A program made the translations under genes and the position numbers. A stretch of DNA of 64,000 nt from assembly GCA_958296165.1 (NCBI GenBank), contig OY282447.1, positions 4,873,154 through 4,937,153 on the forward strand. The letters are read 5' to 3'. The notes under the pieces were generated by a model. The model was not told the DNA's origin, made no database searches, and worked only from the letters and a program-made list of their open reading frames with translations. Source of the DNA: an uncultured Pseudomonadales bacterium. GTDB lineage: Bacteria; Pseudomonadota; Gammaproteobacteria; Pseudomonadales; Azotimanducaceae. This document shows positions 1 through 64,000 of this stretch, in pieces; the first letter of the stretch is position 1; the number at the start of each line of letters is the position of its first letter.

Positions 1-774
1 ATCGCCGTGTCGGTACGCGAGGCGGCGCTGGACGTGGCCTCGATGTGCGAGACGTCTACCAAGGTGTTCATTCTGGAGACCATGGGCCGGAACGCTGGCT
101 GGATCGCCGCAGCCGGCGCCCTGGCGCAGCAGAGTCGGAACGACGCGCCGCACATCATCCTGCTGCCCGAAGTGCCGTTCGACGAAGCGGCGTTCCTAGC
201 CAAGACCCAAGCCACCGTGGACCGCATCGGCTACTGCGTGATCGTAGTCTCCGAAGGAACGCGCTACGCCGACGGCCGCCTGCTCGCCGACGCTGGCACC
301 AAAGACGCCTTCGGCCACGCCCAATTGGGCGGCGTGGCGCCGCAGCTGGCCGAGCTTGTGCGCGAACGGCTGGGCTTGAAGTTCCACTGGGCGGTCGCCG
401 ACTACCTGCAACGCGCCGCTCGTCACCTCGCCTCGGCCACGGACGTCGAGCAGGCCTACGCGGTGGGGCGCCACGCAGTGGAGCTCGCGCTGGCCGGAGG
501 GAATGCGGCGATGGTCACCATCGTGCGCCTGGCCGACGAACCCTATCGCTGGAAGCTCGGCAACGCGCCCTTGGCGCGGGTCGCCAATATGGAGCGCAAG
601 CTGCCCAAGGCGTTCATCAGCCGCGACGGCTTCGGCATCAACGCCGCGGCGCGTCGCTATCTGGCGCCGCTGATCGGCGGCGAAGACTACCCGCGTTTCA
701 AGAACGGCTTGCCGGCGTATGTAACGCTGAAGAACCAAACGGTGCAGAAGAAGCTGCCGCCGTTCGAGATCTGA
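1..774 (+). CDS. 6-phosphofructokinase, C-terminal part (probably PPi-dependent)
   Basis: The reading frame is open from the window edge, so the gene starts upstream and only about the last 257 codons are visible. The motif ETMGRNAGWIAA is the conserved fructose-6-phosphate-binding segment of the PfkA superfamily, in which the enzyme phosphorylates fructose-6-phosphate at C1 in cytosolic glycolysis. The long C-terminal region ending in KNGLPAYVTLKNQTVQKKLP fits the PPi-dependent class found in many proteobacteria better than the short ATP-dependent E. coli enzyme. The residues that separate PPi from ATP use (GGDD versus GGDG) lie outside the window, so the phosphoryl donor is inferred. It converges on pgsA with an 11-bp gap. 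Confidence 0.85.
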   Translation: MAVSVREAALDVASMCETSTKVFILETMGRNAGWIAAAGALAQQSRNDAPHIILLPEVPFDEAAFLAKTQATVDRIGYCVIVVSEGTRYADGRLLADAGTKDAFGHAQLGGVAPQLAELVRERLGLKFHWAVADYLQRAARHLASATDVEQAYAVGRHAVELALAGGNAAMVTIVRLADEPYRWKLGNAPLARVANMERKLPKAFISRDGFGINAAARRYLAPLIGGEDYPRFKNGLPAYVTLKNQTVQKKLPPFEI

Positions 775-785
775 GCGATGGGCGC

Positions 786-1346
786 CTACGAGTTGTAAAG
801 ACCATCCTTCAACGATGGCCAGGCCGTGCGCAGGTACACGACCATGGACCAGATCGTGATGAGCGCCGCCGCATAGAGCAGGATCATGCCGACGATCATC
901 CACGGCCGATCCATGGCGGGTGGGTTGGCCAGCAGGATGACGATGGCCACCATCTGCATGGCGGTCTTGGCCCGCGCCATCCACGACACGGCCACCAAGC
1001 CGCGCCGGTTGATCTCCGCCATCCACTCGCGCAGCGCCGAGATCACGATTTCTCGACCGATCACGATTACGCCGGGGATGGTCAGCCACAGGTTGGCGTG
1101 GGCGCCGACCAGCAGCACCAGCGCGGTCACCACGGTGAGCTTGTCCGCAACCGGATCCAGAAACGTGCCAAATGGCGTGGTCTGCTCCAGGCGCCGCGCC
1201 AGATATCCGTCCAGCCAATCGGTGATCGCCGCGGTTGCGAACAGCAGTGCCGCCAGCCAGTGGTAGTTGTCCGTGAATACGTACACGAACGCGAACACCG
1301 GAATCAACGCGATTCGCCCTAGCGTGAGGAAGTTCGGCAAGCTCAT
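786..1346 (-). CDS. pgsA: CDP-diacylglycerol--glycerol-3-phosphate 3-phosphatidyltransferase
   Basis: Integral membrane enzyme that condenses CDP-diacylglycerol with glycerol-3-phosphate to make phosphatidylglycerol phosphate, the committed step to phosphatidylglycerol and cardiolipin. The complete CDP-alcohol phosphotransferase signature, D-x2-D-G-x2-A-R-x8-G-x3-D-x3-D, is present at about residues 43-68 (starting DWLDGYLAR). Several hydrophobic helices follow, and at 186 residues the length matches E. coli PgsA. ATG 1346 (MSLPNFLTLGRI) was chosen over a TTG four codons upstream because family members start with this segment. It lies 15 bp downstream of uvrC on the same strand, the usual uvrC-pgsA pairing. 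Confidence 0.95.
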   Translation of the reverse strand: MSLPNFLTLGRIALIPVFAFVYVFTDNYHWLAALLFATAAITDWLDGYLARRLEQTTPFGTFLDPVADKLTVVTALVLLVGAHANLWLTIPGVIVIGREIVISALREWMAEINRRGLVAVSWMARAKTAMQMVAIVILLANPPAMDRPWMIVGMILLYAAALITIWSMVVYLRTAWPSLKDGLYNS

Positions 1347-1361
1347 CGGAATCGGCAACCC

Positions 1362-3227
1362 TCAGCCGTGCAGCGTGCCATGGACGTCGGCCGCCAGCTT
1401 GTGGCTTAAGCCCGGCACCTTGGCGATCTCTTCGGCGCTTGCCCCCTTGATCGCGGCCACCGAGCCAAAGTGCGCCAACAGCTCGCGCTTGCGGCGCGGG
1501 CCGATGCCGTCGATGCGGTCCAGTTCAGACTGGCGGCGCTTCTTCTGGCGCCGTCCGCGGTGGCCGGAGATGGCGAAGCGATGGGCTTCGTCGCGGATGT
1601 GCTGCAACAGATGCATCGCTGGCCCGTTGGGCGGCAATGTTAGCTCCCCTTGCCCGGCAACGATGATCGTCTCCAAGCCCGGCCTCCGAGACGGGCCTTT
1701 GGCGATGCCCAACAAAGCCACGTTGTCCACTTGCAGTTGCTCGAGCACCTCGGCCGCGCGGCCCACTTGACCGGCGCCGCCATCGATGACGAGCGCATCC
1801 GGCAACACGCCGTCGCCCTGCACCAAGCGCGTGTAGCGGCGCTGGATTGCCTGTTCCAAGGCGCCGTAGTCGTCGCCGCGCGGCACGCCTTCGATGTTGA
1901 AGCGGCGGTAATCCGACTTCAGCGGCCCGGCGGTGTCGAAGACCACGCAAGACGCCACGGTCGCTTCGCCGGCGGCATGGCTGATGTCGAAGCACTCCAA
2001 GCGCTGCGGCACGTCCTCCCAGCCCAGCGCAGCCTGCAAGTCTACGAATCGAGCCAGCACGTTCTTGCGGTCTGCAACCAGCGTGGCCAACGAGAGCTCG
2101 GCGTTTTCCGCCGCCATGCTGGCCCAACGAGCGCGTTGGCTGCGTACTTGGCAGGCAACCTCGGCCTTGCGTCCGGCGCGTTCCGAGAGCGCCTTGGCGA
2201 GCAGCTCGCGGTCATCCAAGTGGGCGGCGGCAACCACCGCCTTGGGTATCTCGCGGCCATCGCTGCCCAAGTAGTATTGGCACAGAAAAGCGAACAGCAA
2301 TTCGCCCTCATCGACCGCCAGTTCGTTCTTGGGGAACCACGTGCGGTGGCCCAGCAAGCGCCCGTCGCGCACGAACAAGCCTTGTACGCAGGCGTGGCCC
2401 GAACCCACCGCGACGCCGAAGATGTCCACGTCGCCACCGTCGCCATGGACGTATTGATTCTCCTGGGTGCGGCGCAGATGGCCGATCTGGTCGCGGTAGC
2501 GGGCGGCCCGCTCGAACGCCAGATCGGCCGACGCGGCTTCCATCCTGGCCTTGAACTCGCCCAGCACGTCGGCGCTCTTCCCTTCCAGGAACAACTCCGC
2601 CAAACGCACGTCTTCGGCGTACTGGTCGCGGTCGATCAGGCCGACGCAGGGCGCACTGCAGCGCTTGATCTGGTGTTGTAGGCACGGGCGCGAGCGGTTC
2701 TTGAAGAAGCCGTCCTCGCACGGACGAATGCCAAACAGCTTTTGCAGGATGTTCAGGCTGTCGCGCACTGCCGCGGCGCTGGGAAACGGCCCGAAGTACC
2801 GGCCTTCCTTCTTGGCGCCGCGATGGAACGTCAGGCGCGGATAGGGGTGCTCGGTGAGGTGGATGAACGGATAGGATTTGTCGTCGCGCAGCACCACGTT
2901 GAAGCGTGGCTTGAGTTCCTTGATGAGGCTCTGTTCGAGCAGCAGCGCCTCGGTTTCGCTGCCAGTAACGGTGATCTGGATGTCGCGCACCTTGTTGGTG
3001 AGCGCGATGGTCTTGGCGGTTAGGCCGGATGCGCGGAAGTATGAAGTGACGCGCGCCTTGAGGTTGCGCGCCTTGCCAACGTAGAGGGCTTCGTCGTCGT
3101 CGCCGACCATTCGGTAGACGCCGGGCCGCTGCGGAAGCCCGGCCAGGCGCTCTTCGACGTCGACACGCGGCGAGGCCGGTCGGTCGGCGCACTGCTGCTG
3201 CACGCCGGGTTCGCGCCGACCCTCCAT
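1362..3227 (-). CDS. uvrC: UvrABC system protein C, excinuclease subunit
   Basis: Makes the dual incisions around bulky DNA lesions in nucleotide excision repair, working with UvrA and UvrB. Domains in order: N-terminal GIY-YIG nuclease (GVYRM near residue 36, LYVGKARNLKARV near 48), a Cys cluster region (CLQHQIKRCSAPCVG), a UVR motif, the RNase H-like C-terminal nuclease (ECFDISHAAGE) and two helix-hairpin-helix motifs at the end (IDGIGPRRKRELL, VPGLSHKLA). The frame stays open upstream to 3434, but that part overlaps the preceding gene. ATG 3227, 8 bp after that gene's stop, gives 621 residues, close to the usual 610. Confidence 0.96.
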   Translation of the reverse strand: MEGRREPGVQQQCADRPASPRVDVEERLAGLPQRPGVYRMVGDDDEALYVGKARNLKARVTSYFRASGLTAKTIALTNKVRDIQITVTGSETEALLLEQSLIKELKPRFNVVLRDDKSYPFIHLTEHPYPRLTFHRGAKKEGRYFGPFPSAAAVRDSLNILQKLFGIRPCEDGFFKNRSRPCLQHQIKRCSAPCVGLIDRDQYAEDVRLAELFLEGKSADVLGEFKARMEAASADLAFERAARYRDQIGHLRRTQENQYVHGDGGDVDIFGVAVGSGHACVQGLFVRDGRLLGHRTWFPKNELAVDEGELLFAFLCQYYLGSDGREIPKAVVAAAHLDDRELLAKALSERAGRKAEVACQVRSQRARWASMAAENAELSLATLVADRKNVLARFVDLQAALGWEDVPQRLECFDISHAAGEATVASCVVFDTAGPLKSDYRRFNIEGVPRGDDYGALEQAIQRRYTRLVQGDGVLPDALVIDGGAGQVGRAAEVLEQLQVDNVALLGIAKGPSRRPGLETIIVAGQGELTLPPNGPAMHLLQHIRDEAHRFAISGHRGRRQKKRRQSELDRIDGIGPRRKRELLAHFGSVAAIKGASAEEIAKVPGLSHKLAADVHGTLHG

Positions 3228-3235
3228 GCTTGCCG

Positions 3236-3664
3236 TCAGCCGCGCCGCTTCGGCGCTTGTACCAAGTGAACCACGTTGCCTTCGCGCTTGACGTATATCT
3301 CGCGTTGGCGCCCAGGGCCGTCGAGGCCGATCCGGCCGGGCTCGAACAAGCGCAGGTCGTAGCGTTTCGGCCCGGTGCCGGCATCCTCGCCTTCGGTTGC
3401 CGCCAGCGTCAACGCATGACCGCTCAAGCGCCACTCGCCCCGTTCGACGGCGTCGCCGTCGCGAGCGACGTATTTGCCGGCCGAGAGGGTGCCGGTTAGG
3501 GTCAGTGAGCGACGCGGCGCCTCGGCAGCGTCCGCACGGCCTTCAAGTTCCCACTTGCCGAGCAGATTCAGCGCGCGCAGCCAATTGTCTCTGGCTTGTT
3601 TGGCGCGGCGCGACCACACGAAGACCAGCGTGCCGACTCCCAACAGCAGCAACCACAGCGTCAC
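3236..3664 (-). CDS. Small membrane-anchored protein of unknown function
   Basis: I do not recognise this family. The GTG start at 3664 overlaps the DUF503 stop as GTGA, which implies coupled translation. The product is 142 residues: one N-terminal hydrophobic segment (LWLLLLGVGTLVFVW) acts as membrane anchor or uncleaved signal, followed by a basic patch and a beta-rich domain (LLGKWELEG, GEWRLSGHALTLA, RYDLRLFEPGRIGL, REIYVKREGNVVHLV). The Trp/Gly strand pattern recalls small lipocalin-like scoring domains, but that is only an impression. It sits between the DUF503 gene and uvrC in one minus-strand run. The longer frame up to 3829 is rejected because it would overlap DUF503. Confidence 0.7.
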   Translation of the reverse strand: MTLWLLLLGVGTLVFVWSRRAKQARDNWLRALNLLGKWELEGRADAAEAPRRSLTLTGTLSAGKYVARDGDAVERGEWRLSGHALTLAATEGEDAGTGPKRYDLRLFEPGRIGLDGPGRQREIYVKREGNVVHLVQAPKRRG

Positions 3665-3948
3665 GATGCGATCACCTCGCGATCCACGTCCACGATCGTG
3701 GCGTCTACCGACTCGGCCACCCAGCGCTCCACTTCCGTCAACGACGCCGCTACGACCTTGGCATCGCCGGCCACCGCGACCACCGACCAGCGCGAGCGCT
3801 GGTGCGAATCCTGATAGGCGCTTTCGCACACGGCGAGATTGGCGATGCGGCCGAACTTATCGCGCAGTCGCCCGACGCGGCGGCGCTTTTCCTTCAAGGA
3901 GCGGCAACCCGCCAGATGGAAGTCGAGAGCTAGAACGCCGATGTGCAT
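3661..3948 (-). CDS. DUF503 (YlxP-like) family protein
   Basis: A 95-residue protein of the DUF503 family. The hallmark N-terminus MHIGVLALDFHLAGCRSLKE, then KRRRVGRLRDKFGRIANLAV and the alternating alpha/beta pattern (WSVVAVAGDAKVVAASL) match members often found near nusA-infB-rbfA in other bacteria. The molecular function is not established; a role near ribosome maturation is inferred elsewhere from genome context only. Here it lies between GAPDH and uvrC. Its TGA overlaps the GTG of the next gene by 4 bp. Confidence 0.85.
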   Translation of the reverse strand: MHIGVLALDFHLAGCRSLKEKRRRVGRLRDKFGRIANLAVCESAYQDSHQRSRWSVVAVAGDAKVVAASLTEVERWVAESVDATIVDVDREVIAS

Positions 3949-3972
3949 GGCTCGTTCGCGTCGATCTGTCGG

Positions 3973-5472
3973 CTAGCCGGCAGCAGCGCTGCGCAGCTCC
4001 TCGAAGCCGGTCGGCACCACGTCGTCCGGCACGAGTGGATACTTGATCCCGGCCCACTTCTGGGCCACCCGCACGACTTGGCAGGCGTAGCCGAATTCGT
4101 TGTCGTACCAGGCGTAGAGGACGATGCGGTTGCCCTCCGCGATGGTGGCGCCGCCGTCGATGCTGCACGCATGGCGGTTGCCGATGAAATCGCTGGACAC
4201 CCTCTCGCGCGAGGAGGTGTAGTCGATCTGGCGTTGCAACGACGAGTTCAGCGCGATGTCGCGCAGATAGGCGTTCACCTCGTCGTGGTCGACGGAGTGT
4301 TCCAATCTGAGGTTGAGGATCACCAGCGACACGTCCGGGGTCGGCACGCGGATGGCGTTGCCGGTAAGCCGGCCGCCGAGCTCCGGCAGCAGCTTGGCGA
4401 CGGCCTTGGTAGCGCCGGTTTCGGTAATCACCATGTTCAGAGGCGCGCTGCGGCCACGGCGGTCGCTGGCATGGTAGTTGTCATGCAGGTTCTGATCCGG
4501 CGTGTATGCATGCACTGTTTCCATGTGACCGTTGACGATGCCCCACTTGTCGTTCACCGCCTTTAGCACAGGCACGATGGCGTTGGTAGTGCAGGAGCCG
4601 CAGGACAGAATGCGGTCGCTGTCGCGCACTAGGTGCGAATTGACGCCGGAGACGATGTTCTTGATGTTGCCCTTGCCGGGCGCGGTGACCATCACCCGCG
4701 AGATGCCAGCGGCCTTCAGATGCTCACCTAAGCCGGCTTCGTCGCGCCAGCGGCCGGTGTTGTCGATCAGTATGGCGTCGTCGATGCCGTAGCTGCTGTA
4801 GTCCACGGCGGCGCGATCGTCGGCGTAAATCATGCGAATGACGTTGCCGTTGGCGATCAGGCATTGATTCCGTTCGTCCACGCGAATGGTGCCGCGGAAC
4901 GAGCCGTGGACGGAGTCGCGGCGCAGGAGCGCAGCCCGCTTGGTGAGGTCGCCGGGCCGGCCGGGCCGCAGGACGATGGCGCGCAGCACCAGTTGATCGC
5001 CGCCGCCCGTCTTCTCGATCAGCAGTCGCGCCAATAGACGGCCGATGCGCCCGAACCCGTACAGCACCACGTGTCGCGGCCGCACGAGTGGCTTCACATG
5101 GCGCCCGATGACGCCGGCGCAAGCCTCGCGCGTGTACTCCGAGGGCGTGATGGATTCGCCCTGCGCGATGCGTTCCATCATCCGCACCGCGAGCTTGCCG
5201 ACATCGACGTGCGAGGTGCCGATGTCGAGCTGCGACATCGCTTCGAGGATGGGGTAGCTCTCGAACTCCGACAGTTCGTTCTGCGCCACCTGACGGACGA
5301 ACCGATGCGCCTTCATGATGTCTGTAACGCTTTGATTGTGGAGCGCCCGACCGTAGCAGTAGACCACCACGTTCTTGCGGTAGAGACGCCCGATGATGGG
5401 AATCATCGCCTCCGCGAGCGCTTCACGCTCCTTCCAGTCTGGAAAGTAATCTTCGAGATTCGGCAATGCCAC
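3973..5472 (-). CDS. gap: Glyceraldehyde-3-phosphate dehydrogenase, long form
   Basis: Oxidises glyceraldehyde-3-phosphate to 1,3-bisphosphoglycerate with NAD(P) in the cytosol. The Rossmann motif YGFGRIGRLLARLL is near residue 138, the catalytic Cys near 294 in SCGSCTTNA, and the catalytic-His segment is VHAYTPDQNL. The 499 residues exceed the usual ~335 because of an N-terminal helical extension of about 135 residues; similar long GAPDHs exist in pseudomonads. The GTG at 5472 was chosen because GAGGGG lies seven bases upstream; a longer in-frame start at 5511 lacks this. The residue before SC-TTN is Ser rather than the common Ala. NAD versus NADP preference cannot be read with confidence. 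Confidence 0.93.
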   Translation of the reverse strand: MALPNLEDYFPDWKEREALAEAMIPIIGRLYRKNVVVYCYGRALHNQSVTDIMKAHRFVRQVAQNELSEFESYPILEAMSQLDIGTSHVDVGKLAVRMMERIAQGESITPSEYTREACAGVIGRHVKPLVRPRHVVLYGFGRIGRLLARLLIEKTGGGDQLVLRAIVLRPGRPGDLTKRAALLRRDSVHGSFRGTIRVDERNQCLIANGNVIRMIYADDRAAVDYSSYGIDDAILIDNTGRWRDEAGLGEHLKAAGISRVMVTAPGKGNIKNIVSGVNSHLVRDSDRILSCGSCTTNAIVPVLKAVNDKWGIVNGHMETVHAYTPDQNLHDNYHASDRRGRSAPLNMVITETGATKAVAKLLPELGGRLTGNAIRVPTPDVSLVILNLRLEHSVDHDEVNAYLRDIALNSSLQRQIDYTSSRERVSSDFIGNRHACSIDGGATIAEGNRIVLYAWYDNEFGYACQVVRVAQKWAGIKYPLVPDDVVPTGFEELRSAAAG

Positions 5473-5776
5473 GGTGCCACCCCTCGATTGGCGGTGAACG
5501 ATGACGCGCAATTATCGACATCGCGGCCTCGGAATGAAACCGAAACCGCGAAAATCGGCGCCCTTCGTTAGGGTCGTGCGCGGGAGGGTTGTCAGGTGGC
5601 CGTTTGGAGCGGCAGGGCCGCATCGTGGAATCGATGTGGACCGCGGCGCGGTCGGTGTCGCAACAAGCGGCGTCCTGCCTTCGCGGGTCATCTTGCGCCG
5701 GAGCAAGATGACGCCAGGCAGAGACAACAGGGAGCAGAGCTTGAACCCAATGCACCCAATGCGGATCGAACCAGGC
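5473..5776. other. Intergenic region between gap and the TPR gene
   Basis: About 300 bp with no convincing coding frame; the frames that cross it on both strands have no family features. It holds the upstream region of gap, with a possible minus-strand -10 (GATAAT, complement of 5511-5516) but no good -35, and one strong inverted repeat listed separately. Confidence 0.6.
5675..5721. repeat. Palindromic intergenic element
   Basis: A perfect 10-bp inverted repeat (GTCATCTTGC / GCAAGATGAC) spans about 5687-5712 with a 6-base loop. An outer arm, CTGCCT near 5675 and AGGCAG ending at 5721, extends the hairpin after small internal loops. It resembles the dispersed palindromes of many proteobacterial intergenic regions. 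It could also end transcription from the kinase/TPR operon, although it lacks a T tract. Confidence 0.5.
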
Positions 5777-7615
5777 TCAGAGCTGACTCAAGAGTTCCGA
5801 CGCTCTTCTCTGGATGTCTCGCATAGGCCAGTCGTCTCCTTTTATCGGCACGGACGCTCTCTCCAGGAGACGTCTGGCCTTGCCGAGGATGCCCCGATCT
5901 GCCCAATAGGTCCCCAATTCCCAACTGAGCTTTTGTCTCATGCGAGACTTGATGTCCTTGCTTACTGCCAGAGAGATGCCTCGCTCGTAGAGCGCCTTCC
6001 CCTTTTCCACTCGGCCACGACGGATAGCCAACAACCCCCGAGTGGCGTAGACCACCGCACCCGCGTCACCGGGGCCAGCCCTAAGTTGGCCGGCGAGACT
6101 CTCGGCTTCATCAAGACGCTCCAGCTCGATTAGCGTGAACACAAGGTTGTTAAGCGTCCCGTTCCATCTCGCACCTCTGGTCGGAAGGGACGATTGCACC
6201 TCGTGGGCAACGAGCGCAAACTCATGCGCCTGCTCGGGTTGCACGTCAACGAGAGAGAAGTAGCAGACGAGCGCCTCCGCCAAACTCGTGCGAAGTTCCG
6301 GGTGCGCTTCCCTCTTCATCCACCTCTGGGCCAACGATATGGCGTCCGACAACCTGTGCTGTCTCACATACGAGCGCACGAGAACGTCCGCGATGTGGTA
6401 GCCCGGATCCGCCGTGAGCAAACTTTGCTCGGTGACTGCGCTCAAATACTCGCTGGAAGTCGCGGCGGCGCGATCTACTGCATCGGATTGGAAGAGCGCT
6501 CGAACGAGATTTGCCGTCGCGACCTCGACCATCTCGTGATCGTGCTGAGAATCCGCAATCTGCCTTGCGTGGTTGAACTCCTGAACGGCCAGTCTGCGAT
6601 TGTTTGAGCGGACGGCGAGGATGCCAAGGTTGTTCACGATCGCCGCGTCTTGTAATCTGCGCCTAGCTTCGGACAGCACTCGCCGAGCCGCACGAAAGTT
6701 GCCCTGCTCATACAGAAGACGGGCATGTCGCTCGATCACCGCCTTGTCGTCCGGGTACAACTCGAGAAACCGCGCCAAGGCCCGCGAGGCGGCTGCGACT
6801 CCCCTAGGTGCGCCATCCTCGCGGCAGAGATCCGCCCAAGCTACCAAGGTAACGTTCCAAAACGGATCCAGGCCAACCGCGACTCGGATCGCCCGCAGCG
6901 CGTTGGCGACATGGCCGGTCAACGCATGCGCCAAAGCGAGCGTGTAGTGAAGCCTGACCGATCGAGGACGCTCAGCGAGGGCGAGCCGATGGTGGTGGAT
7001 GGACTTTGCGCCCCGCCCTGCGATAAGCGCCAGCGTGCCAGCGAGCATGTGTACGCGCCAGTCCAAACCGTCGAGTTCCATCGCCCTGCGAAGCCAGGTG
7101 TCCGCCTGTTCGAGGTCGCCGTCTAAGACGCACAGTTCCACCATGCGAAGGCTAGAGCGAAGATCGCCACCATCGGCAAGTTGCCGCCAGACCGTTGCAG
7201 CGGCTTCTCTGTCTCCCCTGTAGAACGCCACTCGAGCATATCGGTACGCGACATCATCGTCTTCTGGGGCCTCTTTCCGCGCATCTTCCGCAAGCCGATG
7301 TGCGTCGTCTAAGCGCCCGCAGAGGACAGCCAAACTCGATGCTTGAGCGAGATACGTCGGTGAACTGCCAAACTCGTTGCGCTTCGAGAGCAGTCTGTCC
7401 AGTTCGGGCGAGAGCGCATCCTGCATGCTCTCATCTGCATACGAGACATGCACACTCTGGGGCTTCGCGACGGGGCGTTCGCCCTGAAGCAGCTTGGGAA
7501 CCGGCGGCAAGGCGACTTCGCTAGTGGCGTAAGTCTCTACGCCGACCTCCACTTTGGCGTCTTCATCGCAAACGGCCATCTGCTCCCTAGTGACGTTCGA
7601 GCTTGTACTAAGCAT
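5777..7615 (-). CDS. Tetratricopeptide-repeat protein paired with a protein kinase
   Basis: A 612-residue, probably cytosolic protein without signal peptide or membrane segment. After an unstructured N-terminal stretch of about 75 residues, helical TPR-type repeats run almost to the end. Clear examples are the segments around YLAQASSLAVLCGRLDDAHR, VAYRYARVAFYRGDREAAA, HMLAGTLALIAGRGAKSIHH and LHYTLALAHALTGHVANALR. TPR arrays are protein-binding scaffolds. Its ATG overlaps the end of the upstream kinase gene by 8 bp, so the two are co-translated and the TPR protein is a likely kinase substrate or adaptor. Codon use looks less GC-biased than in flanking core genes, which suggests acquisition. 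No enzymatic domain was recognised. Confidence 0.8.
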   Translation of the reverse strand: MLSTSSNVTREQMAVCDEDAKVEVGVETYATSEVALPPVPKLLQGERPVAKPQSVHVSYADESMQDALSPELDRLLSKRNEFGSSPTYLAQASSLAVLCGRLDDAHRLAEDARKEAPEDDDVAYRYARVAFYRGDREAAATVWRQLADGGDLRSSLRMVELCVLDGDLEQADTWLRRAMELDGLDWRVHMLAGTLALIAGRGAKSIHHHRLALAERPRSVRLHYTLALAHALTGHVANALRAIRVAVGLDPFWNVTLVAWADLCREDGAPRGVAAASRALARFLELYPDDKAVIERHARLLYEQGNFRAARRVLSEARRRLQDAAIVNNLGILAVRSNNRRLAVQEFNHARQIADSQHDHEMVEVATANLVRALFQSDAVDRAAATSSEYLSAVTEQSLLTADPGYHIADVLVRSYVRQHRLSDAISLAQRWMKREAHPELRTSLAEALVCYFSLVDVQPEQAHEFALVAHEVQSSLPTRGARWNGTLNNLVFTLIELERLDEAESLAGQLRAGPGDAGAVVYATRGLLAIRRGRVEKGKALYERGISLAVSKDIKSRMRQKLSWELGTYWADRGILGKARRLLERASVPIKGDDWPMRDIQRRASELLSQL

Positions 7616-8816
7616 CGCTCAATGCCTCTTGCTGCACATGCTCCAATCGCGCGAGATTCTCGATCCGCCGTTGCTCCCGACGTTGGCGATGGGCCAGTCT
7701 CACCGCTCGATGCCGCTGATCGGCGAGCTGATTCGCGATGGCTCGGGACGCGGAGGCAACCATGCGGAGTATCGCATTCAAGTCGCGGAGGCGGTTGAGA
7801 TAGCGGACGCTGGTGAGACGGTGGGTCAGCCTGTCAAGCTGGTCTCGGGCTGCGTTTGGCACGCTCGTGCCTTCCGTAGCGATGGATGGAAGCGTAACTT
7901 GGTTTCCTGTCAGTTGGATGAGTTCGTTCCAGTGGTTCAACAGCCGACCTTCATCCACATCGCCATCCGATCGCAATTGAGCCACGCGCCGGTTGCAGGC
8001 CGCAAAGCAGCGCTGGAACCCTGGGTCTTCCAAGAGTCGAACAAAGTAGAAGTCTGTGTTGAAGAGGTCATGCAGCATGCAACCTAGTGCATAGATGTCG
8101 GCATAGACGGATAGTTCTCTCAGATGTGCCAGGCCGCACTGCGCTTCGATTGGAGCAAACAACCGGGCACCCACGGGTTGTGCGTAGTCCTGGGCACCAC
8201 CGATTGGTTCGGAGGTCAGGTCAATGGCCGTGCCTAAGTCGATGGGCACGACCAGCTCATCATCCTGTCTCCTCGCCTGCATCAGGTTGTCGTACTTAAG
8301 GTCACGATGGGCGATGTCCTCCCTGTGCAACGCAAAGACCCCCAAGACCATGCTTCGAAACAGTGCGAGCTTGACGAGGGCGTCATACGCTTGGTGGTTC
8401 ACGAAGTACGCCTCAATGCTGCCATCGAGCCACTCCATTACGAAATATCCACAGGCAACCTTCACGACATTCTCTTGGCTGTCATGCACGGAAATGGCCA
8501 TCTCGGAGAGCGGCTGAACTAGCTGCAGGCAGCGGCGCTTTCCCCGGAGGCGCTGCAAGATGTCCACTTCCCGGGAGAACAGCGTCATCCTGTAGTTCGC
8601 ACCGAAACCTTGTTGGCTCGGGTCGAAGAACTTGATGGCTACGTGCTGGCGGGTTGCAGAGTCGAAGGCTCGGAAGATCACCGAGAAGGAACCGCGATCG
8701 CCGTCTCGTGGGCTGCCGCTACTAGGGTCTCTATTGACGACCTCGATGTTCGAGTAGCGCTCGTCGAGCGTAGCGTTCTGCAACGCCCGAATCAGGGTGC
8801 GAGTGTTCTCCAGCAT
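7608..8816 (-). CDS. Eukaryotic-like Ser/Thr protein kinase
   Basis: A 402-residue Hanks-type kinase. It has a Gly-rich loop near residues 42-48 (RGSFSVIFRAFD), ATP-anchoring Lys62 in VAIKFFDP, catalytic loop HRDLKYDN at 170-177 and metal-binding Asp193 in PIDLG, which replaces DFG. DIYALGCMLHDL matches the conserved helix-F region. A basic helical tail (QRREQRRIENLARLEHVQQ) follows. No transmembrane segment or PASTA domain is visible, so it is probably soluble and unlike the PknB cell-wall kinases. AAGGAGGGG about ten bases upstream supports ATG 8816. It is translationally coupled to the downstream TPR gene. The biological role is unknown; signalling or phage-defence functions are both possible. 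Confidence 0.88.
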   Translation of the reverse strand: MLENTRTLIRALQNATLDERYSNIEVVNRDPSSGSPRDGDRGSFSVIFRAFDSATRQHVAIKFFDPSQQGFGANYRMTLFSREVDILQRLRGKRRCLQLVQPLSEMAISVHDSQENVVKVACGYFVMEWLDGSIEAYFVNHQAYDALVKLALFRSMVLGVFALHREDIAHRDLKYDNLMQARRQDDELVVPIDLGTAIDLTSEPIGGAQDYAQPVGARLFAPIEAQCGLAHLRELSVYADIYALGCMLHDLFNTDFYFVRLLEDPGFQRCFAACNRRVAQLRSDGDVDEGRLLNHWNELIQLTGNQVTLPSIATEGTSVPNAARDQLDRLTHRLTSVRYLNRLRDLNAILRMVASASRAIANQLADQRHRAVRLAHRQRREQRRIENLARLEHVQQEALSDA

Positions 8817-8877
8817 CTAGCACTCCCCTCCTTGTCGACGTGGCCGTGAACGCCCGCGCGAAGAGTTCGAAAAACGA

Positions 8878-8905
8878 AGCGTAGTGCAATGCCCTCATGT
8901 GTCAA
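8878..8905 (-). promoter_or_regulatory. Candidate promoter of the kinase-TPR pair
   Basis: On the minus strand a perfect TTGACA (complement of 8900-8905) is followed by a 16-bp spacer and TACGCT (complement of 8878-8883). The -10 is a weak match, but the element sits about 60 bp upstream of the kinase ATG and its strong Shine-Dalgarno sequence. Confidence 0.45.
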
Positions 8906-9064
8906 GGCCAAACCCGCTGTCGGCTCGGACATGGTTGCGCAAGCGCCCTTCTCATCCGCCATCGCCAAGGGCGGCTGTCGGCGCACCAAGTGTCAGCCTT
9001 CGAAGTCCGACCACCTATGTGTTCAACTCGCCTGCTCTTCACTCTCTAGCTGCAACGCGGCCTC

Positions 9065-10120
9065 TCACCGCAACGCGGCGTTCACCCTTTCGAGAGCCGC
9101 TGCGCCGGGGCACAGCACGGATTCGTCGAGCGCGTTCAGGGGCGTTGGCGGCGTGCCGAGGATGTCGTGGCAATCGCTGGCGTCTGGGTCCACGTACAAG
9201 AGCCCGGTGACGACTTCGCGGTTCTCCGCCGCGCGCTGCACATGCGAGAGCGCCAGCACGCGGTCGTGGGGGTCGTAGTCCTCGTCGAGTTTGCGCAGCC
9301 GCAGCGTCGAGCCGTCCGGCATGGCAACGTCTTCCAATTGGCCCGGCTCGTAGTCGGCCGTGATCTCCTCCCCTGCGGCGATGAAATCGGCGTCTATCAA
9401 GTTGCCGGAGTAGCCGCGCATGTAGTCGTAGCTCTTGGTGGAACCGTTGTGGTTGTTGAAGGCCACGCAAGGGGAGATCACGTCGATGAAGGCGAATCCC
9501 TTGTGCATGAGGGCGGCTTGGATGAGCGGCACGAGCTGGCGCTTGTCGCCGGAGAAGCTGCGCGCCACGAAGCTGGCGCCGATCTGCAGCGCCATGGAGA
9601 CCAAATCGATGGGCTCGTAGAGGTTGGGGACGCCCTTCTTGCTAGTGGAGCCTAAGTCGTTGGTGGCGGAGAACTGGCCCTTGGTGAGGCCGTAGGTGCC
9701 GTTGTTGTCTACGATGTAGAGCATGTTGATACGGCGCCGGACGATGTGCGCGAACTGGCCGATGCCGATGCTGGCGCTGTCGCCGTCGCCGGAAACGCCG
9801 ACGCAATAGAGTTCCCGATTGGCCAAGTTGGCACCCGTGGCGACCGACGGCATGCGGCCATGCACCGCGTTGAAGCCGTGCGAGTTGCCAAGAAAGTAGC
9901 TCGGCGTCTTCGACGAGCAGCCGATGCCGGACACCTTGGCGAACTTGTGCGGCGGCAGCGAAAGGGAGGCACATGCCTGCACGATCGCAGCGGACACCGA
10001 GTCGTGGCCGCAACCCGCGCATAGCGTGGACACCGAGCCTTCATAGTCGCGGCGTGTGAGGCCGAGCTCGTTCACCGTCAACAGCGGATGGTGAATCTTG
10101 GGCTTGGCGACGAAGGTCAC
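9065..10120 (-). CDS. korB: 2-oxoacid:ferredoxin oxidoreductase, beta subunit
   Basis: The thiamine-diphosphate-binding subunit that, with KorA, oxidatively decarboxylates a 2-oxoacid (probably 2-oxoglutarate) to the acyl-CoA and passes electrons to a low-potential carrier. The 351 residues contain the CAGCGHDSVS segment, the TPP/Mg motif GDGDSASIG followed by VDNNGTYGLTKGQ, and SCCVAFNNHN-type downstream features (SPCVAFNNHNGSTKSY). The GTG start at 10120 overlaps the korA TGA as GTGA. The same frame stays open far upstream through korA, but that part is noise from high GC. The substrate is inferred; a pyruvate or branched-chain enzyme is less likely given the KorAB-type fused alpha subunit. 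Confidence 0.92.
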   Translation of the reverse strand: MTFVAKPKIHHPLLTVNELGLTRRDYEGSVSTLCAGCGHDSVSAAIVQACASLSLPPHKFAKVSGIGCSSKTPSYFLGNSHGFNAVHGRMPSVATGANLANRELYCVGVSGDGDSASIGIGQFAHIVRRRINMLYIVDNNGTYGLTKGQFSATNDLGSTSKKGVPNLYEPIDLVSMALQIGASFVARSFSGDKRQLVPLIQAALMHKGFAFIDVISPCVAFNNHNGSTKSYDYMRGYSGNLIDADFIAAGEEITADYEPGQLEDVAMPDGSTLRLRKLDEDYDPHDRVLALSHVQRAAENREVVTGLLYVDPDASDCHDILGTPPTPLNALDESVLCPGAAALERVNAALR

Positions 10121-12009
10121 GAGCCCACCTCGCGCAACCGAGGCAGCTTGCGGGCTTCGTAGTAGGCCAGCACTTGCTCGTGAATCGTGTCGGCCGAGAT
10201 CGAGAAGCCGCCGTAGTAGAGCACCGACTCGATCTGGGCAGGATGGATGCCGAGATCGTTCACGAGCAGCGTTTTCATCTGCGCGTCGCGGTTCTGCTCG
10301 GCGAGGAAGACGATGTCGTGGCGGTCGATGAAGGCGCGCACGTCGTCGGCGAAGGGAAAGGCGCGGATGCGCAACGTGTCGAGTTCCACGCCGTCCTCGC
10401 GCAGGCGATCCAGGGCTTCGGGGATGGGCAGCGCGGTGGTGCCGTAGTAGAGGATGCCAGCGCGTCGGCCGCGATCGTGGATGTCTGGCTTCGGCATCAG
10501 CGAACGCGCCGTCTCCCACTTCACGAGCAGGCGATCCATGTTGGCCGTATATGCCTCCGGGTGCTCGGTATAGCTGGCGTATTCGTCGCGCGAGGTGCCG
10601 CGCGTGAAGAACGCGCCTTTTTCCGGATGCGTGCCCGGCAAGGTGCGATAGCCGATGCCGTCGCCGTCTGCGTCCACATAGCGCCCGAAGGTCTCGATGT
10701 CGTCCAACTGCTCGGCGTCGAGCACCTTGCCGCGGTCGTAGCGACGATCGTCGTCCCAGGCGAAGGGCTCGGAAAGGTTGTCGTTCATGCCAAGCTCCAA
10801 GTCCGAGAGGACGATGAGCGGCGTTTGCAGGCGATCGGCGATGTCCAGCGCGTCGGCGCCGAACTCGAAGCACTCCTTCGGCGTGGACGGAAACAGCAGC
10901 GGATGGCGGGTGTCGCCATGCGAAGCATAGGCGGCAGCGAGCAGGTCGCCCTGCTGCGTGCGCGTCGGCATGCCGGTCGACGGGCCAGCGCGCTGGATGT
11001 CCCACAGCACGGCTGGGATTTCGGCGAAGTAGGCAAGCCCTAGGAACTCCGTCATCAGCGACACGCCCGGGCCGCTGGTGGCAGTGAAGGCACGGGCACC
11101 ATTCCAGCCAGCGCCGATCACGATGCCCATGGCGGCCAGTTCGTCCTCGGCCTGGATGATGGCGAAATTGCGTTCGCCGCTCGCACCCACGCGCAGCTGG
11201 TTGCAGTACTTCTCGAACGCTTCCGCAAGCGACGTGGACGGCGTGATCGGATACCACGCGCACACCGTGGCACCGCCATAGATGGCGCCGAGTGCGGCGG
11301 CAGCGTTGCCGTCCACCATGATGCGCTCGCCCACGGCGTCGGAATAGCGCACTTGGATGGGCAGCGGACAATCGACGTAGTTGAGGGCGTAGTTGCGACC
11401 GATCTCCAAGGCGTGGATGTTCGGCGCGATGAGGTCGTCCTTGCCCTTGTACTGCGCCGAGACCATCCCCGTGATGACGTCGAAGTCGATGCTGATGAGC
11501 GCCGACATGGCACCGAGATAAATGATGTTCTTGAACAGCGCCCGGTGTTTGGGATTCGGAAACTCCGGCAACGCCAGCTGCGAGATGGGTATGCCGACGA
11601 AGTGGATGTCCGAGCGCCGCAGGTGCCGCGGCATCTCCTTGGAGTTGTCGTACACCAAGTAGCCGCCCGGCACGATGGACTCGATGTCTTCGGCGAAGGT
11701 CTCGGCGTTCATGGCCACCATGATGTCGACGCCTTCTCGACGACCCATGTAGCCGTGCTCCGAGACCCGCACCTCGAACCAAGTGGGCAACCCTTCGATG
11801 TTCGACGGAAAGATGTTGCGCGTCGCCACCGGAATGCCCATGCGGAACAGCGCCTTGGCGAACATGCCATTGGCGGAGGCCGAACCCGAACCGTTGACGT
11901 TGGCGAAGCGGATGACGAAATCGTTGTAGGTCACCTGCGAACCGCCGGCCCGGTTCGGCGCCGATCGGCCGGGCGAGTTGGAGCGGAGCGAGTGAGGTGT
12001 GGCCGTCAT
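10117..12009 (-). CDS. korA: 2-oxoacid:ferredoxin oxidoreductase, fused gamma-alpha subunit
   Basis: The N-terminal ~190 residues form the gamma (CoA/coupling) domain (VIRFANVNGSGSASANG, then SNIEGLPTWFEVRVSE). The alpha domain follows with the pyrimidine-binding YPITPSTSLAEAF motif and continues through the usual ATSGPGVSLMTEFLGLAYFA and FGADALDIADRLQTPLIVLS segments. This gamma-alpha fusion is typical of two-subunit 2-oxoglutarate:ferredoxin oxidoreductases. ATG 12009 gives about 630 residues; a TTG start at 12057 is also possible and would leave a gap of only 7 bp to the upstream gene. korA lies between the FAD/Fe-S gene and korB in one apparent operon, so that protein may be its electron partner. 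Confidence 0.92.
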   Translation of the reverse strand: MTATPHSLRSNSPGRSAPNRAGGSQVTYNDFVIRFANVNGSGSASANGMFAKALFRMGIPVATRNIFPSNIEGLPTWFEVRVSEHGYMGRREGVDIMVAMNAETFAEDIESIVPGGYLVYDNSKEMPRHLRRSDIHFVGIPISQLALPEFPNPKHRALFKNIIYLGAMSALISIDFDVITGMVSAQYKGKDDLIAPNIHALEIGRNYALNYVDCPLPIQVRYSDAVGERIMVDGNAAAALGAIYGGATVCAWYPITPSTSLAEAFEKYCNQLRVGASGERNFAIIQAEDELAAMGIVIGAGWNGARAFTATSGPGVSLMTEFLGLAYFAEIPAVLWDIQRAGPSTGMPTRTQQGDLLAAAYASHGDTRHPLLFPSTPKECFEFGADALDIADRLQTPLIVLSDLELGMNDNLSEPFAWDDDRRYDRGKVLDAEQLDDIETFGRYVDADGDGIGYRTLPGTHPEKGAFFTRGTSRDEYASYTEHPEAYTANMDRLLVKWETARSLMPKPDIHDRGRRAGILYYGTTALPIPEALDRLREDGVELDTLRIRAFPFADDVRAFIDRHDIVFLAEQNRDAQMKTLLVNDLGIHPAQIESVLYYGGFSISADTIHEQVLAYYEARKLPRLREVGS

Positions 12010-12064
12010 CGCAGCTTGGCGTATCAGGTAGCGAGCCCGCGGCCACTCGCGCAGCAAGCCGCGC

Positions 12065-13849
12065 TCACTGCGCGTAGCTGCCGAGTTGCGGCGTGTGAAT
12101 CATGGATTTCTGCATGTCCCAAGCGTTGGTGGGACAGCGCTCGGCACACAGGCCGCAGTGCAGGCAGACGTCCTCGTCCTTCACCATCACCCGGCCGCTG
12201 GGGAGATCTTCCGATACGTAGAGGTCCTGCTCGACATTCTCCGCCGGCGCCATCAAGTTCACGCGCAGTTCCTCTTCTTCGGCGTTCGGCACGAAGGTGA
12301 TGCAGTCCATGGGGCAGATGTCTACGCAGGCGTCGCACTCGATGCACAGGTTCTCGGTGAACACCGTTTGCACGTCGCAATTCAGGCAGCGTTGGGCTTC
12401 CTTCAATCCCAATCTGGCATCGAAGCCGAGCTCCACTTCGATCTTGATGTTGTCGAGCGCCTTGGCCTTGTTGGCGTGCGGCACGATGAAGCGCTTGGAG
12501 GCATCGTGTTCGGCGTCGTAGCTCCACTGGTGGACGCCCATCTTCTGGCTGATGAGGTTCACGCCCGGCGGCGGACGATCCTTCTTCAAGTCCTTGCCTT
12601 GGCAGAACAGATGGATCGAGATGGCGGCCTGGTGGGCATGTGCGGAAGCCCAGATGATGTTCTCCGGGCCGAATGCCGAATCGCCGCCGAAAAAGACTTT
12701 GGGATGGGTGGCTTGGAAAGTCACTTCGTCCAGCACCGGGCAATCCCACTTGTCGAACTCGAGGCCGATGTCGCGTTCGATCCACGGACAGTGGTTCTCC
12801 TGACCGATGGCCATCAGCACGTGGTCGCACTCCATGTAGACGTCCGGTTCGCCGCTCGGCACGTACTTGAGCCGCCCGCGTTCGTCCGGCACCGGCTTCA
12901 CGCACTCGAACACAATGCCCTTGAGCTTGCCGTTTTCGTGGACGAACTCCTTGGGTGGACGGTTGTTGACGATTGGGATGCCCTCGGACATGGCATCCTC
13001 TTTTTCCCACTCGGACGCCTTCATCACGTCGAAGGCGGAGCGCACGACTACGGTGACGCTCTCGGCGCCGAGACGTTTGGAAGTGCGGCAGCAATCCATG
13101 GCCGTGTTGCCGCCGCCCATGACGATCACCTTGCCGGAGATGGAGTGGGTGTGGCCGAAGGCAACGCTGCCCAGCCAGTCGATGCCAATGGAAATGTGCG
13201 CGTCCACCTCCTGGCGGCCCGGCAGGTCCAAATCGCGGCCACGCGGCGCACCGGTGCCAACGAAGTAGGCGTCGTAGTCCATGCCAAGCATTTCCTTCAT
13301 GCTCGTGATCTCGTAGCCGTACTGGGCGTTTACGCCCATGTCGACGATCAGGTCGACTTCCTCCTCCAGGACGTCGGCCGGCAGGCGAAAGGCGGGAATC
13401 TGGCTGCGCATCATGCCGCCGCCGGCGGGGTCGCGGTCGAACATGTCGATTTCGTAGCCGAACGGCAGCAGGTCGCGCGCCACGGCCAGCGACGCCGGGC
13501 CAGCGCCCATCAGACAGATGCGTTTGCCGTTCTTCTTCGTCGGCACCCGTGGCATGAAACGCGAGATGTCGCCTTTGTGATCCGCAGCGACGCGCTTCAA
13601 GCGACAGATGGCGACGGGTTTTTCCTCTGTACGAACGCGGCGGCAGGCCGGCTCGCAGGGACGGTCGCAGGTGCGGCCCAAGATGCCGGGAAACACGTTG
13701 GAATCCCAGTTCAGCATGTACGCTTCGGTGTAGCGTTCTTCCGCGATCAGGCGGATGTAGTCCGGCACGGGCGTGTGCGCAGGGCACGCCCATTGGCAGT
13801 CCACCACCTTGTGGAAGTAGTTGGGATCGGAAATGTCGGTGGGTTTCAT
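12065..13849 (-). CDS. GltD-like FAD/NAD(P)H oxidoreductase with ferredoxin domain
   Basis: Resembles the glutamate synthase small subunit. It has an N-terminal Cys-rich Fe-S region (CQWACPAHTPVPDYI, GRTCDRPCEPACRR), an FAD dinucleotide fold (ICLMGAGPASLAVARDLL) and a second NAD(P) fold (VIVMGGGNTAMDCCRTSKRL). At the C-terminus a 2[4Fe-4S] ferredoxin domain carries CIECDACVDICPMDC and CLHCGLCAERCPTNA. It probably shuttles electrons between KorAB and NAD(P)H, or towards ETF, because it is the first gene of the kor operon. True glutamate synthase seems unlikely as no gltB is nearby. ATG 13849 (MKPTDISDPNYF) is preferred; a start six codons upstream exists. A good sigma70-type promoter lies about 120 bp upstream. 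Confidence 0.88.
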   Translation of the reverse strand: MKPTDISDPNYFHKVVDCQWACPAHTPVPDYIRLIAEERYTEAYMLNWDSNVFPGILGRTCDRPCEPACRRVRTEEKPVAICRLKRVAADHKGDISRFMPRVPTKKNGKRICLMGAGPASLAVARDLLPFGYEIDMFDRDPAGGGMMRSQIPAFRLPADVLEEEVDLIVDMGVNAQYGYEITSMKEMLGMDYDAYFVGTGAPRGRDLDLPGRQEVDAHISIGIDWLGSVAFGHTHSISGKVIVMGGGNTAMDCCRTSKRLGAESVTVVVRSAFDVMKASEWEKEDAMSEGIPIVNNRPPKEFVHENGKLKGIVFECVKPVPDERGRLKYVPSGEPDVYMECDHVLMAIGQENHCPWIERDIGLEFDKWDCPVLDEVTFQATHPKVFFGGDSAFGPENIIWASAHAHQAAISIHLFCQGKDLKKDRPPPGVNLISQKMGVHQWSYDAEHDASKRFIVPHANKAKALDNIKIEVELGFDARLGLKEAQRCLNCDVQTVFTENLCIECDACVDICPMDCITFVPNAEEEELRVNLMAPAENVEQDLYVSEDLPSGRVMVKDEDVCLHCGLCAERCPTNAWDMQKSMIHTPQLGSYAQ

Positions 13850-13970
13850 CAGGTAGGCAGCCGGCAAGCCGCGAGCCGACGCTCGCGCTTAACGCCAGCA
13901 GCGTTTCGCCGTGTTCGTGTTCCGTAGCGTAGACCCGAGCGTGGGATCGCCCATGCCCTCAAAGTTACCG

Positions 13971-13999
13971 ATCATAGGTTGCGCGGAGACGCTGTGCAA
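13971..13999 (-). promoter_or_regulatory. Sigma70-type promoter of the kor operon
   Basis: Minus-strand TTGCAC (complement of 13994-13999), an exact 17-bp spacer, then TATGAT (complement of 13971-13976). Both boxes match the consensus at five of six positions. It points at the FAD/Fe-S gene and implies a 5' leader of roughly 115 bases. Confidence 0.6.
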
Positions 14000-14075
14000 C
14001 TATCTCTAGTGCATTCGCCACGCGACTCCCCCTAGTGGTGGCGTTTAGTGGCGTTCTCGGCGCAATGGTTTGGCC

Positions 14076-15008
14076 CTACTCCAGCGCGGCTTCGAGTTCC
14101 GGCACCGCCTGGAACAGGTCCGCCACCAAGCCGTAGTCCGCCACTTGGAAGATCGGCGCGTCTTCGTCCTTGTTGATGGCAACGATCACCTTGGAATCCT
14201 TCATGCCCGCCAAGTGTTGAATGGCGCCGGAGATGCCAACCGCTATGTAGAGGTCCGGCGCCACGATCTTGCCGGTTTGGCCCACCTGCATGTCGTTCGG
14301 CACGAAGCCGGCGTCTACCGCGGCGCGCGACGCGCCGATGGCTGCGCCAAGTTTGTCGGCGACGCCTTCGAGCAGCACGAAGTTGTCTCCGCTTTGCATG
14401 CCGCGCCCGCCGGAAATGACGATGGAGGCGGCGGTGAGTTCGGGCCGTTCCGACTGGGCGATTTCTTCGCCGACGAAGGTGGACAGGCCAGCGTTGTGCT
14501 CGGCGTCGACGTTCTCCACGCTCGCGGAACCACCCTCCGCGGGGGCAGGATCGAAACCAGTGCCTCGTACCGAGACCACTTTCTTCGCATCGCTCGACTT
14601 GACGGTGGCAATCGCGTTGCCAGCATAGATGGGTCGGCGGAAGGTGTCTGCGGCTTCAACGCCGATGATGTCGGAGATCATCTGCGTATCCAGCATCGCC
14701 GCCACGCGCGGCAGGAAGTTCTTGCCGGTGGTGGTGTGGCCGGCAAGGATGTGGTCGTAGGCACCGCCCACATCGGCCACCAGGGCGCTCATATTCTCCG
14801 CCAAAGCGTGTTCGTAGGCAGGGTTGTCTGCGACCAGCACCTGCCCAGCCCCGCCGACTCTGGCGGCTTCTTGCGCCACTGCCGAGCAGCCGCAACCGGC
14901 CACCAAAATGTCGAACTCGCCGCCGATGGCCTGCGCGGCGGCCACCACGCTAAGGGTGACCGGGCGCAAGGCCGCGTTGTCGTGTTCCGCGATGACTAGG
15001 ATGCTCAC
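14076..15008 (-). CDS. etfA: Electron transfer flavoprotein alpha subunit
   Basis: FAD-binding subunit of the soluble ETF dimer that takes electrons from acyl-CoA and other flavin dehydrogenases and delivers them to ETF-quinone oxidoreductase. The C-terminal FAD domain is clear: VISGGRGMQSGDNFVLLEG, then ASRAAVDAGFVPNDMQVGQT, the signature DLYIAVGISGAIQHLAGMKD and the NKDEDAPIFQVADYGLVAD ending. Length is 310, as expected for the family. It starts 12 bp after etfB. Together with the divergent ETF-QO gene it forms a complete route from dehydrogenases to the quinone pool. Confidence 0.96.
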   Translation of the reverse strand: MSILVIAEHDNAALRPVTLSVVAAAQAIGGEFDILVAGCGCSAVAQEAARVGGAGQVLVADNPAYEHALAENMSALVADVGGAYDHILAGHTTTGKNFLPRVAAMLDTQMISDIIGVEAADTFRRPIYAGNAIATVKSSDAKKVVSVRGTGFDPAPAEGGSASVENVDAEHNAGLSTFVGEEIAQSERPELTAASIVISGGRGMQSGDNFVLLEGVADKLGAAIGASRAAVDAGFVPNDMQVGQTGKIVAPDLYIAVGISGAIQHLAGMKDSKVIVAINKDEDAPIFQVADYGLVADLFQAVPELEAALE

Positions 15009-15020
15009 GTCGATTCCCCC

Positions 15021-15776
15021 CTAAGCCTCGATCACTTTCGCTTCGTTCTTGAGCTTGTCCACCAGCTCCTCGACGCTCGCCACCTTCACGCCGGCCTGCC
15101 GTTCCGGCGGCGGCGCGACGTCGACGATCTCAGTGCGCCGGGCCACGTCTACGCCCAGATCTTCTGGCGTGGTGGTATCGAACGGCTTGCGCTTGGCCTT
15201 CATGATGTTCGGCAGCGAGGCGTAGCGCGGTTCGTTCAGGCGCAGGTCGGTGGTGACGACGATGGGCATCGTCAGGGCGACCGTTTGCAGCCCGCCGTCC
15301 ACCTCGCGCACAACCTCCGCGCGGTCGCCGTCAACGGCGAGGTTGGAGGCGAAAGTACCCTGCGGCAGGCCGGTTAGCGCGGCGAACATCGGGCCGGTCT
15401 GGCTGTTGTCGCCGTCGATGCTTTGCTTACCGAAGATGACGATGCCGGGCTGCTCGTTGTCGTAGATAGCCTTGAGTACCTTGGCGACTGCAAGAGGCTC
15501 CAAGTCCGGCGCCGCTTCCACCAAGATGGCGCGATCCGCGCCGAGCGCTAGGCAAGTACGCAGCTGCTCCTGGCAATTGGACGCCCCTACGGCTACGGCG
15601 ATCACTTCGTCCACAACGCCCGCCTCTTTGAGACGCACGGCTTCTTCGATGCCGATTTCGCAGAACGGGTTGACGGCCATCTTCACGTTGGCCAGGTCGA
15701 TGCCGGTGCCGTCGGCCTTCACGCGCACCTTCACGTTGGCGTCCACGACGCGTTTGACGGGGACCATTACCTTCAT
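15021..15776 (-). CDS. etfB: Electron transfer flavoprotein beta subunit
   Basis: AMP-binding partner of EtfA. The 251-residue protein begins [20 protein letters not shown] and contains [39 protein letters not shown] and [20 protein letters not shown], all hallmarks of the ETF beta family. It is first in an etfB-etfA operon and divergent from the ETF-QO gene, with about 140 bp between the starts. Confidence 0.96.
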
Positions 15777-15876
15777 AGACGTATGTTCTCGGCTGCTTGT
15801 TCGGTCGTAGACGGGTTCGCGCCCCGCTTGAGGCGGCGCATTGTGCTACATCCATCCGCGTCACGAAAGCGCCGCG

Positions 15877-15882
15877 TATAAT
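15877..15882 (+). promoter_or_regulatory. Candidate -10 box for the ETF-QO gene
   Basis: A perfect TATAAT ends seven bases before an ATG at 15889, so transcription would begin at about that ATG. This favours the GTG at 15916, preceded by GGAGGG at 15906-15911, as the real start. No convincing -35 is seen. Confidence 0.4.
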
Positions 15883-15915
15883 TTCGCCATGCAACCACCG
15901 GCACTGGAGGGTGTG

Positions 15916-17577
15916 GTGTCTGAACAAGCCCGAGAGTCGATGGAGTTCGATGTCGTCATCGTCGGCGGCGGCCCGGCCGGCCTTTCGGCGGCGTGCCGGC
16001 TGATGCAATTGGCGAACGATGCCGGCGCCGAACTGATGATCTGCCTCGTCGAGAAGGGCTCGGAAATCGGCGCCCACATCCTCTCCGGCGCCGTGCTGGC
16101 GCCGCGAGCGCTGAACGAACTCTTCCCGAATGCGCAGGCGGACGGCGCACCGCTGGGCGTGCCGGTGACCGACGACCGCTTCCACTATCTGGTCAACGAC
16201 ACCAACCACATCCTGCTGCCGCACTGGACCATCCCGAAGGAGACCAGGAACCGCGGCAATCGCACGCTGTCGCTAGGCAACCTGTGCCGCTGGCTGGGCG
16301 AGCAGGCCGAGAACATGGGCGTTAACGTCTTTCCCGGCTTTGCCGCCGCCGAAGTGCTCTACAACGACGACCAAAGCGTGCGCGGCGTGGCCACGGCAGA
16401 CATGGGCGTAGGCGCGGACGGCCAGCGCAAAGGGACGTTCGAGCCCGGCTACGAGCTGTGCGGCAAGTACACTCTATTCGCAGAAGGCTGCCGTGGCCAC
16501 CTTGGCAAGGAGCTGATCGCCAAGTTCAACCTGGCCGCGGACGCCGGCACGCAGCACTACGCAATCGGCTTGAAGGAGCTGTGGGACGTAGCGCCTGAAC
16601 GCCATCACTCCGGCCGCGTGCTGCACAACATCGGCTGGCCGCTTGGGCGGGTGGGCAGCCCCGGCATGGGCTCGTTCCTGTACCACCAGGAGAATCACCA
16701 AGTCGCGCTTGGCCTGATCGTCGATCTCGCCTACAAGAATCCGCACATCTCGCCGTTCGACGAGCTGCAACGCCTAAAGCACCACCCCCTGTTCGCCGAC
16801 GTGCTCCAAGGCGGCAGCCGGGTCTCCTACGGCGCCCGCGCCATCGTCAAAGGCGGCCTGCAGGCGCTGCCGAAGCTGGCATTGCCCGGCGCGTTGCTGC
16901 TCGGCGACGACGCCGGTTTCCTGAACATGCTCAAGATCAAGGGCACGCATACCGCCATGAAGTCCGGCATGGTCGCCGCCGAAGCCGTCTTCGACGCGCT
17001 GCAGCGGGGCAAAGCACACACCCGCCTCGACGACTATCGCAGCCGCGTGGACGATTGCTGGCTTGGCCAGGAGCTGCGGCGCGCTCGCAACGTCGGCCCC
17101 GGTCTGCACCGGTTCGGCCCCCTGCTCGGTTCAGCCTACGCCTTCGTCGATCAAACCATCGCGCGCGGGCGAATGCCCTTCACGCTCACCGATCCCACAC
17201 CGGATCACGAGCGCCTCGTCCGCGCCGACAAGGCAGCCAAGATCGACTATCCCAAGCCGGACGGCCTGCTCTCCTTCGACAAGCTCTCCTCGGTGTTCCT
17301 CTCCAACACCAACCATGAAGAGGATCAACCCTGCCATCTCACTCTGGCCGACGCCGACGTGCCGATCCAAGACAACCTGCCCGCCTACGACGAGCCCGCG
17401 CAGCGCTACTGCCCTGCGGGCGTATACGAGGTGGTGGAGGACGCCGGCGGCGCACGCTTTCAGATCAACGCGCAGAATTGCGTGCATTGCAAGACCTGCG
17501 ACATCAAGGATCCGGCCCAGAACATCACTTGGATAGCGCCCGAAGGCGCCGGCGGGCCGAACTACGGCAACATGTAG
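15916..17577 (+). CDS. Electron transfer flavoprotein-ubiquinone oxidoreductase
   Basis: Membrane-associated flavoprotein with one [4Fe-4S] cluster that re-oxidises ETF and reduces ubiquinone. The FAD motif VVIVGGGPAGLSAACRL is at the N-terminus. The middle carries the ETF-QO segments GAHILSGAVLAPRALNELFP and LGDDAGFLNMLKIKGTHTAM. The C-terminus holds the ferredoxin-like cluster ligands in YCPAGVYEV and NCVHCKTCDIKDPAQNITW. Starting at GTG 15916 gives 553 residues, as usual for the family; ATG 15889 in the same frame would add nine residues but coincides with the predicted transcription start. It is divergent from etfBA, the protein's electron donor. Confidence 0.95.
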   Translation: MSEQARESMEFDVVIVGGGPAGLSAACRLMQLANDAGAELMICLVEKGSEIGAHILSGAVLAPRALNELFPNAQADGAPLGVPVTDDRFHYLVNDTNHILLPHWTIPKETRNRGNRTLSLGNLCRWLGEQAENMGVNVFPGFAAAEVLYNDDQSVRGVATADMGVGADGQRKGTFEPGYELCGKYTLFAEGCRGHLGKELIAKFNLAADAGTQHYAIGLKELWDVAPERHHSGRVLHNIGWPLGRVGSPGMGSFLYHQENHQVALGLIVDLAYKNPHISPFDELQRLKHHPLFADVLQGGSRVSYGARAIVKGGLQALPKLALPGALLLGDDAGFLNMLKIKGTHTAMKSGMVAAEAVFDALQRGKAHTRLDDYRSRVDDCWLGQELRRARNVGPGLHRFGPLLGSAYAFVDQTIARGRMPFTLTDPTPDHERLVRADKAAKIDYPKPDGLLSFDKLSSVFLSNTNHEEDQPCHLTLADADVPIQDNLPAYDEPAQRYCPAGVYEVVEDAGGARFQINAQNCVHCKTCDIKDPAQNITWIAPEGAGGPNYGNM

Positions 17578-17633
17578 ATGCCGTGCGGATACATGGCGGG
17601 AACACCTAGCAGAACCCAACAGGAAGAAATTTG

Positions 17634-19181
17634 ATGAAACACATCGCACTGCTGGCACTTGCCGCGGCCTTGGCCATGCCAGCTGCGGCCGGCGCTTGGG
17701 GCGACCAATGCCGCAAGCTGTACCGCCTCACGGATCTGGATCACGCCATTGAACCCGGCGTTCTCGTTGCGGCAACCGACGAGACGCCGAACCATTGCCG
17801 GGTGCGCGGCGTGGTGAATCGAGCCATCCGTTTCGAGGTGACCATGCCGGTCGACATGTGCGCCGAGAACCCAACGGAATCCTGCAGCGCCTGGAACGAG
17901 CGGCTGATGTTCACAGCGGTAGGCGGCAATGCGGGCAACATCGGGGACACCACAAGCCTGCTTGCGCGCGGCTTCGCCATGGCCTCAACCGATACCGGCC
18001 ACGAAGCTGCCGACGGCAGCGCCTTCCTAGCCCAACCCGAGGCGCTGCTGGACTTCGCCTATCGCGGCGTCCACCTAGCCACGCAGGCCGCCAAGCGCGT
18101 CGTTGAACACTTCTATCAGAAGAAGATCAGCTACTCCTACCTGCAAGGCTGCTCCAACGGCGGTCGCGCCGCCATGCTCAGCGCCCTGCGCTTCCCCGCC
18201 AACTACGACGGCATCATCGCCGGCGCACCGGCGTTCCGCTATCAGGAGTTCCTGCCTTGGATGATAGCGATGCATCGCGCCCAAACCGCCAATCCGCTCA
18301 CCGTCGATGCGTTGCGCGTGCTCGACAACGCTTCGCGCAGCGCGTGCGACGCGCTCGACGGCGTGGAGGACGGCGTGATCGACGACCCGCGCCGATGCAC
18401 CGAGGACGTGTTCGATCTAGACGCGCTCGCCTGCCCCGGCAGCCAGGCCGAGGACTGCCTGACCCCCGGCCAGATCGAAACCGCTCGCGCCGTGTATGGC
18501 GATCTGGTGGATGCGGACGGCAACGTTGTCTCTCCCGGAGTACCTCCCGGCGCCGAGGCGGCTGGCGACTGGACGCTGTGGATGCTTCCTACCGAGCAAT
18601 TGGGCGGCAACTCCATCATCAGCCAGATCGGCGAAGATTTGAAGCTACTCATGCGCCACGACGCCACCTTCGATCTAGCCGCCTTCGACCCAATCGCCGA
18701 TCGCGCCGCGCTAGCCGACGTGACAGGGCCGCTGAACGTGCGTTCTGCGGACTTGCGCGAGTTCCGCGACCGCGGCGGCAAGCTGCTGATGTATCAAGGC
18801 TGGAACGACTACCCGCTGCGGGCTGGCCGCGCCATCGACTATCTTGCCGAAGTCGAACAAGCCATGGGCGGCGCCGAGAAGACCGCCGACTTCCTGCGTC
18901 TGTTCATGGTGCCCGGCATGGTGCATTGCGCCGGTGGCCCCGGGGCATGGCGAGCAGACTATGTGGACCCGCTGGTGGCTTGGCGCGAAGAAGGCAAGCC
19001 GCCGACGCGCATCATCGGCGAACAACCCGGGCCCGTGCCGATGGCTCACATCGCCCCGGACGAGGCGGTGGCGCAAACGCTACGCTTCAGCCGCCCGCTG
19101 TGCCCCTATCCACAGGTTGCCCGCTACAGGGGGCGCGGCGACCAGAACCACGCCAGCAGCTTCGAGTGCGTGACGGATTAG
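17634..19181 (+). CDS. Secreted tannase/feruloyl esterase family protein
   Basis: A 515-residue exported alpha/beta hydrolase. Residues 1-22 are a signal peptide (MKHIALLALAAALAMPAAAG) ending in an AxA-type site. The nucleophile elbow GCSNGGRAAML is followed by the family's ...ANYDGIIAGAPAF segment, and acidic/His partners lie in GKLLMYQGWNDYP and PGMVHCAGGPG. Cys pairs (CSAWNE, CDALDGVEDGVIDDPRRC) match the disulfide and Ca-binding lid of tannases and MHETases. It cleaves ester bonds of plant phenolics or similar periplasmic substrates; the exact substrate cannot be told. AGGAAG eight bases upstream supports ATG 17634. Confidence 0.88.
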   Translation: MKHIALLALAAALAMPAAAGAWGDQCRKLYRLTDLDHAIEPGVLVAATDETPNHCRVRGVVNRAIRFEVTMPVDMCAENPTESCSAWNERLMFTAVGGNAGNIGDTTSLLARGFAMASTDTGHEAADGSAFLAQPEALLDFAYRGVHLATQAAKRVVEHFYQKKISYSYLQGCSNGGRAAMLSALRFPANYDGIIAGAPAFRYQEFLPWMIAMHRAQTANPLTVDALRVLDNASRSACDALDGVEDGVIDDPRRCTEDVFDLDALACPGSQAEDCLTPGQIETARAVYGDLVDADGNVVSPGVPPGAEAAGDWTLWMLPTEQLGGNSIISQIGEDLKLLMRHDATFDLAAFDPIADRAALADVTGPLNVRSADLREFRDRGGKLLMYQGWNDYPLRAGRAIDYLAEVEQAMGGAEKTADFLRLFMVPGMVHCAGGPGAWRADYVDPLVAWREEGKPPTRIIGEQPGPVPMAHIAPDEAVAQTLRFSRPLCPYPQVARYRGRGDQNHASSFECVTD

Positions 19182-19204
19182 CGCCTCACCGGCGCACTGC
19201 GACT

Positions 19205-20011
19205 GTGCGCAGCGCAACGAAATCGCGTCGCGCTGGCGGCTCGGTCCGGCTGGCCCTGTTCAGCCCGCTTGCCCTAGCGGTGCTCGCTGGCTGCTATACG
19301 TCGGAAGGCTCCGGCGAAGTCGCACTGGCGACTTACGCGGTGGATGGCTTCACCGAAGTGGTCCTGAACGGCGACGGCGAGGCGACCATCGTGCCGGGCG
19401 ACTACCGAGTGACGGCTTCCGCGGACAGCGACGTGCTGCTCTCCGTGCGCGTCGACCGGCTAGGCCCGCGGCTGGTGCTTGGCCGCGACGTGGACTGGAT
19501 CGACGGGGTGCGACCCACCCTGCCGATCGACTATCGGATTTCTATGCCCACCTTGGCCGCCGTACAGACGTCCGGCAGCGGTTCGATCAAGGTCCGCAAC
19601 GCCACCAGCGAAGCGGATTTGCGGCTGGCCGTATTCGGCGCCGGCACCATCGACGTGGCCGCCGCAACAGCGAACCGCGTCACCGTCGAAGTGGACGGTT
19701 CAGGCGTCGTCTCGATGTCCGCGCTGCAAGCGCATTCCGTGCGCGTGACAGTTGCCGGTTCCGGTCGCGTGGCCGCGGACGGCAGCGCCGACGACGTTGC
19801 CGTAGAGGTGGTAGGCAGCGGCCTCTTTCGCGGCAGCCGCTTGCGGGCCTCGAATGCCAATGTGCAAGTGACCGGCGCCGGGCAAGCGCTCGTGTGGCCG
19901 GTCGAGCGCCTCGAAGCACACGTCAACGGCACTGGTCGGGTTGCCTATCTGGGCGACCCTGTCGTGCAACAAACCGTGCGGGGCGAAGGCCAGGTCGCGG
20001 CCGCGCTTTGA
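19205..20011 (+). CDS. Head-GIN domain (DUF2807) lipoprotein
   Basis: A 268-residue predicted lipoprotein: a basic start, a hydrophobic segment and lipobox LAGC (Cys about residue 30). The rest is a repetitive beta structure with Gly/Ser/Val repeats such as VQTSGSGSIKV, VEVDGSGVVSM, VTVAGSGRVAADG and VQVTGAGQALVW, typical of the head-GIN/DUF2807 beta-solenoid. Function is unknown; members are probably cell-envelope adhesion or scaffold proteins. The GTG at 19205 was chosen as the best start before the signal. A 6-bp inverted repeat (GCGCAC 19192-19197, GTGCGC 19205-19210) would fold the start codon into a hairpin. It lies 10 bp before queA. Confidence 0.8.
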   Translation: MRSATKSRRAGGSVRLALFSPLALAVLAGCYTSEGSGEVALATYAVDGFTEVVLNGDGEATIVPGDYRVTASADSDVLLSVRVDRLGPRLVLGRDVDWIDGVRPTLPIDYRISMPTLAAVQTSGSGSIKVRNATSEADLRLAVFGAGTIDVAAATANRVTVEVDGSGVVSMSALQAHSVRVTVAGSGRVAADGSADDVAVEVVGSGLFRGSRLRASNANVQVTGAGQALVWPVERLEAHVNGTGRVAYLGDPVVQQTVRGEGQVAAAL

Positions 20012-20021
20012 CACCGCAGCG

Positions 20022-22122
<2,101 letters not shown>

Positions 22123-22127
22123 CCGAC

Positions 22128-22475
22128 ATGCCCACTTTCTTCCAAGACTTGCCCGTGCTGGCCGCGGCGGCGCCGGCAGGCGGCGGCAGCCCCATGACCA
22201 TGTTCCTGTTTCTCGGCGGCTTCGCGCTGATTGCCTACTTTCTGCTCATCCGGCCGCAAAGCAAGCGCCGCAAAGAGCATCAAGCGCTGGTCTCCGCCCT
22301 CGCCAAAGGCGACGAAGTGGTGACCGCCGGCGGCATCACCGGCTCGGTCACTAAGGTGGAGGACGATTTCGTCAAGTTGGCCATCGCCAACAACGTCGAA
22401 ATCCGCATCCAGAAGGGCTCCGTCGGCGCGTCGCTGCCGAAGGGCACCCTCAAGACGCTGGATGAGAAGAAGTAA
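22128..22475 (+). CDS. yajC: Sec translocon accessory subunit YajC
   Basis: Small inner-membrane protein of the SecDF-YajC complex. It has one transmembrane helix (MFLFLGGFALIAYFLLIRP), then the conserved QSKRRKEHQALVSALAKGDE, VVTAGGITGSVTKVEDD and a basic/Lys-rich tail ending LDEKK. The 115-residue form from ATG 22128 avoids overlap with tgt; an in-frame ATG at 22107 would overlap it. Its last codons overlap the secD1 start by 14 bp. The same tail sequence reappears at the end of SecF1, marking the duplication junction. Confidence 0.95.
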   Translation: MPTFFQDLPVLAAAAPAGGGSPMTMFLFLGGFALIAYFLLIRPQSKRRKEHQALVSALAKGDEVVTAGGITGSVTKVEDDFVKLAIANNVEIRIQKGSVGASLPKGTLKTLDEKK

Positions 22476-24402
22476 CAGCGGCCTCACCGGCAGTTTGCTC
22501 GGCGTCGGACTGCCGGGCGGCAGGACGGGCGGCACCGCCTCGGGCCGCGTCGGCGCGTGGCGCTATGCGCTGCTAGCGGCGATCATCGCGGTCGGCTGCC
22601 TGTACGCAGCGCCCAATCTCTTTCCGCCGGACTTCGCCTTGCAGGTGACGGTGGACAACGCCGATCGATCGGTGGACGCCGACTTGCTGGCCGAAATCGA
22701 GGCACTCGTCGGCCAAGCGGGCATCGAAGTAATCGGCAGCGAACGGATTCCGGACGGCGGACTGATCCGCGTCACCAGCAGCGAGGATCAGCTCCGCGCC
22801 AGCGCCTTGCTGCGTGACCATCTCAACCCCGCCGGCGAGGAACGCCAATACGTCGTCGCTCTCAATTTGGCCTCGACCACGCCGCTGTGGCTGCGCGACA
22901 TAGGCGGCGAACCTATGGCTTTGGGGCTCGACCTCAAGGGTGGCGCCCACTTCGTTCTGCAAGTAGACATGGAACAGGCGCTTGCCAAGCGCCTAGGCGA
23001 CGAAGTAGAGAAAGTCAAAGACATGCTGCGCGAACAGCGCGTGCGCTATCGGCGCACCGACGATGCCGTTCGAGGCCACAGCATTCGGATGGGCTTTGTT
23101 ACGGCGCAGCTGCGCGATCGCGCCATCACGATCATTGAAGAGGAGTTTCGCGAGCCCAGCTACACCCTTGCCGAAGCCGATGTGGACGGCCGCCCGGGTT
23201 TCGTGATCACCGTGCAGCAGGCCAAAGTCGACGAGATCGAAAGCAACGCCATCGAGCAGAACTTGACCGGCCTGCGCAACCGCATCAACCAACTCGGCGT
23301 CGCCGAACCATTAGTGCAGAAGCTCGGCGGCTCGCGCATCGTCATCGATCTGCCCGGCGTGCAGGACAGCGCCGACGCCAAGCGCAAGATCAACAAGTTC
23401 GCCAATTTGGAGTTTCGCCTCGTCGCCGCAGCCAACGACCGGCCTTCGGAGATCGACGAATGGCCGTATGAAGGGCGCGTAGTGAAGTTGAACAAACGGG
23501 TCATCCTCACCGGCGACCGCGTCACCCACGCGGTGCAGGGGCGCGATCAAGAATCCGGCCTGCCGCAGGTGAACATCACGCTCGACAGCCAAGGCGGCGA
23601 GATGTTCCACGACGCCACGGCACCGAACATAGGCCGTGGCATGGCGGTGATCTTCATCGAACACAAGCCCATCGTCACAGTTGAAGAGATCGATGGCGAG
23701 CGCGTGGAGACGCACGGCAGCCGGCCCGAGAAGCGCGTGATCAGCGTCGCCACCATTCAGGCCGCGCTCGGCTACAACTTCCGCATCACCGGCTTGTCGC
23801 TGCGAGAAGCTCAGGAACTCGCCTTCCTGCTGCGCGCCGGCGCACTGGCTGCGCCCATGTACATCGTTGAGGAACGCACCGTCGGCGCGTCGCTCGGCGA
23901 AGAGAACATCGAACGCGGCATGTTGGCCGTGGTGGTCGGCTTCATCCTCGTGCTGGTGTTCATGGCCTTTTACTACAAGGTCTTCGGGCTGGTCGCGGAC
24001 ATCGCGCTAACGCTCAATCTGGTGATCCTGGTGGCCGTGATGTCGCTCTTGGGCGCGACGCTGACACTGCCGGGCATCGCTGGCATCGTCCTCACCGTGG
24101 GCATGGCGGTGGATGCGAACGTGCTGATCTTTTCGCGGGTGCGCGAAGAGCTGAAAAGCAAGCCGCCGGTGCAGGCCATCCAAGCCGGCTACGACCGCGC
24201 CTTCCTGACCATCCTGGACGCCAACGTGACGACGTTGTTCGTCGCCTTGATTCTGCTCGCCATCGGCAGCGGCCCGGTGGCGGGCTTCGCGGTAACGCTC
24301 TCCATCGGCATCGTCACGTCGATGTTCACCGCCATCTTCGGCTCCCGCGCGCTCGTCCATCTGATCTACGGCAGCCGTCGCGTCGAGAAGGTGCTGATCT
24401 GA
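22462..24402 (+). CDS. secD: Protein translocase subunit SecD, copy 1
   Basis: Proton-motive-force-driven subunit that helps pull preproteins through SecYEG on the periplasmic side. It has an N-terminal membrane helix (WRYALLAAIIAVGCLYAAP), a large P1 periplasmic domain with GLDLKGGAHFVLQVDME and ESNAIEQNLTGLRNRINQLG, and five C-terminal helices including GMAVDANVLIFSRVREEL. Length is 646, a little above E. coli SecD (615). ATG 22462 overlaps the end of yajC; the last base is shared with secF1 as TGATG. It differs from copy 2 mostly in the N-terminal half. Confidence 0.96.
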   Translation: MRRSNSGLTGSLLGVGLPGGRTGGTASGRVGAWRYALLAAIIAVGCLYAAPNLFPPDFALQVTVDNADRSVDADLLAEIEALVGQAGIEVIGSERIPDGGLIRVTSSEDQLRASALLRDHLNPAGEERQYVVALNLASTTPLWLRDIGGEPMALGLDLKGGAHFVLQVDMEQALAKRLGDEVEKVKDMLREQRVRYRRTDDAVRGHSIRMGFVTAQLRDRAITIIEEEFREPSYTLAEADVDGRPGFVITVQQAKVDEIESNAIEQNLTGLRNRINQLGVAEPLVQKLGGSRIVIDLPGVQDSADAKRKINKFANLEFRLVAAANDRPSEIDEWPYEGRVVKLNKRVILTGDRVTHAVQGRDQESGLPQVNITLDSQGGEMFHDATAPNIGRGMAVIFIEHKPIVTVEEIDGERVETHGSRPEKRVISVATIQAALGYNFRITGLSLREAQELAFLLRAGALAAPMYIVEERTVGASLGEENIERGMLAVVVGFILVLVFMAFYYKVFGLVADIALTLNLVILVAVMSLLGATLTLPGIAGIVLTVGMAVDANVLIFSRVREELKSKPPVQAIQAGYDRAFLTILDANVTTLFVALILLAIGSGPVAGFAVTLSIGIVTSMFTAIFGSRALVHLIYGSRRVEKVLI

Positions 24403-25334
24403 TGACAACCTTCGACTTCATGGGCAAGCGCCACATAGCGGCCGGCATTTCGTCGCTGTTGATCGTGGTGGCGATCGGCGCCGCCATCTTCGGTGGCCTG
24501 AACCCGGGCTTGGACTTCACCGGCGGCGTGAAGGTAGAGGTCGGCTTTCCGGACGCGGTGGACATAGAGCAGGTGCGCGACGTGCTTGTCGCCGAAGGCC
24601 TTGACAGCGGCGTGGTGCAGCACTACGGCTCCGAGACCGACGTGATGATCCGCATGCCGCCGGTGGAAGGCGTGGACCAATCGGCCTTGGGCAATGAAAT
24701 CGCAGCCGCCCTGGGAAGGAACTTCGACGGCGTGCAGCTGCGCCTGTCGGACTTCGTCGGCCCTTCCGTGGGCGAGGAGCTCACGGAGAGCGGCGGCTTG
24801 GCGCTGCTGGTGGCCCTTGGCGCGGTGATGATCTACATCATGTGGCGCTTCACCGGCAAGTTCGCGGTGGGCGCGGTGGCGGCCTTGATCCACGACGTGA
24901 TAGTGGTCGTGGGCGCTTTCGCCGTCTTCCAATGGTCCTTCAACCTGCCGGAGCTAGCGGCGCTGTTGGCCGTGATCGGCTATTCGCTGAACGACACCAT
25001 CGTGGTCTCGGACCGCATCCGCGAGAACTTCCGCACACTGCGCCGCGGCACGCCTGTGGAGATCGTCAATCGCTCCTTGAACCAAACGCTAGGCCGCACG
25101 CTGGTCACCTCGCTGACCACCTTGATGGTACTCGGCGCCCTGCTGTTGGCAGGCGGCGAGCAGATCTCCGGCTTCGCAACCGCGCTCAGCATCGGCGTGG
25201 TGGTGGGCACCTACTCATCGATCTACGTCGCCGCCAACGTGCTGTTGGCCATGGGCATCAGCAAGCAGGACCTGGCGCTGCCGGAGCGGGAGGGGGTGGG
25301 CGGTACGCTTGAGTCTCTGGATGAGAACCAGTAG
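24402..25334 (+). CDS. secF: Protein translocase subunit SecF, copy 1, with YajC-like tail
   Basis: Partner of SecD with six membrane helices: GLDFTGGVKVEVGFPDAVD early, then YSLNDTIVVSDRIRENFRTL and the last helices to LLAMGISKQDLALP. It is identical in protein sequence to copy 2 up to EREGV. It then continues with a different tail, GGTLESLDENQ, which aligns in frame with the YajC ending GTLKTLDEKK. The tail is therefore best explained as yajC sequence fused on when secDF was duplicated. The secD2 ATG (25321) lies inside this tail, copying the yajC/secD1 arrangement. Catalytic and helix motifs are intact. Confidence 0.95.
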   Translation: MTTFDFMGKRHIAAGISSLLIVVAIGAAIFGGLNPGLDFTGGVKVEVGFPDAVDIEQVRDVLVAEGLDSGVVQHYGSETDVMIRMPPVEGVDQSALGNEIAAALGRNFDGVQLRLSDFVGPSVGEELTESGGLALLVALGAVMIYIMWRFTGKFAVGAVAALIHDVIVVVGAFAVFQWSFNLPELAALLAVIGYSLNDTIVVSDRIRENFRTLRRGTPVEIVNRSLNQTLGRTLVTSLTTLMVLGALLLAGGEQISGFATALSIGVVVGTYSSIYVAANVLLAMGISKQDLALPEREGVGGTLESLDENQ

Positions 25335-27255
25335 CAGCGGCCTGACGGGCAACCTTCTCGGCCTGACGGGCAGTAGAACCAGAGGCGCGGCCCCAAGCCA
25401 CATCGGCGCGTGGCGCTACGTGCTGCTCGCCATCGTGATCTCGATTGGCGGCCTCTACGCATCCCCCAATCTCTTCCCGCCGGATTTCGCCGTGCAGGTG
25501 ACGGCCGACAACGCCGAGCGCTCGGTGGATGTTGAGCTCTTGGCCGAGTTGGAGCAACTCCTTGACGAGGCCGGTATCGCCGCCAGCGGCAGCGAACGCA
25601 CCACCGATGGCGGCCTGATCCGCCTCGCCGGCAGCGAGGACCAGCTGCGCGCCAGCGCCGTGCTGCGCGATCACCTCAATCTCTTGGGCGAGGAACGCCA
25701 GTACGTTGTGGCGCTGAACTTGGCGTCCACAACGCCGGAATGGCTGCGCAACCTCGGTGGCGAGCCGATGGCGCTCGGCCTCGATCTCAAGGGCGGCGCC
25801 CACTTCGTGCTGCAAGTGGATATGGAGCAGGCCCTCGGCAAGCGCTTGAACGACGAAGTGGAGAAGATCAAGGACATGCTGCGCGAGCAGCGCGTGCGCT
25901 ATCGGCGCGCCGACGACGCCGTGGCGGGCAACACCATCCGCATGGGCTTCGTGACCGCCGATCTGCGTGATCGAGCGATCCGGGTGATCGAGGACGAGTT
26001 CCGCCAGCCCAACTATCTGCTCGATGAGACCAACGTCGACGGCAGGCCGGGCTTCACCATCACAGTTCAGGAAGCCAGGATCGACGAGATCGAGAGCAAC
26101 GCCATCGAGCAGAACTTGACTGGCCTGCGCAATCGCATCAACCAACTTGGCGTGGCCGAGCCGCTGGTGCAGAAGCTTGGCGGCTCGCGCATCGCCATCG
26201 ATCTGCCCGGCGTGCAGGACAGCGCCGATGCCAAGCGCAAGATCAACAAGTTCGCGAATCTTGAGTTCCGCCTCGTGGCGGCGGCCAACGACCGGCCATC
26301 GGAAATCGACGAGTGGCCCTACGAGGGGCGCGTGGTGAAGCTGAACAAGAGAGTCATCCTCACCGGCGACCGCGTCACGCACGCCGTGCAAGGCCGCGAC
26401 CCCGATACTGGGCTGCCAGTAGTGAACGTCACGCTCGACAGCCAAGGCGGCGAGATGTTCCACGACGCCACGGCACCGAACATAGGCCGTGGCATGTCCG
26501 TGATCTTCATCGAACACAAGCCCATCGTCACCGTTGAAGAGATCGATGGCGAGCGCGTGGAGACGCACGGCAGCCGCCCGGAGGAGCGCGTTATCAGCGT
26601 CGCCACGATTGCGACTGCGCTGGGCTACACCTTCAGCATCACCGGCCTGCCCTTGCAGGAAGCGCAGGAACTGGCGTTCCTACTCCGCGCCGGGGCGCTA
26701 GCTGCCCCTATGTACATCGTCGAGGAACGCACCGTCGGCGCGTCGCTCGGCGAGGAGAACATCCAACGCGGCATGTTGGCCGTGGTGGTCGGCTTCATCC
26801 TCGTGCTGGTGTTCATGGCCTTTTACTACAAGGTCTTCGGGCTGGTCGCGGACATCGCGCTAACGCTCAATCTGGTGATCCTGGTGGCCGTGATGTCGCT
26901 CCTCGGCGCCACGCTGACGCTGCCTGGAATCGCCGGCATCGTGCTGACGGTGGGCATGGCGGTGGACGCCAACGTGTTGATTTTCTCGCGTATCCGCGAA
27001 GAGCTGAAGACGAGCGCGCCAGCGCAAGCTGTGCAGGCAGGCTACGACCGCGCCTTCCTGACGATCCTGGACGCCAACGTGACGACGTTGTTCGTCGCCT
27101 TGATTCTGCTCGCCATCGGCAGCGGCCCGGTGGCAGGCTTCGCCGTAACGCTCTCCATCGGCATCGTCACGTCGATGTTCACCGCCATCTTCGGCTCCCG
27201 CGCGCTCGTCCATCTGATCTACGGCAGCCGTCGCGTCGAGAAGGTGCTGATCTGA
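25321..27255 (+). CDS. secD: Protein translocase subunit SecD, copy 2
   Basis: Second intact SecD, 644 residues. It has the same architecture as copy 1: an N-terminal helix (WRYVLLAIVISIGGLYASP), GLDLKGGAHFVLQVDME, ESNAIEQNLTGLRNRINQLG and GMAVDANVLIFSRIREEL. The ATG 25321 (atgagaaccagtagc) corresponds to the copy 1 start. The N-terminal ~180 residues carry many substitutions (for example LDEAGIAASGSERTTDGG against VGQAGIEVIGSERIPDGG), whereas several 3' stretches are identical at DNA level. No frameshift or loss of key motifs is seen, so both copies should be functional. Confidence 0.95.
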   Translation: MRTSSSGLTGNLLGLTGSRTRGAAPSHIGAWRYVLLAIVISIGGLYASPNLFPPDFAVQVTADNAERSVDVELLAELEQLLDEAGIAASGSERTTDGGLIRLAGSEDQLRASAVLRDHLNLLGEERQYVVALNLASTTPEWLRNLGGEPMALGLDLKGGAHFVLQVDMEQALGKRLNDEVEKIKDMLREQRVRYRRADDAVAGNTIRMGFVTADLRDRAIRVIEDEFRQPNYLLDETNVDGRPGFTITVQEARIDEIESNAIEQNLTGLRNRINQLGVAEPLVQKLGGSRIAIDLPGVQDSADAKRKINKFANLEFRLVAAANDRPSEIDEWPYEGRVVKLNKRVILTGDRVTHAVQGRDPDTGLPVVNVTLDSQGGEMFHDATAPNIGRGMSVIFIEHKPIVTVEEIDGERVETHGSRPEERVISVATIATALGYTFSITGLPLQEAQELAFLLRAGALAAPMYIVEERTVGASLGEENIQRGMLAVVVGFILVLVFMAFYYKVFGLVADIALTLNLVILVAVMSLLGATLTLPGIAGIVLTVGMAVDANVLIFSRIREELKTSAPAQAVQAGYDRAFLTILDANVTTLFVALILLAIGSGPVAGFAVTLSIGIVTSMFTAIFGSRALVHLIYGSRRVEKVLI

Positions 27256-28166
27256 TGACAACCTTCGACTTCATGGGCAAGCGCCACATAGCGGCCGGCA
27301 TTTCGTCGCTGTTGATCGTGGTGGCGATCGGCGCCGCCATCTTCGGTGGCCTGAACCCGGGCTTGGACTTCACCGGCGGCGTAAAGGTAGAGGTCGGCTT
27401 TCCGGACGCGGTGGACATAGAGCAGGTGCGCGACGTGCTTGTCGCCGAAGGCCTTGACAGCGGCGTGGTGCAGCACTACGGCTCCGAGACCGACGTGATG
27501 ATCCGCATGCCGCCGGTGGAAGGCGTGGACCAATCGGCCTTGGGCAATGAAATCGCAGCCGCCCTGGGAAGGAACTTCGACGGCGTGCAGCTGCGCCTGT
27601 CGGACTTCGTCGGCCCTTCCGTGGGCGAGGAGCTCACGGAGAGCGGCGGCTTGGCGCTGTTGGTGGCCCTTGGCGCGGTGATGATCTACATCATGTGGCG
27701 CTTCACCGGCAAGTTCGCGGTGGGCGCGGTGGCGGCCTTGATCCACGACGTGATAGTGGTCGTGGGCGCCTTCGCCGTCTTCCAATGGTCCTTCAACCTG
27801 CCGGAGCTAGCGGCGCTGTTGGCCGTGATCGGCTATTCGCTGAACGACACCATCGTGGTCTCGGACCGCATCCGCGAGAACTTCCGCACACTGCGCCGCG
27901 GCACGCCTGTGGAGATCGTCAATCGCTCCTTGAACCAGACGCTGGGCCGCACGCTGGTCACCTCGCTGACCACCTTGATGGTACTCGGCGCCCTGCTGCT
28001 GGCAGGCGGCGAGCAGATCTCCGGCTTCGCAACCGCGCTCAGCATCGGCGTAGTGGTGGGCACCTATTCTTCCATCTACGTAGCCGCCAACGTGCTGCTG
28101 GCGATGGGCATCAGCAAGCAGGATCTGGCGCTGCCGGAAAGAGAAGGCGTGGAAGATGCGCCTTGA
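27255..28166 (+). CDS. secF: Protein translocase subunit SecF, copy 2
   Basis: A 303-residue SecF identical to copy 1 across the shared ~297 residues, differing at DNA level by scattered silent changes that become denser near the 3' end. It ends EREGVEDAP, probably the ancestral C-terminus. GLDFTGGV and YSLNDTIVVSDRIREN are intact. It overlaps secD2 by one base (TGATG) and converges with the GPH transporter gene, leaving only 6 bp between stop codons and no room for a terminator. Confidence 0.95.
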   Translation: MTTFDFMGKRHIAAGISSLLIVVAIGAAIFGGLNPGLDFTGGVKVEVGFPDAVDIEQVRDVLVAEGLDSGVVQHYGSETDVMIRMPPVEGVDQSALGNEIAAALGRNFDGVQLRLSDFVGPSVGEELTESGGLALLVALGAVMIYIMWRFTGKFAVGAVAALIHDVIVVVGAFAVFQWSFNLPELAALLAVIGYSLNDTIVVSDRIRENFRTLRRGTPVEIVNRSLNQTLGRTLVTSLTTLMVLGALLLAGGEQISGFATALSIGVVVGTYSSIYVAANVLLAMGISKQDLALPEREGVEDAP

Positions 28167-28172
28167 ACTCGC

Positions 28173-29591
28173 TCAAGCCGAGGAAGGCGACGCGCCAGCG
28201 CTGTTGCCGGCATCGAGCTTCTTGCGTATCTCGGCGTAGGCTGCTTCGTCTAACTTGAAGCGCGAAAACAGTATTGCGCCGATCGCGTAGCAAACCAGTG
28301 GGAAAAGGCCGTACAGGCCAACGATCCACACCTGCGTGGTCAGCGTTTGCTGTTGATTTGGCACGAAGCCGGAGAAGTCGAGCACAAAGCCGGTGAGCGC
28401 CAGCATGATGCCGGCGGCGCTCTTGTAGACGAAGTTCCAGGCCGCGAAATAGGAGCCTTCTTTGCGTTCGCCGGTAAGGTGTTCGTCGTAGTCGATGACG
28501 TCGCCCTGCACCGATGGCCCCACCGTGCCGCCGCAACCTGCGGCCAAGCCGGCGAACACGGCGAACACGATCATCGTCCCCAAGCGCAGTTCCGGCGGCA
28601 AGAAGGGCAGCATGAACATGGCACCGAAGGAAGCGCCAGTGCCGAGCATGGAGAACATCCACAGCCGCACTTTGCCGATGCGCCGAGAGAGCGGAATCCA
28701 AAGTGGCACCGAAAATGCCGAAGGGATCATGTAGGCGAGAATCACTGCCGGCCCCATGTGCGGCGCACCAACCACATACTGTGTGACGTAAAGCGTCAGA
28801 GCGCCGATCGCGGCAGAGCCGATGTTCTCGATCAACGTGACGATGATGAGCAGGCGCGAGTGTTCGTTGCGCCAGACGTCGGCGAATGCCCGCAAGGGGC
28901 TGGCACCGACGCGGCCCTGAAACTCCGGCCGTTCGCGCAGTTTCACCACCGCGAACAGCACCAATGCCGCCATCACCGCGCAGGCCGGCAGAGAGAGCGT
29001 GAGCGCCCAGTAGCGCGCGGCTTCGCCGCCCTCGGCTTCTGCGCCGATCAGCCACTGCATGGTGATTAGGCAGAAGATGTAGCCGAAGGTGTAGAAGCCG
29101 TGCCGGTAGCCGAACAGTCGGCTGCGCTCGTGGTAGTCGGTGGAGAGTTCCGCGCCGAGCGAGAGATGCGGCACGAAGAATACGGTCATCACCGAATAGA
29201 AGCCGATGATGGCGACCGCCATCCAAGCCACGAGCCAGCCGCCCGTCAACGCGGACGGCGGTGCGAAGATCATCACGAATACCGCGCCGATGGGGACGAC
29301 GCCGGCCGCCATCCATGTACGCCGTCGTCCGAAACTCGTGCGCGTGCGATCGGAGAGGTAGCCCACCAAAGGATCGGAGACGGCATCCCAGACGCGAGAT
29401 GCGCTGAAGATCAACCCCATCACCAACGGCGAGATCAACAGCACGTCGGTGGAGAACTTCATCACATACAAGCCGACCAAGAGGTACATGTAGCCGGCGC
29501 CGATGGCGGGCATGCCATAGGCCGCGATCGTCGTCGTCGGCAAACGGCTGGAAGCTCCCGCGCTGCCGGCGGCGCTTACGGTTAAGGCCAC
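28173..29591 (-). CDS. GPH-family (MelB-like) sugar:cation symporter
   Basis: A 472-residue major-facilitator protein with about twelve hydrophobic helices. The N-terminal motif SRVWDAVSDPLVGYLSDRTR, followed by FGRRRTWMAAG, is diagnostic of the glycoside-pentoside-hexuronide:cation symporters such as MelB. The GCGGTVGPSVQGDVIDYDEH segment matches the family's second-half motif, followed by TGERKEGSYFAAWNFVYKSA. Substrate is unknown. Translation starts with GTG 29591. No catabolic genes are adjacent, so context gives no hint of substrate. Confidence 0.9.
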   Translation of the reverse strand: MALTVSAAGSAGASSRLPTTTIAAYGMPAIGAGYMYLLVGLYVMKFSTDVLLISPLVMGLIFSASRVWDAVSDPLVGYLSDRTRTSFGRRRTWMAAGVVPIGAVFVMIFAPPSALTGGWLVAWMAVAIIGFYSVMTVFFVPHLSLGAELSTDYHERSRLFGYRHGFYTFGYIFCLITMQWLIGAEAEGGEAARYWALTLSLPACAVMAALVLFAVVKLRERPEFQGRVGASPLRAFADVWRNEHSRLLIIVTLIENIGSAAIGALTLYVTQYVVGAPHMGPAVILAYMIPSAFSVPLWIPLSRRIGKVRLWMFSMLGTGASFGAMFMLPFLPPELRLGTMIVFAVFAGLAAGCGGTVGPSVQGDVIDYDEHLTGERKEGSYFAAWNFVYKSAAGIMLALTGFVLDFSGFVPNQQQTLTTQVWIVGLYGLFPLVCYAIGAILFSRFKLDEAAYAEIRKKLDAGNSAGASPSSA

Positions 29592-29726
29592 GACGTCGCC
29601 GCCTGGGCGCGTACACGAACTAGGGAGCCCGGTGTTGGCATTAGCGTCCCGGCCTCGATCGTCCAGAGCCAGGAATAATGGACCTGATCTCGCGTCATGC
29701 TTAGTCGGCGAACTCGGCGAACTCGC

Positions 29727-30077
29727 CTACTCGGTAAGCTCATCGGCGAGCTCGCAGCGCCGGAACCCGGCCAGCACCAGCCGCCGTTCGTTTGCAGTGA
29801 GGATGCCTGCAAAGGGCGACATCTGCCGCAGATCGCGGGCGAGCCAGTCGTCCATCGTGGTGATGGCCTTGGCAAGGTCTTCCACTGGTAGCTGCAACCA
29901 GTCGTCCCATCGCGCCAGCAACTGCACGGCATAGGGATGGAGGTCTTGTGCCGCTAGCCTGTCGAGGTGCCTTCGCGCACGACGCACCCACTCCGGCTGG
30001 GCGCGGAGCTTTTGCGCAACGGCATAGTGGAAGGCCAAGCTGCGCCGATCTTCTCTAGTGGGCGCTGTCGATGCCAT
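29727..30077 (-). CDS. Small hypothetical protein
   Basis: A basic, helical protein of about 116 residues (or 137 from an ATG at 30140). The likely core runs from REDRRSLAFHYAVAQKLRA through ARRHLDRLAAQDLHPYAVQL to LRQMSPFAGILTANERRLVL. The RSLA-H-x-A start and SPFAG-LT-x-ER end remind me of small antitoxin-like proteins seen beside nucleotidyltransferase or PIN toxins, but no toxin gene is adjacent, so this is only a hint. No signal peptide or membrane segment. Confidence 0.55.
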   Translation of the reverse strand: MASTAPTREDRRSLAFHYAVAQKLRAQPEWVRRARRHLDRLAAQDLHPYAVQLLARWDDWLQLPVEDLAKAITTMDDWLARDLRQMSPFAGILTANERRLVLAGFRRCELADELTE

Positions 30078-30199
30078 GCTCGAGGTGGGCAGGGAGGCGC
30101 ACAGAGGTTGACAGCACTGGTTGGAGACGCTGTCGGTCATGGCACGTCCAGTCGCGAGCGACGTCCACTCAGGGTTCGCTTGGGCTGCACCGCTACCGC

Positions 30200-30589
30200 C
30201 TATTGTCTATCGCGAGCGTTTGAGTCTGGCTGGCAGTTGATGCCGCCCAGCTCAAAGCGCGTGTCGGTGTTCACATGAACAAGCAAACACTTGCCGCCGT
30301 GGACGAGCAGCCGGAATCTTTGCACAGGTTCGGTGTCGCGGCCGGGTATGCGTATCCCTTCCGGCCCCGCACGGGGCGCGCGTTCGATGAGCAAGTCGCT
30401 TGAGCGCGTGAGGGCATCCGCGGCGAGCAGCACGGGGCGCCCTCCCAACGCGCTCGCAACCGCCTGCTGGAGTTCCGCCCGCTCCGCGTCGGTAGGATCG
30501 ACGATCAGCGCCGGCACCGATGGCACGGCAACAGCGGTCTGGCAGCCGGCCACCACCAGCGCGATGCCGATACATGTGCTTGAACGCAC
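30200..30589 (-). CDS. Small predicted lipoprotein
   Basis: A 129-residue protein starting at GTG 30589, one base after the stop of the large S41 gene. The N-terminus (IGIALVVAGCQTAVA) is a lipoprotein signal with Cys near residue 16. The mature part is short and unrecognised; it includes AERAELQQAVASALGGRPV and FRLLVHGGKCLLVHVN plus two more Cys. The spacing suggests co-expression with the S41 protein, so it may act with it in the envelope. Confidence 0.6.
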   Translation of the reverse strand: MRSSTCIGIALVVAGCQTAVAVPSVPALIVDPTDAERAELQQAVASALGGRPVLLAADALTRSSDLLIERAPRAGPEGIRIPGRDTEPVQRFRLLVHGGKCLLVHVNTDTRFELGGINCQPDSNARDRQ

Positions 30590-30590
30590 G

Positions 30591-33500
30591 CTACCAATCC
30601 AGCACTTTGAAGCCCGGCGGCCGGCGTTGGTCGAGGGCTTGTCCGCCGGGGTCGAGGCCGGGTATCTCGGCGACCGGCTCTGCATCGGGGGCCTGACGGC
30701 TCGGTTCCGGGCAACTGCCTTCGGCTCGATATTGCAGTGCGGCCTTGAGACGCGCCTCGTCGGCATCGCCCAACGGATGGTCGTAGTCGTCGAATACCGC
30801 GCAACCCGGTACGTCCGTGCCTTTGGGCCCCAGCGCGTTGGCTGGCGAGAAACCGTCGGTGAAGTCGCCGAAGCCCTTGGCGTTCACGCCCTTGATCTGG
30901 ATGGTGAAGTAGGTGGTGCCGCAATTATCGGTGGCGTAGAAGCCGTAGGGCTTGCCGCAGGTGGTGGCGCCGATCAGCACCACGTCCACATCGATGCCGC
31001 GCAGGCCGTTGACGATCGACTCGCTGGCCGAGCAAGTGCCCGGCCCGGCCAGCACGAACAACCGCTCTAAGTCGAGAGTCGGCAACGGCTCGCCGTCCGA
31101 CGCGGTGGACTCAAACAGATAGGGGCGCAGACGTTGACCGGTGACCGGATTGAACACTCGGTGTTTGTCGTTGAACTGCAAATCCTCGAACGTCCTGCCC
31201 CTTGCCGCTCGGCCAGCGATCATGGCGGCGAGGCGATTGGCAATGCTCAGCCGGCCGCCACCGTTGTAGCGCAGATCGAGTACCAGATCCGTGATGCGGG
31301 CGCTTGCGAAAGAGGCGACGGCGTCGATGAGCTGCGCCTCCGCAGTCGCGATGTGGTCGTTGAACAGCATGTAGCCGACCGGCCCGCCAGCGGTGCGCAA
31401 CACTCGGACGTGCTGGACCGGATCGATGGTGATGGCGGCGGCCCGCATGGTCACGCTGCGGGCTTCCTCGGCGCCGGGGTCCTGCACCATGAACTCGTGC
31501 GTTTCGCCAACTTCAGGGCGTAAGCCGGCGTTTAGCGTATCGACGTCGCTGCCGGAGCGCACGTCGACGCCATCGATCTCCAAGATCCGTGTGCCGCGCA
31601 CCAGCGCAACGGCAGCGCTCGTCGCCGGCGAGTTCGGCTCCGTGTAGGCAACGCGAATGTCGCGCGGCGGGCTGCCGCGCAGTATCACCAGCTCCGCGCC
31701 GTAGCCGCCGGACACGCCGGACTGCGACAGGGCGATCCAGTCGTCCGTATCGTATGTGAAGTGAAAGCGATCCCGCGGCCGCCCGGAGGGCGTTGTCGCG
31801 GTGGTCTTCAACAAGCCAAAGTAGTCCGGCGTATCGCAGCAGGCCGGGTCTCGATCGACGATTTCGTCGTACCACAGGTACGTATCGTTGCTCCACGAGC
31901 GCAGCCAGTTGTTCTCGTCGAGCATCGTGCCTCGTGCATCCTGCGTGTTGCCACGGGGCTCAAGGCAAAGGGCCCTGAACGAGGCGGCGTCCTCGAAGAC
32001 GCCCGGCATCCAGCCGCTCGGCGCGGGCGTCACCGCCGCCGGCATCTCGCCGGCGAGCCAAGGCAGCCGCCAGCCGCGCAGCAGCCGGTGCGGCGTTGGC
32101 ACCAACGTCGCCACGAGGCGCAAGGTCGCTCGGTTGCCGAAGGCGTCCGTAGCGGTCACCGTAATCCTAACCGTGCCTTCGGCGTACGCATCGGGCGTGA
32201 TGGTCAACGTGCCGTCTGCAATGGTGGCAACAGCCAGGCTAGGGTCGTCCGATCGTGCCGTGAACTGCAGGACTTCGTTCGCCCCGGCAGGGAACAGTTG
32301 ATTGAGAGAGCGCGTCCAGACATCGCCCGCTTCCAGCGTCAATTCGCCGTTCAGCGAGTTCCACAACGCCGTGCGCCGCATGAACACCTGATCGTTTTCG
32401 TTCCACTCGGCAAAGCCGATGCGGCGGCCGTTGGTAAGCCACGAGATGGCGTCGTTGAGGCGGGCGAGCAGGGCCGTATCGCGCACATCTACGGTGAAGC
32501 CGCCGTATTCCGCCTGCACGTCCACCGCGGTGACGACGAATCGGCCACGTTCCTCCTTCGCCGCGTCGCGGTTGCCGATCTCGCCGCGCGCAACGGCCGC
32601 TATCCTGCCGCTGCGCAAAGCGTCCAAGAGCTCGGATTCGCCATCCTCGTAGCCCAGATAGATGACCGTCGGCTTGGTGCGCACCGGCGGATGCAGGCGC
32701 AGCCGCCCCTCTAGATTGGCGGTCACCTGCGCGGATGTGATGCGGAACTTGCCACTGCCGTCCGCTCGCACCGTGCCCCTTGGGGTCTCGACGCGAGTGC
32801 CAGCGGCGAGCACTCCCTCATCGTCCGCTAAACCGACGATTTGCAGCAGACGCGCCTCGCCGGTGGTGCCGGCCAATACGCCTACGCGCACGTCGCTGGT
32901 GAGATCAGCGTAGCGGGCCAAGCGCTCTGCGTCCTCCCTGCGCACCAAGAGCGACTGGCGAAACGCAACATGCCCATTCGTGAAGGCGACGATGGTCTTC
33001 CCTGCCGCATCGCGTGTGCGGCTGTCGAGTATGGTGATGCCGCCGCCGACGATGTCGTACTCCGGCTCGGCCGAGCGCCGCCAGATGGGAACCACCCCGG
33101 GTTCTGCCCAGCCGGGGATGCCTTGCCGCGCGAACGAGAAGCCGACCCCGTCCAGCGCTTCAAGGGCGGTCAGCAAGTCTGCCTCGTAGCCGCGATGGGT
33201 GTTGAACCCCTCGTTGTCCTCATCTTCGTCGGCGCTGTAGCTGATGGGCCTGAAATAGGCATAGAAGCCGACGTTCAAGACTCCGTCCTCGACCGCACTG
33301 CCCGCATCGCGCTGCGGGTAGCCCGTCCACATCACCGTGTGCGTCGCGGTCTGCGCGGCAGGCGTGGTTTGATCCGTCACCGTTACTGCAATAGCCCCCG
33401 AGCCCTGAACGCAAGTGCCCGTTATCAACCTGCCGAAAGTGTGGCCACTCGCCCACGACGGCAGCCCCGAGTAGGAGTAAGACCGCAAGCCAACCCCCCC

Positions 33501-33941
33501 GCGCGGCGCCGGCAGAGGCCAAGCCACCGCCCGCCCGGCATCGCACGAGAACGACGACGATGACGATGACGATGTGTAACGCAACGGCCCGCTGCGCACC
33601 TCCAACCGCAGCGTGTAGTAGGCGTGCGTGTGTACCGCATCATTGGACAACGAGACATCCAACTTGAGCGTCCGCGACCGCGGCGCCGCCGGCACTGTGC
33701 CCGCACACGTCGCCGCGACGGACGTAGGCTCGGTGCAACTCATCCACGTCGGCAACCCGGACCAACGAAAACTCGGCCTGTCTTCGCTCCGCAGCCCCGC
33801 CGGAGCAGAGACCTCGTGCGAAAAACTCTGCCCCGGCACGATCTCGACCGTCTCGGTGGAAGGCGTGAACGAGAGATGCCCCGCCACAGCCGGCAGCGGC
33901 AGCACCAACAACGCCACCCCCCAACTAATCCAACGCCGCAT
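30591..33941 (-). CDS. Secreted chimera: solute-binding-like domain plus S41 protease
   Basis: A 1116-residue exported protein (signal peptide WISWGVALLVLPLPAVAG). Order: two Cys-containing Ig/cadherin-like segments (about 20-230); a family-3 solute-binding-like domain (about 235-500: GFYAYFRPISYS, YEADLLTALEAL, VGVLAGTTGEARL, DALRSGRIAAVARGEIG); a cadherin-like domain (ITPDAYAEGTVRITVTATDAFG); then a PDZ-containing S41 peptidase (about 690-1090). The S41 core has MLFNDHI, LVLDLRYNGGGRLSIANRLA, nucleophile Ser near 973 in GPGTCSASES and Lys near 997 in TTCGKPYG, the normal Ser-Lys spacing. It may be a ligand-sensing envelope protease. ATG 33941 follows a TTG in frame. Confidence 0.82.
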   Translation of the reverse strand: MRRWISWGVALLVLPLPAVAGHLSFTPSTETVEIVPGQSFSHEVSAPAGLRSEDRPSFRWSGLPTWMSCTEPTSVAATCAGTVPAAPRSRTLKLDVSLSNDAVHTHAYYTLRLEVRSGPLRYTSSSSSSSFSCDAGRAVAWPLPAPRGGVGLRSYSYSGLPSWASGHTFGRLITGTCVQGSGAIAVTVTDQTTPAAQTATHTVMWTGYPQRDAGSAVEDGVLNVGFYAYFRPISYSADEDEDNEGFNTHRGYEADLLTALEALDGVGFSFARQGIPGWAEPGVVPIWRRSAEPEYDIVGGGITILDSRTRDAAGKTIVAFTNGHVAFRQSLLVRREDAERLARYADLTSDVRVGVLAGTTGEARLLQIVGLADDEGVLAAGTRVETPRGTVRADGSGKFRITSAQVTANLEGRLRLHPPVRTKPTVIYLGYEDGESELLDALRSGRIAAVARGEIGNRDAAKEERGRFVVTAVDVQAEYGGFTVDVRDTALLARLNDAISWLTNGRRIGFAEWNENDQVFMRRTALWNSLNGELTLEAGDVWTRSLNQLFPAGANEVLQFTARSDDPSLAVATIADGTLTITPDAYAEGTVRITVTATDAFGNRATLRLVATLVPTPHRLLRGWRLPWLAGEMPAAVTPAPSGWMPGVFEDAASFRALCLEPRGNTQDARGTMLDENNWLRSWSNDTYLWYDEIVDRDPACCDTPDYFGLLKTTATTPSGRPRDRFHFTYDTDDWIALSQSGVSGGYGAELVILRGSPPRDIRVAYTEPNSPATSAAVALVRGTRILEIDGVDVRSGSDVDTLNAGLRPEVGETHEFMVQDPGAEEARSVTMRAAAITIDPVQHVRVLRTAGGPVGYMLFNDHIATAEAQLIDAVASFASARITDLVLDLRYNGGGRLSIANRLAAMIAGRAARGRTFEDLQFNDKHRVFNPVTGQRLRPYLFESTASDGEPLPTLDLERLFVLAGPGTCSASESIVNGLRGIDVDVVLIGATTCGKPYGFYATDNCGTTYFTIQIKGVNAKGFGDFTDGFSPANALGPKGTDVPGCAVFDDYDHPLGDADEARLKAALQYRAEGSCPEPSRQAPDAEPVAEIPGLDPGGQALDQRRPPGFKVLDW
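33550..33574. repeat. Trinucleotide-type microsatellite inside the S41 chimera gene
   Basis: A short GAC/GATGAC run on the plus strand encodes seven consecutive Ser on the minus strand, before FSC in the second N-terminal domain. It could vary in length by slippage without shifting frame when changes are multiples of three. Confidence 0.6.
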
Positions 33942-34082
33942 CAATCGCCCCGGCCATGTACCGCTCGCTCGAAGTATGCCCGATTGCCAGCGACCTTCCT
34001 GCTGTCAATTGGCGATGTCCAATGCTGGCACAAGGCGCGGGCCGAGCGACCAGAACGCGCAACCGCACCGGCGTTCGTGCCG

Positions 34083-35090
34083 CTAGCCGATTGCTTCCAG
34101 CTCTGCCATCGGCCAGCGCGCGCGTGTGCGAATCGCCAGTGATTCGCGCTGGCCAGCGACGAGCCGCAGCGCGCCGGCGTAGGCGATCATGGCGCCGTTG
34201 TCCGTACACAGTGACGGCTGCGCGTAGACCACTTGCGGCAGCGCCTCCTGCAAGCGGGTGCGCAAACGGCGATTGGCGGCGACGCCGCCGGCGACGACGA
34301 AGGAGTTGAGGCCCGTCTCGCGTACAGTGCGCCGACACTTCAGAACCAGCGTATCGACCACCGCTTCTTCAAAGGCGCGAGCGATGTCGGCGACTTCTTG
34401 GGCAGTGAGAGGCTCATGTTCGCGAACGGTCGTGAGCGTGTGCGTCTTCAAGCCGGAGAAGCTCATGTCCAAGCCTGGGCGGGCGGTCATCGGGCGCGGA
34501 AAGCGAAACCGGCTGGCATCGCCTCGCTCCGCTGCAGCGGCGATGGCGGGGCCGCCGGGATAGCCAAGGCCCAGCATCTTGGCGGCCTTGTCGAACGCTT
34601 CCCCGGCCGCGTCGTCCAAGCTCTCGCCGAGCAGCTGATAGCGGCCGACATCCTCCACCCGCATGATTTGCGTGTGGCCGCCCGAAACCAACAACGCCGC
34701 AAACGGCAGAGGCGGCGGCACATCGCCGATCAGCGGCGCTAGGAGGTGCGCCTCCATGTGATGAACGCCGATGGCGGGAACGCCAAGGCCGTAGGCCAGC
34801 GAACGCCCCACCGCGGCGCCCACCAAGAGCGCGCCGATCAGGCCGGGCCCAGACGTAAACGCCACGCCATGCAGATCGGCAGGAGTACGGCCGGCCTGCT
34901 CGAACAAGGTCGACAACAGCGGCAGGATCTTGCGCACGTGATCTCTAGACGCAAGCTCCGGCACCACGCCCCCGAACTCGGCGTGCATGTCCACCTGGCT
35001 GTAGAGCGACTCCGCCACCAGTCCAGCAGCGGTATCGTACAGCGCCACTCCCGTCTCGTCGCAGGAGGTCTCGATGCCGAGCACCAGCAT
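34083..35090 (-). CDS. tsaD: tRNA N6-adenosine threonylcarbamoyltransferase
   Basis: Catalyses transfer of threonylcarbamoyl to A37 of ANN-decoding tRNAs, with TsaB, TsaE and TsaC/TsaC2. The 335-residue protein starts [19 protein letters not shown] and contains the metal-binding [29 protein letters not shown], the [20 protein letters not shown] signature and [12 protein letters not shown]. It lies 4 bp downstream of an RNA ligase gene on the same strand, so the two are probably co-transcribed. Confidence 0.97.
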
Positions 35091-35094
35091 GGCG

Positions 35095-36150
35095 CTAGTT
35101 GTACTCGGTGCCGCCCCTGCGCGTGAGGTAGTCGCCGGAGACGTTCTTTAGTATCACGCGCCCGAACTCGGCGGATTCCCGCTCCACCGCCGGCCGCACC
35201 ACCACCCCTTCGCGGACATGCTTGCCGCCCAGCGCCGTGGCGCCGTCCGTGTATTCGAGCAGCACCGCCTCGGCAAAGGGGCCTTCGTAGAGCAAAGGCA
35301 CCAGCGTAAACAGGTCCGCAAGCGACGCGACCAACTCAGCGGCGCTCAAGTATCGCCCCTGCCCCGGTTCGCCAATGTAGGCGTCGAAAACGGCGAATGC
35401 GGGATTCGGTTCGCCGTAGTGCAAATCCTGCACGCCGCGCCCGTACACCTCGCCGAGCAGGTAGAACGGCTGTCCGTCCGCAGCCAGGCGCATGCGCGCC
35501 TGCTCGAAGGCCCTCTCATGGGCATTCCACGCGCGCACATAGAGGTTGTTCGCGTTGGCGTCGTTGAGCTTGAGCCGCAGGCCCTTGTCGGACATGCCCT
35601 TCGAGGTGACCACGGCGCCGTGCTCCGGGTGCCAGCCCAGGCAGCACCAAGAGCCGTGCAGCTTCTCCGTAATCAATACCGGTTCGCCGTCGCGCAACTC
35701 GTGCGGATACTTCTTGAAGTTCTCGATGTCGTAGCGGATGGTGGCGCCGTGCGCGGGCGCTACTTCGCCCTGCATGGCGACTGGCACCGGCGGCTCGTAC
35801 TTGACGAGCTCCAAGAGCGCCGTCACGTCGTCGCCCTCCGCTACGCGCTGGTCGCGGATCATGCCGTCGCGCACCGGATAGACGAGACCCTGCGAGAGCG
35901 CGCCGCGCAGCTTCACAGCCTTGACGCGATTGCGCTTGCTGCCAGCGAGCTTGCCTTCGAGGCCGAGCTCCGCGATCAGCCAATCCGGGCACACGGCACC
36001 CTCGGGGATGTAGGCGGCCAGGTCGCCATCGACAAACGAGCCTTTGCCGACCACGCTGCGGAAGCCGCCGATGGCGGCCAGTTCCAAACGGTCGGCATTC
36101 GGATGGGGTTCTATGCCTAGCGCATAGACGCGGGATTCGAAAGTAGCCAT
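35095..36150 (-). CDS. RNA ligase, DRB0094 (Rnl5-like) family
   Basis: A 351-residue protein resembling Deinococcus radiodurans RNA ligase: an N-terminal OB-like module ([40 protein letters not shown]) and a C-terminal nucleotidyltransferase. Motif I is ITEKLHGS with adenylated Lys163; other motifs are [27 protein letters not shown] (motif IV) and [10 protein letters not shown] (motif V). The family seals 3'-OH/5'-PO4 ends in nicked RNA. Biological substrates are unknown, but its place just before tsaD suggests tRNA repair. ATG 36150 was chosen; upstream sequence in frame has no family similarity. Confidence 0.88.
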
Positions 36151-36464
36151 CAGCAAATGCACTTGGAACAGCGGAGGCAGACCATATCCGAGGTGCGCAT
36201 CTGCTTCAACAGCTTCAAGCAACGACAGCAACGACAACCGCAAGAGCACCAAGACAAACTCGTCACAAGCGACAACGCCATCGTCCCATGGCCGTCGGCC
36301 GCGAATCTCGTCCCAGTCCATGGCCGAAGAACTCGGTCAATTACAGCTTCAAGATCAAGGGGATGTGTGACACCGACGCGAGAGTTAGGACGGTCCAAGC
36401 GTTGGACGTTGACTACCCGCGTGGTACGCTCATCGCCATCGCAACTGGTTCGGAGACGGGGGAC
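36151..36464. other. Divergent intergenic region
   Basis: About 310 bp between the RNA ligase gene and the rightward unknown pair. In-frame extension of the rightward gene reaches 36288, but that part shows no coding features. It contains the promoter candidate listed at 36402-36430 and no other structure that I can support. Confidence 0.5.
36402..36430 (+). promoter_or_regulatory. Candidate promoter of the LOTUS-like gene pair
   Basis: TTGGAC (36402-36407), a 17-bp spacer, then TACGCT (36425-36430). The implied start is about 28 bases before ATG 36465, which has a purine-rich GGAGACGGGGG upstream. The -10 hexamer is identical to that proposed for the kinase promoter. Confidence 0.4.
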
Positions 36465-37145
36465 ATGACAGACGCGGTCACTGCACTGGCGGATCGGGTT
36501 GCTGAACTGGTCGAACTACACTGGCGCGAGCACGGTGACCCTTTGCTCTTGAGCCAACTCGGAAGTGCAGATCAAGGGGAAGTCGGCAAGTCGGCCAAGA
36601 AACTATCGATTAATCTGGCGGAATTCGTAAGGCAGCATGTGAAAGACCGCGTTCGTATTGTCAGTGGGTCCACGCACCCGCCTGTTATGTTGGCGATGCC
36701 GGCCAACATTGAGAACGACGTCGATGTAGACGCTCTGCTGGCACGAAAACGGGAGCATTCGATAGCTCGTGGCCCGCGCTTCCATCCGGCCTTTTGGGCC
36801 GCCTTTCGCGTTCCGCTCGACGAGAAGAACAGAAGGTTTGTGAGCACACACGCGCCACCTCGGTTTGAAGATACTCCCTTAGTCGAATACAAACGAGCGG
36901 GCTTTATTGAAGTCGAACGACAGTACATCGGCTCGGACGATGGGGACGTTCAGCAGCAAATATCAGATTGGTTGGACACGAACGGACTGGACCGCGAGAT
37001 GTATCTAGCGGTGCCTAGGGCGAGTTCCGATCTCCCGCCCAATGATCTCCTTGGCCGTCTCTTGGTGTCGCTCGAACCCGATGAGCTGAAGCGCATGTCC
37101 ATACCGCTCGATGTCGTCAGCAAACTTAGGCGACAACCACTCTGA
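36465..37145 (+). CDS. Hypothetical protein, possible LOTUS/OST-HTH-like N-terminus
   Basis: A 226-residue soluble protein. ATG 36465 is preceded by GGAGACGGGGG, so it is preferred over the longer frame from 36288. The N-terminal 80 residues (ELHWREHGDPLLLSQLGSAD, then LSINLAEFVRQHVKDRVRIV and HPPVMLAMPANI) follow the helix pattern of LOTUS/OST-HTH winged helices, which bind RNA. This is a weak visual match. The C-terminal part (HPAFWAAFRVPLDEKNRRFV, DLLGRLLVSLEPDELKRM) is unrecognised. It is followed after 30 bp by a second unknown gene. Lower GC than its neighbours suggests horizontal origin. Confidence 0.65.
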   Translation: MTDAVTALADRVAELVELHWREHGDPLLLSQLGSADQGEVGKSAKKLSINLAEFVRQHVKDRVRIVSGSTHPPVMLAMPANIENDVDVDALLARKREHSIARGPRFHPAFWAAFRVPLDEKNRRFVSTHAPPRFEDTPLVEYKRAGFIEVERQYIGSDDGDVQQQISDWLDTNGLDREMYLAVPRASSDLPPNDLLGRLLVSLEPDELKRMSIPLDVVSKLRRQPL

Positions 37146-37175
37146 TGGGGCAAGTCTCATCAGAGGCGAAGTCGG

Positions 37176-38123
37176 GTGAGAAATCCACTCACAGTTGTAG
37201 TCGGAGTGCCACCCGAGGTCGAAAGTCCATTCAGAACCGCATTCTCCAAGCTGGCTCTGCAGCAACACCTAGAACTGGCAATACTGAGTGCGTACGGCCT
37301 AGGCCGGCCGTACACAGAAGATTACGCAGAGGATGTCTACCGCAAGCTCGTCTTCAAGCTCAGGGCGCGACGAAGATCAACGCGTGAAACGCTATTGGCT
37401 GATACGAGACTAATCATCCTGTTCTTGCATAAGCCTGATGAGAGCCATACGGTCTTGTTTGACCGGTTCGGTGTTGAAGCGTTTGTCACGCCGCTTACGC
37501 TACCGACGATAGCTGATATGCCTTTGGAGACTGACGGCCAACGCCGTCGTGTGGCACAACAGTTGATCCGCAATGCGCGCTCCGCGATCCGTCATGCCCG
37601 AAAGATGTTGGATGCTATCCACGAAGAGTTGAGGCGTGAGAACAAGACCTGTCTCCTACTGCCGCCGAAGACTTTTGGGAGGGAGTTTCGGAAAGTGCCG
37701 GGCCGTGTACGGGACGCGGCTGCGAATAGAGAGGATACGATGAGCTTCGTGAGGACCCTGAGGACCCTCCAGATTGATAGGCAGGGGAAATACTACAGAG
37801 GGGAAGGAAGGCTCGTCTTCAAGTCGCCATCAAAAGCAGGGCCTCGCCACGGATTGTCGCCAGCGTGGGAAGACGGGCACGAATCTTCATGTGTCATCCG
37901 TGGTCGCCTCAGATTCGGGGCACCCTACGATCCGCACTTTCACTACGACTGTCCTATACCGCCCGGGTCCGCCGCCGGTTCCCAGGTTGCCACAAGCCAG
38001 AAGAGCTTCCGTCAAATAGAACACATGCAAACTGTGCGCCGAACGATCGGATACGTTGAATTAAGGATCGCTGCGTCAGAGTTGTCTGACGCAGCTCAAT
38101 CCTTTCGCTTGCGATCAAGGTAG
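37176..38123 (+). CDS. Hypothetical protein, second gene of the unknown pair
   Basis: A 315-residue protein of no family I recognise, starting with GTG 37176. It looks soluble. The N-terminal part is alpha/beta-like (LTVVVGVPPEVESPFRTAF, TRLIILFLHKPDESHTVLFD, FGVEAFVTPLTLPTIADM), followed by a charged helical stretch (AQQLIRNARSAIRHARKMLD) and a C-terminal region rich in His, Pro and Gly (GAPYDPHFHYDCPIPPG). It forms an apparent operon with the LOTUS-like gene. A perfect 11-bp hairpin lies in its last codons. Confidence 0.6.
   Translation: MRNPLTVVVGVPPEVESPFRTAFSKLALQQHLELAILSAYGLGRPYTEDYAEDVYRKLVFKLRARRRSTRETLLADTRLIILFLHKPDESHTVLFDRFGVEAFVTPLTLPTIADMPLETDGQRRRVAQQLIRNARSAIRHARKMLDAIHEELRRENKTCLLLPPKTFGREFRKVPGRVRDAAANREDTMSFVRTLRTLQIDRQGKYYRGEGRLVFKSPSKAGPRHGLSPAWEDGHESSCVIRGRLRFGAPYDPHFHYDCPIPPGSAAGSQVATSQKSFRQIEHMQTVRRTIGYVELRIAASELSDAAQSFRLRSR
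38070..38095 (+). terminator. Stable hairpin in the 3' end of the unknown gene
   Basis: GCTGCGTCAGA (38070-38080) and TCTGACGCAGC (38085-38095) form a perfect 11-bp stem with loop GTTG. It is followed by TCAATCCTTTCGCTT, which is not a proper T tract, so a Rho-independent terminator is possible but imperfect. It lies inside the coding frame, 25 bp before the stop triplet. Confidence 0.4.
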
Positions 38124-38611
38124 CGACAGTCGCTTATTAGGATAATTTGTCCTACAACGACACCGTCTCGACGCCTTTTAAGCCAAGTTAGCCAACGCGG
38201 AGGGACGACCGGTCGTCAAGGTCCACGTTCTAGCCTCTTGGCCACGCTCTTGAAGCAGCGCAATCTGCCTCCAAAGAACTCCGCTTGGGAAATCTCCACC
38301 CCAACAGGCCCCGCAAACGCGGGGAAGGAGCTTCAACGTCCACGCCAACCACGACTCACAATAAGGACTCGATCCGCAATGTCAAGGTCATTTCGACGAC
38401 GAGAGGTACGCCCGCACGCCGCCTGCCGGCTTTAGATCCAACTGTTGGACAGGACAGGCGCCGCCATCCAATCGCGTACGACGCCCCGACGGTGGACGCC
38501 CATCGATCATCTCGAAGTGGCACGGCGTCGCCACCAGCGTGGCCTGTCAGCGTGACGCAGACCGCCTGAAGGGCGAGCGTGGCCGCTGCCGCTTTGATAC
38601 TCTCGCCTGCC
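38124..38611. other. Intergenic region upstream of xseA
   Basis: Nearly 490 bp without a convincing gene. It contains a perfect 14-bp palindrome, GACGACCGGTCGTC (38204-38217), and a 6-bp GC hairpin, CCCCGC-AAAC-GCGGGG (38309-38324). Neither is repeated in the window. The rest has no recognisable structure; it may be decayed coding sequence. Confidence 0.5.
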
Positions 38612-39988
38612 ATGCAGCCGCGCCGCGCACCGACTGTCCGCCCGACCGACCACTCTACCGGCCAGGTTAGAACCGTCAGCCAAGTCAACGCGGAAGCGCG
38701 GTTCTTCATCGAAGAGCGCTTTCGGCTGGTGTGGGTGCAGGGCGAGATCTCGAACTTTCGCCGCTATTCCTCCGGGCATTGGTATTTCACTCTCAAGGAC
38801 GATAGGGCGCAGCTGCGCTGCGTGTTGTTCGCCAACCGCAATCGCTTCGTGCGCTTCTCGCCGGAAAACGGCACGGAAGCGATCGTGCGCGGCCACCTAT
38901 CGCTCTACGAGGGGCGCGGCGACTTCCAAGCCATCGTCGATCACATCGAACCGGCCGGAGAAGGGGCGCTGCGAGCGGCGTTCGAGCGGCTCAAGGCGAA
39001 GCTCGCGGCCGAAGGGCTGTTCGCCGCACAGCGCAAGCGCCCGCTGCCCCGGTTCCCGCGCCACATCGCCGTGATCAGCTCGCGCGACGGCGCGGCCCTG
39101 CGCGACGTGCTGGCAGTCGTGCGGCGGCGCTTCGCCTGCGTGCGCGTCACCTGCTTCTATGTGGCCGTGCAGGGCTTCGAGGCAGCCGGGCAGATCCTGG
39201 CGGCGTTCGATCGGGCCGAGCGGATGCGCCAGGCGCCGGACGTCATCGTGATCACACGCGGCGGCGGCACGTTGGAAGACCTCGCCGCGTTCAACTTGGA
39301 GAGCGTGGCTCGGCGCATCGCCGCGGCACGGATTCCCGTGGTGGCCGCCATCGGCCACGAGACGGACGTCACGCTCGCTGATTTCGTGGCCGACAGGCGC
39401 GCGCCCACGCCCTCCGCCGCGGCCGAAATGGTGACGCCGGACAGCGTCGAGGTGCTGGCGCGGCTGGCCGGGCTGGAAGCGGCGTTGGCATCCAGATTGG
39501 CGGCTCGGATGGCCTTGCGGCGCAGCTTGCTGGCGGCCGTGCAACGCCGCCTCGTGCATCCCGGCCGGGCGCTGCAGCAGCGCATGCAGCGCAACGACGA
39601 GCTGGCGGAACGACTCGCCGCCGGCCTCCACGCCAACTTGCAGCGCACGCGCACGGCGCTGCGGCACCAAGGCGAGCTGCTGCTGCGCGCCAGCCCACTG
39701 CAGCGGCTGGGCATCGCGCATCAAAGCGTCGAACGCCTGCAAGGTCGGCTCGCAGCCGCCGCTGCGAACAACCGCGAACGTGCCGGCGCCAGCGTGGCCG
39801 CGCTGGCTCGCGCTTTGAACGCCGTCAGCCCGCTGGCAACATTGGAGCGCGGCTACGCCATCGTCGCCAAGCCGGATGGCAGCCGCTGGGGCCGGCCGAT
39901 CACGAGCACGGCGCAAGCGCAGGGCGGCGACACCATAGTCGCGCACTTGGCGGACGGCACGCTGCACGCAAGGATCGAAGATGACTAA
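38612..39988 (+). CDS. xseA: Exodeoxyribonuclease VII large subunit
   Basis: Large subunit of the processive single-strand exonuclease ExoVII, used in mismatch and recombination repair. The N-terminal OB fold (FRLVWVQGEISNFRRYSSGH, WYFTLKDDRAQLRCVLF) is followed by the catalytic domain with RHIAVISSRDGAALRDVL, DVIVITRGGGTLEDLAAFN and IGHETDVTLADFVADRRAPT. A long coiled-coil region then ends in NAVSPLATLERGYAIV. ATG 38612 gives 458 residues. It overlaps the M23 peptidase gene by 8 bp. The small subunit xseB is not next to it. Confidence 0.96.
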   Translation: MQPRRAPTVRPTDHSTGQVRTVSQVNAEARFFIEERFRLVWVQGEISNFRRYSSGHWYFTLKDDRAQLRCVLFANRNRFVRFSPENGTEAIVRGHLSLYEGRGDFQAIVDHIEPAGEGALRAAFERLKAKLAAEGLFAAQRKRPLPRFPRHIAVISSRDGAALRDVLAVVRRRFACVRVTCFYVAVQGFEAAGQILAAFDRAERMRQAPDVIVITRGGGTLEDLAAFNLESVARRIAAARIPVVAAIGHETDVTLADFVADRRAPTPSAAAEMVTPDSVEVLARLAGLEAALASRLAARMALRRSLLAAVQRRLVHPGRALQQRMQRNDELAERLAAGLHANLQRTRTALRHQGELLLRASPLQRLGIAHQSVERLQGRLAAAAANNRERAGASVAALARALNAVSPLATLERGYAIVAKPDGSRWGRPITSTAQAQGGDTIVAHLADGTLHARIEDD

Positions 39989-40769
39989 TCTGCTACTCGC
40001 TATGGCCACCGCATTGAGCGTGGACGCCGGCGGCGTGATCGCGGTGCCGCTGCCGGACGACGCAGCCGACGTACGCTACGGAGAAGAACAAGCCTTGGTA
40101 GTGGCCGGCCATGCCGTCGTGGGCGTGGCCGCCGATGCGCCGCCCGGCAAGCGGCACGTGACGGTGAGCACGGCGGCTGGGCAGCGCGACATCGAGTTCA
40201 CGGTCGTCGCCAAGGAGTTTCCCGAGGAGCACATCACCGTCGAGAACCGGCGCATGGTGAACCCGCTGCCCGAAGACCTCGACCGCCATGCGCGGGAACG
40301 CGCCATTCAGGATGCCGCCTACGCGCTGCGCACGCCGACGCGCTCGGACGTCGCGCCATTCGATCGCCCCGTCCAGGGGCGTGTTTCCAGCCCGTTCGGT
40401 TTTCGCCGCGTCTTCAACGGCCAGCCGCGATCTCGCCACTCCGGCCTCGACATCGCGGCCAACTCCGGCACTCCAGTACACGCGCCAGCGCCAGGCACCG
40501 TCGCCGCGGTGGGCGATTTCTTCTTCAACGGCAATACCGTGCTGCTCGATCACGGCGGCGGCCTAGTCACCATGTACTGCCACTTGCAGCGCGTCGACGT
40601 CGAAGCGGGAGCGGTAGTGGCCCGCGGCGACGTCATCGCCACGGTCGGCGCCACAGGGCGGGCGACCGGGCCGCACCTGCACTGGACGGTGAGCTTGCAG
40701 AACGTGCGGGTGGATCCGGTGCAGACGATGGCGGTTTTCAACGACCTCGCCGGCGCCGATGCCGAATGA
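39981..40769 (+). CDS. M23 family (LytM-like) peptidoglycan endopeptidase
   Basis: A 262-residue exported zinc metallopeptidase that cleaves peptide cross-links in peptidoglycan. A short N-terminal hydrophobic segment (LLLAMATALSVDAGG) acts as signal. An N-terminal beta domain precedes the catalytic domain. Zinc ligands are His and Asp in RHSGLDIAANSGTPVHAP and the second His pair in GPHLHWTVSL. The order H-x3-D plus HxH is complete, so it should be active rather than an EnvC/NlpD-type activator. The start overlaps xseA by 8 bp. The 3' end overlaps der on the opposite strand by 32 bp. Confidence 0.9.
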   Translation: MTNLLLAMATALSVDAGGVIAVPLPDDAADVRYGEEQALVVAGHAVVGVAADAPPGKRHVTVSTAAGQRDIEFTVVAKEFPEEHITVENRRMVNPLPEDLDRHARERAIQDAAYALRTPTRSDVAPFDRPVQGRVSSPFGFRRVFNGQPRSRHSGLDIAANSGTPVHAPAPGTVAAVGDFFFNGNTVLLDHGGGLVTMYCHLQRVDVEAGAVVARGDVIATVGATGRATGPHLHWTVSLQNVRVDPVQTMAVFNDLAGADAE

Positions 40770-42153
40770 GGCGCTGACGGCGCTTCACCTGCCGCCGACT
40801 GAGCGCATTGCGGCGTTCTGCGAAGGGGTTGGCGCTGGTCTGAGTGCGTATTACCACCGTCACGCCGACTAGCTTCAACGCATCGCGCACGCGGTTGGCC
40901 AAGTAGCGCAAGTAGCTTGCCGGCACCGCGTCGGTTTGGTTGCCGTGAATGACGACGGCGGGCGGGTGCGCACCCGCCTTGTGCGCGTAGCGCAGCTTCA
41001 CCGGCCGCGACCCCGCCAAGGGCGGCGGATGATCCCGGATCGCATCGGCAAGGATGCGGTTCAACGCCGCCGTAGTCACGTTGAACTCGCCGCTGCGGTG
41101 GATGGATTTGGCCGCCGCCATGAGCGGCGCGACGCCCTTGTGTTGCAGTGCAGACACGTAGTGCAGCGGTATCCACGGCGCGAACGACAACCTGCGTTCG
41201 ACGGAAGCCCTGGCGCGCCGCCGTGCCGCGGCATCCAGGCTGTCCCACTTGTTCACCGCCAGCAGAATGCCGGCGCCAGCTTCGATCGCGTAGCGCAAGA
41301 CATGCAGATCCTGATCGACGATGCCTTCGCGCCCATCCGTCACCAGCACCGCCACTTGGGCGCGGTCGAGCGCGTCTAGCGTCTTGACGATGGAGAAGGT
41401 CTCCACCGCCTGCGCAACGCGGCCTTTGCGGCGAACGCCAGCCGTGTCGATGAGCAGGAAGTCGCCGAACGGGATGTCGATGGCATCGCGCGTGGTGCCC
41501 GGCTGATCGACTACCACCTGCCGCTGCTCGCCAAGCAAGCTGTTGACGAGCGTGGATTTGCCGACGTTGGGTCGCCCCACCACGGCCACCTTGATGCCGG
41601 GCGGCGGGAGGGTAGGCGCCTCCGCCGCGGCGGCCGGCAGCACGGCGGCGGCTGCTCGCGCCAAGGCCGTCATTCCACGACCGTGCGCAGCCGACACGGG
41701 CAAGCAATCGAGGCCCAGCGCGGCGAACTCGAAGACGGCGTCCGGGCGCATTCCGTCCATCTTGTTCACCGCGACGATCACCGCCGTGCCGCTTCTGCGC
41801 AGTCGCGCTGCGATGGCCTCGTCGGCGGCGGTCAGGCCGTCGCGCGCATCCACGACGAGCAGCGCCAGCCGGGCTTCGTCGAGGGCCGTCCCCACTTGCG
41901 CAGCCACGGCCACGGAGACCATCTCGGCCGCACCTTGCTGCGCCGGTCGCGCCGTCGCTAGCCCGCCCGTGTCGATCAAGGTGACAGGGGTGTCGCCCAG
42001 CGTGGCATGGCCATAGTGACGATCGCGCGTGAGGCCGGGAGAATCCGCCACCAACGCATTGCGTGTACCACAGAAGCGGTTGAACAAAGTGGACTTGCCG
42101 ACGTTAGGGCGGCCTACCAGAACGACTGCCGGGCGCTCGGCTGCGTTTGCCAC
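40738..42153 (-). CDS. der: Ribosome assembly GTPase Der (EngA)
   Basis: Essential GTPase with two tandem G domains that acts in late 50S assembly. The first P-loop is GRPNVGKSTLFNRF near residue 13 and the second GRPNVGKSTLVNSLL near 190. Each is followed by DTGGLA or DTAGVRRKG switch motifs and NKMD/NKWD base-recognition motifs. A KH-like C-terminal domain ends in a very basic tail (RRQVKRRQRLIRHRRRRGR). Length 471 fits the family. It is the last gene of the rlmN-rodZ-hisS-yfgM-bamB-der block. Confidence 0.97.
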   Translation of the reverse strand: MANAAERPAVVLVGRPNVGKSTLFNRFCGTRNALVADSPGLTRDRHYGHATLGDTPVTLIDTGGLATARPAQQGAAEMVSVAVAAQVGTALDEARLALLVVDARDGLTAADEAIAARLRRSGTAVIVAVNKMDGMRPDAVFEFAALGLDCLPVSAAHGRGMTALARAAAAVLPAAAAEAPTLPPPGIKVAVVGRPNVGKSTLVNSLLGEQRQVVVDQPGTTRDAIDIPFGDFLLIDTAGVRRKGRVAQAVETFSIVKTLDALDRAQVAVLVTDGREGIVDQDLHVLRYAIEAGAGILLAVNKWDSLDAAARRRARASVERRLSFAPWIPLHYVSALQHKGVAPLMAAAKSIHRSGEFNVTTAALNRILADAIRDHPPPLAGSRPVKLRYAHKAGAHPPAVVIHGNQTDAVPASYLRYLANRVRDALKLVGVTVVIRTQTSANPFAERRNALSRRQVKRRQRLIRHRRRRGR

Positions 42154-42217
42154 GCGGCAGCCCTCTCAAGGTCACGCAGTCGGAAACGGTCGCGTGTGTG
42201 GCATGGCCACACGCCGC

Positions 42218-43477
42218 TCAACTGCGCCGGTCGATTGCCAGCGCTTCGACGCCGCCGTCGTTCGCAAGAACGTAGACCGTGCCATCCACGTGCAGCATTG
42301 GCGAGCGCAGGCCGCTGCCGCCCAACTTGTGCCTAGCCAGAAAGCGACCGTCGCTTTGCGCCAAAGCGTGCAGATAGCCGTCGTCGTCGCCAACCAAGAG
42401 GTAGTTGCCGAAGGCGGTCGGGCTGGTGAGGCGGCGGTTGCGCAACCCCTCCTGTTGCCACGCCACCGTGCCCGAAGTTTGCCCGACCGCCGCTATGACA
42501 TCGTCGGCCGCGACCAGGTAGACGTGGCCGTAGCCTTCCGCCAAGTCAAGATAGGTGGATGTTTCCATCTCCCATATCGTGCCGCCGTCGGCCGGCCGCA
42601 GCGCCTTCAAACGGCCCTGGAAGCTCGCCGCGTACAGTAGGCCGCTGGCGCCGATTATCGGCGTGCTGTCTACATCCACCATGCGGTCCAACTCGGTGCG
42701 GCCCTGTGGGAGCATGATGCGTTGCTTCCAGACCGGAGCGCCGCTGGTCTCTGCCACAGCCGTGACGTTGCCGTCGCTGAAGCCAGCGAACACAAGTCCG
42801 CCCTCCAGCACCGGCATCGCAGTGCCTCGCAAGGTCAAGAGAGGAATCTGGCTGTCGAAAACCCAGCGCTGGCTGCCATCGGCGGCCTCGAGAGCCACCA
42901 AGCGACCGTCTGCGGTTTGCGCGACCACAACGTCCGAACCCGCAGCGGGGGGCGACAACACTTCGCTGGAAATCTCCGTGCGCCAGAGCTCGGATCCATC
43001 GCCGGCGTCCAGCGCGATCACCTCGCCGCGCATGGTGCCGAGCACGACTCGGCCGCTTCCGGCACCGACGCCGCCGGTGACGAAGGAAGGATCGCGGCGA
43101 TCCCAGAACTCGTAGAAAGGCCCGTCGTCCGGCTCGCCGATGGTGGCAGACCAGATTTCCTTGCCGCTGAACCGATCCAGCGCCGCCACATGGCCGTAGG
43201 CATCGGCGACGTAGAGACGATCGGCGAGCACCGCCGGTGTCAATCGGACGTATTTGCGGCCTAAGCCACGGCCTACTTTGGCTCGCCACAGGCGCTTGAA
43301 CTCGGCCTCGGCCTGGAAATCCACCAGCTCGGCCGGCTCGGCCTGGTCTGGTGCCTCCTCTTCCGGCGCGTCTACCCCAGGCAGGAAGGAAAAGAACTTG
43401 CAGCCGCCGAGCAGCAGGCAGGCAAGCACCCAGAGCAGCGCAAAGTGCGGGAGGATTGGCGAACGGCGAGATTTCAT
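42218..43477 (-). CDS. bamB: Outer membrane assembly lipoprotein BamB
   Basis: Lipoprotein of the BAM complex that inserts beta-barrel proteins into the outer membrane. It has an N-terminal lipobox (LACLLLGGC, Cys at about 26). The eight-bladed PQQ-like propeller is visible as repeats such as LYVADAYGHVAALDRFSGKE, VVLGTMRGEVIALDAGDGSE and GRLVALEAADGSQRWVFDS. Length 419 is normal. ATG 43477 overlaps the yfgM stop as ATGA. Confidence 0.96.
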   Translation of the reverse strand: MKSRRSPILPHFALLWVLACLLLGGCKFFSFLPGVDAPEEEAPDQAEPAELVDFQAEAEFKRLWRAKVGRGLGRKYVRLTPAVLADRLYVADAYGHVAALDRFSGKEIWSATIGEPDDGPFYEFWDRRDPSFVTGGVGAGSGRVVLGTMRGEVIALDAGDGSELWRTEISSEVLSPPAAGSDVVVAQTADGRLVALEAADGSQRWVFDSQIPLLTLRGTAMPVLEGGLVFAGFSDGNVTAVAETSGAPVWKQRIMLPQGRTELDRMVDVDSTPIIGASGLLYAASFQGRLKALRPADGGTIWEMETSTYLDLAEGYGHVYLVAADDVIAAVGQTSGTVAWQQEGLRNRRLTSPTAFGNYLLVGDDDGYLHALAQSDGRFLARHKLGGSGLRSPMLHVDGTVYVLANDGGVEALAIDRRS

Positions 43478-44118
43478 TCCTTGGTATCGACCACGCTGGC
43501 GAGCTTCAGTTCCATGCTGGCCACGGCCGCCGCCGGGCCGTCGGAATTGCGTTGTGCCGCCTCTACCGCGGTTTGGTATGCCTGTCGCGCTCCCTCTGAA
43601 TCGCCGCGCGCCGAGCGTATGTCGCCCGACAGCTCCGCCACTTGCGACTCCAGCCCAATGCTCCTGATCTGCGCCAGTTCCGCTTCGCAGTCGTCCAGCC
43701 GATCCAGCTGGTACAAAACCTTTGCGGCACGAAAGCGGGCGAGGTCGCGGAGTTCGGCGCCATCCGCCAACTCTACGGCTCGCTCCAGAAAAGCCAGCGC
43801 TTCCTCCCAGTCGTCCTCCTCGGCCTGATCGGCGGCGCGATAGAGCAGCGAAAACACATGGTAGGCCGAGCCCGTGTGGTCGTTGTCGAGGGCCGCGAGG
43901 TGATCGCCGGTCGGCTGTGCGGCGGCCCTAGCCTCCAGATAGGCCGAAAAAGCCGTCGAGGCGGCATCGGCTCGATCGCCCTCGTAGGTCTGGTAGTAGC
44001 GCCAGCCGACCACGCCGCCGATTGCCAGCAGCAGACCGACGATCAGCGACGTGCCGTTGTTGTCCCACCAGCGCTTGAGCCGTTCCGCCTGCTCTTCGTC
44101 GGTTAGATAGTCGGCCAT
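43474..44118 (-). CDS. yfgM: YfgM-like tetratricopeptide membrane protein
   Basis: A 214-residue membrane-anchored protein: a cytoplasmic start (MADYLTDEEQAERLKRWWDN), a single helix (TSLIVGLLLAIGGVVGWRYY) and a periplasmic TPR region (DWEEALAFLERAVELADGAE, ARFRAAKVLYQLDRLDDCEA). This matches E. coli YfgM, a SecYEG-associated ancillary subunit that works with PpiD on exported proteins. Its place between hisS and bamB is the conserved one. Confidence 0.92.
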   Translation of the reverse strand: MADYLTDEEQAERLKRWWDNNGTSLIVGLLLAIGGVVGWRYYQTYEGDRADAASTAFSAYLEARAAAQPTGDHLAALDNDHTGSAYHVFSLLYRAADQAEEDDWEEALAFLERAVELADGAELRDLARFRAAKVLYQLDRLDDCEAELAQIRSIGLESQVAELSGDIRSARGDSEGARQAYQTAVEAAQRNSDGPAAAVASMELKLASVVDTKE

Positions 44119-44145
44119 TAGGAAACTCCCGCGCGGCGCTGGTCT

Positions 44146-45405
44146 TCAAGCCAACAGGGCATCGATGAGGGCGTGTACCGTCAGCTTCGCCTGCGGGCGC
44201 TGCTCGTCACGCAGCCACTTCAACGAGACGCACTCTTCGGCCATTTCCTCATCGCCTACGATCGCCGCCCAGCGCGCGCCGCAGCGATCCGCTTCGCCTA
44301 GCTGGCTGCGCAGGCCGCCTGCGCCGGCATGCTGCAAAACACGCAGCGGCGTGGCATCCCGAATGCGCTCCGCCAATGCGGAGGCCCAAGAGGCGTGCTC
44401 AGGGGCTGCAACTGCCAAGTATAAGTCGGCTTGGGCGTAATCGGCCGATACGCTGCGTTCGTGCAACAGCGCCAGCCGATCGAGGCCCATGCCGAAGCCG
44501 GCAGCGGGGATCGCGCGCCCGCCCAAGCGTTCCACCAAGCCGTCGTAACGACCGCCCGAACACACTGCGTTCTGCGCACCCAGGGCCTCCGTCACCCACT
44601 CGAATACGGTGTGGGTGTAGTAGTCGAGGCCGCGTACCAAGAGCGGATTCAGCCGGTGATCGACGTGCGCTGCATCGAGACGGCGGCGCAGATCGTCGAA
44701 GTGGGCCTCGGCAGCGGCATCCAGATAGTCGTGCAATTTGGGCGCAGCGGCGACAATGGCGCGAGTCGATGGCACCTTGCTGTCGAAGATGCGCAACGGA
44801 TTGGTTGCGAGCCGCCGGCGGCTGTCGGCGTCCAGCTCGTCTCGATGCGGCGTTAGATAGTCCACGAGCGCCTGCCGATGCCGAGCGCGCGAGGCGGCGG
44901 AACCGATCGTGTTGAGCTCCAGCGTGAGCGCCGATGCAACGCCGAGATCGCGAAACGCGCGCGCCAGCATGACGAGCATCTCCGCGTCGATGTCCGGCCC
45001 AGGCATGCCGAACGCCTCAGCGCCGATCTGGGTGTGCTCGCGATTGCGGCCTTTCTGCGGCCGTTCGTAGCGAAACATCGAGCCGTGGTACCACAGCTTC
45101 TGCTTGCGGTTGTGCAGCAAGCCGTTCTCGATGCAGGCGCGCACGCAGCCAGCGGTGCCTTCCGGACGTAACGACAGGGATTTGCCCTTGCGGTCCGGGA
45201 AGGTGTACATCTCCTTCTCCACGAGATCGGTTGCCTCGCCGACGCCGCGGCTGAACAGTTCGGTGGATTCCAGCAACGGCAGGCGGATCTCCTCGTAGCC
45301 GTAACGGCTCAGCACATCGATCACTGTCGTTTCGATCTCCCGCCAACGGGCGGTCGCACTCGGCAGAATGTCGCGCATTCCGCGCACGAGTTGGTATTGG
45401 GGCAT
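44146..45405 (-). CDS. hisS: Histidine--tRNA ligase
   Basis: Class II synthetase charging tRNA-His. It begins QLVRGMRDILPSATARWREI and contains motif 2 FRYERPQKGRNREHTQIGAE, the HisA-type motifs LVRGLDYYTHTVFEW and VCSGGRYDGLVERLGG, and motif 3 GFGMGLDRLALLHE, then the anticodon-binding domain. ATG 45405 gives 419 residues and lies 2 bp after rodZ; the upstream in-frame sequence to 45612 overlaps rodZ and is rejected. Confidence 0.97.
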   Translation of the reverse strand: MPQYQLVRGMRDILPSATARWREIETTVIDVLSRYGYEEIRLPLLESTELFSRGVGEATDLVEKEMYTFPDRKGKSLSLRPEGTAGCVRACIENGLLHNRKQKLWYHGSMFRYERPQKGRNREHTQIGAEAFGMPGPDIDAEMLVMLARAFRDLGVASALTLELNTIGSAASRARHRQALVDYLTPHRDELDADSRRRLATNPLRIFDSKVPSTRAIVAAAPKLHDYLDAAAEAHFDDLRRRLDAAHVDHRLNPLLVRGLDYYTHTVFEWVTEALGAQNAVCSGGRYDGLVERLGGRAIPAAGFGMGLDRLALLHERSVSADYAQADLYLAVAAPEHASWASALAERIRDATPLRVLQHAGAGGLRSQLGEADRCGARWAAIVGDEEMAEECVSLKWLRDEQRPQAKLTVHALIDALLA

Positions 45406-45407
45406 CG

Positions 45408-46340
45408 CTATTGCCCCACGACCAGGCGCGCGACGCTCTGCCGCACGTGCGGCGCGAGCGCCACCGCATCGCCGTTGAAGGTGAGCCGCACGCCCAAGGC
45501 GTAGCCGATCAGGATGTCGAACGGCGCGTCGCCTCGCACTTCCGCCACATCGCCGGCCTTGCCGAGCTCGCTGTGGATCAAGCCTCTGTCGCGGTCGCGA
45601 ACCTCCACCCAAGAATCTTCCTCGAAGCGGAATATCAACGTGTCTTGAGCTGCCTCGAATTGGCCGGCAGCGCTGGCTGCCGCCAACTCCTCGTCACCCG
45701 AAGCCGGGTCCGCGGAGCCCTCAACGGTGAAAGAGCCCTCAGCGCTGAAAGAGCCCTCAGGGGTGGCAGAGCCCTCAGAGGCGGTAGAGCCCTCGCGCGG
45801 TGCCTCAGAACTTGGTAGCGCAGAGGCCGCTGCAAGTGTTGGCCCGGGCGGTGCTTGCGTGTTCGGTATGACAGTGGGCGCCACCTCCCTTTCCGCGGCA
45901 TCTTGCCAGGGGAGCCAGTTGAACGAAGGCGCCACGATCCACAGCACTACCGCGGCCGCCACCAGCACTACGGCGACGATGCCGCCGAACACCCAGCCCA
46001 AGTGGCGATTGGCACGATCGGCCAACGACGGCTTGGGAGGTGGCGGCACTACCACCGTGCGCGGCCCACGCTCGACCGCGGACGCATCCGCCATCGCCAC
46101 CAGCTGCTCTGCGTCCAGCCCTACGATCCGTGCGTAGCGGCGCACGTAGCCGCGCACATATGCATGCGCAGGCAGTTCCTCTTGCCGGCCCTCTTCGAGC
46201 GCAACCACGATGCGCGCTTCCAAGTGCAAGGACGCCGCTACCGCGCTTATTTCCAAGTCCATTCGCTGCCGCGCATCGCGCAGCATCGCGCCAAGCTGGC
46301 CGCTCTCGGCAGACGCAGCCTGTTTCGCTCGGTCGCTCAC
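45408..46340 (-). CDS. rodZ: Cytoskeleton protein RodZ
   Basis: Links MreB filaments to the elongation machinery to keep rod shape. The N-terminal HTH (LGAMLRDARQRMDLEISAVA, LEARIVVALEEGR, YVRGYVRRYARIVGL) is followed by a basic stretch and one helix (WVFGGIVAVVLVAAAVVLWI). A low-complexity Glu-Gly-Ser repeat region comes next, then the periplasmic DUF4115 domain (EDSWVEVRDRDRGLIHSELG). The GTG start overlaps rlmN as GTGA. In many relatives pilF and ispG flank rodZ; both are missing here. Confidence 0.95.
   Translation of the reverse strand: MSDRAKQAASAESGQLGAMLRDARQRMDLEISAVAASLHLEARIVVALEEGRQEELPAHAYVRGYVRRYARIVGLDAEQLVAMADASAVERGPRTVVVPPPPKPSLADRANRHLGWVFGGIVAVVLVAAAVVLWIVAPSFNWLPWQDAAEREVAPTVIPNTQAPPGPTLAAASALPSSEAPREGSTASEGSATPEGSFSAEGSFTVEGSADPASGDEELAAASAAGQFEAAQDTLIFRFEEDSWVEVRDRDRGLIHSELGKAGDVAEVRGDAPFDILIGYALGVRLTFNGDAVALAPHVRQSVARLVVGQ
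45715..45804. repeat. Five 18-bp tandem repeats within rodZ
   Basis: Five consecutive 18-bp units, each starting GAGCCCTC on the plus strand, begin at 45715, 45733, 45751, 45769 and 45787. On the coding strand they give a six-residue Glu-Gly-Ser-rich repeat in the periplasmic linker. In-frame repeat units allow length change without frameshift. Confidence 0.8.
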
Positions 46341-47500
46341 GCAGCGACCTCGCGAACGGCCAAGTACCGCGCCCGGCGGCGGGTTCTATCACGGACATTG
46401 CCGGTGAGCTGGCCGCAGGCGGCCTTGATTTGATCGCCGCGCGTGGCGCGCAGCATTGCCGCAAGACCGGCCTTCAGCAGGCATGTCTGGAAGGCGCCCA
46501 CGCGAGCCGGCGACGGGCGCCGGTAGTTGTGTACGTCGTCTGGGAATGGATTGAACGGAATCAGGTTGATCTTGCAGCGCAGATCCCCCAGCAGCAGCGC
46601 CAAGTTGCGGGCGTCTTCGACGCTGTCGTTGACGCCTTCGATCAGCGTGTACTCGAACGTGACGGCGCGCCGATCGCCGACGCTCGCCAAATAGTGGCGG
46701 CAGGCAGCCAGCAGTTTGGCGATCGGATACTTGCGGTTGATGGGGACGAGCTGATCGCGCAGCTCGTCGCTGGCCGCGTGCAGCGAGACGGCAAGGGAAA
46801 CATCGTTGCGTTCGGCCAAAGCATAGATGCCGGGCACGACTCCGGCAGTGCTCACGGTAACGCGCCGTTTGGAGATGCCAAAGGCCAGATCGTCCATCAG
46901 CACCTCGGCCGCATCCATCACCGGCTCGAAATTGAGCAGCGGCTCGCCCATACCCATGAAGACGACGTTGGTGACGCCGCGCTGGTTGCCTTGCGCCGCC
47001 ATTTTCCGGCTCGCCTGCCAGACCTGGCCGACGATTTCGGCGCGGCTCAGATTGCCGCTGAAGCCCTGCTTGCCGGTGGCGCAAAAGCTGCAATCGAGGG
47101 CACAGCCGACTTGTGAGGAAACGCACAGCGTGTTGCGACGCGCTCCGGCTTCGCTCCGTTCGCGGTCTGGAATGAGCACGGTCTCTACCGCCTGGCCCGA
47201 TTCCGTTTCGACGCGCCACTTCATCACGTCGTCGGCAGCGTGGCCGGCGAGCGTGAAAGCGGGCGCCTGGATCGCGGCGACTTCTCGCAGTCGGCCGCGC
47301 AGGGCCTTGGAGATGTCGGTCATGGCGTCGAAATCCGTGATTCCGGCGTGGTAGATCCACTTCATCACCTGCTTCGCACGGTAGGGCTTTTCACCCAAGC
47401 CCCGGAAGAACTCTTCGAGCGCTCGGCGCGGCATGCCGAGCAAGTTCACGGGTGCGGCGTGTGGTGCGTCTTGGGCCGTGGCTTCAGCGAGAGCGCACAC
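46337..47500 (-). CDS. rlmN: Dual-specificity 23S rRNA/tRNA adenine-C2 methyltransferase
   Basis: Radical-SAM enzyme that methylates C2 of A2503 in 23S rRNA and A37 in tRNAs. The cluster ligands are in [15 protein letters not shown] (Cys near 133, 137, 140). The N-terminus has [31 protein letters not shown] and [19 protein letters not shown] are also typical, and a C-terminal Cys (QTCLLKAG) serves as methyl carrier. GTG 47500 gives 387 residues, close to E. coli RlmN (384), and overlaps ndk by 17 bp. The stop overlaps the rodZ start. Confidence 0.95.
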
Positions 47501-47915
47501 AGATCTCGTCGTCGGCGAAGAAATAGTCGATCTCCCGGGTGGCGGAAGCAGGGCTGTCGGAGCCATGCACGGCGTTGGCGTCTATCGACTCGGCAAAGTC
47601 GGAGCGGATGGTGCCGGGCGCAGCCTGTTGGGGATCCGTGGCGCCCATGAGTGCGCGGTTGACTTGAATGGCGTTCTCGCCCTCCAACACCTGCACGACG
47701 ATGGGGCCGGAGCACATGTACTCGATGAGCGCGTCGTAGAACGGCTTGCCGCGATGTTCGGCGTAGAAGCCGCCAGCCAGCTCCGGCGTCGCGCACAGCA
47801 TTTTGGCCGCGATGATGCTCAATCCACCTTTCTCGAAACGCGAGTAGATCTCGCCAATCAGGTTCTTCGCGACGGCATCGGGCTTGACTATGGATAACGT
47901 CCTTTCGACAGCCAT
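47484..47915 (-). CDS. ndk: Nucleoside diphosphate kinase
   Basis: Balances NTP and dNTP pools by phosphoryl transfer through a phospho-His. The 143-residue protein starts [20 protein letters not shown] and has [40 protein letters not shown] with the active-site His, and the [14 protein letters not shown] ending. It sits between iscS and rlmN. Confidence 0.97.
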
Positions 47916-47976
47916 TGCGAGTTCTCCGGTATCGCGCGGCACTTGACGGCCGCGATGCGCCGTGCGGCGGAGACGA

Positions 47977-49161
47977 TTATACGCCGCGCCGATCCTGTAG
48001 TGCGTTGACGACGGCTGCCACGCGCCGCGCCGCGCCATCCACCTCCTCGACGGTGGTGAAGCGGCCGATGGTGAAACGCAGCGAGCTTTGCGCCAGCTCG
48101 TCCGGGATGCCCATGGCGCGCAGAACGTAGGAGGGCTCCACGGTCGCCGACGTGCAGGCGGAGCCGGTGGAAACTGCAATGTCGTCCAGGGCCATGAGCA
48201 GCGTCTCGCCGTCCACATTGGCGAACGCGACATTCAGATTGCCCGGCAGCCGTTGCTCTAGCGAGCCGTTCAAATGTACGCCCGGCACTTGCTTGAGGTG
48301 CGCCCAAAGGCGGTTGCGCAAGCTCTCGATGCGACTGCCTTCGGCGGCTAGAGCCTGCGCTGCCAAGTGGCAGGCTTCACCCATGCCGACGATCTGATGG
48401 GTCGCCAAGGTGCCTGAACGCATGCCGCGTTCGTGACCGCCGCCGTGCATCTGCGCAGCGATGCGCAGCGGCGGCTCGCGGCGCACATACAACACGCCGA
48501 CGCCTTTCGGGCCGTAGATCTTGTGCGCTGAAATGCTCACCAAGTCCAAGCAATCGCGCTGCACGTCAAGCGGCAGCTTGCCGGCGCTCTGCGCCGCGTC
48601 GGTGTGGAAGACCACGCCGCGATCGCGGCATAGGCGGCCGATGGCGGCAACGTCGTTGACGGTGCCCACCTCGTTGTTGGCATGCATCACTGAAACCAGC
48701 TTCGTGTCGTCGCGCAGCGCCGCCGCGATCGCGGCCGGCGCCACGACGCCGTCGGCGTTTGGCTCTACATAGGTGACGGCCACGCCTTGCGCTTCCAAGT
48801 GGGCGGCAGTGTCCAGCACGGCCTTGTGCTCGTAGGTCGTGGTGACCAGGTGGCCGCCGCCGGCCGCTTCGAGCACGCCCTTGAGGGCAAGGTTGTCTGA
48901 TTCCGTGGCGCCGGACGTCCACACGATGGCGCGCGGGTCCGCGCCGATCAGGGCCGCCACCTGCGAGCGCGCCTGCTCGACCAGTTCGGCGGCGTTCCAG
49001 CCGTAGACATGGGAGGTCGAGGCCGGATTGCCGAAGTCGCCGTCCGTGAGCAGGCAGCCGCTCATCTTCTGCGCCACGCGCGGATCCACCGGCGTGGTGG
49101 CCGAGTAATCCATATAGATCACGCGGCGCTCCGCGCGCGAGTTCGCCACCGCTGCTGGCAT
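47977..49161 (-). CDS. iscS: Cysteine desulfurase IscS
   Basis: PLP enzyme that removes sulfur from cysteine for Fe-S clusters, thiolated tRNA and cofactors. It contains [20 protein letters not shown], the PLP Lys in [20 protein letters not shown] and the catalytic Cys loop [20 protein letters not shown]. Length 394 is normal. It starts 4 bp after iscR. The usual next genes iscU, iscA, hscBA and fdx do not follow; ndk does. Confidence 0.96.
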
Positions 49162-49165
49162 GCTC

Positions 49166-49627
49166 TTAAAGACGCTGCGCGGCGATCAGGTTGCCGGCGT
49201 CTTGACGTCTTGCCACGGCCAACACGTCGCCGCGCTGGACGAGGCTCGCCAACGTAATGCGAGACAGGAACAGGTTGATCTGCATCGACAGATCGGCCCA
49301 CAGCGCATGCGTGAGGCACACTTCGCCGTCTTGGCAATCGCCCGTGCCGCCGCAACGGGTCGCGTCCACGCCCTCGCCTACCGCGCCCACCACGTCCGCA
49401 ACGCTCACCGCCTCCGGCCCGCGGCACAGCCGATAGCCGCCGCCTGGGCCGCGCACGCTTTCCACCAGCTCAGCACGCTTGAGGCGACCGAACAGCTGTT
49501 CCAGATAGGGCTGCGAAATGCCCTGCCGCTCGGCGATCTCGGCAAGGGACACCTGCCCGTCGCCAGCGTGCAGGGCGACATCGAGCATGGCGGTTACGGC
49601 GTAGCGGCCTTTCGTGGTGAGTCGCAT
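49166..49627 (-). CDS. iscR: Fe-S cluster assembly regulator IscR
   Basis: Rrf2-family regulator that senses Fe-S status with a [2Fe-2S] cluster and represses isc genes. The protein begins [20 protein letters not shown], has the winged helix ([31 protein letters not shown]), and three cluster Cys with C-x5-C-x5-C spacing in [14 protein letters not shown] possible minus-strand -10 box, TAGTAT, lies at the complement of 49654-49659, consistent with an autoregulated promoter. Confidence 0.95.
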
Positions 49628-49748
49628 GGCACTGGCTGGTTGAGCGTGTGCCTATACTACATGCCCCTGCACCGCATGACCCAAGCAAATCCTTGCTCGG
49701 CTCGCTCGGCGCCGGCCGCGGTGCGCTAGCGCGTCGGCACCTCTCGCC

Positions 49749-50534
49749 TCACTTCGCCAAGGCGCGTTCCACGTGGGTGAGAATGCCGCGCAAGATGGCC
49801 ACTTCGGTTTCGTCGACGCCGAGCCGCCCGAACAGCCGCCGCAGCCGCGTTATGGCCTGATGCGGCGTATTGGCGGTTTGGAACTCGATGGCGACCAGCA
49901 CCCTCTCCAACTGCCCATAGAGGCCGGCCATTTGCGCCGCGCTGGCAAGCGGCCGATCCCACTCCTGCGCTGCGGCCGGCGCCGGCGCAGGCTCGGCGGC
50001 ACTCGCCGCGAGCAGCGCTTGGCGCAGCTCGTAGCAGACCACCTGCGCCGCCATCGCCAAGTTGAGGGAGGAGTACGCCGGATTGGCTGGAATAACGACA
50101 TGCCAGTTGCAGCGCTGCAACTCATCGTTCGTAAGGCCGCTCGCCTCGCGCCCGAACAGGATCGCCATCGGCCTGCCGCCAAGGCCGGCGCTGGCCATTT
50201 GAGCGGCGAAGCCGGCGGCTGTGGCAGTGGGCCAAGGAATGCGGCGCGAACGGGCGCTGGTGCCGGCAACCACGCCGCAATCGGCAACGGCATCGTCCAA
50301 ACAATCGAATACGCGCACCGCATCGAGCACGTCGACGGCGCTCGCGGCGCGCCACTGCGCTTGCGGATCCGGGAAACGCTTGGGCCGCACCAGCGCCAAA
50401 TCGCCCAGCCCCATCGTCTTCATGGCCCGCGCCACGCCGCCGATGTTGCCGGGGTGGCTCGGTTCCACCACCACGATGCGGATGGCGGCTAGGCGCGACG
50501 CAATGCGGCCTTCACTGTTCGCCCGTTCTTCCAT
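49749..50534 (-). CDS. trmJ: tRNA (Cm32/Um32) 2'-O-methyltransferase TrmJ
   Basis: SPOUT-class methyltransferase for position 32 of several tRNAs. The N-terminal segment IRIVVVEPSHPGNIGGVARA, then MKTMGLGDLALVRPKRFPD, ILFGREASGLTNDELQRCN and IPANPAYSSLNLAMAAQVVC form the knotted SAM site. The C-terminal extension (GVDETEVAILRGILTHVERA) is TrmJ-specific. Length is 261 from ATG 50534. It is divergent from suhB, as in E. coli. Confidence 0.94.
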   Translation of the reverse strand: MEERANSEGRIASRLAAIRIVVVEPSHPGNIGGVARAMKTMGLGDLALVRPKRFPDPQAQWRAASAVDVLDAVRVFDCLDDAVADCGVVAGTSARSRRIPWPTATAAGFAAQMASAGLGGRPMAILFGREASGLTNDELQRCNWHVVIPANPAYSSLNLAMAAQVVCYELRQALLAASAAEPAPAPAAAQEWDRPLASAAQMAGLYGQLERVLVAIEFQTANTPHQAITRLRRLFGRLGVDETEVAILRGILTHVERALAK

Positions 50535-50612
50535 ATTCCACCGCAGCCACCGAAGTTCCACCGAACGTGCCGATTGAGCCTCCCGACCACGCCATGATAC
50601 CGTTCGTCGGCT

Positions 50613-51437
50613 ATGGAGCCCTTCGTCAACATTGGCCTACGGGCCGCACGCCGCGCTGGGCGCACCATCCTGCGGTCTATGGATCGCGTCGATACCTTGG
50701 AAGTGCGCGAAAAAGGGCGCAACGACTTGGTTTCGGAGATCGACGGTTTAGCGGAAGAGGAGATCGTCGACACCATCCTCAGCATGTACCCAGAGCACGC
50801 CATCCTCGGCGAGGAAGGCGGGGAACGCACGCCAAGCCAAGAGGCAGAGTTCACCTGGGTGATCGATCCGCTCGACGGCACCACCAACTTCCTGCACGGC
50901 ATACCGCACTTCTGCACGTCCATTGCCGTCACGCGCGGCGCCGCGCTGCTGCACGGCGTGGTCGTCGACCATGTTCGCAACGAAGAGTTCACGGCCAGCC
51001 GCGGCGGCGGCGCCTACCTCAACGGACGCCGTATTCGCGTTGGCAATCGAGATCACGTCAACGATTCGATCATTGGCGGCGGCCTGCCTTTCCATGCCGC
51101 GGCAGCGCACCTCGACGCCTACAGCGACATGCTGCGGCACTTCATGGGCCACTGTCGCACCATCCGCCGCCAAGGCGCGGCCGCATTGGACTTGGCCTAT
51201 CTGGCCGCCGGCCGAGTGGACGGCTTCGTCGAGTTCGGCTTGAAGCCTTGGGACATCGCCGCCGGCGCCGTCATCGTTCGCGAAGCCGGCGGCTTCATCG
51301 GCGATGCCGCCGGCGGCGACCGCTTCGTGGAGACGGGCAACGTGGTGGCTGCAAACCCAAGAATGTTCCGCGAACTGCTGCGCGTGGTGCGCGCGAGCGT
51401 GGCGAAAACCGGCGACTTGGTGCTTGCGGAGGGCTAG
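50613..51437 (+). CDS. suhB: Inositol-1-monophosphatase SuhB
   Basis: Mg-dependent phosphatase; in enterobacteria SuhB also joins rRNA transcription antitermination complexes. Metal-site motifs are present: ILGEEGGE, WVIDPLDGTTNFLHGIPHF and the C-terminal KPWDIAAGAVIVREAGGFI. The 274 residues match the family. It is divergent from trmJ and convergent with the NACHT gene 50 bp away. Confidence 0.95.
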   Translation: MEPFVNIGLRAARRAGRTILRSMDRVDTLEVREKGRNDLVSEIDGLAEEEIVDTILSMYPEHAILGEEGGERTPSQEAEFTWVIDPLDGTTNFLHGIPHFCTSIAVTRGAALLHGVVVDHVRNEEFTASRGGGAYLNGRRIRVGNRDHVNDSIIGGGLPFHAAAAHLDAYSDMLRHFMGHCRTIRRQGAAALDLAYLAAGRVDGFVEFGLKPWDIAAGAVIVREAGGFIGDAAGGDRFVETGNVVAANPRMFRELLRVVRASVAKTGDLVLAEG

Positions 51438-51488
51438 CGCGACTTCGCCGTCATGTTGGTGTTCCGCCGCTCGACACCGGCTCCGCCT

Positions 51489-53717
51489 CTATTGCGAGGC
51501 TTCCGCCAGCGCAGCATAGAACCTCGCCACATCGTCGTCCGACGAATCGTTGGCCAGTATTCGGTCTGACTGCTTGATGTGGACGAAACGGCTTTGACGC
51601 CCGCTCACACCGATATGTTGATCGCGGATGAAACCGTGCGTCCTCAGCAAAGCGAGCAGCGCCGGCCAATCCGGGTCTTTTACGAACCTGTCGACCCTGG
51701 TGTCCGTGTCTTCCGGTATCCAAAACGATTGGCTTCGACAGGCCCGCTCCACCAACTGCAACAGCCGCCCATGCCGGCTGTTGGGATCAGGCGCGGCCTC
51801 GTTCGTCGCATGCGAACGACCATGGTCGTCAAGCCACGCATCGATCAAGGCCGGAGCCCGCTCGTCGTCCATCTGCCCGCTGATGTTCTGTCGGCGAATC
51901 CGCGTCGGCCTCGGAAAAGTCTCGGATACGCGCGTTCCACCGTCCACGATGGCGGTGGCGAGCGAAGATTTCCCGAACTCCAGCGCCCGCAGGTCTGCGC
52001 CCCGAATGTCGATTTGATTGATGGCTACTTCTCGAAAAACCACGCTTGGCATCGTGCCCTTGATGATCGTCTCGTCCACTTCCAGCGGGCCGATCCGACG
52101 CACATCACTCTCTGCCCCGATTTCGGCCAATGTCGGCAACGCGGCAATGATCCATGCACCTAGATTTCGAGCGCCGCGGTCGATTGACTGGTAGTTGCTC
52201 ACCCACTCTTGCGCACCGTCGAAGAACCTCGTGACGGAGTTTGGGTCGTCATTGGCGATGTGGTGCAGCACCTCCACAAACACCGCTAGGAAGTCTGCGC
52301 TGAGGATCTTGCGGCGCACGAACTTCGGGATCTCTCCCTTGCCCACAGACTCGATGGCGGCAACACTGAGGAAGTAGTTGAACACTTGCGAGTGCGCGAA
52401 CCGCCGATAGCCGGGCAGCGCATCGTTGGCAAGAAACGCCATCACGCCTGCCCGGTTCTTCAGCATGCGAACGGTGTCGGCGTCGTCCACGGCTTCCGGC
52501 AGGGCCATGTCGACAAGCCATGTCAGCGGGGTCTCGCCGATAATTTCCGCCTGATCGTCGGCCATGTATCGTGCCGCTTCGCACAGGAAGCGATGTACGT
52601 ACAGGCGGCGCTGCGCGGCATCCAAAACGCTATCCACCGCATCGCCGAACTTCTGGCTCTCACGTTCGACCATGAGATCGATCAAGATCGAGAGCAAACT
52701 CGTGCCGTGAGCTTCGCGCATGGAGTCCGCAATGTCGGTTTCCGCCAATCTGGCGAGAAAGAACGGCCTCAACGCGTAGGAGCCGGGATCCAGCAGGTAG
52801 CCGATGTTCTCCACGTCAGCACCCGACCAGCCCTTCCTGTGGAGCCAATGTGCGGCATCTGCAGGCGAAGGCGGATGCAGAGTGAGGCCATGAATGACGT
52901 CTCGTGCCTGCTGCGTGCGCAGAGTCGACTGCAGGCGCTCGAGGCCAATGAAAGTCTCGCGGCCGGCCAAGATGAGTGTGCCCGCGCCACGGATCTCGTC
53001 CATGGTCTCGTTGACCTGACTCCATGCGAGATCGTAGCCGTTGGGATCCCCGAGTTCGTCGAAGCCGTCAATAGCCAGTGTCACCAGGCCGTGCCGCACC
53101 AGCACAGGCAGCTGATCGAAGGTCACGGACAAACGGAGGCGCTGCAGGCCGAAGGCGATCAAGTCTTGCAGGTAGGACAAGACGCGCCCGCGACTCTGCA
53201 CATGGAGAACAAGCGGATGACGCCGGCGTCCATAGCTCGCCGCCCTCGCCAAGGCCAACGCCTCGATGAGCTTCGTCTTGCCAATGCCCGCCGGGCCGTC
53301 GATCAGCATGATTTGAACAGAGTCTTCACTGCGCTCGGTGGATTGCAGGAAGTCGTCCAGATCGTCGGCGGCGAGCTTGCCATCGCGACCGGCGAGCGTC
53401 CCTTGTATGCGGATGCCCGGCTCTATCTCCGCCAGCGTCTCGCGCAAGAGCATTTTCTGCGTCGCTGCCCAAGACCGCAGATCGCCGAAGTGCGCGGACG
53501 CCAAGAGAGCCCGGTAGGACGCATGGATTGGGGATTTGCCGCCGCGGCATCGCTCGATGACCTTGCCGTCCGTGGCAAACACGAGTGCCATCTCTTCACC
53601 GTTGCGGAACAGCCTAACGACGAAGCCTTCGCGCGTCTGCTCGCCTTGTGCGGCAGCCGTTCCCAGATCGGCGAACACCATCATTTCGTCGAGGATTCGC
53701 GTATGAACGGCGTTCAT
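51489..53717 (-). CDS. NACHT-like STAND NTPase
   Basis: A 742-residue P-loop NTPase. Residues 1-130 are an N-terminal region without a recognised effector fold. The NTPase core has Walker A GPAGIGKTKL at 141-150, Walker B LVTLAIDGFDEL at 211-222 with the acidic pair typical of NACHT, and a sensor ILAGRETF near 253. A long helical region follows (SPADAAHWLHRKGWSGADVE, YRRFAHSQVFNYFLSVAAIE), then a C-terminal part with VVFREVAINQIDIRGADLRALEFG. STAND NTPases of this kind often act in antiphage defence by sensing and then oligomerising. It is coupled to the upstream DUF1643 gene by a 4-bp overlap. Confidence 0.8.
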   Translation of the reverse strand: MNAVHTRILDEMMVFADLGTAAAQGEQTREGFVVRLFRNGEEMALVFATDGKVIERCRGGKSPIHASYRALLASAHFGDLRSWAATQKMLLRETLAEIEPGIRIQGTLAGRDGKLAADDLDDFLQSTERSEDSVQIMLIDGPAGIGKTKLIEALALARAASYGRRRHPLVLHVQSRGRVLSYLQDLIAFGLQRLRLSVTFDQLPVLVRHGLVTLAIDGFDELGDPNGYDLAWSQVNETMDEIRGAGTLILAGRETFIGLERLQSTLRTQQARDVIHGLTLHPPSPADAAHWLHRKGWSGADVENIGYLLDPGSYALRPFFLARLAETDIADSMREAHGTSLLSILIDLMVERESQKFGDAVDSVLDAAQRRLYVHRFLCEAARYMADDQAEIIGETPLTWLVDMALPEAVDDADTVRMLKNRAGVMAFLANDALPGYRRFAHSQVFNYFLSVAAIESVGKGEIPKFVRRKILSADFLAVFVEVLHHIANDDPNSVTRFFDGAQEWVSNYQSIDRGARNLGAWIIAALPTLAEIGAESDVRRIGPLEVDETIIKGTMPSVVFREVAINQIDIRGADLRALEFGKSSLATAIVDGGTRVSETFPRPTRIRRQNISGQMDDERAPALIDAWLDDHGRSHATNEAAPDPNSRHGRLLQLVERACRSQSFWIPEDTDTRVDRFVKDPDWPALLALLRTHGFIRDQHIGVSGRQSRFVHIKQSDRILANDSSDDDVARFYAALAEASQ

Positions 53718-54226
53718 GGCAGCCGCCTCCGTGAAGAGGGCTCGTAAGGGAACGGCCGCGTCGATGCAGGGAGATACAGAGGATGCGCTGGGCGGCCTTG
53801 TTGCGTCACGCGCAGCGCCACCGTTGGCTGGATGACTGGCAACACGGCCGCATCGCGGTTCAAGTGCCGGCCGTCATTGCCCCATCCGGCGACGATCATA
53901 GTGGTCGCCGGATGCTGCCGTATCCAGCGCAACGTCTCGTCGTTGTGTTCGCCGATGGCGTCGCTGCCGTAACGCCGCAGTTCGGCGGGTTGGGTCGCCC
54001 GCAGGGCGAAAAGGTTGACCACGGTGAGCTCTCGGTAGCCCCAACGACGCCCGAAGGCCATGCAACGCCGCACCGTTGGATCGTCTTGCGTAGCGTTGGC
54101 CGTCGAGGGATTCAGCATCACGAACACCAGGCCCTCTTTGCCCGTCGCGGACAGGTGGCGATGCAGCCAATAGCGGTATCGCCGGCGGTCGACTTCGTCC
54201 TCCATCGGCGTGGTGGGGCAGATCAT
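53714..54226 (-). CDS. DUF1643 family protein
   Basis: A 170-residue soluble protein with the DUF1643 signature: RRYRYWLHRHL, then FVMLNPSTANATQDDPTVRR, CMAFGRRWGYRELTVVNLFA and ALRATQPAELRRYGSDAIGE. Function is unknown; the NPSTA loop followed by a DPT motif suggests a nucleotide- or nucleic-acid-related enzyme, possibly glycosylase-like, but that is inference. An alternative start is ATG 54205. It overlaps the start of the NACHT NTPase gene by 4 bp, so the two probably work together. Confidence 0.85.
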   Translation of the reverse strand: MICPTTPMEDEVDRRRYRYWLHRHLSATGKEGLVFVMLNPSTANATQDDPTVRRCMAFGRRWGYRELTVVNLFALRATQPAELRRYGSDAIGEHNDETLRWIRQHPATTMIVAGWGNDGRHLNRDAAVLPVIQPTVALRVTQQGRPAHPLYLPASTRPFPYEPSSRRRLP

Positions 54227-54263
54227 GCGGCAAACCTACCACCGTGGTGGCGAGGCGAGAGGG

Positions 54264-56672
54264 TTACATTCCCGGCTGCCACTTCCTAAGCAGGAGCGAG
54301 TTGGCCACTACGCAGACGCTGGAGAAGGCCATCGCCGCACCGGCCAGTGTGGGGCTCAAGTAGCCAAGCGCCGCGGCGGGGATGCCGACGACGTTGTAGA
54401 CGAAAGCCCAGAACAGGTTCTGCTTGATCTTGCGGAACGTCGCCCGGCTGGCCGCGATGGCGGCCGGGATCAGCAACGGATCGGGGCGCATGAGCGTAAT
54501 GGCAGCGCTTGCCATGGCGATGTCCGTGCCGGAGCCCATTGCGATTCCAACGTCCGCTGCGGCCAAGGCAGGGGCATCGTTCACGCCGTCGCCCACCATG
54601 GCCACGCGCTCGCCGGCAGCGATGCGGCGTTGTATCGCCGCCGCCTTTTGGTCCGGGCGCACGCCTCCCTTCGCCTCGACGATGCCGGTTTCGGCCGCCA
54701 AGCGCTCCGCCACGGCCGGGGCGTCGCCGGAAAGCAATACCGAACGGATGCCCAAGGCTTTCAATTCCGCTACCGCCGCGGCGGCTTCCGGGCGAGGCGG
54801 ATCCAAGAACGAAAGCGTGCCTAGCAGACCTTCGTGGTCGGCGACCCAAACGACGGTTTGCCCCGCTTCCCCGATGGCCGATTGCGCCGCATCTTCGATA
54901 GGGTGACTAACGATCTCCCCCACGAACTCCCGGCTGCCGATGCGGACGCTCCTACCGTCCACAGAGCCGGAGACGCCAAGCCCAACGTGGTTGCGGAAGT
55001 CGGATGCGCTCGCAATGTCGATCTGGCGAGCTTCGGCGCAGGCCAGCGTGGCCAGCGCCAACGGGTGCTCGCTGTGCCGTTGCACGCCCGCCGCGGCGCG
55101 CAGCATGTCTTCCTCGCTGCCGCGCACGGCCGCGATCTCTGTCACTACCGGGCGACCGGCCGTCAACGTACCGGTCTTGTCGAAGACGACCGTGGTGAGA
55201 GCAGGCGCGCGTTCCAACGTGTCGATGTCCTTAACGAGGATGCCGGCGCGGGCAGCGGCGCCGGTGCCAGCCATGATCGCAGTGGGCGTGGCGAGGCCCA
55301 GAGCGCACGGACAGGCGATGACCAGCACGGAGACCGCCGCGATCAGCGCCGCCTCGAAACTACCGGCCGCAGCCAGCCAAACCAGAAAGGCGAGCGCCGC
55401 CACCGCGACCACGATGGGCACGAAGATGCGACTGATGCGATCCACCAAGCGCTGCACGCGCGCCTTGCCCTGCTGCGCTTCTTCCACCAGGCGCACGATG
55501 CGCGCAAGGGCGCTGGCGCCCCCTACGGTGGTCGCTCGCACTTCCAGATAGCCGGTGGCATTCACGGTGCCGCCGGTCACCGCGTCGCCGGGGTGCTTGG
55601 ACGCCGGCGCGCTCTCGCCCGTCAACAGCGACTCGTCCACATCGCTGCTGCCAACCACCACCTCGCCGTCGACGGGCACGCGTTCGCCGGGCCGGACGAT
55701 GACGACGTCTCCTGTCGCGACGGCACTCACAGGTACTTCCGCGATCGTGCCGTCCGCTTGGCGACGCCGCGCGGTAGCGGGACGGAGCGCCATCAATTGA
55801 CGAATGGCGCTGCTCGTGGCGCGCTTGGCACGGGCTTCCAAGTGCTTGCCGACCAACACCAGCGTGATGATGGCGGCGGATGCCTCGAAGTAGAGTGCGC
55901 CGTCCGCCGCTTCGCCTAGCTGCAACAACAGGTACCAGCTATAGAAATAGGCGGCGGTGGTGCCGATCACCACCAGCACGTCCATGTTGGCGCCGCCGTC
56001 GCGCAGCGCCTTGAATGCCGCCCGATAGAAGCGGGCGCCGATGATGAACTGGATGGGCGTAGCCAGCAGCACTTCGCCGGCCGGCATCAAGTGGATGTCG
56101 TCGTAGCCAAGCGCTTGGAAGGCCATGCCCACCAGCAGAGGAAGCGTGAGGATGGCAGACGTGACCACCACGCGCCGTTGCGCGTCCAGTTGCCTTTCGG
56201 CGTCGAGATCGGGGGCCGCATCGAAGGGCTCCGCGGACGCCAACGCCAGACCATAGCCGGCCTCGCCGGCGTGCGCCGTTAGAGAATCCACCGGCACTGC
56301 CCCAGGCAGCGAAGTGACCGTTGCGCGTTCCAAAGCGAGGTTGACGTCTACATCAACCACGGCGCGCTCGCGCCGCAGCGCTCTCTCCACTCGGGCCGAG
56401 CAAGCGCTGCACGACATGCCCTCCACTCGGAAAGTGCGCCGCTCCGTTGGCACGTCGAAGCCAGCTTGGGCCACCCACTCGGCCAACGTCGCCGCGTCGG
56501 TTGCGCCGTCGCCCATTGCCACGCTGGCGCGAGCGCTTGCCAAATCCACCGTCGCGCCCAGCACGCCGGGCGCCGTGCGCAGATGTTTCTCCAGACGAGC
56601 CGCGTTGGCTGCGGAAGTCATGCCCAAAACGGGCAATTGCAGCTCGACCGCCGGATCGAACTGTTGGGCCAT
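54264..56672 (-). CDS. copA: Copper-translocating P1B-type ATPase
   Basis: Inner-membrane Cu(I) exporter of 802 residues. It has two N-terminal HMA-like domains; the second has a metal-binding CxxC ([12 protein letters not shown], Cys 88 and 91), the first has lost it ([13 protein letters not shown]). Membrane helices carry the CPC ion motif in [17 protein letters not shown]. Other motifs are the actuator TGES, the phosphorylated Asp in [12 protein letters not shown] in [13 protein letters not shown] and [20 protein letters not shown]. It may supply copper to an oxidase rather than serve resistance, given the COX3-like gene upstream. No Shine-Dalgarno is obvious; a tandem repeat immediately precedes the ATG. 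Confidence 0.95.
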
Positions 56673-56747
56673 GCTAGGTATTCACGAGGTGGCTATTCGC
56701 GAGGTGGCTATTCGCGAGGTGGCTATTCACGAGCTAGGTATTCACGA
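56673..56747. repeat. Five 15-bp tandem repeats between the COX3-like gene and copA
   Basis: Units GCTAGGTATTCACGA (56673-56687, 56733-56747) and GGTGGCTATTCGCGA or its variant ending CACGA (56688-56702, 56703-56717, 56718-56732). The rightmost unit forms the end and stop of the COX3-like gene; the leftmost abuts the copA ATG. The unit length is five codons, so every copy is in the same frame, and copy number would alter intercistronic spacing. Confidence 0.85.
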
Positions 56748-57375
56748 ACAGCGCCAACATTCCAAGCCAAACGAGCAGCAGGAAGTGCCAGTACAAGGCG
56801 CAGAGGTCGACGCTGCGCATCAGCCGCGCCGGGGCTTCTTCCGCACTCCAGAACCGCCGCGCCGCCCGCGCCCAAGCCACCAAGCCGCCCAACAGGTGGA
56901 CGCCGTGGACGCCGGTGATGAGATAGAAGAAGGCGTTGGCGGGGTTCGCGTGGGCATAGTAGCCACTCGCCACCAGCTGGTTCCAAACGGCAAGTTGCAG
57001 CACCAGGAAAGCTGCCGTGGCGAAGCCAGCGAACAGGAAAGAGAGCTTGGCGGTGCCGGTATCGCCCCGATTGACGGTGCGCCGCGCCCACTCGTAGGCC
57101 GCGCTTGCCAAGCCCAGCACCAACGTGTTGAACCACAACAGCGGCGGCTCCGGCAACGGCACCCAGTCCGAACGCTGGCCGGCACTGATTTCCAGTGGCG
57201 CCAAGCGCATGTGGTAGGCGGCGAAGAACAGGAAGAACAACACGCCGACGATGGATAGGAAACATACCAGCGCAACCTTCTGATTGGAGGCGGCGTAAGA
57301 TTCCGTTTGCAGTTCCACGACGCTGCCAGATTCGTGGAGCCAGGGCTTTTCGGCCAGCCGCTTGAAGATGTTCAT
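56734..57375 (-). CDS. Orphan haem-copper oxidase subunit III (COX3/NorE-like)
   Basis: A 213-residue membrane protein with about five helices. Visible are FLSIVGVLFFLFFAAYHMRL, LLWFNTLVLGLASAAYEWAR and the conserved end FYLITGVHGVHLLGGLVAW with VDLCALYWHFLLLVWLGMLA, matching subunit III of haem-copper oxidases and the NorE proteins associated with nitric oxide reductase. No subunit I or II gene lies in the window, so its oxidase is unknown. It overlaps the upstream anchored protein by 4 bp. Its last codons (FVNT) and stop belong to the tandem repeat. Confidence 0.88.
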   Translation of the reverse strand: MNIFKRLAEKPWLHESGSVVELQTESYAASNQKVALVCFLSIVGVLFFLFFAAYHMRLAPLEISAGQRSDWVPLPEPPLLWFNTLVLGLASAAYEWARRTVNRGDTGTAKLSFLFAGFATAAFLVLQLAVWNQLVASGYYAHANPANAFFYLITGVHGVHLLGGLVAWARAARRFWSAEEAPARLMRSVDLCALYWHFLLLVWLGMLALFVNT

Positions 57376-57917
57376 GGGCGGATTCTAGCCGATTCAGCGA
57401 GCCGCACCCGTTCCGACCGCCCATCGGCATAGCGCGTAGCGCCGCCCACGAAGCCGACGGCGCGCAGCTTGACGACCACGCCGGAGTAGCCGCGGTTCTC
57501 CCAGAACCAACCGTGAACGCCGTCGAACGAGGCGACGTAGGTGCCGCCGTCGGAGCTGGCGCGGCCCTGCGCGAAGCTCTGCGCAACGCCCTCTGGCGCC
57601 CCTTCCGGTTCCGCGTGCAGATCGAAGACCACTTCGCCGCTGGCGTTCCAAGCGTAGACGAGGCCGTCTCCGGCCGCCAAATCGTACTTCAGCTCAACCG
57701 ACTCGAACGGCGCCAGCTCGAACTCGCGCCGATCGCTGGTCAATGCCGTGCTGGTGCGATGCACGTCTGCCGATTCTTCGCCGGCCAAGCCGGTCAGGCC
57801 CAGCAAGCCGCCCACGCCGGTGGGATCGGCGCCAAACTCCGCCGGCAGGACGAAGGCGAAGAAAAGCGCTGTGGCCGAGGCCAGCGCCAGCGCCGTGGCC
57901 GCCAACACCCGCATCAT
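57372..57917 (-). CDS. Membrane-anchored protein of the oxidase cluster
   Basis: A 181-residue protein with an N-terminal hydrophobic anchor (VLAATALALASATALFFAFV) and a periplasmic beta-rich domain containing FELAPFESVELKYDLAAGDG, VYAWNASGEVVFDLHAEPEG and GVHGWFWENRGYSGVVVKLR. The Trp/Phe pattern with YAW and GWFWEN recalls transmembrane anchor proteins seen beside HupE/COX3-like genes; the function is not known. ATG 57917 overlaps the hupE stop as ATGA, and its end overlaps the COX3-like start. Confidence 0.75.
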   Translation of the reverse strand: MMRVLAATALALASATALFFAFVLPAEFGADPTGVGGLLGLTGLAGEESADVHRTSTALTSDRREFELAPFESVELKYDLAAGDGLVYAWNASGEVVFDLHAEPEGAPEGVAQSFAQGRASSDGGTYVASFDGVHGWFWENRGYSGVVVKLRAVGFVGGATRYADGRSERVRLAESARIRP

Positions 57918-58606
57918 GAGGCAAGCATCCAACCGGCCAACTGATATTGCGCCAGCAGGAAGCCGGCCGCCATCAACACCGCATTCAGGCCGAAAGCCGA
58001 ACGCTGGAAACTTGGCTGCCCACGCCACCAAGCCAACACGCCCACCACGCCGGCCAAGGCCGTGAATTGGCCGAGCTCCACGCCTACGTTGAAGCTCACC
58101 AGGTTGACGACCAAGCCGTCCTCGGCCAGATAGAGATCTTGGACTTTGGTGGCCAACCCCAAGCCGTGGAACAGGCCGAAGACCAGCACCGCGATGCGCG
58201 TGTGCGGCGCCCACCCGAACACGCGCTCGAATCCGCCCATGTTCTCGAATGCCTTGTAGGCCACCGACAGCCCGATGATGGCGTCGACGATGTAGGCGTC
58301 CACGCGCCATTCGCCGAGCACGCCCGTCAGCAACGTGACGCTGTGGCCAAGCGTGAACAGCGAAACGTAGAGCAGGACGTCCTTCATCCGATGCAGAAAG
58401 AAGACCACGCCAACGAGAAACAGCAGGTGATCGACGCCGGTGACCATGTGCTTGGCGCCCAGATAGGTGAACGCCGCAACCGCCGGCCCGTCGAGCGCCT
58501 GCACATAGGCAGCGTTGTCGCCGGAGATGGCGTGGGCGAGCGCGGCGCCGGCGGCCACAACCGCCACCGCAAGGGCGCTACGGGCTAGCGTCTTCGGGAC
58601 GGGCAT
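57914..58606 (-). CDS. HupE/UreJ family membrane protein
   Basis: A 230-residue protein with a signal-like start (TLARSALAVAVVAAGAALAHA) and about six helices. The family pattern is visible in YLGAKHMVTGVDHLLFLVGV, VSLFTLGHSVTLLTGVLGEW, VDAIIGLSVAYKAFENMGGF and VFGLFHGLGLATKVQ; the His and Asp residues fit metal-ion binding. HupE/UreJ proteins take up nickel or cobalt in hydrogenase and urease clusters; next to CopA and a COX3-like protein, a copper-related role is a plausible inference. ATG 58606 overlaps the haem lipoprotein gene by 29 bp. Confidence 0.85.
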   Translation of the reverse strand: MPVPKTLARSALAVAVVAAGAALAHAISGDNAAYVQALDGPAVAAFTYLGAKHMVTGVDHLLFLVGVVFFLHRMKDVLLYVSLFTLGHSVTLLTGVLGEWRVDAYIVDAIIGLSVAYKAFENMGGFERVFGWAPHTRIAVLVFGLFHGLGLATKVQDLYLAEDGLVVNLVSFNVGVELGQFTALAGVVGVLAWWRGQPSFQRSAFGLNAVLMAAGFLLAQYQLAGWMLAS

Positions 58607-59066
58607 AGACTTGATGGCAGGCGCGGCAGACGTTGTAGAGCTGGCCGCCCACGGCGAACAACGCCTCTGCATCCTTGGCGTCGACCGCGGCAATGGCCTC
58701 TTGGCCGAAGCGCGTCATGGCATGGGAAAACTCGATCCAAGCGTCTACAGGAGCGGATTCATCGCCCTGCGGCAGCAGATGCGGCATGAGCAGCAGGTTG
58801 CCGCTCTCGGCTACCACAGCGGCGCTATGCCGAACCTTGGCCCAGGCCTCTTCCGTCGCCGGTGCAAGATCTTGCTCGCCGCTCTCCGTAAGGACGAAGC
58901 CAGCGGAGCCCCAGATGACGTCTGCCGCTGGGTCGATCACCCACGTCATCGTCTCGTGCATGTCGCCAACCGGCTGCGGCGCAGGAGCGGTGGTTTGCGT
59001 CTCTTGCGTACACGCGTTCAGAACCAGCGCCAGCAGGACAACGAACGGAACAAGGGCGTGGCGCAT
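58578..59066 (-). CDS. Predicted c-type haem lipoprotein
   Basis: A 162-residue predicted lipoprotein with lipobox LVLNAC near residue 19. The mature part is helical (TEEAWAKVRHSAAVVAESGN, AWIEFSHAMTRFGQEAIAAV) and ends with a single CxxCH haem site, VCRACHQVYARPE. A helical bundle with a C-terminal CxxCH is the arrangement of cytochrome c'. It may carry electrons to, or buffer NO/O2 for, the oxidase-related cluster downstream. ATG 59066 (MRHALVPFVVLLALVL) was chosen. Confidence 0.8.
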   Translation of the reverse strand: MRHALVPFVVLLALVLNACTQETQTTAPAPQPVGDMHETMTWVIDPAADVIWGSAGFVLTESGEQDLAPATEEAWAKVRHSAAVVAESGNLLLMPHLLPQGDESAPVDAWIEFSHAMTRFGQEAIAAVDAKDAEALFAVGGQLYNVCRACHQVYARPEDASP

Positions 59067-59168
59067 CGGCCTCCCTCGCAAACACGATGGCGAGATTCTA
59101 TGCGACAAGGACGTAGAAACGGCCATAGCCGATCAGACTAAACGCAATTCGGGCCGCAGCGTTAAGGT

Positions 59169-59282
59169 GAGACGACTTCCAGCAGTTCCGCCACGACCTG
59201 TACCGCGCCTTCGTCCACATCGATGAGGACGATTGGCTCGAACGCAGGGTTGGTGGGCATCGGCATCAAGAAGGTAGGCCAT
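59169..59282 (-). pseudogene. Possible remnant of a DUF4411-type gene
   Basis: An ATG at 59282, overlapping the end of the ImmA/IrrE gene by 17 bp, starts MAYLLDADA, which recalls the start of DUF4411 (PIN-like) proteins that follow ImmA/IrrE genes elsewhere. The family pattern is lost immediately afterwards. Another frame gives NPAFEPIVLIDVDEGAVQVV and stops near 59169. Best read as a decayed or deleted partner gene; evidence is thin. Confidence 0.3.
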
Positions 59283-60423
59283 GATTGACCCCAAGACTCT
59301 CCGCCAGCCGGCGGAACGTCTGCATCTTCTTGAATCCCAGCAAATGAAGCGCCTCCGTGTAGGAGGAATGGCCTTCGAGCGTGCTCACGACGATCGCACG
59401 AGCAAAACGCTTGCTCACCCGAGCACCTAGCGTAACGTAGAAGTTGCCCCCGCCTCCCCTAGCGGGCTCACGCAGTCGCTCCAGCTCCGCATCGTATGCC
59501 GCCCAGTATTCATCTCGGCCTAAGAATCCCGCGTCCCGAATTCGGCGCAGGATGACGAGAGTGCTTACCTTGAAACGCCTAGCGAGCCGGTCCAATTCGA
59601 CGCGCCGTGCCGCATCGGGCCGATGTTCCTCACGCAAGACCGCCAGCGGAACCAGCAGTTCTGCCGCCACCTCGTTGCACCAGCGCTCAACCCGGTGGTC
59701 CGGCGCCTGCCGCGCTCCGCTGTCGAATAGCGCCGTTTCGCCAAGCCAGATGTGCGCCAGTTCGTGCGCAAGCGTGAACATCTGCGCCGCCTTGGTGTCT
59801 GCGCCGTTCACGAAGACCAAGGGCGCAAGCGCATCCGCCAGCGCGAAGCCGCGAAACTCGGCAGGGTCCAGCTTGCGGCGGTTGTTGCTCCCCACGACGC
59901 CGCTCACCATTACCAGCACGCCGACGGACTCCGCCTGTTCGATGAAACGTCGCAGAGCTTCCGTCCATGTGGCCAGCCGCGCACGTTCGCCGAGGTCGAA
60001 GCCCAACGTCTCGCGGATGCCAGCAGCCACTCTCTCCGCCGGCTTGTCCAGCGCAGCCGATCCGACGAACGAAAGCGGCGGTTCTCCTTCGATCCGCGCG
60101 AACTCTTCGTACCACCATTGGCGCATCTGACACAGATACACGGTATCCAGCAAGTCTCCGCTCGGCGCACTGACCGGCGTATCGGCAATGGTCCGGAAGT
60201 CCTGAATGGGCAGCGGCTCGTGCGGGGGTTCCTGTCCCAAAAGCCAACCGATGGGCGTATGGGTGGCCCTGCCGAAGGCTTCCAGCTGCTTCAAGGTCGG
60301 CCGTTTCTCGCCACTCTCCCAAGCGGGAAGCTGCGGCATCCGCACGGCAAGCACCGCGGGATCGAGACGGGCTCGCTCATAGGCCCAGCGCAGCACGGCG
60401 GGTTGGACATCGACGCGGATCAC
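59266..60423 (-). CDS. XRE-ImmA/IrrE family metallopeptidase
   Basis: A 385-residue protein with an N-terminal XRE-like helix-turn-helix (LPAWESGEKRPTLKQLEAFG) and a zinc metallopeptidase domain whose HEXXH motif is at 220-224 (FTLAHELAHIWLG). ERWCNEVAAELLVPL supplies the next conserved segment. This fusion is common as the regulator or antitoxin-like gene of mobile elements and toxin-antitoxin pairs. It lies 111 bp downstream of ptuB on the same strand, within the defence island. A likely partner gene downstream appears degraded. Confidence 0.9.
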   Translation of the reverse strand: MIRVDVQPAVLRWAYERARLDPAVLAVRMPQLPAWESGEKRPTLKQLEAFGRATHTPIGWLLGQEPPHEPLPIQDFRTIADTPVSAPSGDLLDTVYLCQMRQWWYEEFARIEGEPPLSFVGSAALDKPAERVAAGIRETLGFDLGERARLATWTEALRRFIEQAESVGVLVMVSGVVGSNNRRKLDPAEFRGFALADALAPLVFVNGADTKAAQMFTLAHELAHIWLGETALFDSGARQAPDHRVERWCNEVAAELLVPLAVLREEHRPDAARRVELDRLARRFKVSTLVILRRIRDAGFLGRDEYWAAYDAELERLREPARGGGGNFYVTLGARVSKRFARAIVVSTLEGHSSYTEALHLLGFKKMQTFRRLAESLGVNHGLPS

Positions 60424-60534
60424 TTCGGCACCTCCGTGAAGCCATCCCGGACGGAGATAGCCTCGATCGTCGGGTTCATGACCTTAGCGACCCACAGCAA
60501 GCGCGTTCCAACACATCGGCCGCCCAACCCGCTA

Positions 60535-61179
60535 TCATGATCCCATCCTCGCTAAGCGCTTCTTTAGCCACCAGATAGCAACGGGATCGTAAGGATCCAT
60601 GCGACTGGCCTCAGTCAGCTCGAGGATCCTTCTCTCCAGCCGACGTCGGGAAACGGTCCTATCAACTCCTCCTAAGCTTTGCCACCAACCACCAATGCTT
60701 TCAAGGACGCCCTTCCGGCCATTTTTGATGAACCGAATGTTCAGATTCAAGTCCTCGTTAAGTTGCCTATCAAAATCCCCGTCCGTCGATCTAATCGCGC
60801 CGTCCACACCATATTCGATTCGCGACTCAACGCGATGGTCCGGATCCGCTGGATTCCAGCGCAAGTCTCGATCTGCTTTTCTCGTATCGCAGTGCTGAAG
60901 CTCCCGTCCGCTACCCTCTCCACCCCTGCAAGAACCGAGCAGATTCTTGTAATCCAATTGATCTCCCGGGTGTTTTGCCACACATCGCCAATGTTCAATC
61001 TTCATCTTATTCCGCTCAGGAGGAATACGGCCCATGCAGTAGCAACAGAGGCCGCGCTGCTCGGTTACGAGCGCATCACGAAGTCCATCCTTATCCTGGT
61101 AATTGTCATAACTGCTGTGGAGCGTCGACCGATGCTCCGTGAGCGTCCTCGGCTCGGCTCCCTTCTCTATCAGCCTCAC
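60535..61179 (-). CDS. ptuB: Septu system HNH nuclease PtuB
   Basis: A 214-residue HNH protein of the TIGR02646/PtuB type, the effector nuclease of Septu antiphage defence. The metal and catalytic residues are recognisable: CCYCMGRI (45-52), IEHW with His63, YKNLLGSC with Asn79, and HCDTRKAD (96-103). The C-terminal part is helical (SRRRLERRILELTEASRMD). The GTG start at 61179 overlaps the ptuA stop as GTGA, so the two are made together. Nearby GC is lower than in core genes, consistent with transfer. Confidence 0.88.
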   Translation of the reverse strand: MRLIEKGAEPRTLTEHRSTLHSSYDNYQDKDGLRDALVTEQRGLCCYCMGRIPPERNKMKIEHWRCVAKHPGDQLDYKNLLGSCRGGEGSGRELQHCDTRKADRDLRWNPADPDHRVESRIEYGVDGAIRSTDGDFDRQLNEDLNLNIRFIKNGRKGVLESIGGWWQSLGGVDRTVSRRRLERRILELTEASRMDPYDPVAIWWLKKRLARMGS

Positions 61180-62396
61180 TCGTCCCCCTCCATAAACGAG
61201 ATAAGAGTGTTGAGCCGAACCACGTCCGGATCATTCTCCCCGAGAACGTCCGCTATCGACCGCAGCGAGTTGCGAGCGTCCTTGAACTTATCCTCATCAA
61301 TCTGACGACTAATTCGCGCCAACTTATCCTCCATCTCCTCTGTTCGAGAATCAGTATCCATGATCTCCTCCAGTATCCGACCGGAGTCAACCCCGTAGGA
61401 GTGGATCGGAGAGTAGACCTCCCCATCGGAGATGATGTGAATGCTGTCAGGGTCTAATTCCCCGATGATTTGGGGAGAATGTGTCGTAGCTATGAATTGG
61501 CATCTAGGGAATGCTCCCCTTAGTTTCGCAATAATGTGGCGCTGCCATTTTGGATGGAGATGGAGCTCTAACTCATCGATTAATACGACCGCTTCCGCCT
61601 CAGTCGTAGGACTTACCATCGACGGGTTAGCTTGCACAAGCCTTCTGGTCAAATCAAAAACCATAGCGAATATGCTTCGCTCTCCATCAGAAAGCTGACT
61701 GATATTAAGCGGAATACCGCCATGATCAATTAGCAACTCCGCGCGCATAGCATCTTTCGCCCGGAGATTCGAATATCCGGGAAGGATAGTAGAAACCGTT
61801 CTCTCTAGTTCCGCCAAAACGTCATTAGCGGCCGGATGTTCTAGTCCCACCTCTTGCTGCGCGTACATCCACTCAGCACATTCGCGGATATTCAATTCTC
61901 GATTAGCAAGTGCTTGGGCGACCGCTGATCTAATACCACCCGCAGCCTGGGTCCTTAAAGGCGCTCGCCTATAGATCGAAGCCCGACGACTAGAGAAGAG
62001 AGCTGCAAGGAGCGAGCCACCAGAATACAGCTCTACGTCGGGATCTATTCCATCACCTCTGATGGTTTGCAGCGACGCCGCGGGTCCCTGTGGTCGGCCA
62101 GCGTCTCGAACGACGGTTACGTATGTGGGATATTCCGATGTGCCGTACCATACTTCGCACATTGAATTGAGCACATCAGATCCAGCACGAATATCATCGG
62201 CGTTGAATCCCTTGTACTCTCCACGAAGGTCATACGTGTCTCTTATGACACTCGACAGGCACACGCCTAACGCATCAAGTACAGTAGTCTTGCCGACGCC
62301 GTTCACGCCAACTATCAAGTTGAATCCAGGGTTGAAATTGAACTCAGCCGCCTCTATGGCTCGCACGTTCGCGAGCTTTAGGCGCGCAACTCTCAT
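61176..62396 (-). CDS. ptuA: Septu system AAA/ABC-type ATPase PtuA
   Basis: A 406-residue SMC/ABC-like ATPase: Walker A GVNGVGKTTVLD at 30-41, ABC-like signature LSDGERSIF near 235, Walker B VVLIDELELHLHP near 270-282 and an H-loop ATTHSPQII near 304. A helical insertion lies between. In Septu, PtuA assembles with PtuB and controls its nuclease. ATG 62396 overlaps the stop of the fused HsdM-HsdS gene as ATGA, tying the Septu pair to a restriction-modification operon. The AAA-plus-HNH layout also occurs with retron Ec78, but no retron reverse transcriptase is seen here. Confidence 0.88.
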   Translation of the reverse strand: MRVARLKLANVRAIEAAEFNFNPGFNLIVGVNGVGKTTVLDALGVCLSSVIRDTYDLRGEYKGFNADDIRAGSDVLNSMCEVWYGTSEYPTYVTVVRDAGRPQGPAASLQTIRGDGIDPDVELYSGGSLLAALFSSRRASIYRRAPLRTQAAGGIRSAVAQALANRELNIRECAEWMYAQQEVGLEHPAANDVLAELERTVSTILPGYSNLRAKDAMRAELLIDHGGIPLNISQLSDGERSIFAMVFDLTRRLVQANPSMVSPTTEAEAVVLIDELELHLHPKWQRHIIAKLRGAFPRCQFIATTHSPQIIGELDPDSIHIISDGEVYSPIHSYGVDSGRILEEIMDTDSRTEEMEDKLARISRQIDEDKFKDARNSLRSIADVLGENDPDVVRLNTLISFMEGDE

Positions 62397-64000
62397 ATCA
62401 CGCGCCGTAGATCGATTTGTCCGATAACAGCATCGGATATAACTGCTACCCGACGTTCGTTGATGATAGAGATTGTTCTGTCTACTACCGATTGGATATA
62501 ATCAATTTTCGCAATGGCAGTAGTTAAGCTATTGACTATGCTCTCCTGCTCGTTCGGTGGTGGAACCGGCACACGCAGATTCGCGATCTGTGTGCATGTG
62601 AGTGCCCCCTTTGTCCCTCCGCCATCGTCACTGATACTTCTAAGAAAATCGTAGGCAGCCGACAGCGCCCACTTCAGGAACCATGGCTTGAGCCGAGAGC
62701 CTCTAGGTTGGATGAACGCGAGGTGTTGATTGATGGTCGCGTCCATTGAGAGGACGGATGCTCGCCCCCTAGTCTTTCCTTGGCCAGTAATTGCGATCAA
62801 GACAGCGCCACTTTTGACTATTGGCAAATGATATCGTCGAATTGCGAGTTTGGTCACAAATTGATCCGCGGAAGTTATCTCCGCCTGGTTTACCGCACCG
62901 CTGTTAAGCCAAGGAATTCCTTCATCAGCCCAATATGAATCATTGCTGCGGCTCGGAGTTGACCCACTACCAACGAGTGCTAGGTGCCCGAGCTTCCAAA
63001 TCTCCCAATGTGCTGGAACTCGATCTACCCAGGAAAGGCCGCAATCCCGCAAGGGTACCGAAGGGTTTAGGCCGCGGGTAACAGCTTGGGTGACCGTCCT
63101 AAACAGCCGCATGATTTCTTCTGCCGCTCTATTCAGGTCCGCGTCGATCTCTTCCGGCGGCCTCCGCGGGGTGTACTTGTAGAAATGTCGGTTGAAGTTG
63201 ATCTCATACCCTACTGTATCCTTGCTCCGGTCCATCGAGGCATCGGGAACATGAGGGCGCACTTCTCGCTCGAAGTAGGCACCCACGTCCTCGGTGAGGG
63301 GAACCCTCTCGTGATCGCGCAGGTCGGGATCGGGCTCGCTGCCTTGGTCTTCCCCATCCTTGGCTACTGCCGCCGCTTTCGGATCCTTCTCGGTGAACAC
63401 ATAGCGGAATATCTCCCACTCCTTCTTCTTCCACCGAGATCCTTGGTCGTGCAGCAACTTCCCGATGCGCTTCTTTACGGCGTTCCAGTCGCGCTTGGGT
63501 TCTCGGCCAAGCGTCTTGTCGATGCCTTGAACGTCGTCCAGCAACCAAGGGCAAGCGTCCAAGAAGCGGGCTTTGTCATCGACGCTCATCTGATAGCGCA
63601 GCCGCAAGGGGCGCTCCACCGTCACGCGCGTGTAGCCGAATTGCTCGTTCTTGAAGATCTTGGAGCGCTCCCCGTTCCTGAACTGCCCGTAGAGGCACAC
63701 GATTTCTTCGATCTGCTTTTCCGACAGGTGGCGGCGCTTGTCGCCGAGGCTGCGTCTGCTGTCGGCGCTGCCACCGGGGGTCCAGAGGTCGCGGGCATCC
63801 AGTAGCTGGATTTTGCCCTTGCGCCGCCGCTCCTTGTTATTGGTGACCATCCAGATGTAGGTACCGATACCGGTGTTGTAGAACATCTGCTCCGGCAGCG
63901 CGATGATCGCCTCCAGCCAGTCGTTTTCGATGATCCAACGGCGGATGTTGCTCTCGCCGGAACCGGCGCCGCCGCTGAACAAGGGGGAGCCCGATAACAC
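62393..64000 (-). CDS. Fused type I HsdM-HsdS protein (N-terminus outside window)
   Basis: The frame runs off the right edge, so the methyltransferase N-terminus and its NPPF-type catalytic motif are not visible. The first part is HsdM-like (GSGESNIRRWIIENDWLEAI, ALPEQMFYNTGIGTYIWMVT, then VGYEINFNRHFYKYTPPRPP-type region with YEINFNRHFYKYTPRRPPEE). At about residue 310 of the visible part it continues without a stop into a specificity subunit: GLSWVDRVPAHWEIWKLG, one target-recognition domain (STPSRSNDSYWADEGIPWLN) and the coiled-coil end INERRVAVISDAVIGQIDLR. Only one recognition domain is present, so two copies may be needed. It is coupled to ptuA. Confidence 0.85.
   Translation of the reverse strand: MLSGSPLFSGGAGSGESNIRRWIIENDWLEAIIALPEQMFYNTGIGTYIWMVTNNKERRRKGKIQLLDARDLWTPGGSADSRRSLGDKRRHLSEKQIEEIVCLYGQFRNGERSKIFKNEQFGYTRVTVERPLRLRYQMSVDDKARFLDACPWLLDDVQGIDKTLGREPKRDWNAVKKRIGKLLHDQGSRWKKKEWEIFRYVFTEKDPKAAAVAKDGEDQGSEPDPDLRDHERVPLTEDVGAYFEREVRPHVPDASMDRSKDTVGYEINFNRHFYKYTPRRPPEEIDADLNRAAEEIMRLFRTVTQAVTRGLNPSVPLRDCGLSWVDRVPAHWEIWKLGHLALVGSGSTPSRSNDSYWADEGIPWLNSGAVNQAEITSADQFVTKLAIRRYHLPIVKSGAVLIAITGQGKTRGRASVLSMDATINQHLAFIQPRGSRLKPWFLKWALSAAYDFLRSISDDGGGTKGALTCTQIANLRVPVPPPNEQESIVNSLTTAIAKIDYIQSVVDRTISIINERRVAVISDAVIGQIDLRRVI

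What the first reader, a model, noticed from the sequence alone, without database searches (positions are those of the whole stretch)
22442..28166. Tandem duplication of secD-secF with a readable yajC junction
Two complete secD-secF pairs follow yajC. SecF1 and SecF2 are identical to EREGV, then SecF1 alone ends GGTLESLDENQ, which aligns in frame with the YajC end GTLKTLDEKK; secD2 then starts inside that tail just as secD1 starts inside yajC. The simplest reading is a duplicated unit from the yajC 3' end to the secF 3' end, fused at the secF1 end. Both pairs look intact, so the organism may run two SecDF complexes.
Basis: seen in the sequence. Interest (0 to 1): 0.7.

Follow-up and report, generated by a model that had tools for sequence, protein, structure and literature searches.

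The report
Tandem secDF duplication, homogenised by conversion
This bacterium carries two intact side-by-side copies of the secD-secF genes, which help pull proteins out of the cell; relatives seem to have duplicated the same genes separately but kept no whole second secF, and here that second secF has stayed nearly identical to the first by copying between the two.

Summary
yajC, secD1, secF1, secD2 and secF2 lie head to tail. Only SecF1 carries a tail copied in frame from the end of yajC, and secD2 starts inside it just as secD1 starts inside yajC. The copies differ at 24% of bases over 700 bases of the secD 5' part, inside a single-contig genome, so an assembly artefact is very unlikely.

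The event is old: dS is about 1 over SecD residues 1-260. Yet about 1 kb from the secD 3' end through most of secF is 99% identical, and the last 35 secF codons are diverged again. That is a gene-conversion tract, not a recent duplication.

Six of 15 congeners also have a secD copy just downstream of secF but no whole secF2; two of them keep a decayed secF2 start. Trees with the four intact second secDs reject one origin, so the block was probably duplicated about three times in one genus. Of the 16 genomes held, only this one has a complete second pair.

Both SecDs look constrained, so two working SecDF motors sharing one SecF sequence (dosage) is the likeliest function; this is inferred. A new variant of a known kind, moderately interesting.

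The parts
22107..22475 (+). yajC; its last 33 bases (22443-22475) match the SecF1 tail
22462..24402 (+). secD1, start codon inside yajC (14-base overlap)
24402..25334 (+). secF1, 310 aa, with extra yajC-derived tail GGTLESLDENQ
25299..25334 (+). duplication junction: secF 3' end fused in frame to a copy of the yajC 3' end
25321..27255 (+). secD2, start codon inside the secF1 tail with the same 14-base overlap as secD1 in yajC
27255..28166 (+). secF2, 303 aa, with the ordinary SecF ending of the genus
24194..25190 (+). gene-conversion tract, copy 1 (secD1 3' end to secF1 codon 263); 988 of 997 bases identical to copy 2
27047..28043 (+). gene-conversion tract, copy 2
23912..24048 (+). shorter converted patch in secD1, 137 of 137 bases identical to 26765-26901 in secD2

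Best explanation
An old tandem duplication of the block from the yajC 3' end to the secF 3' end gave yajC-secD1-secF1-secD2-secF2. Shown: the copied yajC tail at the junction, the old divergence of the secD 5' parts, and a later gene-conversion tract over the secD 3' end and most of secF. Shown by tree, with a reserve for conversion: other lineages of the genus gained a second secD next to secF separately. Inferred: the clade of G002, G003, G004 and G012 once had secF2 too, since two members keep a decayed start of it. Inferred function: both pairs are translated from one operon and form SecDF motors whose SecF is nearly the same protein and whose SecD differs mainly in the first transmembrane segment and the first part of the periplasmic region. 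The likeliest benefit is more SecDF; specialised SecD clients are a second possibility.
For: Junction and overlaps. Divergence: dS 0.99 and dN/dS 0.16 over SecD residues 1-260; dS 0.03 over SecF codons 1-263; dS 0.72 over SecF codons 264-298. Longest run of unchanged synonymous-capable codons is 90; the largest in 5000 shuffles is 51. Control: the SecF core differs from four congeners (G004, G007, G008, G013) at 30-47% of same-residue codons, against 2.4% (of 254) between the copies, while the last 35 codons differ at 34% between the copies. Congeners: a second secD after secF in 6 of 15, SecF single in 15 of 15. secF remnant right after secD2 in G003 and G002: 0 of 847 and 0 of 772 random placements score as well. 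The four intact second secDs as one clade: AU p 2e-52 (N part) and 8e-45 (full length). Both SecDs pass the cut-off of the five SecD Pfam models.
Against: After secD2 in G004, G012, G007 and G008 a secF remnant is not better than chance, so for G007/G008 a secD-only duplication is equally open. On the N part alone the pair G000_D1/G000_D2 is unresolved in the 19-row tree, and holding G000_D1 with the G007/G008 rows is not rejected (AU p 0.18); the full length rejects it (p 0.004), but conversion can pull the full length. Conversion in the N part could hide a shared origin. Over the last 35 SecF codons SecF1 is nearer to G013 (16% of 32) than to SecF2 (34% of 35), and SecF2 differs from G013 at 38%: too few codons to weigh, but it would fit a duplication older than that split or a faster secF2 end. 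Three of the six congener second secDs are broken (G002, G003, G007), so the extra copy can be dispensable. No expression data exist here.
Confidence: 0.73

Rival explanations
1. The second pair is a recent tandem duplication, and secD diverged quickly under relaxed or positive selection.
For: secF1 and secF2 are about 99% identical over most of their length.
Against: The divergence in secD is mostly silent (dS 0.99, dN/dS 0.16), and the last 35 secF codons are diverged at silent sites too. Fast protein change cannot explain silent change on both sides of a near-identical tract.
Confidence: 0.05
2. One ancient secDF duplication in the ancestor of the genus, with losses in most lineages and conversion making each pair look young.
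For: Conversion is demonstrated in this genome. Seven of 16 genomes keep a second secD after secF. The last SecF1 codons are nearer to G013 than to SecF2 (32-35 codons).
Against: Trees of the less converted N part reject a single clade of the four intact second secDs (AU p 2e-52). What precedes secD2 differs: a yajC-derived tail here; in G004 and G012 a spacer with no yajC tail, in G007 and G008 none beyond about 5 bases before the start.
Confidence: 0.2
3. SecD2 is specialised: its different N-terminal and periplasmic part serves other client proteins or other conditions, as with the two SecDF sets of Vibrio.
For: Divergence is concentrated in the first part of SecD (protein identity 78% there, 95% in the rest). 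Vibrio SecD1/F1 and SecD2/F2 differ in ion use and control (PMC11470409, passages).
Against: The same part is the faster one between species too. The motif around the conserved Asp of the membrane part is the same in both, SecF is identical over 299 residues, and secD2 starts inside secF1 so no leader like vemP lies directly before it.
Confidence: 0.2
4. Assembly artefact.
Against: Single contig of 5.07 Mb; the copies differ at 165 of 700 bases in the secD 5' part, which misassembly of one copy cannot create.
Confidence: 0.03

Closest known systems
Vibrio secD1-secF1 and vemP-secD2-secF2
   Same: Two complete SecD/SecF sets in one gammaproteobacterium (PMC11470409, passages seen).
   Different: There the sets differ in ion (the second putatively H+-driven) and the second is controlled by the VemP arrest peptide; here the sets are adjacent, secD2 overlaps secF1 by 14 bases and the SecFs are nearly identical.
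Streptomyces coelicolor secD-secF plus fused secDF
   Same: Two forms of SecDF in one genome, a second copy proposed to raise export capacity (PMC4139356, passages seen).
   Different: One fused and one separate form, perhaps by horizontal transfer or by older duplication and fusion; not a tandem copy.
Second, distant SecDF-like genes in the same order
   Same: 23 of 292 other sampled genomes of the order show a second SecF match at E <= 1e-30 (which scored at most 8 candidates a genome, so a lower bound; places).
   Different: On another contig or over 100 kb away in all 23; 21 of the 23 second matches are 33-41% identical to SecF2, 19 of these inside a frame of 760-873 residues; the other two (G280, G317) are 49% and 55%.

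Membership tests
SecD (Pfam SecD-TM1, SecD_1st, P1 head, Sec_GG, SecD_SecF_C; TIGR01129) | these models above curated cut-off in both copies | tested here: met
   the longer NF009545 model (cut-off 728) is not reached by either copy (510 and 520 bits)
SecF (TIGR00966) | above curated cut-off in both copies | tested here: met
   311.6 and 311.7 bits, cut-off 160
SecD/SecF motor | conserved Asp in the GMAVDANV motif of the membrane part (its role in ion movement is recalled, not from a call) | tested here: met
   both SecDs; SecF1 and SecF2 are identical over 299 residues
Vibrio-type regulated second SecDF | own leader gene for an arrest peptide directly before secD2 | tested here: not met
   secD2 starts inside secF1 with no gap; promoter scan found 0 sites with 1.0 expected, so it adds nothing
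Tandem duplication with gene conversion | sharp change of silent divergence along the copies, with a tract far more alike than expected | tested here: met
Two working SecDF sets | both copies expressed and assembled | not testable with these tools
   needs RNA or protein data

The most novel reading that the evidence does not exclude
The genus repeatedly gains an extra SecD rather than an extra SecDF: secF2 is dispensable and is lost, while secD2 is kept open in several lineages, so one SecF pool would serve two interchangeable SecD subunits with different periplasmic parts. In the window lineage conversion keeps secF and much of the SecD membrane part alike while the first part of SecD is free to differ.
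Probability: 0.25. Interest if true: 0.6.

Novelty: new variant of a known kind. Interest (0 to 1): 0.42.

Why it matters
Extra SecDF sets are known, but an adjacent pair with a readable junction, a conversion tract with both borders visible and about three apparent duplications in one genus gives a natural series for asking why cells want more SecD, and whether SecD and SecF must be made in equal number.

Tried and rejected
Recent duplication: rejected by silent-site divergence on both sides of the near-identical tract. Single origin of the four intact second secDs: rejected by trees, with the conversion caveat. LDENQ tail as normal for SecF: 0 of 15 congeners. Vibrio-like leader directly before secD2: no room, since secD2 overlaps secF1. 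Promoter scan: 0 sites found, 1.0 expected, uninformative. Tandem secD elsewhere in the family: of 206 genomes (at most 6 candidates scored each, 17 with no match at 1e-60), 8 outside the genus had two or more matches; one search puts them on different contigs in all 8. Four (G034, G110, G176, G180) look like halves of one gene; G121 and G138 overlap in part, and G119 (three full copies) and G220 (a 51% second copy) were not followed. Broken second copies below that threshold would be missed, as G002's was. Papers: the listings show no title or abstract start describing a yajC-secD-secF-secD-secF order; only PMC4139356 and PMC11470409 were opened, passages only.

Rows dropped: in the trees, G002_D1 and G010_D1 (cut by contig ends) and the broken G002, G003 and G007 second secDs were left out; one search also left out G020, G022 and G032. 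G001 and G006 have runs of N (238 and 46 bases) after secF, but a downstream gene follows within about 260 and 560 bases, so there is no room for a secD2.

Full report
What is there. The block reads tgt, yajC, secD1, secF1, secD2, secF2, followed by an MFS sugar-type transporter on the other strand. The window lies in a 5,069,597-base single-contig genome. secD1 starts 14 bases before the end of yajC; secD2 starts 14 bases before the end of secF1. SecF1 and SecF2 are the same for 299 residues; SecF1 then has GGTLESLDENQ and SecF2 has EDAP.

The junction. The 33 bases ending at the yajC stop match the end of secF1 at 24 places; no other of 127,935 placements in the window does as well. The 19 bases before the start codon alone match at 13, reached at 38 of 127,963 placements. 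SecF of all 15 congeners ends like SecF2, so the tail is derived. yajC has one match in the genome.

Age and conversion. SecD residues 1-260: dS 0.99, dN/dS 0.156. SecD residues 261-646: dS 0.37, patchy. SecF codons 1-263: dS 0.03. SecF codons 264-298: dS 0.72. In bases: 535 of 700 identical at 22545-23244, 988 of 997 at 24194-25190, 95 of 108 at 25191-25298. Ninety successive synonymous-capable codons are unchanged, more than in any of 5000 shuffles (maximum 51). As a control, the secF core differs from G013, G008, G007 and G004 at 30-47% of same-residue codons but by 2.4% between the two copies. The last 35 codons differ by 34% between the copies; between either copy and those four congeners they differ by 16-46%, the 16% being SecF1 against G013 (of 32 codons). 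So the pair is old, and about 1 kb was copied from one to the other later. The direction of copying is not known.

The genus. All 16 held genomes of the genus were searched at E <= 1e-40: SecF is double only in the window genome. A second secD directly after secF is present in the window genome and in G002, G003, G004, G007, G008 and G012, 7 of 16. In congeners it is open in G004, G008 and G012 and broken in G002, G003 and G007; breaks in such draft genomes could in part be sequencing or assembly errors. Right after secD2, G003 and G002 keep a decayed start of secF (0 of 847 and 0 of 772 random placements as good); G004 (69 of 761), G012 (50 of 804), G008 (169 of 819) and G007 (292 of 829) do not show it above chance. 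The G002 and G003 pieces are closest to the G004 second secD, and the two G007 pieces tested are closest to the first secD of G007 and G008. The place is the same: a reversed relative of the window's S41-peptidase frame (30591-33944) lies after the sec block in 11 of 15 congeners, with and without secD2.

Origins. In the 22-row trees the window's two SecDs pair with each other (support 89/84 on the N part, 96/92 on the C part). In the 19-row trees the pair is unresolved on the N part and 91/92 on the full length. G008_D2 sits with G007_D1 and G008_D1, and G004_D2 with G012_D2. One clade of the four second SecDs is rejected (AU p 2e-52 and 8e-45), and so is G000_D2 with G008_D2 (6e-46 and 1e-72) or with G004_D2 and G012_D2 (4e-8 and 4e-6). 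That the window's duplication came before the split from G007/G008 is not rejected on the N part (p 0.18) but is on the full length (p 0.004). About three origins is thus well supported, with the reserve that conversion can mimic separate origins.

Wider. In 206 family genomes (189 with a match) adjacent secDs were seen only in this genus; the 8 other genomes with several matches have them on different contigs. In 293 sampled genomes of the order, 24 had two SecF matches, the window genome among them; in the other 23 the two lie on different contigs or over 100 kb apart. Both first searches scored only a limited number of candidates a genome and their match tables are cut, so rarer cases may be missed. 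In G317 one match reaches a contig end and the other lies about 500 bases from one, so adjacency is not fully excluded there. Of 80 named-genome loci, 0 hold two SecF matches.

Organism. That such bins come from sponges is my recall, not a tool result.

Function. Both SecDs keep their domains and the conserved membrane Asp motif, and their divergence from each other is mostly silent. With one shared SecF sequence, the simplest use is more SecDF; different N-terminal parts leave room for specialisation. Neither is shown.

Noticed in passing
L049 (G003), L053 (G007), L048 (G002): Second secD genes after secF are broken in three congeners: 5' part missing, frame breaks, and internal loss.
   Followed up: partly
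window 28173-29591 (-): MFS (GPH-type) transporter abuts secF2 tail to tail, with 6 bases between; its nearest NCBIfam model (gph, 216 bits) is just under the cut-off of 231. It shows no listed match beside the sec block in the 20 congener and family loci searched.
   Followed up: partly
window 30591-33944 (-): 1117-residue frame with a Peptidase_S41 match and weak Ig-like matches, and by eye a solute-binding-like part; a relative lies after the sec block in 11 of 15 congeners.
   Followed up: partly
G000:C1:4094423-4096486 (L005, L007): A 1597-residue frame with two SecD_SecF_C matches, perhaps an RND-type transporter (a guess).
   Followed up: no
G119, contigs C52, C54, C70: Three full secD matches on three contigs in one family member; mixed strains or real copies, not resolved.
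   Followed up: no
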